Shown here: piece by piece, positions 1 through 44,681 of the stretch
How positions within the stretch are numbered: position 1 is the first letter of the stretch
How the letters are laid out: each line of letters starts with the position of its first letter
From: Methanobacteriota archaeon
Lineage (GTDB): Archaea; Halobacteriota; Methanosarcinia; Methanosarcinales; Methanosarcinaceae
Direction of reading: 5' to 3'
Length of the DNA: 44,681 nucleotides
Assembly: GCA_016841265.1 (NCBI GenBank)
Contig: JAENZL010000013.1
Location: 1 to 44,681, forward strand
Notes under the pieces: generated by a model
What the model was told of the DNA's origin: nothing
What the model saw: the letters and a program-made list of their open reading frames with translations, nothing else
The model's database searches: none
Made by a program: the position numbers and the translations under genes

Positions 1-101
1 AACAACTATTATATTTTTCCTGCGATTGAAAACCCATCAAATTTGAAGAGGATACGATTTTTTGGTTTATGTAGAGGGATTCATAAATCTGAGACGATAA
101 T

Positions 102-1988
102 TTATTGAAGAGTAATGCTTTTTTTGGCAAGAACTGATATTTTGAATGGATTGGTCTTTATTTGATAAATGCTCATCAAATTAGAATGCCGATTTTCGGA
201 GCTAATTTGAGAGCCTATAGTTAATGGTGCTTTTCCATAAACCTTATTTGCAGTAAATTCTGCTACTGGATTGAGCTGGTCCTGCAACGAAAGGATGTGG
301 TTTATCATCTGTCCACGAACTGCATCAAGATTCTGAGAGGACAAGTCAGATTTCTTCAGATTTGCAAGATAGTTCTCTGCGTCAGTTGTATCCTTTCCTT
401 GACTCTTAGCTAAACTGATTGTATTTTGAAGCGTAGTCAGATACCGAATATCGTCCACGCCTTCCCTGAAGCCTTCCCACTGGATTGTATCAATGACTCC
501 ATTCATAGTAGGATAAGCAAAAACGTGATCCCTATATTCACCCCAATAAGCAGTGTCTTCAGGGAGGTCAAAGTCATTCCATATATCCCCCCAATTAGCT
601 TGGTAAGCGTAATCCATCACCCCATCATAATCATTCTGCCATAACAAAAGTCCATAATTCTGCCTGAATGTTCTTGGATATTCTGGGACTACCTGGGGGT
701 TTCCATATGAATAGATTTTATGACCATAGCTATGATACAGTGCCGCTAGGTCAGGGTCTGGCTCATAGACAACAATAGCTACATCCAGAATGTGTGCAAC
801 GTCAGCCGCCTCAGATTTTGATTGAGCAGCGAATATTTGACCTCCTGCATCATGTATAGCGTTCATTTGTGCTATACTCACGGGATCGGAGATTGGTTCT
901 TCATCAGGCCCATAGAAAAAAACATCTCTAACTCCATAAGGAGCGAGTGTACTTTTGATAAGGTCAAGATCACCGATATTATTAAAAGCTAAACTGTAAC
1001 AGTAAAAATTAGAGTTATCCATACCTACTTGTTGACGGACAGGGTACAATATACTAAGTCTCTCTGTTTCTTTCGACATCATTGCAGGATTCGTTATTCT
1101 GTGGTCATACATATTTTGCATTTCTACAGTAAGCTGTTCTATGGTTTTCTTATACGGTGATATAGTCGCTTCTGATGAATAATAGCCAGTATAACAAAGA
1201 CTATATTCTAAGTTAGGTTCTAAAAGTGTAATAGGTAGTACCTCAACAAGTAAGTAAATTTTAGAAAGTATTGTATTTCCATCCCTAGCTGTAATAATAC
1301 CTGTATAATTTCCAGGTTGTGTCTCCGGTGGTATGTATATCGTCACCCAAAACTGTTTATTCATGTTTTGTTTAAGCGTTACAGGTTGAAGGGTTGTTGC
1401 ATCCGCTATAGGACGTTCAGATATTGTAGGTTTGATACTTGACGTGAATGTACTGGACTCGGATATGTCGATGTAAGATCCTTCAACTTTTAGATAATTT
1501 TTGCCGTTTGGGTTAGATACATCATAGTTTGCCCACTCTTCCCCCTCAACATATACCAGTGAATCGTCTTTCAAGAGAAGTTCGGGGGTTAAATATCGCC
1601 CACGTACTAAGTAACCAGAAGTATCAGAACCGTAAGAACCTTGATACCAGCACTTGACCGTTCTTAGGTCTATATTTGTGCTTTGTATTTCTCCGTTGCT
1701 TCCGGTTAGGTTATTTACCTCAATTGTCACAGATTCAATATCTTCATTAGAACGAATTACAAAACTAGCCGGTGTAAATTCTCCGGGAGACGCTCGGAGT
1801 GAGATGGTGTCAGATATAAAGGAGGGGGGGATTGTAGAATTTGGTAATATTTTGTTATCAGTTATCGCAGGTACGACGTATGTAGTGACACTTTTAGATT
1901 CCACGCACTGTGGGTGGAAAAGACAGAAAATAAACAATAGGCCAATTATTACTGAGAATTTCGATTTACCCCTTATTTTTTTCTTCAT
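102..1988 (-). CDS. Secreted DUF4091-type protein with truncated PKD-like C-terminus
   Basis: This is a predicted exported protein of about 628 residues. The ATG at 1988 is preferred over the upstream in-frame start at 2024, because GAGGGA lies just before it and it opens a classic signal peptide: basic MKKKIRGKSKF, then a hydrophobic stretch ending near VES. The middle and C-terminal half resembles DUF4091, a domain of carbohydrate-active-like surface proteins; the stretch around IQWEGFREGVDDIRYL is the family's typical end motif. After it, PVAEFTANKVYGKAPLTI matches the first strand of a PKD domain, but the match stops and about 35 unrelated residues follow. The protein therefore seems to have lost its surface repeats through a frameshift or rearrangement. 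The gene is AT-rich compared with its neighbours. Its substrate is unknown. DUF362 lies about 50 bases upstream on the same strand, so co-transcription is possible. Confidence 0.75.
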   Translation of the reverse strand: MKKKIRGKSKFSVIIGLLFIFCLFHPQCVESKSVTTYVVPAITDNKILPNSTIPPSFISDTISLRASPGEFTPASFVIRSNEDIESVTIEVNNLTGSNGEIQSTNIDLRTVKCWYQGSYGSDTSGYLVRGRYLTPELLLKDDSLVYVEGEEWANYDVSNPNGKNYLKVEGSYIDISESSTFTSSIKPTISERPIADATTLQPVTLKQNMNKQFWVTIYIPPETQPGNYTGIITARDGNTILSKIYLLVEVLPITLLEPNLEYSLCYTGYYSSEATISPYKKTIEQLTVEMQNMYDHRITNPAMMSKETERLSILYPVRQQVGMDNSNFYCYSLAFNNIGDLDLIKSTLAPYGVRDVFFYGPDEEPISDPVSIAQMNAIHDAGGQIFAAQSKSEAADVAHILDVAIVVYEPDPDLAALYHSYGHKIYSYGNPQVVPEYPRTFRQNYGLLLWQNDYDGVMDYAYQANWGDIWNDFDLPEDTAYWGEYRDHVFAYPTMNGVIDTIQWEGFREGVDDIRYLTTLQNTISLAKSQGKDTTDAENYLANLKKSDLSSQNLDAVRGQMINHILSLQDQLNPVAEFTANKVYGKAPLTIGSQISSENRHSNLMSIYQIKTNPFKISVLAKKSITLQ

Positions 1989-2038
1989 GGGAATTCCCTC
2001 AAACATTTCCCGCGAATTTCTCATTCTGCTTTCTCTTT

Positions 2039-3181
2039 TTAACTTATTTTTATTTTTCCCCTGCTTACAAGCTTTACAAGCAATGATTTTTTGATTTCTA
2101 CCGCATCATTTGGGCACAGTTCACGGCAACAATAACACTGAATGCACTTTTCATCATTGATTTTGAGTACTTCCCCCACTTCCTCAATAGCATTTGCCGA
2201 ACAATTCAAAACACACGCCTTGCAAAGTGCACATTTTGAAGTGTTAATGAAGAGCTTTACCGTTAAATGCCTTCTAAGCATCTTTCGAAGAAATGCCGGT
2301 ATGAGGGCAATTATTCCCCCCGTAGGACTCACGAACTTGACCTTTACCTCCTCCAGTGCTGTCCCTACAATTTCCGGATGCATTGTCCCAAACCCCCTTG
2401 CAAGCCCAGCTTTGTTCGTAGGGATCTTCAAAGGGTCGAACCCGATAAGTTCCGAGGCCACAACATCTAAAGCTACACAGTCATAACTTGCCATGACAAC
2501 TCCCATGTATGCCGGGGTACCACCCGCCGGGCCATCCCCCTCCATTCCGACCACAGCGTCCATAACTGCAAGATGAGGCTTGACGAAAGAGTAGATCTCG
2601 ACAACCGCCTCCCCAAAAAGGTCACGGTCTTCCAGATAGTGGGCCTGTTTACGGACTTTCCGGGGCACGGTGCCGAAAAAGTTTTTGACCGCTCCTGTGT
2701 AGAGTGTGAGCTCATGAGTCTTGAGCTTCGGAAGCGAGATAATAACATCAGCCTCCAGTATGGCTTTTGAGATGTACAGGCGCGGAAAATGTTTTGCTCC
2801 GGGTACATCAACCTCCACAAAACCTGAAGTCTCGAAATTGATGATTTCTGCGCCGCAGGCTGAAGCAGCAGCTTCAATACCTGATACCCTGAAAGCTTCA
2901 GCAGTGGTAGTGGGATCAGGCCTTGCAGCTCCGGACCCATCCCCTATAACCGGAATACCCCCTACCTCTGAAACCAGTTCACACATCGCAGATACCACTG
3001 CCGGATGAGTTGTAACGGCATCCTCCGGAGGTCGAATTGCAAGCACATTGGGCTTTAGCAGCACACGGGAGCCCGGAGATATAATGGATTCAAGGCCACC
3101 GATAAGCTCTATTGCTTCTTTTATTGCATCTTTTGCGTTTGAATAATCATTGCAACGCACGATGGAAACTCTGGTGTTCAT
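2039..3181 (-). CDS. DUF362 domain protein with two C-terminal 4Fe-4S clusters
   Basis: This 380-residue protein has a DUF362 core followed by a bacterial-type ferredoxin domain. Family landmarks are LLKPNVLAIRPPEDAVTTHP near residue 42 and the LPKLKTHELTLYTGAVKNFFG region. The C-terminal 80 residues carry two cluster motifs, CALCKACVLNC and CIQCYCCRELCPNDAVE, sufficient for two 4Fe-4S clusters. DUF362 proteins are common in methanogens and are presumed to be iron-sulfur electron carriers or redox enzymes; the exact reaction is not known. No signal peptide is visible, so it is probably cytoplasmic. Its start, ATG at 3181, follows a short AT-rich leader. Confidence 0.85.
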   Translation of the reverse strand: MNTRVSIVRCNDYSNAKDAIKEAIELIGGLESIISPGSRVLLKPNVLAIRPPEDAVTTHPAVVSAMCELVSEVGGIPVIGDGSGAARPDPTTTAEAFRVSGIEAAASACGAEIINFETSGFVEVDVPGAKHFPRLYISKAILEADVIISLPKLKTHELTLYTGAVKNFFGTVPRKVRKQAHYLEDRDLFGEAVVEIYSFVKPHLAVMDAVVGMEGDGPAGGTPAYMGVVMASYDCVALDVVASELIGFDPLKIPTNKAGLARGFGTMHPEIVGTALEEVKVKFVSPTGGIIALIPAFLRKMLRRHLTVKLFINTSKCALCKACVLNCSANAIEEVGEVLKINDEKCIQCYCCRELCPNDAVEIKKSLLVKLVSRGKIKIS

Positions 3182-3288
3182 GATTACACCTCAATATAAG
3201 TTTTGAATTTAGGTTAAATTTAGGTTCTGTATTATTTAGTGAAAGAATGTGATGCCAGTAACAGCATATGATGCCGACAACAGCATAA

Positions 3289-3563
3289 TCATATCATATG
3301 GCAACCGTCAACTGCAATTACATCGCCACTAACATACTCCCCAAGGTCCGATCTCAAAAACAATATCACTTTTGCAACATCTTCGGATGAGACATCGGCC
3401 TTACAAGTGAAGCCTTGAGCCCTTTTCCACGGATCATGCCCGCAAGTTCGACTGCCTTTCCCCCACTTTTGTTGTAGTTTATGATAGAATGTGCATGTTT
3501 TTCTGCTGCCAGCAAGGCGATATCTCTTTCAATTCCCCCACTTGCGCCCGTTACCAGTACCAC
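3289..3563 (-). pseudogene. Short-chain dehydrogenase (FabG-like) remnant
   Basis: The reading frame begins VVLVTGASGGIERDIALL, the Rossmann nucleotide-binding start of a short-chain dehydrogenase (the usual GxGxxG reads GxxGGIE, so one Gly is lost). It runs about 57 residues to KASLV. A one-base shift then leads into ADVSSEDVAKVILFLRSDLG and GDVIAVDGC, followed by TGA at 3289-3291. This second part is the extreme C-terminus of the same family. About 150 residues, including the catalytic Ser and Tyr-x-x-x-Lys, are absent. The remnant totals about 90 codons instead of the usual 240-250. It directly follows the acyl carrier protein remnant on the same strand, as in a former operon. Confidence 0.75.
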
Positions 3564-3791
3564 TTTGCCAGTTTGACAATCAGGTTAGTAATTCCCTGCA
3601 GTGAATCATAATTTTTCCGGAGTCGGCATGTCTGTCAGAATTTTGATGGACTAGTTTTCACATACATAGTCCCTCAGTTCAAGTAACCTGATCAAATCAA
3701 TGGTATCATTCTGGGTACGAGAATCATTATCTTTTAAGCCAATGTTCGCGTCCATAAAAGAATTATCTTTCAGATAATCAAGTATAATCAT
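3551..3791 (-). pseudogene. Acyl carrier protein remnant
   Basis: Reading from the ATG at 3791 gives MIILDYLKDNSFMDANIGLK and then a helix-II region IDLIRLLEL. This aligns with the acyl carrier protein pattern IDS(I)GLLEL, in which Ser carries phosphopantetheine. Here Ser would have become Leu (TCG to TTG) and Gly would have become Arg. An in-frame TAG follows at DYVCEN. Reading on gives SIKILTDMPTPEKL and, after a one-base shift, DSLQGITNLIVKLA, the usual end of the protein. A lost attachment site, a stop and a frameshift show the gene is dead. It overlaps the start of the dehydrogenase remnant. Function when intact: acyl or aminoacyl carrier in a small biosynthetic cluster (inference). Confidence 0.6.
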
Positions 3792-4055
3792 TTTTTATAT
3801 ACTCCATTGGATCTTAGCCCCCCTAATTTATTACAATGGATAACAACAGGAGCAGATACACTTATAGTCTATTCCGGTGTCAATTTCCCTATCTATTTCG
3901 AGTAATCTTCATTAATATTTACGTATTATCCATTATTTATTTTGTTTCTTTAATAAATTGTTATCGTTGCTCATCCTATTAATTAGATCGAATTTGAAAA
4001 CTTTCAACACCCTTCATTCTGGGTACACATCGTAAAAATATCCGCTTTATTTTTT
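3792..4055. other. AT-rich spacer between gene remnants
   Basis: No reading frame is recognisable here. Reading towards the acyl carrier protein remnant, AGTATATAAAA lies almost directly before its ATG and may be a former TATA box. The rest is AT-rich, low-information sequence. Confidence 0.4.
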
Positions 4056-4780
4056 TCATTTACCAGCCACCAAACTCCTTGCAGTCTCCCTCACACTCCT
4101 CTCCGAACTATACTCCGGCTCCCATCCTATCCCCTTCAACTTCTCAATCCCAAGCCTCATCCTGGGCACGTCCCCTTTCCATCCCCTCGAACCACCCGTA
4201 TACGTAAACTCGACATCCGAAAGCCCCAGCTCCTCCACAACGATCTCCCCGATCCGGGTTGCGCTGATAGTGCCTTCCGAGCCGATATTGAAGATGTTGA
4301 CTTCTTATTTACTTTTTTCAATGATAAAAAGGATCGATTCCACGCATTCCGAAACGTGCAGATAGGATTTTTCCTGCTTTCCGTCGCCCAGGATTTCGAG
4401 CTTTCCGGGTTTTCCCGCAGTTTCCGGACGAAGTCCACGGTTATCCCGTGGGTGGAACGGGGGCCAACTATGTTTGCAAAGCGGAAGACCCAGGCCTGCA
4501 TGTCGAAGGTGTAGGTATATGAGGTTATCAGGGCTTCGCAGGCAAGTTTGGACGCCCCATAAAGGGATATTGGAATCAGCGGCCCGTAATCTTCGGGAGT
4601 GGGCATGACTTTTGCTTCCCCGTAGACGGTGGAAGTGGAGGTAAATGCAAGTTTTCCTGTCCCCTGCTTGCGCATGGCTTCCAGAAGATTATAGGTTGCC
4701 AAGATGTTCAGGTCGAAACGGACTTTTGTGGTTGAAACTCCCGGTTTTACGTCCAGGTTTGCAGCCGCGTAGAAATGCAC
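4056..4780 (-). pseudogene. NAD-dependent sugar-nucleotide epimerase remnant
   Basis: The first frame reads HFYAAANLDVKPGVSTTKVR, then TSTSTVYGEAKVMPTPEDYG and SLYGASKLACEAL. These are the Ser/Thr and Tyr-x-x-x-Lys catalytic regions of an extended short-chain dehydrogenase of the UDP-glucose 4-epimerase type. The N-terminal 60 or so residues with the glycine-rich NAD site are missing. Near 4401-4404 one base has been lost: the sequence passes from NPE into a frame reading KLEILGDGKQEKSYLHVSE. That frame meets an in-frame TAA in KSK-stop-EVNIFNIGSEG near 4303. The tail VEELGLSDVEFTYTGGSRGW to the end at 4056 is intact. Three independent lesions make this a pseudogene. The intact enzyme would have acted in surface sugar synthesis. 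Confidence 0.85.
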
Positions 4781-5069
4781 CTGCGAAAGAATGCGGGATT
4801 ACCAATTCAAAGTGAACACTACGCGAGACCTTCTAACATTTAAGTGTCTCAAAATGTCACTATATAATAGTGGGCCATTCCACCTACTATACATTTAAAT
4901 ATCAAAACCCCCATGCACTGACACATATATCCCACTAAAACATCATCAAATCCTAATAATTCCATTAGCTTTCACCAATCACGGTTATTATTCAACGGAA
5001 ATCAATTCGAAGTCTAATTCAAGGTAACTAATTCGAAGGAATCAAAGTACCATTCAAAGGAGCATTTCG
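4781..5069. promoter_or_regulatory. Upstream region of the GMP synthetase gene
   Basis: This AT-rich spacer holds the end of the epimerase remnant and the leader of the plus-strand GMP synthetase gene. AAAGGAGCATTTCG directly before the ATG at 5070 is a strong Shine-Dalgarno site. TATATAATAG near 4861 is a possible TATA element but is far upstream. CAATTCGAAG-like words are repeated between 5000 and 5060. Confidence 0.4.
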
Positions 5070-5984
5070 ATGGTAAAACCCGAGAAATTCATTCCAAAGG
5101 CAATTGATAGGATTAAAAACGAAATCGAGGGGAGGGCGATAATTGCCCTTTCTGGCGGCGTGGACAGTTCGGTCTGTGCGGAGCTTGCTTACAGGGCAAT
5201 CGGGGAGAAGCTGCACCCGATCTATATTGATACCGGGCTTATGAGGAAAGGGGAAACCGAAAGGATCGCCCACATCTTTTCCCACATGAACCTGCACATT
5301 GTGTTTGCGAAGGACAGGTTCCTGGGGGCTCTCAAGGGGATCACAGACCCCGAGGAGAAAAGAAAAGCAATCGGAGAGACCTTCATCCGGGTCTTCGAAG
5401 AGGAAGCAAAGGAGTTGCAGGCTGAGTACCTGATCCAGGGCACCATCTACCCGGACAGGATCGAGTCCGAGGGTGGGATCAAGTCCCACCATAACGTGGG
5501 TGGACTGCCTTCAGTAGTCGATTTCAAGAAGATCGTGGAGCCCATTGACGACCTTTACAAGGACGAGGTAAGGGAAGTTGCCTGGGCGCTTGAAATGCCG
5601 GAAGAGATCTGCGAGAGGATGCCTTTCCCGGGCCCCGGGCTGGCTGTGCGCGTGCTTGGAGAAGTTACCGAAGAAAAGGTAGAGGCAACCCGGGAGGCAA
5701 ATGCCATTGTCGAAGAAGAACTCCTGGACCGGTTCTGCCCCTGGCAGACCTATGCCGCATTGATCGGCAAAGGGACCGGGGTCAAGGGCGACATCCGGGC
5801 TTACGGCTGGATCATGGCAGTCAGGGCTGTCGGGTCCCGGGACGGGATGACCGCAGAAGCGCTGGAACTGCCCTGGGACGTCCTAAGGCACATCCAGTCC
5901 AGGATCACCTCCGAGATCCCGAGCGTGGTCAGGGTGGTCTACGACATCACGCCAAAACCGCCTGCAACCATTGAGTTCGAGTGA
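5070..5984 (+). CDS. guaAB: GMP synthase subunit B (ATP pyrophosphatase)
   Basis: This 304-residue protein is the synthetase half of archaeal GMP synthase. It adenylates XMP and lets ammonia from the separate glutaminase subunit convert it to GMP. SGGVDSS at residues 28-34 is the PP-loop that binds [17 protein letters not shown] and the C-terminal [17 protein letters not shown] are the dimerisation-domain signatures of the family. In archaea the glutaminase is often a separate gene, and no glutaminase domain is fused here. The start at 5070 is supported by AAAGGAG upstream. The gene is GC-rich and intact. Confidence 0.95.
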
Positions 5985-6066
5985 AGCCGGAAAAGGCTTC
6001 AAAAATCTTTTTCTTTTTTTTGAAAAGCATTAAACAAACCTAGCTTTAAAGCGAGTTTTCACAACC

Positions 6067-7107
6067 ATGTCCCTGAATAAAGCAGTACTCGATATCCGAA
6101 AGCGGATAAAAGTCAGGCCTTCCCCAACAAACGTGCCGGCGGCAAGCTGGACAGGAAGCGACCTTGTAAACGGTGTAGAGACAAAGACCCTGACGATGAT
6201 TTTCAAGACCGCAGGTTGCCGCTGGGGAAAAGCCGGAGGGTGCACCATGTGCGGGTACGTCTACGACTGCGCAAGCGAACCCCCGACCCTGGAAGACTAT
6301 AAGGCCCAGCTTGAAAAAGCGATGAAAAAAGCCGAAAAGTTTCCGGAGCTCATGATCAAGATCTTCACCTCAGGAAGTTTCCTGGATGACCAGGAAGTCC
6401 CCCTCGAAGCGCGGCACGCCATCCTTGAAGCCCTGGCAGCCGACCCCCGCGTGGTCAAGGTGCTCGTAGAGACCCGCCCCGGCTTCGTAAGCGATGAAAA
6501 CGTGCAGGACTGCCTTGACATTATGAAAGAAAAGCCCTTCGAACTTGCCTTTGGTCTTGAGACCAGTTCTGACAGGATCAGGAAAGATTCCATCAACAAA
6601 GGTTTCACCTTCAGGGATTTCACCCGCGCCGCAGAAATAACAAAAAGGCACGGAGTAACCGTAAAAACCTACCTCATGCTAAAACCCCTCTTCCTCTCCG
6701 AAAAACAGGCCATGGAAGACATCCTCCGCTCCATAGACGACGCAGCCCCCTATTCGGACACCATCTCCATCAACCTCTGTAACGTCCAGAAAGGAACCCT
6801 GGTCGAGACCTTCTGGGAAAAAGGCCAGTACCGCCCCCCCTGGCTCTGGAGCATCGTTGAAATCCTTAAGCAGGCAAAAGCAGCCCATCCGGACCTCCCC
6901 CTCATGTCCGACCCCGTCGGCGCAGGCTCAAAAAGAGGCCCACGCAATTGCAGAATATGCAGCAGGGACGTCGCAGACTCCCTCCGAGACTTCTCCCTGA
7001 CCCAGAACCCCGCAGACCTTGAAAAAATCGACTGCGAATGCAAAGAGCTCTGGAAAAAAGTGCTCGAAATCGAGGACTTTACCTACGGAACACCGATATT
7101 AGAGTAA
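6067..7107 (+). CDS. Archaeosine biosynthesis radical SAM enzyme (RaSEA)
   Basis: This 346-residue radical SAM protein matches the archaeosine-forming RaSEA family. With the transglycosylase-like partner ArcS it completes formation of archaeosine at position 15 of tRNA from a lysine-bearing preQ0 intermediate. The cluster motif sits near residue 50 in AGCRWGKAGGCTMCGY; its C-x7-C-x2-C spacing differs from the canonical C-x3-C-x2-C and is typical of this family. LVETRPGFV and FGLETSSDRIRK are further radical SAM barrel landmarks. The C-terminal RNCRICSRDVADSLRDF carries extra cysteines. The gene lies about 80 bases after the GMP synthetase gene on the same strand and could share its transcript. 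ArcS is not in this window. Confidence 0.85.
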   Translation: MSLNKAVLDIRKRIKVRPSPTNVPAASWTGSDLVNGVETKTLTMIFKTAGCRWGKAGGCTMCGYVYDCASEPPTLEDYKAQLEKAMKKAEKFPELMIKIFTSGSFLDDQEVPLEARHAILEALAADPRVVKVLVETRPGFVSDENVQDCLDIMKEKPFELAFGLETSSDRIRKDSINKGFTFRDFTRAAEITKRHGVTVKTYLMLKPLFLSEKQAMEDILRSIDDAAPYSDTISINLCNVQKGTLVETFWEKGQYRPPWLWSIVEILKQAKAAHPDLPLMSDPVGAGSKRGPRNCRICSRDVADSLRDFSLTQNPADLEKIDCECKELWKKVLEIEDFTYGTPILE

Positions 7108-7283
7108 AAAAGAAAACAAAAAAGTTAGTCCGCCTCAGCGAAGTGAAGAGAGTGAAAAACGAATAATTAGTCCGCTTGAGCGAGCAAAGCGAGCGAAACG
7201 GACCGCGCACTGCCGAGCCGCAACTCGGCTGAGAGAAGATTTCGTTAAGTTTCTCTCTAATATTCCTTTTTTTATTTTTGTTC
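7108..7283. repeat. Intergenic inverted-repeat element
   Basis: The stretch between the radical SAM gene and argB holds two similar blocks, TTAGTCCGCCTCAGCGAAG and TTAGTCCGCTTGAGCGAG. The second forms an arm pair GTCCG...CGGAC at 7170-7203. A hairpin GCCGAG/CTCGGC follows at 7212-7229. The same order of parts recurs at 14656-14796, suggesting a dispersed genomic repeat. Confidence 0.45.
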
Positions 7284-8180
7284 TTACGGCTCAAAACCGG
7301 GCCCATAAATCATTGTCCCGACTCCGCCGTCGGTAAAGAGTTCGAGAAGCATGGAATGAGAAACACTACCATTTATAATGTGAGCCCTCTCGACTCCGCT
7401 TTTAACAGCCACGGCTGCTCCTTTGATTTTCGGGATCATGCCCCCCCGGATGATTCCTTCCCTGATAAGGGGATCGACATCATCCAGTGTGATGCGGGAG
7501 ATGCGGCTTCCGAGATCGCTCATGTCCCGGAGGAGTCCGGAGACGTCGGTCATGAGGATGAGTTTTTTGGCATTGAGGGCTGCGGCAATGTCTCCTGCAA
7601 CAGTATCGGCGTTGATGTTCAGGGCGTTACCTGCCACGTCCACGGCAATCGGAGAGATTACGGGAATATAACCCTTTTCAAGCACAATCCGGAGGATTTC
7701 GGGATTGATGACCTCGCTTTCTCCCACCCAGCCAATATCAACCTCGGTTTCCACGCCTTCGACCATGACCTTCTGAACGGCTTTCTTACGGGCAAGAATC
7801 ATTCTCCCGTCGTGGCCCGTTAACCCTATACCCTTGCCCCCGGCTTTCCCTATAAGGGAAATCATTTTCGTGTTGATATTACCCACCAGGACCATGCGGG
7901 CGATTTCCAGAGTCTCGTCGTCCGTTATGCGGAGCCCTTCTACGAATTCGGCTTTCTTCCCCATGAGCGTCATCTTCTCCGTGATCTCAGGGCCGCCTCC
8001 GTGCACGATTACCGGCTTGATCCCCACAAAGTGCAGGAGTACGATGTCCTTGATGATGTCTTCCATGACCTGTACATTGACCATGGCATTTCCGCCAACC
8101 TTGATGACCATGACCGAGTCATAGAACTCCTGCATGTAAGGCAGTGCCTCGATAAGCACATTCTCTCGCTTTAGTGACAT
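7284..8180 (-). CDS. argB: Acetylglutamate kinase
   Basis: This 298-residue protein is acetylglutamate kinase, which phosphorylates N-acetyl-L-glutamate in the second step of arginine synthesis. VIKVGGNAMV near residue 25 is the phosphate-binding lysine-glycine motif. VIVHGGGPEI near residue 58 is the second glycine-rich turn. GLTGHDGRMI and NINADTVAGDIAAAL are further family signatures. The length is normal for the family. It is encoded alone here, facing the plus-strand genes to its left, with a repeat-rich leader to its right. Confidence 0.95.
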   Translation of the reverse strand: MSLKRENVLIEALPYMQEFYDSVMVIKVGGNAMVNVQVMEDIIKDIVLLHFVGIKPVIVHGGGPEITEKMTLMGKKAEFVEGLRITDDETLEIARMVLVGNINTKMISLIGKAGGKGIGLTGHDGRMILARKKAVQKVMVEGVETEVDIGWVGESEVINPEILRIVLEKGYIPVISPIAVDVAGNALNINADTVAGDIAAALNAKKLILMTDVSGLLRDMSDLGSRISRITLDDVDPLIREGIIRGGMIPKIKGAAVAVKSGVERAHIINGSVSHSMLLELFTDGGVGTMIYGPGFEP

Positions 8181-8515
8181 GACCTAGGAATCAGAAGTTC
8201 TGCAATTAAACTTATCGTTGAAAGAGACCGTAAAACCCCGGGATATTGAAGAAAAACAATTCAAAAAACCATAAAGATCCTCCGGGCGCTCAAAAAAGAT
8301 TTATAGGATAAGAAATCCGAAAACAGAAAAACTTCATTTAGAGAACAAAAGAAAAACTTCATTTAGAGAACAAAACATCATATAAAGAGAGAAATTTTTT
8401 ATAGAGAACAAAATTTCATATAAGGAGAGGAATTTCCTTTGAAGGTGTATGAAATAAACGATCCCGGAAAGTTTTGAAAAATAAAGTCCTTTCCAGGAAA
8501 ATCTATATTTAAGTA
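8181..8515. repeat. Repeat-rich leader of argB
   Basis: Two adjacent copies of GAAAAACTTCATTTAGAGAACA occupy about 8325-8373. They are followed by two copies of an AGAGAACAAAA...TCATATAA...GAGAG block at about 8366-8430. These lie between argB and MC1 on the minus strand. No reading frame is convincing. They may be part of the argB promoter region or simple repeat expansion. Confidence 0.45.
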
Positions 8516-8551
8516 TTGGAAAGAAAAAGAAATAACCCCTATTTGCAGGGG
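8516..8551 (-). terminator. Hairpin and T-run after MC1
   Basis: On the minus strand CCCCT-GCAAAT-AGGGG (8536-8551) forms a five-pair hairpin. It is directly followed by a T-rich run corresponding to the A-rich plus-strand bases 8516-8535. This is positioned just after the MC1 stop codon. Confidence 0.6.
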
Positions 8552-8567
8552 CTGTGACAAATGCAAT

Positions 8568-8852
8568 TTACTCGAGCTTTTCAATCCTTTCTTTCTTGAC
8601 AAAGGGCTTGCTGATTTTCTCGGGCATCCAGTCAGGCCTGTTCTTGGGGGCTTCGACGTCATCCTTCCATGCCTTGAAAACGTGCACCTTCTTTGTCCCG
8701 CGTTCCCTGAGGCGGATGATTTCCGGCTTCTTCTTTGTACCGGCACCACGGTTCGCAGCCTTGAGAGCAGCTTGCCGAGGCTGTTTTCCGGTGAATACTC
8801 CGTGCTCATTGCCAGCTTCGTCTCGTAAAACAAAATTTCTTGTGTTGGACAT
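8568..8852 (-). CDS. Chromosomal protein MC1
   Basis: This is the methanogen chromosomal protein MC1, a small basic monomer that binds and bends DNA and is abundant in Methanosarcina nucleoids. The ATG at 8852 is chosen over the in-frame codon at 8885: GAGGTGAC lies just before it, and the product MSNTRNFVLRDEAGNEHGVF then starts exactly like known MC1. The mature length is about 93 residues. Signatures include GKQPRQAALKAANRG, IRLRERGTKKVHVFKAWK and RPDWMPEKISKPFVKKE. A TATA-like ATTTATATAC lies at about 8900-8910, giving a short leader, and a hairpin terminator follows the stop. The protein is strong evidence for the Methanosarcina lineage. Confidence 0.97.
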   Translation of the reverse strand: MSNTRNFVLRDEAGNEHGVFTGKQPRQAALKAANRGAGTKKKPEIIRLRERGTKKVHVFKAWKDDVEAPKNRPDWMPEKISKPFVKKERIEKLE

Positions 8853-8899
8853 AAAGGTCACCTCGCAAATTGTATTGCTAGACACTGATTAAGTTTTAA

Positions 8900-8910
8900 A
8901 GTATATAAAT
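8900..8910 (-). promoter_or_regulatory. TATA box of the MC1 gene
   Basis: ATTTATATAC on the minus strand lies about 50 bases before the MC1 ATG. The spacing suits a short leader carrying the GAGGTGAC ribosome site. Confidence 0.5.
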
Positions 8911-9258
8911 TCTTTCTTCATGAAGTTGGCTATAGTTAGTGTTTTGGGGAAAAATTACCCAAAACAGGGAACTCTATATAAACTAAATTTTTCTATATTG
9001 TGCTCTGTATGGGAAATATTTAAATATTTATGGCTTGTTGGAAATATGCCCAAATATGGATTCAGGAAACGGGTATTAGTATTTTGGAAAAAAGTGTTTT
9101 ATTGTACTTTTGGAAAAGGGTTGAAAAATATAAAGCATAAGCTTTACATGCTATAACCCCTAATGGCCATTATATTTTGCAAATGCATATAAAATTGCAA
9201 GCTTGCAAAATCCGTACCAATCAAATTTATTCGTATAAAATAGAACATTCATCTTTTT
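8911..9258. promoter_or_regulatory. Divergent spacer between MC1 and mptA
   Basis: This AT-rich spacer separates the divergent MC1 and mptA genes. CGTATAAAATAG near 9232-9243 is a candidate TATA box for mptA. Words like AAATATTTA and AAATATG recur. A 78-codon open frame at 8920-9156 has no recognisable protein character and is not called. Confidence 0.4.
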
Positions 9259-10233
9259 ATGGATCTGGTTAACATGGAAAACTGTATTTTCAACCTCCCC
9301 GACGTCCAGGCCAGCAAACCGAGCGTGCCTATCAACCTCACGAGGGTCGGGGTTACAAACGTAAAAAAACTCGTTGAAATAAAAAGAAGAGACAAACGTC
9401 CCATCGTACTGATTTCAACCTTTGACGTCTTTGTTGACCTGCCTTCTGACCGGAAGGGAGCTAACCTCTCACGTAATTTCGAAGCCGTTGACGAGGTGCT
9501 GGAGAATATACTCAGCATGCCTGTGTACGAGATTGAGAAACTCTGCAGCGATATCGCACACAACCTTTTAGGCCGCCACGAATATGCCAACCAGGCAGAA
9601 GTCAGGATGACAAGCGAATACATGGTCAGGCGTGCTTCCCCAGCCACAGGAATGAAATGCCAGGAAGTCGTGAACATTTTTGCCGAAGCTTCAGCTGTAA
9701 GAGGCAGCGGCGATGACGACTACTTTGATGTAAAGAAACTCATAGGAACTGAAGTAGTAGGAATGACTGCCTGCCCCTGCGCCCAGGAAATTATGAGGGA
9801 CAAGGCAGCAACCGAACTTGCCAACCTCGGCGTTGAAGAAGAGACTATCATCAAGTTCCTCGAAAAGGTTCCGATGGCCACTCACAACCAGCGCGGGAGG
9901 GGCACAATCTCGATAAAGGTGGCACACGATTTCGACGTGTCCCTGGAAAGCCTCATCGAAATCATCGAGCACTCCATGAGTTCCAGCGTCTTTGAAGTCC
10001 TGAAGCGTGCCGATGAAAAAGCCGTCGTGGAAACCGCTCACAAGAACCCGAAATTCGTGGAAGACTGTGTAAGGACCATGGCCGACAACATTGTGAAGAA
10101 GTTCCCGAACCTTCCCGACGACGCAGTGATCACCATCAAGCAAGTAAATGAAGAAAGTATCCACAGACACAATGCCTTTGCCGAAAGGGTTGCCCTCCTT
10201 GGAGAGCTCAAGAAAGAGATCAACTGCAATTAA
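9259..10233 (+). CDS. mptA: GTP cyclohydrolase MptA
   Basis: MptA is the iron-dependent GTP cyclohydrolase of methanogens. It converts GTP to 7,8-dihydroneopterin 2',3'-cyclic phosphate, the first step towards tetrahydromethanopterin. The 324-residue product shows the FolE2/MptA family features: [20 protein letters not shown] at the start, [16 protein letters not shown] with the conserved cysteines near residue 172, and [13 protein letters not shown]. The second ATG at 9274 is an equally plausible start. It stands alone, divergent from MC1, and is followed by a long T-rich run that probably ends transcription. Confidence 0.93.
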
Positions 10234-10569
10234 AACCTTTTTTATTTTTTTAATTTTTTTCTTTTTTGAATTTTTTGAATTTATTGAATTTATTGAATTT
10301 TCCTTGATTTTATTGAATTCGATAACTTTTGAATTATTCAGTAATAGTGTACAATTTCCAGCTAACTTTTAGTATTCCTTAGAAACAATTCAACAATAGG
10401 ACCCGCGCTTCCTTTCAAGCCTCCCTTTTCCGGAAATTCCCTCCGGAAAAAAGGCCGCACAAAGTTTATTAAAGGGACGAGATAACCTATAAGCAGTCAA
10501 TCTTGAGAAACAAAGGACTTCGCGGGGTCGTAAAAGCAAGCATGCCCCGGGAGCCGTTGAGGTGAAATA
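10234..10569. other. T-rich terminator region and DUF2098 leader
   Basis: Just after the mptA stop, 10236-10268 is nearly pure T and would act as an archaeal T-run terminator. GAATTTATTGAATTTATTGAATTTT repeats follow. The last 80 bases form the leader of the next gene, ending in GAGGTGA before its ATG. No other coding sequence is evident. Confidence 0.5.
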
Positions 10570-10893
10570 ATGGCTGAAACTGAAGTCATCACGGCTCTTG
10601 GCCGGAACAATAAACCCATCAATGTGGGGGATGTTGTCAAATACGTCAACACTGATACAATAAGCCGCGTAAGTGAGATCAAAGAAGATGAACAGGGGGT
10701 CTGGGTACTGCTCGAGACTACAAACCTCTGGTACAAGGACAAAACCCTGGAATTCACGGATATTGAACTCAAGGAAAAGAAAGAAGAAAAGGAATTAACA
10801 GCCGAAGAAATGGAAGAACGGATCCGGAGAGCAAAGGAAGAAGTAGCAGCTTTCGATCTTTCAAAAACAACCGGAGGAGGGGCAGGAGGCTAA
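10570..10893 (+). CDS. DUF2098 family protein
   Basis: This 107-residue protein matches DUF2098, a small methanogen-associated family of unknown function. The N-terminal two thirds looks like a small beta-barrel (INVGDVVKYVNTDTISRVSE, GVWVLLETTNLWYKD). The last third is a charged helix rich in Glu and Lys, ending in a glycine-rich tail. GAGGTGA precedes the ATG with good spacing. It converges on the methanogenesis marker 14 gene. No enzymatic residues are apparent, and a binding or adaptor role is only a guess. Confidence 0.75.
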   Translation: MAETEVITALGRNNKPINVGDVVKYVNTDTISRVSEIKEDEQGVWVLLETTNLWYKDKTLEFTDIELKEKKEEKELTAEEMEERIRRAKEEVAAFDLSKTTGGGAGG

Positions 10894-11194
10894 AATTCCA
10901 GCCCACCCTATTTAAGATATATTCAACAGCTTTGTTGAGAAATTGTGTGTTATTTTCATCTGCTTATATGTTTATTTGCTTTATTTTTTTAGGCTCTCCG
11001 CTGTTTTGTATGGGTTGAAAATAATTGCTTAGTTATAAAGTAGCCAGACCAAAGATAGAAACATCAAGCTTGGATGTGGTTTTCAACAGCAAACGTTTCT
11101 AAATCTTATACATGTTACTTCGATATTCAGGAAATGAACGTAAGTTACCCACTCGAAACAGCGAAGAGCCTTTTTATTGTCGTTGTTTATTTGT
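10894..11194. other. Spacer between converging genes
   Basis: This AT-rich spacer lies between the 3' ends of the DUF2098 and marker-14 genes. Runs such as TTATTTTTTT near 10982 and, on the other strand, the A-rich sequence just beyond 11194 could end transcription. No gene was seen. Confidence 0.35.
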
Positions 11195-12628
11195 TTATTT
11201 ATTTTGCAATTTGACCCTCTGAGCAAGGATGCACTTTCCACCATGCCGGCCTCCAATGGGATACTGGGGTGTTCCAAGGGAGTTCATGCAGCGGGCCATG
11301 ACAGCCGCACCCCGAGCAAGCCCGTCGTCAACGAAAACCACGCGCTCATCGACTTTCGGAGCAATGCCCATTTCATCCAGGCATTTCAGGATCAGCTTTG
11401 GTTTGTTCCCGGTAATTCCGGCCCTGCCTGTGATCCCGATGGTGCTGTCCTCAAAGATCAGACCTTCATCTTTTGCAACTTTAACCAACCTGCAGGTAAC
11501 ATCCGCCATTACCTCGTCAATAACAGCCGAAATGACCTGTACCCCGTATTTTTTGCAAATTTCCATGCCGATTGCACTCAGTTTGCCCATATCGGACCCA
11601 TTTTCTCCAACATCACAACCGATGAGCATGACCCCCACTTCTTTAGCCCCTTCGGAACTCACGGGCACGCTCCCATACCTCGTCCTGTGTTCCGGGACTT
11701 TTTCTATAATGATAAGGTCGTTAATTCTCTTTGTGTATTCCTGGATTATCTTGGCCTTCAGCTTCAAAGTCAGGAAAGAGGTAGGCTTTTCGCCTTTCAG
11801 GACATCGAGCGCAGTTCCCAATTTAGCGTCCACGACCCTTGAACCCCGGATGATGGCATCGGGGATTGCACCCGCGTAGCCACAGAAGTTTCCGACGGTC
11901 TTTGCATAAGGCAGGTCGGGGCTTGTTATCCTTCCGTCCAGGGTGGTCCCAAAGTCAATAGAGATACAGGGATTCCTGAAATCCACGTCCGTCATTTTGG
12001 CTGCTTCCTTGATCCCTGCCGTTGCAAGTTCCCCTTCCATTTCATTCGCAACAATTTCAACTCCCGTGGAGCCTATTGGAGGCAGGACTCCTGCAACAGC
12101 CCCATCGAAAACCACCTTTTCCATCTTGCTGTATTTCTGGAACTTTTTTGGAATATTTGCGGTGGACATCGGAGGAGTCATATTTTTTGGCGGCACGCCG
12201 GCAAGAAGACAGCCCTCTGCAAGGGCTTTGACAAATTCCCCGACCTCATCCGGCGAGTCAAACCCTGCAACAACCCCTGTGGAACGGACAACAAAGTTAA
12301 GGTCGGTCTTAATATCCAGGTTGGCTTCATCCAGGGACTCAAGCAGGCTGTTGCGCACAAGCTCCGCAATGGACTGCCGGGTCAGTTCCACGCCCGTAAG
12401 CGTCCTGCCAAAAACCACTTCTCCGGGTTTCGGTCCCCGGACGTCCCTGGTCATCTTCACGACCTTGTTGATAATATGCGTCCTGCCTGTGTCCATATTG
12501 GTAGCGGTCAAGATACATTTCGTGGTGGTGTTTCCGACTTCCACGGAAGCCACGATGAAGAAAGGTTTTGACTTCAGGTCAAGTAAACGTACCTGGGGGG
12601 ATTCAGCAATTCTGGGTTTCAGAGCCAT
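11195..12628 (-). CDS. Methanogenesis marker protein 14
   Basis: This 477-residue protein matches methanogenesis marker 14, a family found in essentially all methanogens but of unproven function. It has an ASKHA (actin/Hsp70/sugar kinase) flavour: VASVEVGNTTTKCILTATNM near residue 30 resembles a phosphate-1 loop, and CISIDFGTTLDGRI near residue 224 a second one. The C-terminal GRAGITGNKPKLI and VFVDDGLARGAAVMARCMNS are further family blocks. Such folds often reactivate corrinoid or radical enzymes using ATP, but that role is only inferred here. No nearby partner on the same strand is visible. Confidence 0.8.
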   Translation of the reverse strand: MALKPRIAESPQVRLLDLKSKPFFIVASVEVGNTTTKCILTATNMDTGRTHIINKVVKMTRDVRGPKPGEVVFGRTLTGVELTRQSIAELVRNSLLESLDEANLDIKTDLNFVVRSTGVVAGFDSPDEVGEFVKALAEGCLLAGVPPKNMTPPMSTANIPKKFQKYSKMEKVVFDGAVAGVLPPIGSTGVEIVANEMEGELATAGIKEAAKMTDVDFRNPCISIDFGTTLDGRITSPDLPYAKTVGNFCGYAGAIPDAIIRGSRVVDAKLGTALDVLKGEKPTSFLTLKLKAKIIQEYTKRINDLIIIEKVPEHRTRYGSVPVSSEGAKEVGVMLIGCDVGENGSDMGKLSAIGMEICKKYGVQVISAVIDEVMADVTCRLVKVAKDEGLIFEDSTIGITGRAGITGNKPKLILKCLDEMGIAPKVDERVVFVDDGLARGAAVMARCMNSLGTPQYPIGGRHGGKCILAQRVKLQNK

Positions 12629-13327
12629 TTTTATTCCTTCTTAAAATCTGTAAATTTTATGAGTTGTATTTTATAAGACAAATTTATGAGTTGCAATTTT
12701 AAAAGATTCCTGTGAACAAAGGCTGTAAACAAAGGGATACTTCAGGATACCTGCAAAGGGTTCCGAGAGAGGAATTTAACAAGAACACAATTTATTTGAA
12801 GTATATATGAAGGTATCAACCAGAGCATATAATAATGTTTCCAAAAAGACCCCTGAGAGTCTACTGATCCGTATTTTACACAATCGAAGGGATAAATTAC
12901 CCCTGATTTTGGCCTGGAAAGGGAAAGAGATAGGGGTTTACGCCCCGACACACAATACTTTATTTCATTTATACTCTTTCAGTTTCACCTGTGTTTACAC
13001 CGTTAACGCTTTCACCTCACTTTTCGACCTTCAGACTCTGAGAAACTCAAAAGCCCGAACCGCCATTTTAATAAAGGAAGCTTACAGCGTATAAATATAA
13101 AGATTGTAAATATATAAATGTGGTGAAATTACAAATAAAACCATACAGACATCACAGACATCACAGACATCACAGACATCACAGACATCACAGGCATCAC
13201 AGACACAACACATTATAATTGACATACTAATTGACTAACCTTTCCGGATTGGCGCAAATCAATCACCTGGGACGGAGAGTCACATGCTACTTTAATTTTT
13301 CGTGTCAACCTTCATTGGAAGCTTTTA
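12629..13327. other. Long spacer with a 9-bp tandem repeat
   Basis: No convincing gene lies in this 700-base stretch; the 95-codon frame at 12807-13094 has no recognisable character. At 13149-13202 the unit ACATCACAG occurs six times with one substitution (GCATCACAG). The marker-14 promoter should lie at the left end and that of the broken FrhB-like gene at the right end. Confidence 0.5.
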
Positions 13328-14490
13328 ATGCCACTTGATCCTATCTGCAAGAGAATTGTGTCAGACAGTACTGAATACGTTTCGGACTACGGGGGGAAAC
13401 CTTACTATTTCTGCAGTCCCGAATGCAAACAAAAATTCGAGGTGCTGGAAAAGAGTGTTATCCGGCTCAAGCGAAACCTTAGCGACAAGGAAAAAATTTC
13501 CTTTGGAAAACTAAAGCGCGATATCATCAAACCGGGGATCTGCACCCTGTGCGGAGCCTGTGCCGCAAGCTGCGAGTGCATCATCATCGAAGATGGGAAA
13601 CCAAAACTTGTAGGCCCCTGCAAAGCCTGAGGTGTCTGTTACTACCAGTGCCCGCGGACCATCACCACGAAAGAGGGGCTTATCGGGAACATCCGCTATG
13701 CCTACGCCGCAAAATCTGCGATTCCCGAATTAAAGGGCCAGGACGGCGGGGTAGTGACCTCCCTCCTTCTTTACGCCCTCGATGAGGGCTCATTGACTGC
13801 GCTGTAGTCACCAGCCAGTCAAAGGAAGAACCCTGGAAACCCATGCCATTAGTTGCAAAAACCCGGGAAGAAATCCTGGAAAGTGGAGGCAGCATATACT
13901 CCCATTCCATGACCCTGGAAGCCCTCATGAGCGCCATAAAACAGGGAATGAACAGTATAGCTTTCGTGGGCACAAGCTGCAACATCGATGCCGTAACGAA
14001 GATGCAGAAAAGTTCCCACGGCTTACTGCACCTTTTCATGCGGGCAAAAATCCTTAAACCGGGCTTCTTTTGTATGGACACTTTCTCCTACGAAGGAATC
14101 AAAGCGGTGCTTGAGAGTTACGGGATCTTGCTCGAAGACGTCGACGCCATGAAAATCAGGAAAGGAAAGTTCGAAGTCGTCCTCAAAAATGGGGAAGACC
14201 GCACCTTCGAACTCAGCGAATTCGACGAATACCGGAGCTCCTCCTGCAAATTCTGCACGGACCTGACCGGAGAAAACTCGGACATCTCCTTTGGCGGCGT
14301 TGGAAGCCCCAAATGCTGGACCACAGTCCTCGCGAGATCAGCCATGGGCTACGAAATCTTCAAAGAAGCCGTTGATACCGGCTACATTGAAGCAAAGGAA
14401 CTGACCGACGACGAACTGGAAAAAGTCCTCAACCTCGCCAGGATGAAGAAGGTCCAGATGTACGCCCTGCACATGAGGGAAAAAGCGTGA
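13328..14490 (+). pseudogene. YHS/ferredoxin/FrhB-like protein, interrupted
   Basis: The frame starts MPLDPICKRIVSDSTEYVSD, a YHS/TRASH metal-binding domain, with FCSPECKQKFE completing it. A ferredoxin-like CTLCGACAASCEC follows. At 13628-13630 TGA interrupts GPCKA-stop-GVCYYQCPRT, where relatives would have Cys, completing CxxC. The same frame continues through GLIGNIRYAYAA to about 13790, where one missing base shifts the frame. From 13801 the frame reads VVTSQSKEEPWKP and runs to 14490 as a coenzyme F420 hydrogenase/dehydrogenase beta-subunit domain (FVGTSCNIDAVTKMQ, SSCKFCTDLTGENSDISFGG). The intact protein would be a flavin and Fe-S oxidoreductase using F420. The two lesions, or two sequencing errors, break it into three frames. 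Confidence 0.85.
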
Positions 14491-14919
14491 AACTTGCAAA
14501 AGAAAGTATGAGTGAGACTTGCCAAATAAAGTATGAGTGAGACTCCAGATGAAAATATAAGTGAGACTCCAGATGAAAATATAAGTGAGACTCCAGATGA
14601 AAATATAAGTGAGACCCCAGGTGAAATTCTAAATTAAATCCTGAGTGAAAAATCAGTCCGTTTGACCGAAAGAAAAAAAAGCGAATTGCGGCGGTTGAAG
14701 CGGACAGAATATTATGTATACAGTTCTCTTGAGCGAGCGAAAAGAATCGCAACTTACTGACTGCCCACTGACTGCTAGCCGGCTTCTTGTCGGCTATCTA
14801 TCAGCTGCCCGCCGGCAACAGATTGGGGAGGTAGAGAATATATATTTATTTCATGACTTGTTTTTAGTATGCAGAGTCAATATCCTTTTATTCAGATCAT
14901 TCTTTTTTGAGGAAATTTC
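14491..14919. repeat. 24-bp tandem repeat and inverted-repeat element
   Basis: From about 14536 to 14628 a 24-base unit, AGTGAGACTCCAGATGAAAA plus TATA, is repeated nearly four times. At 14656-14705 arms GTCCG and CGGAC enclose an A-rich stretch, and TAGCCG/CGGCTA at 14776-14796 forms a hairpin. This layout resembles that at 7108-7283. A TATA-like run at 14838-14848 and GAGGAAAT before 14920 serve the gatCAB genes. Confidence 0.55.
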
Positions 14920-15201
14920 ATGATCACAAAAGAAGATGTAGAACACATCGGCTGGCTTGCCAGGATTGAGATTAGCGAGCAGGAAAAGGCCGAATATATG
15001 GAAAAACTTAACTCAGTACTGGACTATTTCGGGCAGCTCGACGAAGTGGCAACGGAAGACGTATCTCCCACCTATCATGTGATTGACCTCCACAATGTAT
15101 TTAGAGAGGACGTGGCAGCAGAGTCCCTCCCGCAGGAGAAGGTACTCGCAAACACCGAAAACAAACAGGAAGGGGCCTTCAAAGTCCCGAGAATCGGGTG
15201 A
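14920..15201 (+). CDS. gatC: Asp-tRNA(Asn)/Glu-tRNA(Gln) amidotransferase subunit C
   Basis: GatC is the 93-residue stabilising subunit of the GatCAB amidotransferase. [20 protein letters not shown] at the start, the central [20 protein letters not shown] and DVSPTYHV are its usual blocks, and it ends in [11 protein letters not shown] like most GatC proteins. GAGGAAAT lies before the ATG. It is the first gene of the gatCAB operon, with gatA starting 16 bases after its stop. In archaea GatCAB generally makes Asn-tRNA(Asn), while GatDE makes Gln-tRNA(Gln). Confidence 0.95.
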
Positions 15202-15217
15202 GGAGGTATCGGATTAC

Positions 15218-16651
15218 ATGACAGCAAAATGGATGAGCGTTGCGGAAATAAAGCAGAAAATCGGGGAAAGTTCGGCCGAAGAGGTCACAGCCGACTATCT
15301 TGAAGCAATCAAGAAGAGCAAGATCAACGGCTATGTTACGGTTTCGGACAGAGCCCTTGAAAAGTCAAAGGAGATCGATTCCGAGGGGCACAAAGGCCCG
15401 CTTGCGGGAGTCCCTATCGCAATCAAGGACAACATCTCCGTTCAGGGCCTGCCTAACAGTTGCGGCTCAAGGATGCTTGAAAACTATGTCCCGCCCTTCA
15501 ACGCCCACGTTATTGAAAAACTAATCGAGGCCGGAGCCGTAATCCTCGGAAAAACCAACATGGACGAGTTCGCCATGGGATCCTCGACCGAGAGCAGCTA
15601 CTTCGGACCCGTCTTAAACCCCTGGGACCTCGAAAGGGTGCCCGGAGGATCTTCGGGAGGTAGTGCCGCAGTCGTTGCCGCAGGAGAAGCTCCTTTTGCC
15701 CTCGGCTCGGACACGGGCGGCTCAATCCGCTGTCCGGCCTCTTTCTGCGGAGTGGTGGGGCTCAAACCCACCTACGGGGCGGTTTCAAGATACGGAGCCG
15801 TGGCTTATGCAAACTCCCTGGAACAGATAGGCCCCCTCGCAAACAACGTGGAAGATATCGCGGTCCTGATGGACGTGATCGCGGGCCACGATGCCAGGGA
15901 CTCGACCTCGGTTCCGGAAGAAAAAACCGATTACCAGGCAGCCCTTAAGGACGATATCAAAGGCCTGAAAATCGGGGTTCCGAAAGAATACTTCGGAGAA
16001 GGGATAAGCCCGGGCGTTGAAAAAGCGGTCTGGGATGCAATCCACCACTGTGAGGCCCTCGGAGCTTCCTGGGAAGAAGTCTCAATGCCCCACACGAAGT
16101 ACGCCCTTGCTTCCTACTACATCATCGCCATGAGTGAGGCCTCCTCAAACCTCGCCCGCTTTGACGGGACAAGGTACGGTTTCAGGGAAGCCGGCGAGAC
16201 CTGGCACTCCCTTATCTCAAAGACCAGGGCGGAAGGCTTCGGGGACGAGGTTAAGCGAAGAATCCTTATCGGGACCTATGCGCTTTCCGCGGGTTATCAT
16301 GACAAATACTACCTCAAGGCCCTGAAGGTCAGGACCCTTGTAAAGCAGGACTTTGAGAAGGCCCTTTCAAAGGTGGACGTGCTCATGGCCCCGACGATGC
16401 CAAATCCGGCTTTCAAGGTTGGGGAAAAGATCGAGGACCCGCTTGCTCTCTACCTCTCGGACGTAAACACGGTGCCCATCAACCTGGCAGGCGTGCCTTC
16501 CATGTCCGTCCCCTGCGGCTTTACAGACGGGCTTCCGGTCGGGCTCCAGATCATAGGCAAACCCTTTGACGAGCCAACCCTGCTCAGGACAGCTTATACA
16601 TTCGAGCAAAATACGGATTATCACAGCAGAAGACCTCCGGAGGTGGCTTAA
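15218..16651 (+). CDS. gatA: Asp-tRNA(Asn)/Glu-tRNA(Gln) amidotransferase subunit A
   Basis: GatA is the glutaminase subunit that releases ammonia for tRNA-bound Asp or Glu. I chose the ATG at 15218, which gives 477 residues: GGAGGTAT lies just before it, and the longer frame from 15083 would overlap gatC with non-homologous sequence. The amidase signature is clear: IAIKDNI holds the catalytic Lys, then [19 protein letters not shown] and [16 protein letters not shown] supply the two serines of the Ser-cisSer-Lys triad. The C-terminal [14 protein letters not shown] is standard. It is immediately followed by gatB with no spacer. Confidence 0.95.
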
Positions 16652-18139
16652 ATGGTGTACGAAAACCCTGATGGCGTGATGATAGGGCTTGAGATCCACG
16701 TCCAGCTCAACAAGCTCAAAAGCAAGATGTTCTGCGGCTGTTCGACCGACTACCACGATGCGGAACCCAACACCCACACCTGTCCGGTCTGCCTGGGCTT
16801 GCCCGGGGCCTTGCCGGTCCTGAACAGGGAAGTTGTGAAGGCCGCAATCAAGGTAGGCCTTGCCCTTGAAGGGGAAATTGCGGAAGAAACGCAGTTTCAC
16901 AGGAAGAACTATTTCTATCCTGACCTGCCCAGAGGCTTCCAGACGACCCAGTACGACTACCCGATCGTGAGCAAAGGGAAGGTAGTGATCGAGGGCGAAG
17001 ATGGAGAACATGAGGTAGGAATCTGGAGAGCCCATATGGAAGACGACCCGGGGAAGCTGGTCCATATAGGGAGCATCGAAAAGTCCAAAGGGGTACTGAT
17101 CGACTACAACCGGTCTGGGATGCCCCTGATCGAGACCGTTACAGCCCCGGACATGAGAAGCCCCAAGGAAGCCCGGAGGTTCCTTGACAAGTTCCGAAAC
17201 ATCCTCGAGTACCTGGACGTCTTCGACGGCAACCTGGAAGGAGCCATGAGGATGGACGCAAACGTCTCGGTCTACGGCGGCACCCGTGTTGAGGTCAAGA
17301 ACATCTCCTCCCACAAAGGCGTGGAAAAGGCCCTTCTCTACGAGATCATGCGCCAGAAAAACGTGATCCGCCGCGGAGGTGAAATCACACAGGAGACCCG
17401 CCACTTCGACGAAGCCCGGGGTGTGACCATAGGAATGAGGACAAAAGAAGAAGCAGAAGACTACCGCTACTTCAGGGAACCTGACCTCATGCCGATGAAA
17501 GTATCCGACTGGACCCCGAAGATCAAAGAGACCCTTCCGGAACTTCCCGACGCCAAACGCGCCCGCTTCATTGAGCAGTACGGCATAGCGGACATGCATG
17601 CAAAAGCCCTGACCTCCAAGATCATGCTCGCCGACTTCTACGAAGGCGTCTGCAAAAAAGGCACAGACCCAAAACAGGCAGCCACCTGGATCGCCGACGT
17701 GCTCCTGGGCGAATTAAACTACCGCGACCTTGTTATCTCCTCGTATGACGGCAGCACCATCGGTTGCATCAACGACAAGGACCACAGCATTGCAAACTCC
17801 ACAAGGGTCGCCGATATGGTCGATCTGGTAGCCCTCTTCACTGACGGCAAGATCAGCGACAGGGCTGCAGTGGAAGTCATCCGGACAATTCTGGACGGCG
17901 AGGAAGAAAAGACCCCTCTACAGGTCATAGAGGAAAAAGGCCTCTTCAAAGCCGAAGACGACCTGGTCACAAAAGCCGTCGCTGAAGCCATCACCGAAAA
18001 CGAAGCCGCAGTCCAGGACTACCTGGGAGGCGCTGAAAAGTCCCTGAACTTCCTGGTAGGACAGGTTATGAAAAAGACCAAGGGCACCGCCGACGCAAAG
18101 ACCGCCCGCGAGATGCTCGTCAAGGAACTGAAAGGATGA
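16652..18139 (+). CDS. gatB: Asp-tRNA(Asn)/Glu-tRNA(Gln) amidotransferase subunit B
   Basis: GatB is the kinase/transamidase subunit that activates the tRNA-bound acid. The 495 residues begin with MIGLEIHVQLNKLKSKMFCG and include CPVCLGLPGALPVLN, HRKNYFYPDLPRGFQTTQYD and the metal-binding HMEDDPGKL. The C-terminal helical YqeY-like domain runs to VGQVMKKTKGTADAKTAREM. GGAGGTGG inside the end of gatA serves as the ribosome site, and the gatA stop abuts the gatB ATG, so the two are translationally coupled. A hairpin terminator follows about 60 bases after the stop. Confidence 0.96.
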   Translation: MVYENPDGVMIGLEIHVQLNKLKSKMFCGCSTDYHDAEPNTHTCPVCLGLPGALPVLNREVVKAAIKVGLALEGEIAEETQFHRKNYFYPDLPRGFQTTQYDYPIVSKGKVVIEGEDGEHEVGIWRAHMEDDPGKLVHIGSIEKSKGVLIDYNRSGMPLIETVTAPDMRSPKEARRFLDKFRNILEYLDVFDGNLEGAMRMDANVSVYGGTRVEVKNISSHKGVEKALLYEIMRQKNVIRRGGEITQETRHFDEARGVTIGMRTKEEAEDYRYFREPDLMPMKVSDWTPKIKETLPELPDAKRARFIEQYGIADMHAKALTSKIMLADFYEGVCKKGTDPKQAATWIADVLLGELNYRDLVISSYDGSTIGCINDKDHSIANSTRVADMVDLVALFTDGKISDRAAVEVIRTILDGEEEKTPLQVIEEKGLFKAEDDLVTKAVAEAITENEAAVQDYLGGAEKSLNFLVGQVMKKTKGTADAKTAREMLVKELKG

Positions 18140-18196
18140 AAATCGGCCCTAGTTTCGAATACCGACCAGCTTTAGTGACAAATATTGAAAGCCGAT

Positions 18197-18239
18197 AGGT
18201 TAGCCCGAGACAGGGTTAACCTTCCTTACACTTTTTTTT
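18197..18239 (+). terminator. Terminator of the gatCAB operon
   Basis: AGGTTAGCCC (18197-18206), loop GAGACA, and GGGTTAACCT (18213-18222) pair over ten positions with one G-T wobble. A run of eight T follows at 18232-18239. Confidence 0.65.
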
Positions 18240-18701
18240 AACCAGGCTCGTTTTTCGAATTTCCCCCCATTCATCGAATTCTTCCTATCGATGATTCCTA
18301 TCGACTTATTTTCCGGCAGCCGAAGGTTTCTGCTAAAGGATAGAAAACCGGATCTGCGTGAATAGCCTCATCGCCGTCGTTATTGTCCCCGCTCACGAAG
18401 CGAAGCGGCCTGACCTCCAAAAAGAGAGAGAAAAAAATAGAAGAAGAGAATAAATCGGAACCCAATTTCAAAAGAAAAGATGCCTCAGAAGAAAAGATGC
18501 CTCAGAAGAAAAGAGACCTCAAACCCACCGCTGTCATGAGCAAGAAGAAAACAAATCCCAGAACAAGCCGGGAATAAGCCCTTTTTTGCACCGCACACAT
18601 CTTCTTCAAGCCAGCCACCACTTTCCTAACTCAAACTTTTTTCAGGAAATTTCAATAAATATCAATACATTTGAGTATATTTCAATACTTTTCAAGGCAT
18701 T
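18240..18701. other. Spacer after gatCAB
   Basis: No gene is convincing here; a 64-codon lysine-rich frame at 18383-18577 looks like chance. It contains two 17-base direct repeats ATGCCTCAGAAGAAAAG (18480-18513), a fragment CACGAAGCGAAGCGG akin to the inverted-repeat elements elsewhere, and ATTTCAATA-type repeats near 18645-18700. Confidence 0.4.
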
Positions 18702-19547
18702 TCAGTACAATTCCGGCCTCCGGTCTCCGAAAATGGAAGTAGTTCCCCTGGTTTCTTTTGCCTTTTCCAGATCGACCTCCCCTACCAGAACACACTCCTC
18801 TTTTCCGGCTTCTGCCAGCACGCTCCCCCAGGCATCCGCGATAAAAGAGCCTCCGAGGTAAGTCGAATACCTGTCTTTTCCTACCCGGTTGCAGGCGACG
18901 TGCGGGAGCTGGTTTTCCAGCGCCCTGGCAAGGGAGATTATCCGCCAGGGGTATCCGAAAAAGTCCGGGATTTCAGCAGCCGAGACCAGGATGTCCGCCC
19001 CCTCAAGGGCAAGTTTCCGGGCAACTTCCGGGTAGCGGAGTTCATTACAGACAATGAGCCCGATAGTAAGTCCGTGTTTTTCCAGCCGGATAGGAGCAAT
19101 CCGGTCTCCGGGTACAAAATGCTCTTTTTCAGGGCCGTAGAGGTGAGTTTTCCGGTGGGTGCCGGCAAGTTTTCCTGATTCGATACAGAAACCGAGGTTG
19201 TACTGGGAAGGACTCTGCTTTTTTTCAGTGAATCCGGTTTTTTTCGTCAGCACCTTCTCTATAACTGGGTCTGTCAGATCCTTCCTTTCCATCCCCTCTA
19301 TGATTGATCCCGCAATAATGCAGTCATGTTCTTTCGAAAAAGTACGGAGAGCTTCGAGGGTGGGTCCTGAAAGAGGTTCTGCAACGTCCTCAATTCGGCT
19401 GTAGCAAAAGCCTGTTGAGAAGACTTCAGGAAAGACTATCATTTCAGCTTCCCTGGAAACGGCATCCTCTGCCAGGGAGAGGGCACGCTCAAGGTTTTCC
19501 TGTATTGAGCAGAGGGAGATGTTCATCTGGATGCAGGCAATTTTCAT
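18702..19547 (-). CDS. Carbon-nitrogen hydrolase (nitrilase superfamily)
   Basis: This 281-residue enzyme belongs to the nitrilase superfamily, which hydrolyses non-peptide C-N bonds through a Glu-Lys-Cys triad. The three are visible: Glu in IVFPEVFSTGF near residue 40, Lys in HRKTHLYGPEKE near 134, and Cys in GLIVCNELRYPEVARKL near 168. The ending GEVDLEKAKETRG is typical. The closest relatives by motif are omega-amidase or amidohydrolase-like members, but the substrate cannot be told from sequence. It is a cytoplasmic, monocistronic gene; its promoter region holds a 23-base direct repeat. Confidence 0.88.
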   Translation of the reverse strand: MKIACIQMNISLCSIQENLERALSLAEDAVSREAEMIVFPEVFSTGFCYSRIEDVAEPLSGPTLEALRTFSKEHDCIIAGSIIEGMERKDLTDPVIEKVLTKKTGFTEKKQSPSQYNLGFCIESGKLAGTHRKTHLYGPEKEHFVPGDRIAPIRLEKHGLTIGLIVCNELRYPEVARKLALEGADILVSAAEIPDFFGYPWRIISLARALENQLPHVACNRVGKDRYSTYLGGSFIADAWGSVLAEAGKEECVLVGEVDLEKAKETRGTTSIFGDRRPELY

Positions 19548-19773
19548 GGGAGACCACCGGAGTCAGAGATAAAATTATACAAATGTGTTCTATGAATCTG
19601 CATACATCCCGATTTGATTAAAGCATTACGATCTCTGGCTTTACAAAAAAAACCGTTAAGCACATAAGCTTTTCTCAAGCATCGAATGCTCTGTACATCA
19701 AGCATCGAATGCTCTGTACATCAAGCATTGAATGCTCTGCTTTTCAGGAATAAAATGTGTTTCCTCTCAGGAA
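19548..19773. repeat. 23-bp direct repeats between two genes
   Basis: AAGCATCGAATGCTCTGTAC plus ATC occurs at 19677-19699 and 19700-19722, with a partial third copy to 19739. Each unit contains the palindrome GCATCGAATGC. It lies downstream of the zinc-ribbon gene and upstream of the nitrilase gene. Confidence 0.6.
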
Positions 19774-20622
19774 TCAAATTCGTTGCTTTTCCACCTTGAT
19801 ATCTTCCTGCCCGCAGTGTTTACACCTGTAATACCTGGTTGTGGTAATCAATGCCCAGAACTTCTGCTTGATTTCTTTTACATCCGGTCTTTTGAATTCC
19901 TCGCAGGCAGCATTTTTTCCGCAAGCCCTGCATGAGATTTTTCGAGGAGTGAAAACTCCGGGATCTCCCTTACAGGTAACGATTCCTTCACTCCCTGTCC
20001 TGGCTTCTTCGTGTCCGCAGTTTTTGCATTTCCAGTAGCGGGTTATTTTTACGCTGTAGCTGTGAGGGGTGCTGAGTTCTTTTACATCCGGTTTTTCGAA
20101 CTCTTCACAGGCAAAAGGTTCACAGCATGCCCTGCACCGGGCATCCCTGTGGTAATCCGCGACTCTGGAAAACTGTTCCCCAAGCGCCACCGAAAGCACT
20201 CCGAGAGCTATTCCAAAAGTGACTATGAAAGTATCCACCCATAAGGGAACCCCCAGGTTAGAAGAAAGAAAGCCGGAGAAAAGAAAAGAGAACATAACGA
20301 GAAGAGGAGGAAACATATAGGAAAAGAGTTCTGAGGAAGCTGAGACTCTTTCCTCGCCGAAATTACTGACAAGAGAAGGAGCTATCCTTTTCAGGAAAAA
20401 ATCGCTTTTGTACTCTCCTCTGTATGTAACAATGTGCATGTTTGAAGCAGAATAAAACTCAATATTCGAAGAGCTGCCCTGGAATAGATCAGGAGCACTG
20501 CTATGAGAAGCGTTGCTATGCACATTGCTATTAGAAGCGCTACTATTTTCAGACTTATTTTTAGATTTGGAATGCCCGGAAACTGAATATGCGGAAACCT
20601 CAGCCAAGCTACCACCCCCCAC
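19774..20622 (-). CDS. Membrane protein with duplicated zinc-ribbon domains
   Basis: The family is not recognised. The product has a Ser/Asn-rich N-terminus (about 60 residues), then two membrane helices around SYMFPPLLVMFSFLFSGFLS and VDTFIVTFGIALGVLSVAL. Two similar C-terminal modules follow. Each has CRAC-x5-CEEF-x2-PDVKE and ends in a pair such as CKNCGHEE or CKHCGQED, so each could bind one zinc. The two modules come from an internal duplication. The start is uncertain: the GTG at 20622 gives 282 residues, but the ATG at 20439 would drop the low-complexity N-terminus. A cytosolic zinc-binding sensor or scaffold tethered to the membrane is plausible but unproven. Confidence 0.6.
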   Translation of the reverse strand: MGGGSLAEVSAYSVSGHSKSKNKSENSSASNSNVHSNASHSSAPDLFQGSSSNIEFYSASNMHIVTYRGEYKSDFFLKRIAPSLVSNFGEERVSASSELFSYMFPPLLVMFSFLFSGFLSSNLGVPLWVDTFIVTFGIALGVLSVALGEQFSRVADYHRDARCRACCEPFACEEFEKPDVKELSTPHSYSVKITRYWKCKNCGHEEARTGSEGIVTCKGDPGVFTPRKISCRACGKNAACEEFKRPDVKEIKQKFWALITTTRYYRCKHCGQEDIKVEKQRI

Positions 20623-20912
20623 AAATATTCATAGCTTTTTGGCGTCGTAGTCCAATTTATTGATAAGTGTATGTAATCTATTGCTTTAATATTTGTTTAC
20701 TTAATTTTTTGAAAAAGAGACCAGTTTCATATTTAAGCAATCGAATTTTGCGGATAAAAAATATAAGACTCACAAACTTTAGATATAAAAATATAAGGCT
20801 CAGCACTTTTGCGGACAAAATATAAGGCTTAAGAATTTCAAATATTGTTAATGGGGAAAACACAGCCGGAATAACAACAAAGTGATTACCACAAACCGGC
20901 AGGGGGAATATT

Positions 20913-21440
20913 ATGAACGAACCGATGTCTGACCTTCACTTCCATGTCATGGCTCTCATGTTCAGGTTCCGGGACTGCATCAAGCCCAGGTGGAAGATCC
21001 TTGAAGAGGTGAAAATAGAACCGGGCTTCAGGATTCTGGACTACGGCTGCGGCCCGGGTGGGTACGTCCCTGCAGCCGCCGAGCTTGCAGGAAGTTCGGG
21101 AAAAGTCTATGCCCTGGACATCCACCCACACGCAATAGAGATGGTCAAAGACCTGGCTTTTAAAAAGAACCTGAAAAACGTTGAAACCATCCTTTCCGAC
21201 TGCGATACCGGCCTCCCGTCCCTGAGCCTTGACCTTGTTCTCTTCTACGACACCTATCATGCCCTGAGAGAGCCGGACAAAATCCTGAAAGAGCTTCACC
21301 GTATCCTGAAACCCGGCGGCGTCCTATCATTCAGCGACCACCACCTGGAAGAAAAGGAAATCGTAACAAAGTTGACAGAAGACGGGCTTTTCCAGTTGAA
21401 AGAGAGAGGAAAATGGGCATACTCTTTTGAGAAAAAATAA
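20913..21440 (+). CDS. Class I SAM-dependent methyltransferase
   Basis: This 175-residue protein is a compact Rossmann-fold methyltransferase. LDYGCGPGGYV near residue 43 is motif I, which binds S-adenosylmethionine. VYALDIHPHAIEMVKD supplies the acidic residue for the ribose, and DLVLFYDTYHALRE with ILKPGGVLSFSDHH supplies motifs IV to VI. GGGGGAA precedes the ATG. The substrate is unknown; the UbiE/Methyltransf_11 type acts on small molecules. It is divergent from the zinc-ribbon gene. Confidence 0.85.
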   Translation: MNEPMSDLHFHVMALMFRFRDCIKPRWKILEEVKIEPGFRILDYGCGPGGYVPAAAELAGSSGKVYALDIHPHAIEMVKDLAFKKNLKNVETILSDCDTGLPSLSLDLVLFYDTYHALREPDKILKELHRILKPGGVLSFSDHHLEEKEIVTKLTEDGLFQLKERGKWAYSFEKK

Positions 21441-21486
21441 AAAAAGAGGGAAGTGAATGAAAAATGGGAATTTATGTTGTTGGGTT

Positions 21487-21621
21487 TTAGTTTTCTGCTG
21501 TCTGAGAACCCAAAAAATTTTGTAAAAATTTCATTTCTGCGGGAGTTACAAAACTGCCATTACTCAACAAAAACCCATGCAAAATAGGTTTATGAGAAGT
21601 ATTTTCCATTTCTTTTTTCAT
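21487..21621 (-). CDS. Small 44-residue protein
   Basis: A short frame reading MKKEMENTSHKPILHGFLLS to GSQTAEN starts at an ATG preceded at ideal distance by AAAGGAGATC, one of the best ribosome sites in the window. A TATA-like ACTTTTATACAT lies at about 21656-21667 on the same strand, 35-45 bases upstream. The longer open frame up to 21819 overlaps the neighbouring gene and lacks such a site. The protein is soluble, with no family recognised. The strong start argues that it is translated. Confidence 0.5.
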   Translation of the reverse strand: MKKEMENTSHKPILHGFLLSNGSFVTPAEMKFLQNFLGSQTAEN

Positions 21622-21781
21622 AATTAGATCTCCTTTCAATGGTTTTGCAGTCGTTATGTATAAAAGTATTACGGAATATACATTCCTTTTAATATTATAA
21701 ATAGATTTTGCATAACTCTTAAGCAGGCTCGGAGAATCGGGGGCCAACATATGAGCGAACTTCAGCAAAAAAGAAATTATC

Positions 21782-22309
21782 TCAACAGCCTTCTTTTTCC
21801 TCAAATTCCTTCCTGACATCTACCGGTACCCTGTTCATCGGGCACTCAAAATTAATGCAGCGAATGCACTCGTATCTCCTCGCAGTCATCCCGAAGAGAG
21901 CCCAGGCAACGATATAGGCACCAAACAGCAGAGGTTCCCTTACCAGCCAGTAGACCGGAAAGAGAAACATGGGAAGAGCCCCAAGAGCCGTAATCGCCTT
22001 TTCAAATGGACTGTGGGGGCCGGGCCTGGCCTTGAAAAGTTTGGGCACCCCGTGAAGCATCATGCACTTTACGCAGCCCTTACTCCGGATGTAGTGCAGG
22101 CAGTGGGTGCAGGTGAAACGGAACTCGATGACCAGGAAAAAGAAAAGGGATATGCCGATATAAACTGCCACCCATTTGAGCGAATCCCTGGCAATTGCTA
22201 TGGAGCCGATAAGGAAAGGAATCATGTTGAAGAAGTTCCAGTAAAGGCGGTCCTTTGTGGAATGCTCCACCTTGAGAGGAATTGCTTGCTGGGGGTTTGA
22301 AGGAGACAT
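21782..22309 (-). CDS. Cysteine-rich membrane protein
   Basis: This 175-residue protein is not assigned to a family. It has about four hydrophobic helices (FFNMIPFLIGSIAIA, WVAVYIGISLFFFLVIEF, ALGALPMFLFPVYWL, LLFGAYIVAWALFG). Between helices two and three lies CTHCLHYIRSKGCVKCMMLHG, and after the last helix CIRCINFECPMNRVP. The eight or so cysteines, all predicted on one membrane face, could bind a metal or Fe-S cluster. It resembles conserved hypothetical membrane proteins of Methanosarcina. Two copies of a short operator-like repeat lie upstream. Confidence 0.65.
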   Translation of the reverse strand: MSPSNPQQAIPLKVEHSTKDRLYWNFFNMIPFLIGSIAIARDSLKWVAVYIGISLFFFLVIEFRFTCTHCLHYIRSKGCVKCMMLHGVPKLFKARPGPHSPFEKAITALGALPMFLFPVYWLVREPLLFGAYIVAWALFGMTARRYECIRCINFECPMNRVPVDVRKEFEEKEGC

Positions 22310-22402
22310 GTATGAATTTTTGGGGAGGGTAGAGGTATAAAGGTTTTGATAAAAGGGATGGTTTTTGGATTTTTGCAGGGGAAGACAGGTTTCCGGAAAA
22401 AG

Positions 22403-22461
22403 TAGTCTTGTATAGGAGACCGATTCAAAGGAAATTTGGTCTTGTATAGGAGACCAATTTA
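22403..22461. promoter_or_regulatory. Twin operator-like repeat
   Basis: GTCTTGTATAGGAGACC occurs at 22405-22421 and 22439-22455, 34 bases apart. Each unit has inverted arms GGTCT/AGACC (AGTCT in the first copy) and is followed by GATT or AATT. It lies 95-145 bases upstream of the cysteine-rich membrane protein gene and could bind a repressor. Confidence 0.35.
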
Positions 22462-22526
22462 GCGGTAATTTTTCACCCTACATGGACATTTTGAGCAACA
22501 TTTGTCCTTCTAAAGAAGAAAGGCTG

Positions 22527-23123
22527 CTACTTGAAATCATTGACTTTTTCTATCAAGTCAAAAACAAGCGTTAAAGGATTGCTCTCCCTGCTCAGGATTT
22601 CCACACTGTATTCCAGGTGCTTTTCACGGACTTTTTTGGAATTGCCTACTGCATAATCAATCCTGTCCCTTGTTTTTGTATAGAGTTCCGGGTCGTTTTT
22701 TCGGTATTCGCCCAGGTTTCGGTCCAGTTTTCTTTCAAGCAGGTCCTTTTCTATAGCCTGCGGGTAGTATTCGAAATGCGAAAGTATCCAGTATTCAAAA
22801 CAGGGGTTCGAGAAGATAAGGGAAAGACCGTTTTCCTCTGCAATTTTCTTTGCTTTTGCAAGGGCCGCGTTTGAATTGAGGTCCCTATCGAAAACGCAGA
22901 AGATCAAATCACCGGGCAGGTAATCCCTTCTGTGTTTTTTGAATTCGACAGAGTAATTCACAAGGCCAACAGGGTCCTTATTTTCAGAAGAATGGACCTT
23001 GATCCTCAACCTTTCGAGCCTTTCCTCTGCCCTCAACTTGCTAAAGTAGTATGACTCCGTTTTTTCGCCCTCGCAGAAGATCCAGGCGGTTGTTATAGGC
23101 TTTTTTCCTTTCTTCCTTACCAT
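22527..23123 (-). CDS. rloB: RloB-like protein (AbiL-type defence)
   Basis: This 198-residue protein matches the RloB family, small Toprim-fold proteins paired with AAA ATPases in prokaryotic defence loci. WIFCEGEKTESYYF at residues 14-27 supplies the first acidic residues, and CVFDRDLN near 76-83 the Asp-x-Asp pair; both fit a metal-dependent nuclease site. SNPCFEYWILSHFEYY near 105-120 is the family hallmark. It lies 97 bases after the ATPase gene on the same strand, giving the AbiLi/AbiLii order. Targets of the presumed nuclease are unknown. Confidence 0.85.
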   Translation of the reverse strand: MVRKKGKKPITTAWIFCEGEKTESYYFSKLRAEERLERLRIKVHSSENKDPVGLVNYSVEFKKHRRDYLPGDLIFCVFDRDLNSNAALAKAKKIAEENGLSLIFSNPCFEYWILSHFEYYPQAIEKDLLERKLDRNLGEYRKNDPELYTKTRDRIDYAVGNSKKVREKHLEYSVEILSRESNPLTLVFDLIEKVNDFK

Positions 23124-23220
23124 AATCGACCCTTCTAAAACCCTATCAATAAATCATTGCCAACAGTTGTAAACAAACTGTTGTCAATTATTGTCAATAA
23201 ATCAGTTCAATGAATTATTG

Positions 23221-24561
23221 TCAATAAAGCAGAGTTTCATCCACGACCGGCACACCCCCAACCCTGCCGGTCAGGTAAGCCCGCTCAAAATCAATCTCCT
23301 GCCTGATGTCGAAATCGAGCAGGGAAGCAAGCTCTGTATGCCTGTTAGGCTCTTTGGTGCAGAAATAGATCTGATCCCTCCTGAAAAGTTCGTTGTCAAG
23401 GAGATTCGTATCATGCGTGGTGAAGACCAACTGCGCACTGCTGTTCTTTTTGCTGTTGAAGAGCCGGATCAGGAGGCGGGTGATTTCCGGGTGGAGGCTC
23501 GATTCGAGTTCATCTATAAAGAGGACCCCACCTGTGTCCATGATGTCAAAGAGAGGCCCCAGGAGCGTGAGGGTTTTTTGAGTCCCTTCGGATTCCTCGC
23601 CCAGGTCAAAATATACGGCATCCCCACTTTCGGTCCTGTGCATGGTCCTTACTTCGTAAGAGCCCCCAGAAGCTCCACCAGATTCATCGACAGGCCCACC
23701 GGCAAGCCCGGAAGCAGACCCGGAGCTTTTGAAAGAATCCGTAGGGGAGTACTCGAACACGAATTCCGGCCCTGGAGAAGGGCTTTTTTCTTTCTTGACA
23801 GTGATCTCCTCTATCCCTCCGAAGTCAGCCTTTTTCAGCACCTCAATCACCCTTGCCTTGAATGCTTCGTCAGAATACATCCGCTCAAGGGTATAGTTTT
23901 TCCAGCCCGGAGTGAGGCTGACCTGCAAGCACCCGGTAAAAAACTCGTAGACCGGCCTGGTTTTCTCATACCCGAGCTGTGTAGCCCGCGAGAGGTAGAG
24001 GGTGTTTTCTATGGTCTGAGAACTGATAAGTTCCTGCTGCTTTTTGTCCACGGGAAAGTGAAAGTCCGAACTGCACTTGTCAGAATTATCGCTATCAGAG
24101 CTACCTTTGTCAGAACTGTCTTTTTCAAAGCTGTTCTTCCGCTTAAAGACCGCTCTTTCCCTCTTCCCCGGCCTTTCGAAAAGGTACTCATCGATAACCC
24201 GCCCCCCGTCGCAGGAAAAACCATATCTGTACCTGATCCCCTCATGAACAAATTTGAGCTCGAAGCAGGAAGGCTTTTCAATGCAGTCCCTGTCCAGCCT
24301 GAAAGGCGTAACGGGAATCCTGGTGTCAATATTGAAGTTGTGCGAGTGTGCAACCATGTTCCGCATGAAAAAGAGAGCCTTTACCAGGTTCGACTTCCCC
24401 GAAGCGTTTGCCCCGTAAACCACAGCCGACTTGAGCAGCCGCTCCTTTTCCGAGACCTCTATGAGGTTGCAGGAAAGCTTCTTGCTCGCACTGGAATCAA
24501 GGCTGAGGCTAACCCTGTCTTTAAAGGAGAGAAAGTTTTCAACGGAGAATTCTAGGAGCAT
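23221..24561 (-). CDS. rloA: RloA-like AAA ATPase (AbiL-type defence)
   Basis: The 446-residue protein starts at the ATG 24561, giving MLLEFSVENFLSFKDRVSLS, the typical N-terminus of SMC-like AAA_15/AAA_21 ATPases. An upstream in-frame start would add 116 residues of unrelated sequence. GANASGKSNLVKALFFMRNM near residue 50 is the Walker A motif. GGVLFIDELESSLHPEI near 365 is Walker B with the ABC-type catalytic Glu. LVFTTHDTNLLD holds the switch His. The middle has a Ser/Asp/Gly-rich low-complexity insert (residues 170-200), like a linker. Paired with RloB, it would sense infection and drive the effector, by analogy with AbiL and OLD/Gabija-type systems. Confidence 0.85.
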   Translation of the reverse strand: MLLEFSVENFLSFKDRVSLSLDSSASKKLSCNLIEVSEKERLLKSAVVYGANASGKSNLVKALFFMRNMVAHSHNFNIDTRIPVTPFRLDRDCIEKPSCFELKFVHEGIRYRYGFSCDGGRVIDEYLFERPGKRERAVFKRKNSFEKDSSDKGSSDSDNSDKCSSDFHFPVDKKQQELISSQTIENTLYLSRATQLGYEKTRPVYEFFTGCLQVSLTPGWKNYTLERMYSDEAFKARVIEVLKKADFGGIEEITVKKEKSPSPGPEFVFEYSPTDSFKSSGSASGLAGGPVDESGGASGGSYEVRTMHRTESGDAVYFDLGEESEGTQKTLTLLGPLFDIMDTGGVLFIDELESSLHPEITRLLIRLFNSKKNSSAQLVFTTHDTNLLDNELFRRDQIYFCTKEPNRHTELASLLDFDIRQEIDFERAYLTGRVGGVPVVDETLLY

Positions 24562-24584
24562 AATATTGTATATGGAGGTCCGGG

Positions 24585-24595
24585 TTAATATAGTT
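24585..24595 (-). promoter_or_regulatory. TATA box of the rloAB pair
   Basis: AACTATATTAA on the minus strand is centred about 29 bases before the rloA ATG. Together with the absence of a ribosome site, this suggests a leaderless or nearly leaderless transcript. Confidence 0.4.
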
Positions 24596-25041
24596 AAGTG
24601 AGTATTTTGCAAAAATTTTACATTTTTTGGTATTTTAGATACAAAATTTAGAGATTTAACCAGGATTTTTGAATTATAGAAACATTCAAAATCAAAAAAA
24701 GGATTTCTCAATTTTTGAGGGAAGGGGACCCAAACTGCGTGAATACCGTATCCCCTTCTGTCCTGTTCCGCTCGTTTACGAGCGGACTTTCCTTTTGCAA
24801 CGCCCTGAAAAAAGAGGAAGAGGAGAAAGAAGAAGCTGTATCCCATTTTTACAACTCTATTTTTATATTTCGCCGAGGGACGCGAGAAGCAAACCGAGGT
24901 TACGTTCAAGAACCCACCCCAAAAAATGAACTTTAACCTTCTGCCTCGACCACTTCAACAACAAAGCCTTGTATAAAGAGAAACTTGATTTACATCCCAA
25001 CAACCGTAAAACAACCCTGAAACCAAACCTAGCTCCAAACC
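24596..25041. other. Spacer between rloA and the reductase-like gene
   Basis: No gene is recognised. CCGCTCGT-TT-ACGAGCGG near 24769-24786 forms an eight-pair hairpin related to the GCGAGC-type intergenic elements. TTGTATAAAG near 24969 is a candidate TATA box for the following gene. Confidence 0.35.
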
Positions 25042-25605
25042 ATGCCCCGAATAAAGCTCTACATCGCCTGCAGCCTCGACGGCTACATAGCCCGTTCCGA
25101 CGGAAGTATAGACTGGCTCCCCGACCCCGGGCAAAACTCCGATACCGACTACGGCTATTCCAAATTCTACGCCTCAATCGGCACTGTCCTCATGGGCAGG
25201 AAGACCTACGAACAGGTCCTTAGCTTTGGGGTCCCCTGGCCCTACGGGGACAAAAAGACCTACGTATTCACCCGCCAACCCGAAAAAGAAGCTACCCTCC
25301 CCCGTGAAAAGAACGTCGAGTTCGTCTCCGGGAACATCGGGAAATTCGTGCGCCAGCTCAAGGAAAATACGGAGGAGGATATCTGGCTGGTCGGGGGCTC
25401 ACAGATTATCAGGGTCTTTCTTGAGCAGGACCTTGTGCAGGATTTGATTATTTTCGTGGTTCCGGTCATTCTGGGGGGCGGGATTCCGCTGTTTGATAGG
25501 ATAGGAAAGGAGATTGGGTTGAGCTTGGTGAGGACGGAGAAGTATGAGGGCGGGATGGTGAGGGTGGAGTATGAAGTTTTACTAGGAAAATCAAAGCATA
25601 TTTAA
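25042..25605 (+). CDS. Dihydrofolate reductase/RibD C-terminal family protein
   Basis: This 187-residue protein belongs to the RibD C-terminal/dihydrofolate reductase-like family. IKLYIACSLDGYIARSDGSI at the start, VLMGRKTYEQVL near residue 50, and DIWLVGGSQIIRVFLEQDLV near 115 are family blocks. The GGS turn binds NADPH phosphates in relatives. VVPVILGGGIPLFD follows. Bacterial members such as YwjB and YyaP are uncharacterised reductases; true folate reduction is unlikely in a methanopterin-using organism. It is single and converges with the next gene. Confidence 0.82.
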   Translation: MPRIKLYIACSLDGYIARSDGSIDWLPDPGQNSDTDYGYSKFYASIGTVLMGRKTYEQVLSFGVPWPYGDKKTYVFTRQPEKEATLPREKNVEFVSGNIGKFVRQLKENTEEDIWLVGGSQIIRVFLEQDLVQDLIIFVVPVILGGGIPLFDRIGKEIGLSLVRTEKYEGGMVRVEYEVLLGKSKHI

Positions 25606-25629
25606 AAATTTTTAATATATAAAGCAGCC

Positions 25630-26316
25630 TTAACTCCCGTCTGAGAGACACACTGTCCTTAAACTTTGAAGAACAGGACATTCAAATATGGAGTGATATG
25701 TCCTTGAATTTTCGGATATTATGGGAAATTTCTTTCCAGTCTTCCATTGTTTTTCGTGCGGATTGTATTCGTTGTAAAGTCTCACACTATAAGGATATAA
25801 CTCAGAATCAAACTTATTCTTATTTGGCTCAACCTGAAATCCAAAGTAAAACTCCAATGTCTTTACTAGACCTGACTCTACATCTAAATAATAAATTATA
25901 GTTTGCAAAGTATAATTACCTGTTTTACATAGAGGCATGGAAATTTCATGGTTAAAAGTAACCGTATCCCCTGGAAGTATAATTGACTGGCTCTCGTCCA
26001 AGCCAGTGGGCCTATCCCTAATTATTTCGTGGGTCTGATCATCAATTATTTGCTGCCTTGCAGGAAACAACTTTGCAGGATAGTTAGAACTCTTAGTATT
26101 GTACAAAACAATTGTAGGTATCAACTTCACATTTTCAGTTTGGTTATTATTAGAAAGGAAAAGTTCATTTTCATAATTTACAGATATCAATTTTAATTCT
26201 GAATGGGTCTCTTGTTCAAGGAGATAAAAACTAAGATAAGACCCAATTATTGAACCAAATATTGCAGAAAAAAATACAACTAATATTGAAATTTTTTCGA
26301 ACTTTTGAACTGTCAT
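25630..26316 (-). CDS. Membrane-anchored extracytoplasmic protein, unknown
   Basis: No family was recognised. The 228-residue protein begins MTVQKFEKISILVVFFSAIF with one N-terminal membrane helix, and the rest is outside the membrane. The body is beta-rich (VTFNHEISMPLCKTGNYTLQ, TIIYYLDVESGLVKTLEFYF), suggesting an Ig-like fold. It is AT-rich, unlike most genes here, as is the calcium-repeat lipoprotein beyond the mobile element. Its promoter would lie right of 26316. Confidence 0.65.
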   Translation of the reverse strand: MTVQKFEKISILVVFFSAIFGSIIGSYLSFYLLEQETHSELKLISVNYENELFLSNNNQTENVKLIPTIVLYNTKSSNYPAKLFPARQQIIDDQTHEIIRDRPTGLDESQSIILPGDTVTFNHEISMPLCKTGNYTLQTIIYYLDVESGLVKTLEFYFGFQVEPNKNKFDSELYPYSVRLYNEYNPHEKQWKTGKKFPIISENSRTYHSIFECPVLQSLRTVCLSDGS

Positions 26317-26529
26317 AAGGAAATGAAAAATCCTAAAGTTTATAAAACTTAGCAGTTGTCCCTAAATTTATTATAACATATTTTCATCGAAAGTGAAACT
26401 ATTAAATATATTAGAAATGTGGGAGTTCATGCCAGCTTTTGCATGTGTCATAAATCGAGATTCCAAATGGATAGAACCGAAGTGAAAAATATTAAGTATG
26501 TTAGAGCATATTTATCTACAGGTGTCACA

Positions 26530-26535
26530 ATGAAA
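26530..26535 (+). other. Original start of the lipoprotein gene, cut off by the insertion
   Basis: AGGTGTCACA-ATGAAA looks like a ribosome site and the first two codons of a gene. Joining it to ATATTACTGTAT at 26812 gives MKILLYSILVISLVVFALGC, a perfect lipoprotein signal peptide. The 277-bp element lies exactly between the two. Confidence 0.6.
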
Positions 26536-26810
26536 ATCAAATTGCGGGCGGCCACCCCACCTTAAAAGGTGGGGTATGCTTCGGGCCGCCCGCTCGGTTT
26601 CTTGGGAACAGTTAAGTATCATTTAACAAGGTTTCCTCAATATAGAGTAGCATTTCCAACTCCTGTAACCATGATACCAAGAAACCTCACTTTAAAACGA
26701 AGTAATGTTTTATCAATTTAAAGGAATACAAAAAACGTGCGAGGGTTCACTTCATCCCCGACCTGAAAGATCGGGGTATTCGTGACCCTCCGCGCTCCCG
26801 TAGTAATAAA
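26534..26810 (+). mobile_element. 277-bp IS200/IS605-like non-coding element, copy 1
   Basis: This copy differs from the one at 27961-28237 by one base in 277. Both ends carry nested hairpins like those of IS200/IS605 elements. On the left, GCGGGCGGCC pairs with GGCCGCCCGC, and inside it ACCCCACCTT pairs with AAGGTGGGGT. On the right, CCCCGA pairs with TCGGGG inside GGGTTCAC/GTGACCC arms. A far pairing GGTTTCTTGG with CCAAGAAACC joins the middle. No transposase is encoded, so it would need one acting in trans (MITE/PATE-like). No target duplication beyond a few A residues is seen, as expected for that family. Confidence 0.75.
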
Positions 26811-27924
26811 AATATTACTGTATTCTATATTAGTGATTTCTCTTGTAGTTTTTGCATTAGGATGTTCCGAAACATCTTCTCAATCTGTAGATATCGAAAG
26901 TACTTCTACAAATTCAAAAGATAACCCAGATTCCGATCATGATGGATATGCAGATGAAGTGGATGATTTCCCCTCGGACTATAGATACCATTTAGATGCC
27001 GACTGCGATGGATATGCAGATGAAGTGGATGATTTCCCCTCGGACCATAGATACCATTTAGATTCCGACAACGATGGATATGCAGATGAAGTGGATAATT
27101 TCCCTTCAGACTCTAGATACCATTTAGATTCCGACAGCGATGGATATGCAAATGAAGTGGATGATCTTCCTTCAGATTCTAGATATCATTCAGATTATGA
27201 CCATGACGGCTTTGCAGATGAAGTGGATGATTTTCCTTCAGACCCTAGACATCATTTAGATTCCGATCACGACGGCTATGCAGATGAAGTGGATGATTTC
27301 CCCTTGGACTCTAAATACCATTTAGATTCCGACAACGATGGATACGCAGATGAAGTGGATGATTTCCCTTCAGACTCCAGATATCATTCAGAAGTTACTG
27401 ACGTATCTTTTAATGTAGTATCCAACACAGGTAAAGAATTAACTGAGACAGAATTTAGCTATTACATCCCTAGTCATGATACCTCTACAGTACTTATAAA
27501 TGACTACTATCGTGCATTTAGGGACAACAATGAACCAGTTGTTCCAGCAGTGCTGTTGATACTCCAAAATGTCGGAAACACTGAAATAAGTAATCTTAAA
27601 GTGAGCATAAACCCCCATCTGATTAATTTCTACAATGAAAATTCAGTAGGTAGAAATACAATTAATGAATTATTATTAGCAGAATACTTTTTTCAGCCAA
27701 GAAATGGGGCAATCTTAAATAAAAATCCAAGTACCTATGAAGCCGATGAAATAATAAGCATGGAACCTTATGGTGCCGCCAACTATGTAGTTTTGATAAC
27801 TCCTCCAAGTCAACTAGATCTTCAGGAAGGTGGACATATAATAGAACTTGATATTTATGCATATAGTGAAGAATCACCCATTTCTTGGCATGAGTATGTC
27901 TACTATATCATCCAAAAGGATTAA
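26782..27924 (+). CDS. Lipoprotein with seven calcium-binding-like repeats
   Basis: The 380-residue product starts at a GTG inside the mobile element: its first nine or ten residues (MTLRAPVVIK) are element-encoded. A hydrophobic signal follows, with lipobox FALGC (Cys28). Residues 50-203 hold seven 22-residue units of the pattern D-S-D-x-D-G-Y-A-D-E-V-D-D-F-P-S-D. This resembles thrombospondin type 3/EF-hand-like calcium loops. The C-terminal 175 residues are a beta-rich domain (SFNVVSNTGKELTE; VLLILQNVGNTEISNLKVSI) of unknown family. It would sit on the outer face of the membrane. The seven repeats are also alike in DNA, indicating recent duplication. Confidence 0.7.
   Translation: MTLRAPVVIKILLYSILVISLVVFALGCSETSSQSVDIESTSTNSKDNPDSDHDGYADEVDDFPSDYRYHLDADCDGYADEVDDFPSDHRYHLDSDNDGYADEVDNFPSDSRYHLDSDSDGYANEVDDLPSDSRYHSDYDHDGFADEVDDFPSDPRHHLDSDHDGYADEVDDFPLDSKYHLDSDNDGYADEVDDFPSDSRYHSEVTDVSFNVVSNTGKELTETEFSYYIPSHDTSTVLINDYYRAFRDNNEPVVPAVLLILQNVGNTEISNLKVSINPHLINFYNENSVGRNTINELLLAEYFFQPRNGAILNKNPSTYEADEIISMEPYGAANYVVLITPPSQLDLQEGGHIIELDIYAYSEESPISWHEYVYYIIQKD
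26929..27390 (+). repeat. Seven 66-bp coding repeats
   Basis: Each unit encodes 22 residues around GYADEVDDFPSD. Nucleotide identity between units is high, and differences cluster at the loop position D-x-D (H, C, N, S). Confidence 0.85.
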
Positions 27925-27960
27925 TAATAAACATACGTCACATATTATAAAAAGAAAAGC

Positions 27961-28237
27961 AAATCAAATTGCGGACGGCCACCCCACCTTAAAAGGTGGG
28001 GTATGCTTCGGGCCGCCCGCTCGGTTTCTTGGGAACAGTTAAGTATCATTTAACAAGGTTTCCTCAATATAGAGTAGCATTTCCAACTCCTGTAACCATG
28101 ATACCAAGAAACCTCACTTTAAAACGAAGTAATGTTTTATCAATTTAAAGGAATACAAAAAACGTGCGAGGGTTCACTTCATCCCCGACCTGAAAGATCG
28201 GGGTATTCGTGACCCTCCGCGCTCCCGTAGTAATAAA
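27961..28237 (+). mobile_element. 277-bp IS200/IS605-like non-coding element, copy 2
   Basis: It has the same orientation as copy 1. The single difference (27975, A instead of G) falls in the left outer stem and breaks one pair there. Together the copies bracket the lipoprotein gene as direct repeats 1150 bases apart. Confidence 0.75.
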
Positions 28238-28475
28238 CAAATGTTTCTTCTCATTTAAATGAAATCTTGCTTGTTTCTTAAAAAACGCCCTCCCTAAAAA
28301 ATTTCTTTCAATAAATAATATATACTTGAAGCCCCTATATAATAGTTTGAAATCAAACTAAACCTGATTCCAAAACTACATCAACTATAAAAATCTAAAA
28401 GCGTATAATAAAAACCCTTTATTCAAAAGACTGAAAACCCAGACTTTAGCCTGGGAGGACGTCGTGTGATAAATC
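28238..28475. promoter_or_regulatory. htpX upstream region
   Basis: CTATATAATAG near 28336 and AATATATACTT near 28317 are candidate TATA boxes. CCCAGACTTTAGCCTGGG at about 28439-28456 forms a stem CCCAG/CTGGG in the leader, and GGGAGG follows it. Confidence 0.35.
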
Positions 28476-29339
28476 ATGAAGAACATGTTTAAAACCACTA
28501 TTCTGCTTGCTTCTCTTACAGGGCTCCTGGTCATTGTCGGGGGCGAATTAGGAGGCACGGGCGGAATGATAATCGCGTTTATGTTTGCGGTTGTCATGAA
28601 CTTTGGGAGTTACTGGTATAGTGACAAGATCGTGCTCAAGATGTACAAGGCAAAGGAAGTTTCCCCTTCGGAGGCTCCGAACCTGCACAAGATTGTGGAC
28701 GGGCTCATTATGAAGGGAAGACTTCCGAAGCCCAAGGTTTATATCGTTGAGTCCGGGATGCCAAACGCTTTTGCAACGGGCAGGGATCCGAAGCATGCGG
28801 CTGTGGCTGTTACAACCGGGATTCTCAATTTGCTCTCAAATGAAGAGATTGAAGGGGTGCTTGCCCACGAGCTTGCCCACGTAAAGAACAGGGACACCCT
28901 GATCAGCGCCGTAGCTGCAACGCTTGCAGGTGTTATTACCATGCTCGCCACCTGGGCCCGCTGGGCTGCAATCTTCGGCGGCTTTGGCGGCAGGGACGAC
29001 GACGGCGGTGGGAACATTATCGGCTTTATCGTGATGGCCGTGGTGGCCCCACTTGCAGCAACCGTGATCCAGCTTGCAATCTCAAGGTCAAGGGAGTTTG
29101 CAGCGGATTACGAAGGCGCCCGGATGTGTAAAAAACCCTGGGCCCTTGCCGATGCCCTGGAAAAACTCGAATACGGAAACACACACTACAAGCCGAGCAT
29201 CAGGGACATTCCGGCAAAAGAAAACACAGCCCACATGTTCATAGTAAACCCCCTCAAGGGCGGGGCACTCCAGTCCCTTTTCAGGACCCACCCCGTGACC
29301 GAAGAAAGGGTCAAAAGACTCAGAGCAATGAGGTTCTAA
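28476..29339 (+). CDS. htpX: HtpX-type membrane metalloprotease (M48)
   Basis: This 287-residue protein is an M48 zinc peptidase of the HtpX type, which degrades misfolded membrane proteins. Two membrane helices lie near the N-terminus ([34 protein letters not shown]). HELAH near residue 131 binds zinc, and [14 protein letters not shown] near 205 supplies the third ligand Glu. Two more hydrophobic segments lie between them. [18 protein letters not shown] is a common family block. It is a single gene; the best ribosome site, GGGAGG, is about 20 bases upstream, so the start may vary slightly. Confidence 0.92.
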
Positions 29340-29780
29340 AAACACCGCTCACGACTTAAAATTCTTTTTTTTCTTTTTTCATTTTTTTCATTTATCTTCC
29401 CGGAACTGAAAGGCATGTACCGGTATTTTTATAAGCATATCGTGTTATATGCTAGCATAGTTCATGCTGAAAAATGCAAATCTGAGAAAAAACACTTATA
29501 AAAGAAAATGGCAGATAGACATAAAAAGGCAAAACGATAAACAAAAAAAGAATATAATAAAGCATAAAAAAAAAGACTGAAAAACGGACTAAAAAAAAGA
29601 TTGAGAATCGAAAAGGTTCGGCAAAGCAATATATTCGATTCATCCATTATTATGCCATATTACGCGGAAATAGTTCGGCAAACAGTTCAAAGCGCCAAAT
29701 TTAAAGAAGATTTTTATAAATAAACAATTATTATAGTATCCGTTCACACTTTACCCGGAAATAAAATTGGGGAATTTTCA
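29340..29780. promoter_or_regulatory. Spacer between htpX and thyA
   Basis: A T-rich run (29362-29395) directly after htpX probably ends its transcript. TTTTTATAAA at 29711-29720 is a good TATA box for thymidylate synthase. GGGGAATTTTCA before the ATG is a weak ribosome site. No gene was seen. Confidence 0.5.
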
Positions 29781-30434
29781 ATGGAAGAAAAGCTTGAGAT
29801 TGGCAGGATCATCAGGGCAAAAAACATCTCTGATGCATGGTACCGCGGGCTTAACATAATCTGGAACCACGGGCAGGTAATTACTGACGAGCGGGGGAGC
29901 CAGATCAGGGAGTTCATGGACTTAATGGTAGTAATCGAGGACCCCTATACCGACAGGATACCTGCGGATACTGCCTGGAACGAAGAGAGGCTTGAGGAAT
30001 ACGCAAAACAGCTGATCTCGGGTGAAAACGTACAGGACTTCGAGTACACATACGGACAGAGGCTCAGAAACTGGAATGAAGAAGTAGACCAGATCGAGTA
30101 CGTGATCGAAAAGCTAAAGGAAAGCCCGACCTCGCGGAGGGCTACTGCCGTTACCTGGATCCCTCCCGTGGACACGAAGGTAAACGAGGTCCCCTGCATG
30201 ATGCTGGACGACTTCAAAATCCGGGACGGGAAAGTGCATCTGACAACCCTTTTCAGGAGCCATGACTTCGGGGGAGCTTACCCGGCAAATCTCTACGGGC
30301 TCTCGAAACTGCTAGAGTACGTAGCTGAAAGGATCGGCGTTGAACCCGGGAAGATTACCACGGTCAGCATCTCGGCCCATGTCTACGACCATGACTGGGA
30401 CATGGTGGAAAACATCGTAAAAGGCGTTTGCTGA
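29781..30434 (+). CDS. thyA: Thymidylate synthase, methanogen type
   Basis: This 217-residue protein is the short methanogen-type thymidylate synthase, which methylates dUMP to dTMP. The catalytic Cys lies in VNEVPCMMLDDFKIRDG near residue 139. TLFRSHDFGGAYPANLYGLS and VSISAHVYDHDW are conserved family blocks, the latter matching the nucleotide-binding His-x-Tyr region. The protein is shorter than bacterial ThyA (about 264 residues). Its one-carbon donor in methanogens is thought to be methylene-tetrahydrosarcinapterin rather than folate. It is followed about 120 bases later by aroA on the same strand. Confidence 0.92.
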   Translation: MEEKLEIGRIIRAKNISDAWYRGLNIIWNHGQVITDERGSQIREFMDLMVVIEDPYTDRIPADTAWNEERLEEYAKQLISGENVQDFEYTYGQRLRNWNEEVDQIEYVIEKLKESPTSRRATAVTWIPPVDTKVNEVPCMMLDDFKIRDGKVHLTTLFRSHDFGGAYPANLYGLSKLLEYVAERIGVEPGKITTVSISAHVYDHDWDMVENIVKGVC

Positions 30435-30563
30435 AAAACCGGGATGAAAAACCGGGATGAAAGACAAGGCATGAAAACCTGAATCCTGGGAGCCGGAAAG
30501 CCCGAAAAATTCCTGAAAAACCAGAAAATAAATATCACAATTATCAAGGAGTCCTGATTGCAC

Positions 30564-31853
30564 ATGCGCGTTTCTATCGGCAAATCATCATTTAAAGGAG
30601 AAGTCTTTGCTCCACCCTCGAAAAGCTATACCCACAGGGCCATCACCCTCGGAGCCCTCTCAAAGGAATCACTCATCCGCCGCCCCCTGCTCTCCGCCGA
30701 CACCCTGGCAACCGTCCGGGCCTGCGAGATGCTGGGAGCTAGCATCGAAAAGAGGGGTGAAGACCTCCGGATCCGGGGAGTGGAAGGAAAACCACAGGTC
30801 CCTGACAACGTAATCGACGTTGCAAACTCAGGAACCACCCTGCGTCTCATGACCGCCATCTCAGCCCTGACCGACGGGATCACCGTGCTTACGGGAGACG
30901 ACTCTCTCCGCACCCGGCCAAACGGTCCCCTGCTCAAAGTCCTGAACAAGCTCGGGGTCAGGGCTTGCTCCACAAGGAAAAACGAAAGGGCCCCCCTCAT
31001 AGTCGAAGGCGGGCTTGAAGGGGCAATCGTACAAATCGACGGTTCCATCAGCTCCCAGTTTATCTCCGCCCTCCTGATCGCCTGCCCTCTTGCAAAGACC
31101 AGCACCACTCTCTCGATCGTCGGGGAGTTGAAGTCAAAACCCTACGTGGACGTGACCCTGGAAATGCTCGAACTTGCAGGGGCCGAAATCCACCTGGACA
31201 ACAACAACAGAATCAAATTCATCATCCCGGGCAAGCAAAAGTACGCCCTCAAGGAATACACCGTCCCCGGAGACTTCTCCTCGGCGTCCTACCTGCTGGC
31301 AGCAGCTGTAGCCACGGATTCCGAAGTCACGGTCAAAAACCTCTTCCCCTCGAAACAGGGAGATCTGGTCATTATCCACACTCTGGAAAGGATGGGCGCA
31401 GACATCCACTGGGACATGGAAACCGGCGTAGTCACCATCAAAGGTGGAAAGCCCCTGAAAGCCATCACCTTCGATGCCGGAGCAACCCCGGACCTTGTTC
31501 CTACGGTCGCAGTCCTGGCAGCCGTCGCCGAAGGCACGACAAAAATCGAAAATGCCGAACACGTCCGCTACAAAGAAACGGATCGTCTGCACGCCCTTGC
31601 CATGGAACTCCCCAAGCTCGGAGTTGAAATAAAAGAAGAAAAAGACAGCCTGACAATCACCGGTGGAAAACTCAAAGGTGCAGACCTCCACGGCTGGCAC
31701 GACCACAGGATTGTCATGGCCCTCTCAGTAGCAGGGATGGTAGCCGGAAACACTACCATCGATACCACCGAATCGATTTCAGTCTCATACCCGGACTTCT
31801 TCAAAGACGTGGCTGAACTCGGAGCTCAAATCGAGAAAATCTCAGAAGAATAA
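30564..31853 (+). CDS. aroA: 3-phosphoshikimate 1-carboxyvinyltransferase (EPSP synthase)
   Basis: EPSP synthase joins phosphoenolpyruvate to shikimate 3-phosphate in aromatic amino acid synthesis. The start is open: ATG at 30564 gives MRVSIGKSSFKGEV, but a TTG at 30558 has better spacing (6 bases) to AAGGAG. PSKSYTHRAITLGAL, VANSGTTLRLMTAI, GDDSLRTRPNGPLLKVLNKL, YKETDRLHALAMEL and HDHRIVMALSVAGM are substrate-binding blocks. The length of about 429 residues is normal. It may be cotranscribed with thyA. Confidence 0.96.
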   Translation: MRVSIGKSSFKGEVFAPPSKSYTHRAITLGALSKESLIRRPLLSADTLATVRACEMLGASIEKRGEDLRIRGVEGKPQVPDNVIDVANSGTTLRLMTAISALTDGITVLTGDDSLRTRPNGPLLKVLNKLGVRACSTRKNERAPLIVEGGLEGAIVQIDGSISSQFISALLIACPLAKTSTTLSIVGELKSKPYVDVTLEMLELAGAEIHLDNNNRIKFIIPGKQKYALKEYTVPGDFSSASYLLAAAVATDSEVTVKNLFPSKQGDLVIIHTLERMGADIHWDMETGVVTIKGGKPLKAITFDAGATPDLVPTVAVLAAVAEGTTKIENAEHVRYKETDRLHALAMELPKLGVEIKEEKDSLTITGGKLKGADLHGWHDHRIVMALSVAGMVAGNTTIDTTESISVSYPDFFKDVAELGAQIEKISEE

Positions 31854-32279
31854 GTTGAAGATACAATCTGGATTTCCAGGTGCAGATTGGTCAAAGACCT
31901 GAATTCCTTCACCAATCTCAGGTGAAAGTTTAACCACAGAAAGCCCGGGAAACACAGAATAGGAAATAAGGGCACAGTACTTCCGTGCTTTCTGTGTCCT
32001 CCATGCTTTCTGTGTCATCCGTGGTTAGTAAGTGTAAATATTTACGTTCGGGACTATAGATTCAGATTAGATGCAGATTAGATGCAGATTAGATGCAGAT
32101 TTCACTTAAATTTGATACTGAGCATGAAAGAAATCCTCAGACTTTCAGTGTTTTCTTTTTTGAATTAACCTCCAAACGGTCAGAAAAATCGTTTACCTTC
32201 GGAGATAAATCTGAACCAAAATTCAGGAATAATAAGAAATGGGATATAACTTTTATACAAAATATCCATATTTAAGCAT
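31854..32279. repeat. Inverted repeat, 11-bp repeats and mcmA promoter
   Basis: At about 31931-32028 an element with ends AACCACAGAAAGC and TTTCTGTGTCATCCGTGGTT forms long imperfect arms, with a second copy CTTTCTGTGTCCTCC inside. At 32064-32096 the unit AGATTAGATGC occurs three times. TTTTATACAA at 32251-32260 lies about 24 bases before the mcmA start and is a good TATA box for a leaderless transcript. Confidence 0.5.
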
Positions 32280-33260
32280 ATGGAAATAAGATGTAGGTGT
32301 GGAGATACGTGCATAAGGCCTATTTCGGAAGTACTAAAAGACATTGAATTATTCTACAATCCGTGCAACGATTGCAAAACAGAAAAAATAAAGAAATTTT
32401 CTCCTCTAGCAGAACAGATTAACTTAGATGAAATAGATAACAATTTTGGAAGTTGTAAATGCGGAAAGAGGCAGCTTGATATTGTAATGTCTCACGTGCT
32501 AAAAATAATGATCGATGAAGGAATAAAAGATAAAAAAGCTAATTTAAGGAATGCATGTGTTCCTCTTGTGACTCCAGGTTATCCCATCAATTCTGTTCCC
32601 TATTTGTCTGAGGATTCTTTAGTAATATTATCTAATGAAGTGGATAACAGATGTGCTGAAAAAATAGTAAAGGAAGTGGGGGAAGTTAAAGGGGTTTTAA
32701 AGGGAGATATAAAAAAAACTGTAGGTATAAAAGATTCCGATTCTAATCCTCATGTATATGAACTTCTTGCCGGATGCGATTTGAGATGTGATATTATACA
32801 GACTCCTTACGGCACTTTAGGAATATATAAATATCAGCATGAAATTCATATAGAGTTTCCAAGGGTAGAATCCCCCAAAATAGAGATACTTAAAGAAGCT
32901 TTGAGAGATTATGATATGCCTACTGTTCTCGATTGCACATGCGGTCCCGGGGCTTTAGGAATAGCATGCCTTAAAGCCGGCTCTCGAAAAGTTGTTTTTA
33001 ATGATATATGGAATCCTGCAATAGAAACTACTTTGATTAATTTAGAATCTAATGGATTTCCAGTCAAACTTTCAGGCAGTGAAGAAGAATTAATAGCATC
33101 TGGAGACAAATTTGAAGTTTATAGTATGGATATAAGAGAATTAGTGAATTGTTTAGATGAAAAATTTGATATTTGTATCATAGATACATTTCCTGGTGTA
33201 GATACAACAGAATTTGTGGCAGCCGCAGGCAAATTAGGCAAAAAAGTTGTTGTGATTTGA
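32280..33260 (+). CDS. mcmA: McrA S-methylcysteine methyltransferase McmA
   Basis: This 326-residue protein corresponds to McmA, which in Methanosarcina acetivorans installs S-methylcysteine in the alpha subunit of methyl-coenzyme M reductase. It lies just beyond mcrA, on the other strand, as expected. The N-terminal part has cysteine pairs (CRCGDTCIR, NPCNDCKTEK, GSCKCGKRQ) that may bind metal. The C-terminal half is a class I methyltransferase: VLDCTCGPGALGIACLKAG near residue 218 is motif I. NDIWNPAIETTLINLESN follows, with DICIIDTFPGVDTTEF as motif IV. The gene is AT-rich, unlike the mcr genes. No ribosome site is seen, and the TATA spacing suggests a leaderless mRNA. Confidence 0.82.
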   Translation: MEIRCRCGDTCIRPISEVLKDIELFYNPCNDCKTEKIKKFSPLAEQINLDEIDNNFGSCKCGKRQLDIVMSHVLKIMIDEGIKDKKANLRNACVPLVTPGYPINSVPYLSEDSLVILSNEVDNRCAEKIVKEVGEVKGVLKGDIKKTVGIKDSDSNPHVYELLAGCDLRCDIIQTPYGTLGIYKYQHEIHIEFPRVESPKIEILKEALRDYDMPTVLDCTCGPGALGIACLKAGSRKVVFNDIWNPAIETTLINLESNGFPVKLSGSEEELIASGDKFEVYSMDIRELVNCLDEKFDICIIDTFPGVDTTEFVAAAGKLGKKVVVI

Positions 33261-33481
33261 AGAGAATTATATGAACCTGGAATGGAGAAAAATATTGTTT
33301 GATGACTCTTATCCAACTAAAAGATGAGAACTATTATCCAATGCTGGAATTTGTGCCATTATGAAAAAGCCTGATGCTTATAATTTTTCTTTTTTAACTC
33401 ATCCCAATTTACCTTTATTAACCGCTACCTATTCTTTTTCTTTCAGACGTCAACGAAAGATTGGAAAAAAACTCGATTGAT

Positions 33482-33803
33482 AGTATGCCCTCTTCATGAC
33501 TTCTGGCCTCCGGAGTTAAATTCCAGACCGAAAATTGTGGAAATCGTCGGCCCGTGAAAACCAGAAAAGATGATAAGAGAATATTGAGTGGTATTTTCTA
33601 TCTTCTTCGTACTGGTTGAATGGAAAGCTTTGTCACAATTTCACGGAGCTCAAAGCACTGTCCATGATCATATCAGGAATGACAAAGATCCGGATTCTTT
33701 GAGAACATGAGGGTCGCTGGTTTTCTAGACCGCTTCCAGTAACAGCGGATGGAAAGAATCCTCACGAGAAAAACCCTGTAAGAATCGTTCGAAAAAGAGT
33801 GTA
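33482..33803 (+). pseudogene. IS5-type transposase remnant
   Basis: From about 33510 one frame reads LLASGVKFQTENCGNRRPVK then DDKRILSGIFYLLRTG, the N-terminal helix-turn-helix region of IS5-group transposases. After a frame change it reads WKALSQFHGAQSTVHDH, then in a further frame FFENMRVAGFLDRFQ and GKNPHEKNPVRIVRKR. These keep the family order (RTG-x-WxxLP, TVHDxF, GxFE). The catalytic DDE core is missing, and several stops and shifts are present. It is about 100 codons long, an old fragment next to the mcr terminator. Confidence 0.6.
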
Positions 33804-33841
33804 GAAAAAAAGAGGACAGAGTAGGCCAAAAAGGCCTACTC
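33803..33841 (-). terminator. Terminator of the mcr operon
   Basis: On the minus strand GAGTAGGCC-TTTTT-GGCCTACTC (33819-33841) is a perfect nine-pair hairpin. It is followed by CCTCTTTTTTTC (plus 33803-33815). It lies 25 bases after the mcrA stop. Confidence 0.8.
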
Positions 33842-33865
33842 ACGGTACTTAATCTTTTAATGAAA

Positions 33866-35578
33866 TTATTTTGCCGGGATGATGAGAGATCTCTCACCAG
33901 CAGGCACGAATTCCCTGATTGCGCCACGGCCGAATTCCCTTCTGGGTGCAGTGAAGTCGAAGGGCATGAGGTCGTCTGCGAAGCAGACCTTGATCAGTGG
34001 GTTGACAGCGAATGCGTCTCCACGGGTCGAGTGAGCTGCGGAAGCGATACCACCGTAGCCACCCTGGTGACCGACGTTCATGGCGTAGTTCGGGTAGTTT
34101 GGACCACGGAGTTCGCCTGGAAGACCTTCGTCACCCTGGTAGGAGAGAACGTTGGTTGCACCACACTGGTCCTGCAGGTCGAAACCGAAGAAGCCGAGAC
34201 GGCCCCATGCTTCCTTGTGGACGTACATGGAGAGGTACCATCCGGACAGACCGGCATTTGCGTTTCCGGTTGCAAGAGCACATGCAACACCGGATGCTGC
34301 TGCCAGCATGGTTGCTCTCTGGGACCCACCGAAGTGGTCTTCAAGGGATGTCGGGAACTTCTCGTAGGTCTCGATACCGTAGAGAGTGGATTCAGTTGCG
34401 ATGTCCTTTACGACGTCGAGAGTTGCCTTTACGGTCGGCTTGTCCACGGCTGCTGCACCACCGTACTTGTCGTTGATGTAGTCAACGTCGTAGTAGGTGT
34501 TGTTGTCGAGGATGTCGTCAGTGTATGCTGCGGTTGCGTACTGAGTGAAACCGACACCACCGGACATGTAGGATCCGAGCCAGATCTGGTCGTAGAGCAT
34601 ACATCCAGCACCGACTACCTCAAGGGAGACCTTTGCGGGGTCTTCTGGGACAACGCGGCTGGTCTGGATGATATCTGCCATGTGACCGAAGGAAAGTCCA
34701 CCGGGCTCGTTGGGTCCACGTGCACGCCTTGCGGGGAGCATTTCACCCATGGAGACAAGGGATGCGTGCTTTGCGGAGAAAGACAGGTCAGCGACGGCTG
34801 CTTCACCGGCACACATTGCGTATGCGGAGATGAAGGACATACCGATCTGCATGGCTGCCCACCTGGAGGTCTGTGCACCGTCAGTCGTCCTGGAGACGAT
34901 TGTCGGGATGTGGATTGCCTGCCAGGTGGTCTTGCCGATGGAGGCCTTGATCTGTTCTGCCTGTTCCTCAGGGAACATCTTGTTGATGTTGATAACGAAC
35001 TGGGAGTCAATTTCGTCAGCCAGGGCGTCGTCCCCGGTGAAGACCTTGACGTAACAGTCGTCGACGAGAGCGGGGTGAGTCTCAACCATCATTTCCTGGA
35101 CAACTGCTCCACCAGGCATTGCGTGGTTCAGGGTCTCGAGGTAGTGGTTGATGGTTTCAGGAGTGACTTCCTTACCCAGCCTCTTCTCGAGGGTCTCGTG
35201 TGCCATGTCCAGACCGACAATACAGGTCCTCCTGATGTCGTCCCACATCTGCTGCATTGCAGCGTTGTTGACGTAGTGGAGGTCGTCGGGCTCTGCGACA
35301 ATGTCAGTGCCTGAGAGAGTGTAGGGGGTGATTGCGCGCTGTCCGAGAGGTGCACCCATGTGCATGTTGGGGTTGTATCCTGCAATGCCCCTCTTCTCGG
35401 CGATTTCCTTACCAGCTGCGATCATCTCAAGCTTTCTGGGGCTCTGCTCAGGACCGAGTCTGAGGAACTTGGAGGTCTTTGCCTCAATGTCGCTCCCGCC
35501 CAACTGGTTTGTACCGTAATCCTGTGCGAACTTAACTTCCATTGACTTCTTGAATTTTGCGAAAATATCTGCTGACAT
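33866..35578 (-). CDS. mcrA: Methyl-coenzyme M reductase alpha subunit
   Basis: McrA carries most of the F430 active site of the enzyme that releases methane from methyl-CoM and CoB. The ATG at 35578 follows GAGGTGA and gives 570 residues, the Methanosarcina length; the GTG nine bases upstream sits too close to the ribosome site. The modified residues can be located: His271 in SAKHASL (N-methylhistidine), Arg285 in [14 protein letters not shown] (methylarginine), Gly465 (thioglycine) and Cys472 (S-methylcysteine) in [34 protein letters not shown] is also conserved. It is the last gene of mcrBDCGA. Confidence 0.98.
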
Positions 35579-35588
35579 CTTGTTCACC

Positions 35589-36335
35589 TCACTTGGGCTG
35601 GAATCCGAATGAAGTTCTCTGGTCGAACACTCTGTGAACCCACTCGATTACTTCGGCGTCGCTCCTTGCAGGAACGTTGTCGACACGATAGATGGTGGTC
35701 CTCTTTGCGGCTTCTTCTTCGGACATTGGCTTGCCGAGGTCTACCTTCCTGTCGATGGGGATTGCGACCTGGTCCTTGTCCATGACGATGGTGCCGTTTT
35801 CGAGTCTTCGCCTGTCGAGCATGTCGAACATAACACCGTCTTCCTGAAGACGGACGGAGTGACCGTGCACTGTTGCACCGCGCATTCCGGAAAGTCCGGG
35901 GCAGCTGATTTCGGTTTCCATCTGGACTTTTGCGCACTCTTCCATGTCTCTCTCACGAGCTTCGACGATCTGACGACCGGAAAGGGTACCTGGGTCCACG
36001 CCTCTGAAGTTGATTGCTGCGAAGTAGGATCTGAAGTACGGGGTAGCCGGAGCGTTGTACATGGAGTCAGCGAACTGGACGTATCTGACCCTGTCGCCGG
36101 CCTTTGCACCAGGTGTAGCTTCTACAGCTTCACGGACCGAGCATGCAGGCTCGCCCATCTCTGCAAGTGGTGGGTGGGTGCTCGGGTAGTCGCTGCCTGG
36201 GGCACGGTGTCCAAGAACTGCGGTTAAGTCTTCGTCAGAGATTTCCCTGATTTTCTCAAGGTCTCCAGACATGTGCTTTCTTCTGTTAGCGCCAACTGAG
36301 GTTGCGCCTGGATAGAACTGTGGTTCATATGCCAT
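35589..36335 (-). CDS. mcrG: Methyl-coenzyme M reductase gamma subunit
   Basis: McrG is the small subunit of the hexameric (alpha-beta-gamma)2 reductase. The ATG at 36335 gives 248 residues beginning [26 protein letters not shown] lies at suitable distance before it, inside the end of mcrC. An upstream TTG would sit against the ribosome site. [20 protein letters not shown] is a conserved block. The gap to mcrA is about ten bases, so translation is probably coupled. Confidence 0.97.
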
Positions 36336-36336
36336 C

Positions 36337-36957
36337 TTATGCAACTCCTTTATGATCTTCTAATTGGTCTAATGTCGATTTCACGTATTTCACGATTAAG
36401 TTTAGTTTATCCCTGGGACAGGAGTCTCCACGTGTTACTCCGCTTACCATATCCATCACAATTCCCTTTGTCTGGATATTTTCGTCCTTTGGCATCACTA
36501 ATCTCGTCTTGACTCCTGCTTCTGCAAAATCTTCGAAATCTACCGGGATCTGGCTGACAATGATTGCCGGGATGTTTGCCTGACTCAGGATTTCCCTGGC
36601 TTTCCTTACCACATGGTCCCTTATGTTTCCAAGGTGAATGACGGCCAACTTGTGCATCTCAATCTGTGCCTTTTCCACCGGGTTCATTACGAAAGCTCCC
36701 GTCCTCAAACCCGAGTCCGGAATCCCCGTACCCGAATAGAGCACAAGTACACTGACCTGGATATTTTCCTTCCGCATTCCGTATGTAATTTCACAGACCG
36801 GTTTTGTAATATGTCTCTGTCCGGGACTCATCGCAATGGCCACCACATCGGAACGACCGGCTTCCGAGAGGGTACCTCGCTGGGCAAGCCCGCCTCCTTT
36901 TCCAAGTCCCATTCCACAGCGGCAGTCAACTACCTGTGTTTCCCGGTCAAACATCAT
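36337..36957 (-). CDS. mcrC: Methyl-coenzyme M reductase operon protein C
   Basis: McrC is an accessory protein of the mcr operon, a component of the complex that reductively activates the reductase. The 206 residues include VVDCRCGMGLGKGGGLAQRG near the start with a Cys pair, and KPVCEITYGMRKENIQVSVL. VEKAQIEMHKLAVIHLGNIR is conserved. Its end practically overlaps the start of mcrG. Two adjacent Met codons open the frame and either could be used. Confidence 0.95.
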   Translation of the reverse strand: MMFDRETQVVDCRCGMGLGKGGGLAQRGTLSEAGRSDVVAIAMSPGQRHITKPVCEITYGMRKENIQVSVLVLYSGTGIPDSGLRTGAFVMNPVEKAQIEMHKLAVIHLGNIRDHVVRKAREILSQANIPAIIVSQIPVDFEDFAEAGVKTRLVMPKDENIQTKGIVMDMVSGVTRGDSCPRDKLNLIVKYVKSTLDQLEDHKGVA

Positions 36958-36963
36958 ACAAAT

Positions 36964-37458
36964 TCACTCTTTTTCCTTTTTATCTATGAAAACGAGCTGG
37001 TCTTCATGTTTGGCTTTAGGATCAACCATGCCAAGCATCATAGGGTCTGCGTCAGGACCAAGTCTGGCGTAGTCACTGACCGTTGCCTTCCGTCTCATGA
37101 AGTTTCCTTCCCTGAACTCGAAGGGGAACGGTAAAACCTTATCACATACTTCCCGGACCTTTTCCTTGGCATCAGGGCTTGCAAGTTCCATCTGAATCCT
37201 GCCCACACTGACCTTCATCTCAATTAACTGGTCCCCAATCTGAATAGGTTTCCTGAGAGGATGTTCCACCTTTTCCCCGGTACCCGGGCCGAATGATACC
37301 TTTTCAGGCAACCTCTGGCCCTGGACGATAACGCGGATTACCCCATCCACTTTATACAGCTCGGCCAGGAGGACCTGAGCTGTTTCGGGGGACAGGATTC
37401 TTCGGGGGAAGATTTCGATTTGAATAAGCTTTTCCGTGTTTGAAGCAGAGTCTGACAT
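36964..37458 (-). CDS. mcrD: Methyl-coenzyme M reductase operon protein D
   Basis: McrD is a 164-residue accessory protein that binds the reductase and is thought to act in its assembly or cofactor delivery. IQIEIFPRRILSPETAQVLL near residue 11 and VIRVIVQGQRLPEKVSFGPG are family blocks. FMRRKATVSDYARLGPDADP near the end is also typical. It sits between mcrB and mcrC, separated from mcrC by six bases. AAAGGTC lies before its ATG. Confidence 0.95.
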   Translation of the reverse strand: MSDSASNTEKLIQIEIFPRRILSPETAQVLLAELYKVDGVIRVIVQGQRLPEKVSFGPGTGEKVEHPLRKPIQIGDQLIEMKVSVGRIQMELASPDAKEKVREVCDKVLPFPFEFREGNFMRRKATVSDYARLGPDADPMMLGMVDPKAKHEDQLVFIDKKEKE

Positions 37459-37482
37459 TGTTAGACCTTTTACTGAATTTGT

Positions 37483-38787
37483 TTAGAGCGCTCCTGCTAC
37501 TGCCTTGATTGGCTCGCTGAATTCCCCGATCGATCCGAACACGTTTCCGATGAGGCCGGATGTTGCTTCGATTGTGAACATCTGGGTACCTGCATCGAGG
37601 GCTACTGCAGCACATACACATGGAATTGCAAAGCCTCTGGAGTGCCTGGTTACGACGTGGTTACCGTTGAATACACCTGGTCCGCCGCCGCCGTAGATGG
37701 AGTGACTGAAGAAGGAGAACCCGACAGCTACACCCTGTACTTTGCCGTAGTCACAGCCTGGGAGACCGGTCTCTTTCTCGAGCATATCGTTGAAGTACAG
37801 AAGTGTGGAGGATACGTTCTGGGCTGCACGACCTGCACCACAGTTCACGAGGGTGGATGCAAGGGTACCGGCTGCTGCATATGCGTTCCACATTGGGACG
37901 TCGTTTGCCTTGTAGAAGTTGTATCCGGAAGGTGCGGTCTTGTCAACGGAGATTACACCATCTTCGATTGCCCTGCCGACAATGGACTGGAGCACAGTAC
38001 CGATGGTACCGTCCTTTCCGTTTTCCTTTACGGTGTCATAGACAACGTTGTTGGCGTTGAGACCCTGGCATGCAAGACCGAGGAGCTGCTGCCTCTCGAA
38101 CATACCGACTGCGCCGCCCATCTCAAAGATACCCGCCTGCTCGTAGATTGAGGAGAGGGCTGCTGCGTTCATTGCAGACCGGTTGGTGATGGCTGCAACG
38201 TGGTTGGCCATGATGTTCCTCAGGGAGAAGCCAAGACCTTCGTTGTTCTGGGGGATGTTGAGGATACCTGCAACGTTTCCACCCATGAGGTCCATGGTCT
38301 GCGGGTAGCTGCCCCAGATTGCGGACTTGACGATAGGAGCGTCATACATGTCAACATTGAACATGTCCATGAGAGTCTGGGTGATTGCTGCTGCACCGAC
38401 GGTGGTTGCGGACATGTAGTCTGCACCGGAAAGGATCCTTGACGTGGGGGCCTGAACCCTCAGGTTCTTTCCGCCGTTAAGAATATCTACGTCTGTGTCG
38501 TCGCCTTCGTCGACCTGCACTAATTCCTTAACGCTTGCTGCAATTTCATCGGCTCTGTCTACGAGATTGTAGTTAAGCCCGCGTCCAAGGATCTGGCGTC
38601 CCTTTCCGCCCATTTTGCCTGTTTCAAGGGCTTTCTGGATTCCGGCGAGGTTTATTGCAACGGACCTCTTGGTGTCCATGATAATTTTTTGAATTGCTGC
38701 GTTTCTGGTTGGAGCAAGAGACATAATGTCGACATTGCTCTCAAGCAGTTTTCCTCTGTCGTCGTAGATGTCTACTGTGTCAGACAC
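37483..38787 (-). CDS. mcrB: Methyl-coenzyme M reductase beta subunit
   Basis: McrB is the 434-residue beta subunit and the first gene of the operon. It contributes to the F430 pocket and the coenzyme B channel. The region [20 protein letters not shown] near residue 355 contains the Phe and Tyr lining the channel. [20 protein letters not shown] and [20 protein letters not shown] are further conserved blocks. The preceding 170-base leader is long, as usual for mcr mRNA. Confidence 0.98.
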
Positions 38788-39217
38788 GTTTAATTTCCTC
38801 CTTAAGTTATCAAAAATTATTTTTGGGACTGGTCACATTTCATGAGAGTGTCAAGTTCACTCTTACAGATCAAGTACCGCTTCGTTTTCAAGTGTCCACT
38901 TTCCCAATGAACTTTCATTCGCTGAGAAGGTACTTAAATCTTTTGTGTTCTTGAAAGGGGGCATCCGTTCATTTTTTTAAAACGGATTTTATAAAGAAAA
39001 AAATTATTTTTAGTGTTTTATATAAAAAAACAGTATCAATAGATAACGATCGTTTCAACAGCTTCTAAAACTCTTCGAGATATAGAAAGACACTTTTTAA
39101 ATTTTAATAGCCAAAAAGGCAGATATCTTAATTATTTTTTTTTTTAAGTTATGCCCATATAAAACAGAACAAAACCATAAAGATTTAGTAATATCCCTTC
39201 GAATACGAAAGCTTAAT
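38788..39217. promoter_or_regulatory. mcrB: Divergent mcr/mmp10 control region
   Basis: For mcr (minus), CTTTATAAAATC at 38985-38996 and TTTATATAAAAC at 39017-39027 are candidate TATA boxes; the first would give a leader of about 170 bases. For mmp10 (plus), CATATAAAAC at 39156-39165 gives a short leader without a clear ribosome site. A T-run at 39136-39145 lies between them. Confidence 0.6.
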
Positions 39218-40453
39218 ATGGAAGTTGTTGTCGACGTAGGCGGAAATCCTGGAATTGACTGCAGGGGCTTTTGTAGATACTGTTATTTCAAAAAAGTGAA
39301 AGAAGTACCCCCCCTGGGTTGTAAACATTGCCTGCCTTTCAAAAAAGGGTGTGACTACTGCACACGTGGGGTAAAAGAATCCTATTCTGGCTTCAAACCC
39401 CTCCAGAGGGTCCTGGAGGATACAGCCCAGAAACTCTGTTTCGCAAATGAGAAGATGAAAAAATTCACCATCAGCGGAGGAGGCGATGTTAGTTGCTATC
39501 CCGAACTGAAAAACCTCGTGACCTTCCTATCCCAGTTCAAAACTCCTATTCATCTCGGGTATACCAGCGGCAAGGGTTTCAGCAAACCTGACGACGCCCT
39601 ATTCTATATCAACCACGGGGTAACCGAAGTGAGCTTCACCGTGTTTGCAACGGATCCGGCTCTGCGAGGCGAATACATGAAAGACCCGGAGCCTGAAGCC
39701 TCCCTTCAGGTCCTCAAAGATTTCTGTGCCCACTGTGAGGTCTACGGAGCAATCGTGCTCATCCCCGGAGTAAACGACGGGACAATCCTTGAAAAGACCC
39801 TTTCTGACCTGGAAGCCATGGGAGCTAAAGGGGCCATCCTGATGCGTTTTGCAAACAGCAGGGAAAACGGGTTGATTCTGAACAACGCCCCGATCCTGCC
39901 GGGAGTGACTCCACATACCGTTTCTGAATTTACCGAACTTGTACGCAGTTCCGCGGCAAAGCACCCCTCCATCCGGATAACCGGCACTCCCCTGGAAGAC
40001 CCCTTAATCGGCTCTCCCTTTGCCATCCGAAACGTGCCTGAAGCTCTTGAAAAACTGCCCCCCGTAACCAAAAGTGCCACGGTAATTACGAGCCGGGTTG
40101 CAGCCCCCAGACTCAGGGAAATCTTCGACTCCCTTGGAGGGACCGTAAACATCGTTCCCCTGGAAAAAGACGTGGGTTGCCTTATCACCATAGAAGACTT
40201 CGGAAACCTGGACCTCTCGGAAGTAAAAGAAACCGTTTTCATACCCGGAAGAGCCTTTGTCCACGACAGGGAAGTAAAGGAAGCTCTTAACCGGGACGGT
40301 GGGGACAGGATTGTTCGAAGAGGTCCCGAATGCCTTTCCGTGGACGGGGAAATGTCCATAGGAATGAGCCGCGAAGAAGTCTTGCAGCTGGAAATCGAGA
40401 ATTTCACGGAACTAATAGAGCAAATCAACTCCCTGGGGCTGCCTGTGGAATAA
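39218..40453 (+). CDS. mmp10: Methanogenesis marker 10, McrA arginine C-methyltransferase
   Basis: Mmp10 is a cobalamin-dependent radical SAM enzyme that adds a methyl group to the C5 of the active-site arginine of McrA. The 411-residue product starts [20 protein letters not shown], and the cluster motif C-x3-C-x2-C (CRGFCRYC) is near residue 16. A second set of cysteines, [14 protein letters not shown], follows at about 36-50, as in the family. [20 protein letters not shown] and [11 protein letters not shown] are further blocks. It is divergent from mcrB and shares its control region, which fits its role. Confidence 0.95.
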
Positions 40454-40690
40454 AACCATCTGCCCCTGACATTTAATTCCGGACCATTTTTTCCCGGCAG
40501 CTTTGCTTTTTCAACTTCCTCTTCCGGGTAGATTCTCATTTTACCCTTCCCGGCAGCATCACTTTTTCAAGCTTTATCGGCACGTTGGTCCAAAACCCGG
40601 GCTGAAAGCAAAACACAAAAATAATAAAAGTGAAGTAGAAAATACAAAAAACAAAAACGATCCTATATAAATAATATATATATTATATAA
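40454..40690. other. Spacer after mmp10
   Basis: No gene is seen. TCTATATAA-type sequence at 40661-40670 looks like a TATA box for the following short frame. Confidence 0.35.
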
Positions 40691-40828
40691 ATGTCTAGTA
40701 AATATATAGAATGTATAATACATTATTGGATAGAAAATATTTACGGCTTTCAGGAAGATTCGGATAAAGAAAATCCGGAGAAATTAGAAAGCTATTTTGG
40801 GAAAAGCAAATCAAATGATGAGAATTAA
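40691..40828 (+). CDS. Possible 45-residue protein
   Basis: The frame encodes MSSKYIECIIHYWIENIYGF followed by a charged tail (QEDSDKENPEKLESYFGKSK and six more). CCTATATAA lies about 24 bases upstream, the spacing of a leaderless archaeal transcript, and there is no ribosome site. The residue mix looks protein-like, but no family is recognised. It stands alone in a repeat-rich AT-rich region. Confidence 0.3.
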   Translation: MSSKYIECIIHYWIENIYGFQEDSDKENPEKLESYFGKSKSNDEN

Positions 40829-41100
40829 TAAAAATAAAAAATATATATAAATCGTTATTTTTGTTCGGACTTTCAGACTATCTAGTCCAGACATAAGAGT
40901 TCTTATTCAACCCACGATTAGAGATTCAATTCAATTCAATTCAAGAACTACATCATGTTCCCTGTTCAATTCACGTTTCCTGTTCAATCAGATTACAAGT
41001 TCAATCCGACTATTGGTTCAATTCACAGTTCCCGGGCTAATTCACAATTCCCGGGCTAATTCACAATTCCCGGGACAATTCACATTCCGTATACCTTTCT
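40829..41100. repeat. 19-bp tandem repeats downstream of the DP2 gene
   Basis: TTCACAATTCCCGGGCTAA is repeated at 41022-41040 (one change), 41041-41059 and 41060-41078 (one change), followed by a partial copy. Each unit holds CCCGGG. TTCAATTCAATTCAATTCAA at 40927-40946 precedes it. It follows the DP2 stop codon on the minus strand. Confidence 0.6.
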
Positions 41101-44100
41101 TTAATGTCCGGGCCCGGACATGAAATCCGAAAGTCCCATCTGTTTTATTTTATGGTTTTCGAAGAGGGAATGTATATCGTAGTCAAGGAGTTCAATCCTC
41201 TGCCGGGTATAGGCCGAAACCCCGTACTTTTCCGCCACTTCCTTCGAGACTTCCAGGTACTTTTTGACTGACCCTTCATGCACCGTCAGGATCACGTTCC
41301 CTCCACACTTCGGACAGGCTCCGGAAAGAGGAGGCCTCCGGAACTTTTCTCCGCATTTGATACAGCGCGTCTTCTGGCGGGAAAAGGAACGCAGATTCCC
41401 GATAAGGTCTGGAAGGAAATGGGACTTCAGCACCCTTTCGGCCACATCAGGAGCGTCAACCGCCCTTATACGCTCAGCCAGGGAGAGTTGAGCTTCCATT
41501 TTTTCAATCATACTCCCCAAAGTCTTGTAAGAAGATTTAAGGGGTCCTGCCGCAATATCCGTGGTATCGTGGGTGAACATGAAATGTTCATACTGCTCAG
41601 GGGTTCCCAGCCGGCCGCTTACCAGGTCCATCAGGTCTTCAAGTTCCGTCGGGTTTTTGATCTCTTCCGTGGCTCTGTAAAATTCCAGGGGATAACGTGC
41701 AGGGACGTCGATGTTATGGGCTTCCTTGTCCACTTCCTTGGGGTCAATCCGGGTGGTGAGCACAAGGGGGGCATCCATTTTCCCTCCCCTCTTTTCAGGG
41801 AGATAAGAACGGGAAAAGTTCAGGATCCCGTCCATAAGCATCATCACACAGTCCTCGTCCCCGTCGCAGTTCCGCCGCTTTGAAGCATGGAAAAACGGAT
41901 GAGCATACCCTACCGAAGCCTTCGTAAACCCGACCAGCCTTCCAAGCACCCCTGCCGAGGTGTGGGGAGCAAGACCCATCAAAAGAGCCCCTACAAGGTC
42001 ATAGATAGTTTCCGCATTGTAGTAAGACTCTACATGATAATATTTAACGAGGAGTTCATCCACGTACTGAGCTATACGCAAAAGGTACTCAGCCCCGTCA
42101 TAGGAGACCACAAGGTCCTGGACCTTCAGACAGACCACCTGGTCATCCCTTTCAAGAGGCTTCCCGTAAATATCTTCCCTGTACCCGAGTTCCCAGAGTT
42201 TAGCTGCCGTAATCCCAAGTTCATCAGCCCGGATATGAGTCAGGGGGATATCGGACATATCATAGCGGATGGTTCCGTCCTTGAAAGTGAAAACCTCATG
42301 TTTGGCCCGCAAAATTCCCTTTTCCAGGGGTTCCGGGGTCATCTGCCCATTCATGAGCCTTTTTACTCCTTTGATCATGTCCAGCTTTTCCCTTTCGCCG
42401 AGATTCTCAAAAGCTTTTTTGTACAGGCTGCGAAAATCCAGTTTCACATTTGCAACGGAGCTTGACTTTCTTCCGCACTTTGGACAGGTCACCGCACCCC
42501 GCACATCGATCTTGCAGCGCGGGCAAAGAAGCCTGGGTTTGGTATATTCCCCACATTCACAGCGCCAGAAATACGTTTCTTTCCTGCAGGCAGGGCATTC
42601 CCGAATCCCCATTTCGACCTCGATTTCTCCGATCTTCCCGTTCATTGAGGTCTTGTAATCAGCTGCAGCCACCAGGTTACGGGTAGTTCCTCCCGTATTG
42701 CCCAGCGGAAAGAGAACCTGAGCTGCCGGGGACATCTTGCGCAGGTTCGATTTTTCGGGCCTTCCCATCCGCGCCCCGATCCTTGAAGGAGCCCTGGGAT
42801 AGACCTTAAACCCACTCAGGATGTTTACAGCTTCCACCATATCGTCCGTGTCGGGCATGGAAGCTTTTTCATTCAGGGTAGGGTCAAGCCCTAGGCAGAA
42901 AATAAACGGAAGGGCATCTCCTATCAGGATATTTCCGGCTGCCACCTTGTGGAGCACCAGGAGTTTTTCAAGCACAGGTTTGATACCTTCATCCCATGCC
43001 GCATCCAGAGGAAGTTTCAATATATCCTCATCAGTCAGATAGTTCCCCTTTAGGGCCACAAAGTTCCGAAGAGCCTCGAATTCCCGCCGCGAGACATCAT
43101 GCCAGAGATAGGTAAACTTCGGGTGCAGGGGGACGCTGAATTCTTCCGCAAGCCGCAGCGCCAGGGCTACGGAGGGATTTTTCAGTTCATCCTCAGGGAT
43201 TTTTTCAGGACAGTTTGCTTCATAATCGTAGTGCCACCACTCGAAAACATAAGGTGATGGCATTAGAGGGTGGTTATTCTCCAGGAAGTCCCCGTAATTG
43301 ATCAGGATTTCCCCGATGTCCACAAGCGTCTCGACCTCGGGGCGCAGGGCATAAGCCACTTCCATATTATCTATGCGGATAAGGTCGCCCGAACGAAGGC
43401 GGACCGTTGGACCTTCAATGGAGTCCACAGCAGCCATTGCTGCGGCTTTCCCGGGACGTTCGACCTTAAGCTGGGTCCCGTTACTGACAAAGTCGTCAAG
43501 CAGAACCATGGAGGCAGGGTTGATCCCGGCTGCAGCAAAGGAAGTGTTCCTCGACCTGCCGTAACGCAACCTGAAACCTCCGGGACGGGAGGGGTGGGAA
43601 AAGACGGGCCTGCCTGCTATCAGGTCCCGGATATACTTGTCCTTGGGTTTGATGACGGTTTTGTCTTCCGCCTGCTCATCTCCACCGCTTTTTGCACCCC
43701 CGATCAGCGTGTCCAGCCAGTCCCAGCCGTCCATCTTCAATTTGTTTACATGCTTCTTGACCTTCGGGGCTTTCAGGGCAAGCCCTTCAGCCAGCACCAG
43801 GCACATCCCGCCCCTAACGCGGTTGGTCCCGATCCTTTCAAGGTTCCTGTGCCCTTCTACTTCAGCCTCTTCGGTGGGGTCTCCATCAATGCAGACCGGG
43901 CAATTCTGGACAATCATCCGGATTTCGTCTTCCGATGGAGTGTACTGAAGACTTGCAACCCGCTTGTAGATCAGAACTTCTTCCACATAGCGTTCCACCT
44001 CTTCGGGCCTGGGCTTGTACCTGTCAACCCCTATCCCACGCCGCACGTAATCCCCCACCAGCACCGAAAGGGCCTGGGCTGTCCCCCCCGCACTCCGGAT

Positions 44101-44541
44101 AGGCCCCGAGTAAAAGATCTGGATATACTCGGAACCATCATCGTTTTTCCCGAGCTCTACCTTATCAATACCCTCGATAGGGGCTGCCACCACCCCTTCG
44201 GTCAGGGTTGCCATAGAGACCCGGATTGCAGCTTCCACAGCATCCTTTTTGGTGGGAAAATCCCCTACAACCCCTTCAGCAACCTGTTTTCCAATCTCAA
44301 GGGCAACTTCCTCCCTGGACATCTCTGTCTCAAGCTCCCTTAGCTTTGCCGCAACCCCGGCTACCCCTATCAGGTTTTCCACCCTGTCAGCCAGGTCTTT
44401 GGCGAGAGGAATTTCAACCTCGGGTTTAGGGTCTCCCCCATTGACCCTGGCTCTGTTTGCGAGCTCAATGGCCTCTTTAAGCCTGGCTTCAAGCTCATTG
44501 AAATACTCATGCATTTCTTCGCTTGCGATTGTTTCACCCAT
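41101..44541 (-). CDS. polC: DNA polymerase D large (catalytic) subunit DP2
   Basis: DP2 is the catalytic subunit of the archaeal replicative polymerase D, which works with DP1 (not in this window). The 1146 residues match the normal intein-free length. [20 protein letters not shown] near residue 145 is the first conserved block. [20 protein letters not shown] near residue 890 holds the catalytic aspartates. A zinc cluster array lies near residues 650-690 ([14 protein letters not shown]-like, [16 protein letters not shown]) and another near the end ([16 protein letters not shown]). The C-terminus probably binds PCNA and DP1. It begins at ATG 44541. Confidence 0.97.
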
Positions 44542-44616
44542 TGGAAGTAGCCTCTTTTCCAGAAAAACAGCAGATGTATTCGAGTTTCAATAGTTTACCC
44601 TTTTAGCCGTCACTTT

Positions 44617-44681
44617 AACTTCAGTAACCTTAAACTTCAGTAACCTTAAACTTCAGTAACCTTAAACTTCAGTAACCTTAA
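44617..44681. repeat. 16-bp tandem repeat at the window edge
   Basis: AACTTCAGTAACCTTA occurs four times end to end (44617-44680) and may continue beyond the window. It is upstream of the DP2 gene. Confidence 0.7.

Follow-up and report, generated by a model that had tools for sequence, protein, structure and literature searches.

The gene at positions 13328-14490 of the analyzed window, the whole stretch of 44,681 nucleotides from a Methanosarcinaceae archaeon, is very probably a young unitary pseudogene, as judged by comparison with its orthologues. In the ancestral state it would have encoded a protein of about 388 amino acids with a YHS domain, two [4Fe-4S] clusters and an FrhB-type region. 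A young pseudogene is favored because the gene is open in relatives, searches for tRNA-Sec, SepSecS and PSTK found no selenocysteine machinery in the genome, the gene was lost in a congener, and interrupted copies were found elsewhere. The preliminary description had left the choice between a very young pseudogene and two sequencing errors; the analysis supports this pair of readings, with the pseudogene favored and sequencing error kept as a minority rival.

Structure of the interrupted gene

The frame begins at 13328 and reads MPLDPICK...GPCKA-stop-GVCYYQCP. Its codon 101, where the second ferredoxin motif has its second cysteine, is TGA (Table 1). The replacement of a cluster cysteine by TGA, as claimed in the preliminary description, was therefore borne out, and so was a second defect of one missing base, which had been located near 13790 and was placed a few bases away by DNA alignment with four related genomes (G002, G003, G004, and G023). 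The resulting frameshift lies 154 bases past the TGA codon. Downstream of the deficit, the frame remains open up to the stop ending at 14490, and the first ATG of this 3' piece (13843) falls within the FrhB_FdhB_N domain and leaves 215 codons.

Table 1. Features of the interrupted gene and its neighbors in the window.
Feature	Position	Strand	Description
DUF2114 (PF09887)	11195..12628	-	divergent upstream neighbor
5' piece	13328..13630	+	ends at TGA codon 101; YHS, first ferredoxin motif (CTLCGACAASC), first Cys of second motif
TGA at Cys position	13628..13630	+	Cys in 27/27 other orthologues counted
One-base deficit, codon 153	13784..13785	+	from comparison with relatives
3' piece	13786..14490	+	remainder of FrhB_FdhB_N and FrhB_FdhB_C; 234-codon open frame
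gatC-gatA-gatB	14920..18139	+	downstream

A Pfam scan of two open orthologues gave the domain order YHS, ferredoxin, FrhB_N, and FrhB_C. The YHS, FrhB_FdhB_N, and FrhB_FdhB_C matches exceeded the curated cut-offs in both, while the dicluster ferredoxin matches were below the Pfam cut-offs. The eight cysteines of the two ferredoxin motifs (72, 75, 78, 82, 98, 101, 104, and 108) were nonetheless invariant in all 27 orthologues counted. Both FrhB/FdhB family domains are present in the window gene, divided between its 5' and 3' pieces. The same domain order had been described as rare; this was not borne out, since in 29 of the 32 named loci the match begins at residue 1. Among solved chains, the open orthologue of G002 matched 8riu_B (3e-55), the F420-dependent sulfite reductase 7np8_A (4.5e-50), and FrhB 3zfs_C (7.1e-45). 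We infer from homology that the ancestral protein would have oxidized or reduced F420 at FAD, with electrons passing through two [4Fe-4S] clusters to a partner. No paper linking the YHS domain, F420, and Methanosarcina was found, and the term "YHS" does not occur in the main text of PMC9012536.

Two arrays of tandem repeats flank the gene, one upstream (13145-13205, a 9-base unit in 6.8 copies) and one downstream (14487-14651, a 24-base unit in about five copies). No Rfam family matched the window at gathering thresholds.

Synteny and related genes

The locus is syntenic with those of G002 and G003, and the window gene is thus their orthologue. Among the 15 named loci with at least 79% identity (L027-L041), all titled Methanosarcina or Methanosarcinaceae in agreement with the genus named in the preliminary description, gatC was found downstream of the orthologue in every one except L040. 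DUF2114 was found in 11 of them; L033 and L034 are short pieces, and L036 and L039 showed none. Two neighboring genes had unusual substitution counts. The gatA of G003, counterpart of window 15083-16651, is strongly diverged compared with most neighbors (107:177 changes on the G003 branch; 82% protein identity), which suggests a recombination in G003. Similarly, the ORF at 18702-19547 carried 55:64 changes on the window branch, against 8:15 for G003 and 10:14 for G002, a pattern suggesting that the window's genome carries a replaced copy.

A DNA search of the window's genome identified no second copy of the broken gene. The FrhB_FdhB_C domain had five matches in this genome: the broken gene itself, three open paralogues, and one short fragment with an in-frame TAG (L072 1501-1638; G000:C11:2403-2540, minus strand), which is likely a remnant of another FrhB paralogue. 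Comparable fragments were observed in the relatives. In G003, four FrhB_FdhB_C fragments lie at G003:C1:461371-469697, near an open FrhB-type frame of 374 codons at 472704 on the same strand; an in-frame TGA occurs in one of the four. G002 has one similar fragment about 3 kb from the counterpart of that open frame.

Distribution and state of the orthologues

The comparison with orthologues, which the preliminary description had proposed for sister strains and which was made here with relatives, found open frames with neither lesion in G002, G003, G004, and G023, two of the four at 94% DNA identity. The two same-genus frames are listed at 388 (G002) and 395 (G003) amino acids, the latter counted from an upstream GTG. 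Three of the four genomes of the genus, including that of the window, hold the gene sequence. In the fourth (G001, listed as 99% complete), DUF2114 and gatC are in place and the gene is absent between them: the G001 DNA had no match to the window between 13081 and 14830, and a protein search of the DUF2114-gatC stretch returned nothing better than E = 1.8. G001 does encode three open FrhB paralogues. More broadly, DNA matches were found in 25 of the 40 genomes compared, the window's own included, where a miss may reflect divergence and not loss.

Conservation was counted over 27 open orthologues, drawn from 32 named loci (L027-L058) of a total of 36, with L059-L062 unused. The loci left out were L027, which is likely identical to G002 (100% protein identity), and the interrupted or partial L039, L041, L055, and L057, the last a partial sequence with one ambiguous residue. 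A cysteine at position 101 was present in all 27, as well as in G003 and G002.

Interrupted copies occurred in three of the 32 named loci. In Methanosarcina spelaei (L039), the frame changes near residue 96; in Methanosarcina sp. Ant1 (L041), both frameshifts and stops were present; and in Methanococcoides vulcani (L055), an in-frame TAG (5502-5504) replaces the codon of a tyrosine conserved in relatives. In Methanococcoides, a TAG might presumably be decoded as pyrrolysine, and at L055 this would look the same as breakage. The interruptions in these three records may also be draft errors. Because the gene is absent at the same locus in G001 and interrupted in three of the 32 named loci, it seems to be dispensable, and its loss seems to be tolerated in the genus.

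Substitutions on the window branch and lesions on the contig

The N:S counts of the gene were 10:22 plus the stop on the window branch, 7:24 on the G002 branch, and 6:20 on the G003 branch. The difference between the window and the other two together (13:44) was not significant, with the stop counted (Fisher P = 0.33). Over 22 ORFs of the contig, the window branch summed to 218:447 with the two pieces of the broken gene and to 209:429 without them; 22 of 23 ORF rows were used in this sum, the omitted row being one where N was not below S. As the ratio of the gene is not significantly above that of G002 and G003 together and resembles that of the contig ORFs, these counts gave no signal of relaxed selection on the window branch. 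Coding changes at sites invariant in the 27 orthologues were three of 11 on the window branch (codons 101, 115, and 247), one of seven in G002 (codon 275), and none of six in G003, while derived states unseen in the 27 orthologues were seven of 11, three of seven (one of them at a column that the others lack), and one of six, respectively; the numbers in both comparisons are small.

Across the window's contig, seven of 55 conserved ORFs of G003 and four of 28 of G002 were flagged, the broken gene being one in each list; in the reverse comparison, five of 53 contig ORFs were flagged against G003 and three of 27 against G002. One flagged G003 ORF (108117, an open epimerase of 322 amino acids) is accounted for by an old remnant, since window 4059-4780 contains a truncated and frame-shifted copy of this NAD-dependent epimerase gene. 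The others from G003 were two (29556 and 40309) that lie antisense to conserved ORFs with open frames in the contig, two with open counterparts of different ends (23045 and 58680; 301 and 428 amino acids), and ORF 100005, of which 143 of 175 residues match an open ORF of 144 amino acids and which also overlaps further conserved ORFs. Two of the G002 ORFs, 37438 and 38867, run antisense to open ORFs with lengths of 366 and 428 amino acids, and in the 103-residue ORF 36837 the match covers only residues 1-62. Viewed in this way, fresh lesions look rare on the contig.

Favored and alternative explanations

As a pseudogene, the gene would be very young. The stop within the second cluster motif would have arisen by a single-base substitution, and the frame beyond it would have been shifted by the loss of a single base. 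Ordinary decoding would then yield a fragment of 100 amino acids with the YHS domain and half of the ferredoxin, and the full-length protein would not be made. Both lesions would be explained at once if, after the first of them, the gene was free to decay.

It is unlikely that the gene is intact and that both lesions are errors of sequencing or assembly, although two observations fit such errors: the genome is a draft of 67 contigs, and apart from the lesions, the substitution ratios of the gene on the window branch are ordinary. Such errors would have to be two independent events within 160 bases, and it is improbable that a single gene received two by chance, because most of the other flagged ORFs are antisense or end-point cases, with the epimerase remnant and ORF 36837 as exceptions. 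The deficit also lies outside any long homopolymer, and the gene contains no Ns, the sole N run in the 84,681 contig bases examined being 10 Ns just past the window end.

Recoding of the UGA, either as selenocysteine or as cysteine through the SelB-like factor of Methanosarcina, is highly improbable. The TGA does sit exactly on a conserved cysteine codon, and the M. mazei SelB-like protein has been reported to bind Cys-tRNA(Cys) (PMC4329189). However, recoding would not carry translation across the frameshift, and in the parts of PMC3037878 consulted, SelB-like proteins are judged unlikely to respond to SECIS, and Methanosarcina is tabulated with a SelB-like protein but with no aSelB or SelD. 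The preliminary remark that no use of selenocysteine is known from Methanosarcina found support in the genome itself, whose assembly is listed as 97.29% complete. None of five tRNA-Sec model hits exceeded the cut-off, and ARAGORN assigned them to four tRNA-Ser and one tRNA-Leu; the same search matched in all 14 control genomes and was over the cut-off in five. SepSecS had no match, and among the 14 controls only M. jannaschii had one, M. acetivorans having none. PSTK gave a single match of 20 bits, which spans 35 positions and compares with a cut-off of 290.5, while its control search matched in nine of the 14 genomes, over the cut-off in one. With no hit over the cut-off for any of the three models, the selenocysteine reading was rejected. 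That a putative SelB-like factor with Cys-tRNA(Cys) reads the UGA as cysteine and a programmed frameshift then restores the full-length protein is barely conceivable.

It is also highly doubtful that the gene now functions as two separately translated pieces. The 3' piece is a long open frame of 234 codons, yet the 5' piece stops inside the second cluster motif, and no clear ribosome-binding site was seen by eye for the ATG at 13843, which would start translation inside a domain. Even taken jointly, recoding and split function are very unlikely.

Comparison with known systems

The finding is ordinary in kind and of modest interest as the repeated loss of one F420-type oxidoreductase. It is a well-placed case of recent gene loss: close relatives keep the gene open, one congener lacks it, and other methanogens carry interrupted copies, so that parts of the family seem able to dispense with an F420-type oxidoreductase that has a YHS domain. 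A further lesson is that such a TGA should not be taken for a recoded cysteine; it looks like ordinary gene loss, with no hidden amino-acid code.

The broken gene shares its two family domains (PF04422 and PF04432) with the F420-dependent flavoproteins FrhB, FdhB, and FpoF, from which the window copy differs in being broken. The nearest of the 17 PDB matches of the G002 orthologue are FrhB-type F420 proteins, including Frh beta subunits. The N-terminal YHS domain sets the ancestral gene apart from all 17, whose best-matching stretches begin at query residue 55 at least. Unitary pseudogenes are recognized by disabling lesions set against open syntenic orthologues, and both were found here. In common with unitary pseudogenes formed by a stop and a frameshift, the gene is present as one syntenic copy with two disabling lesions, and its counterparts in close relatives are open. 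Compared with unitary pseudogenes in general, the window case, if real, would be so recent that the substitution ratios show no relaxed selection.
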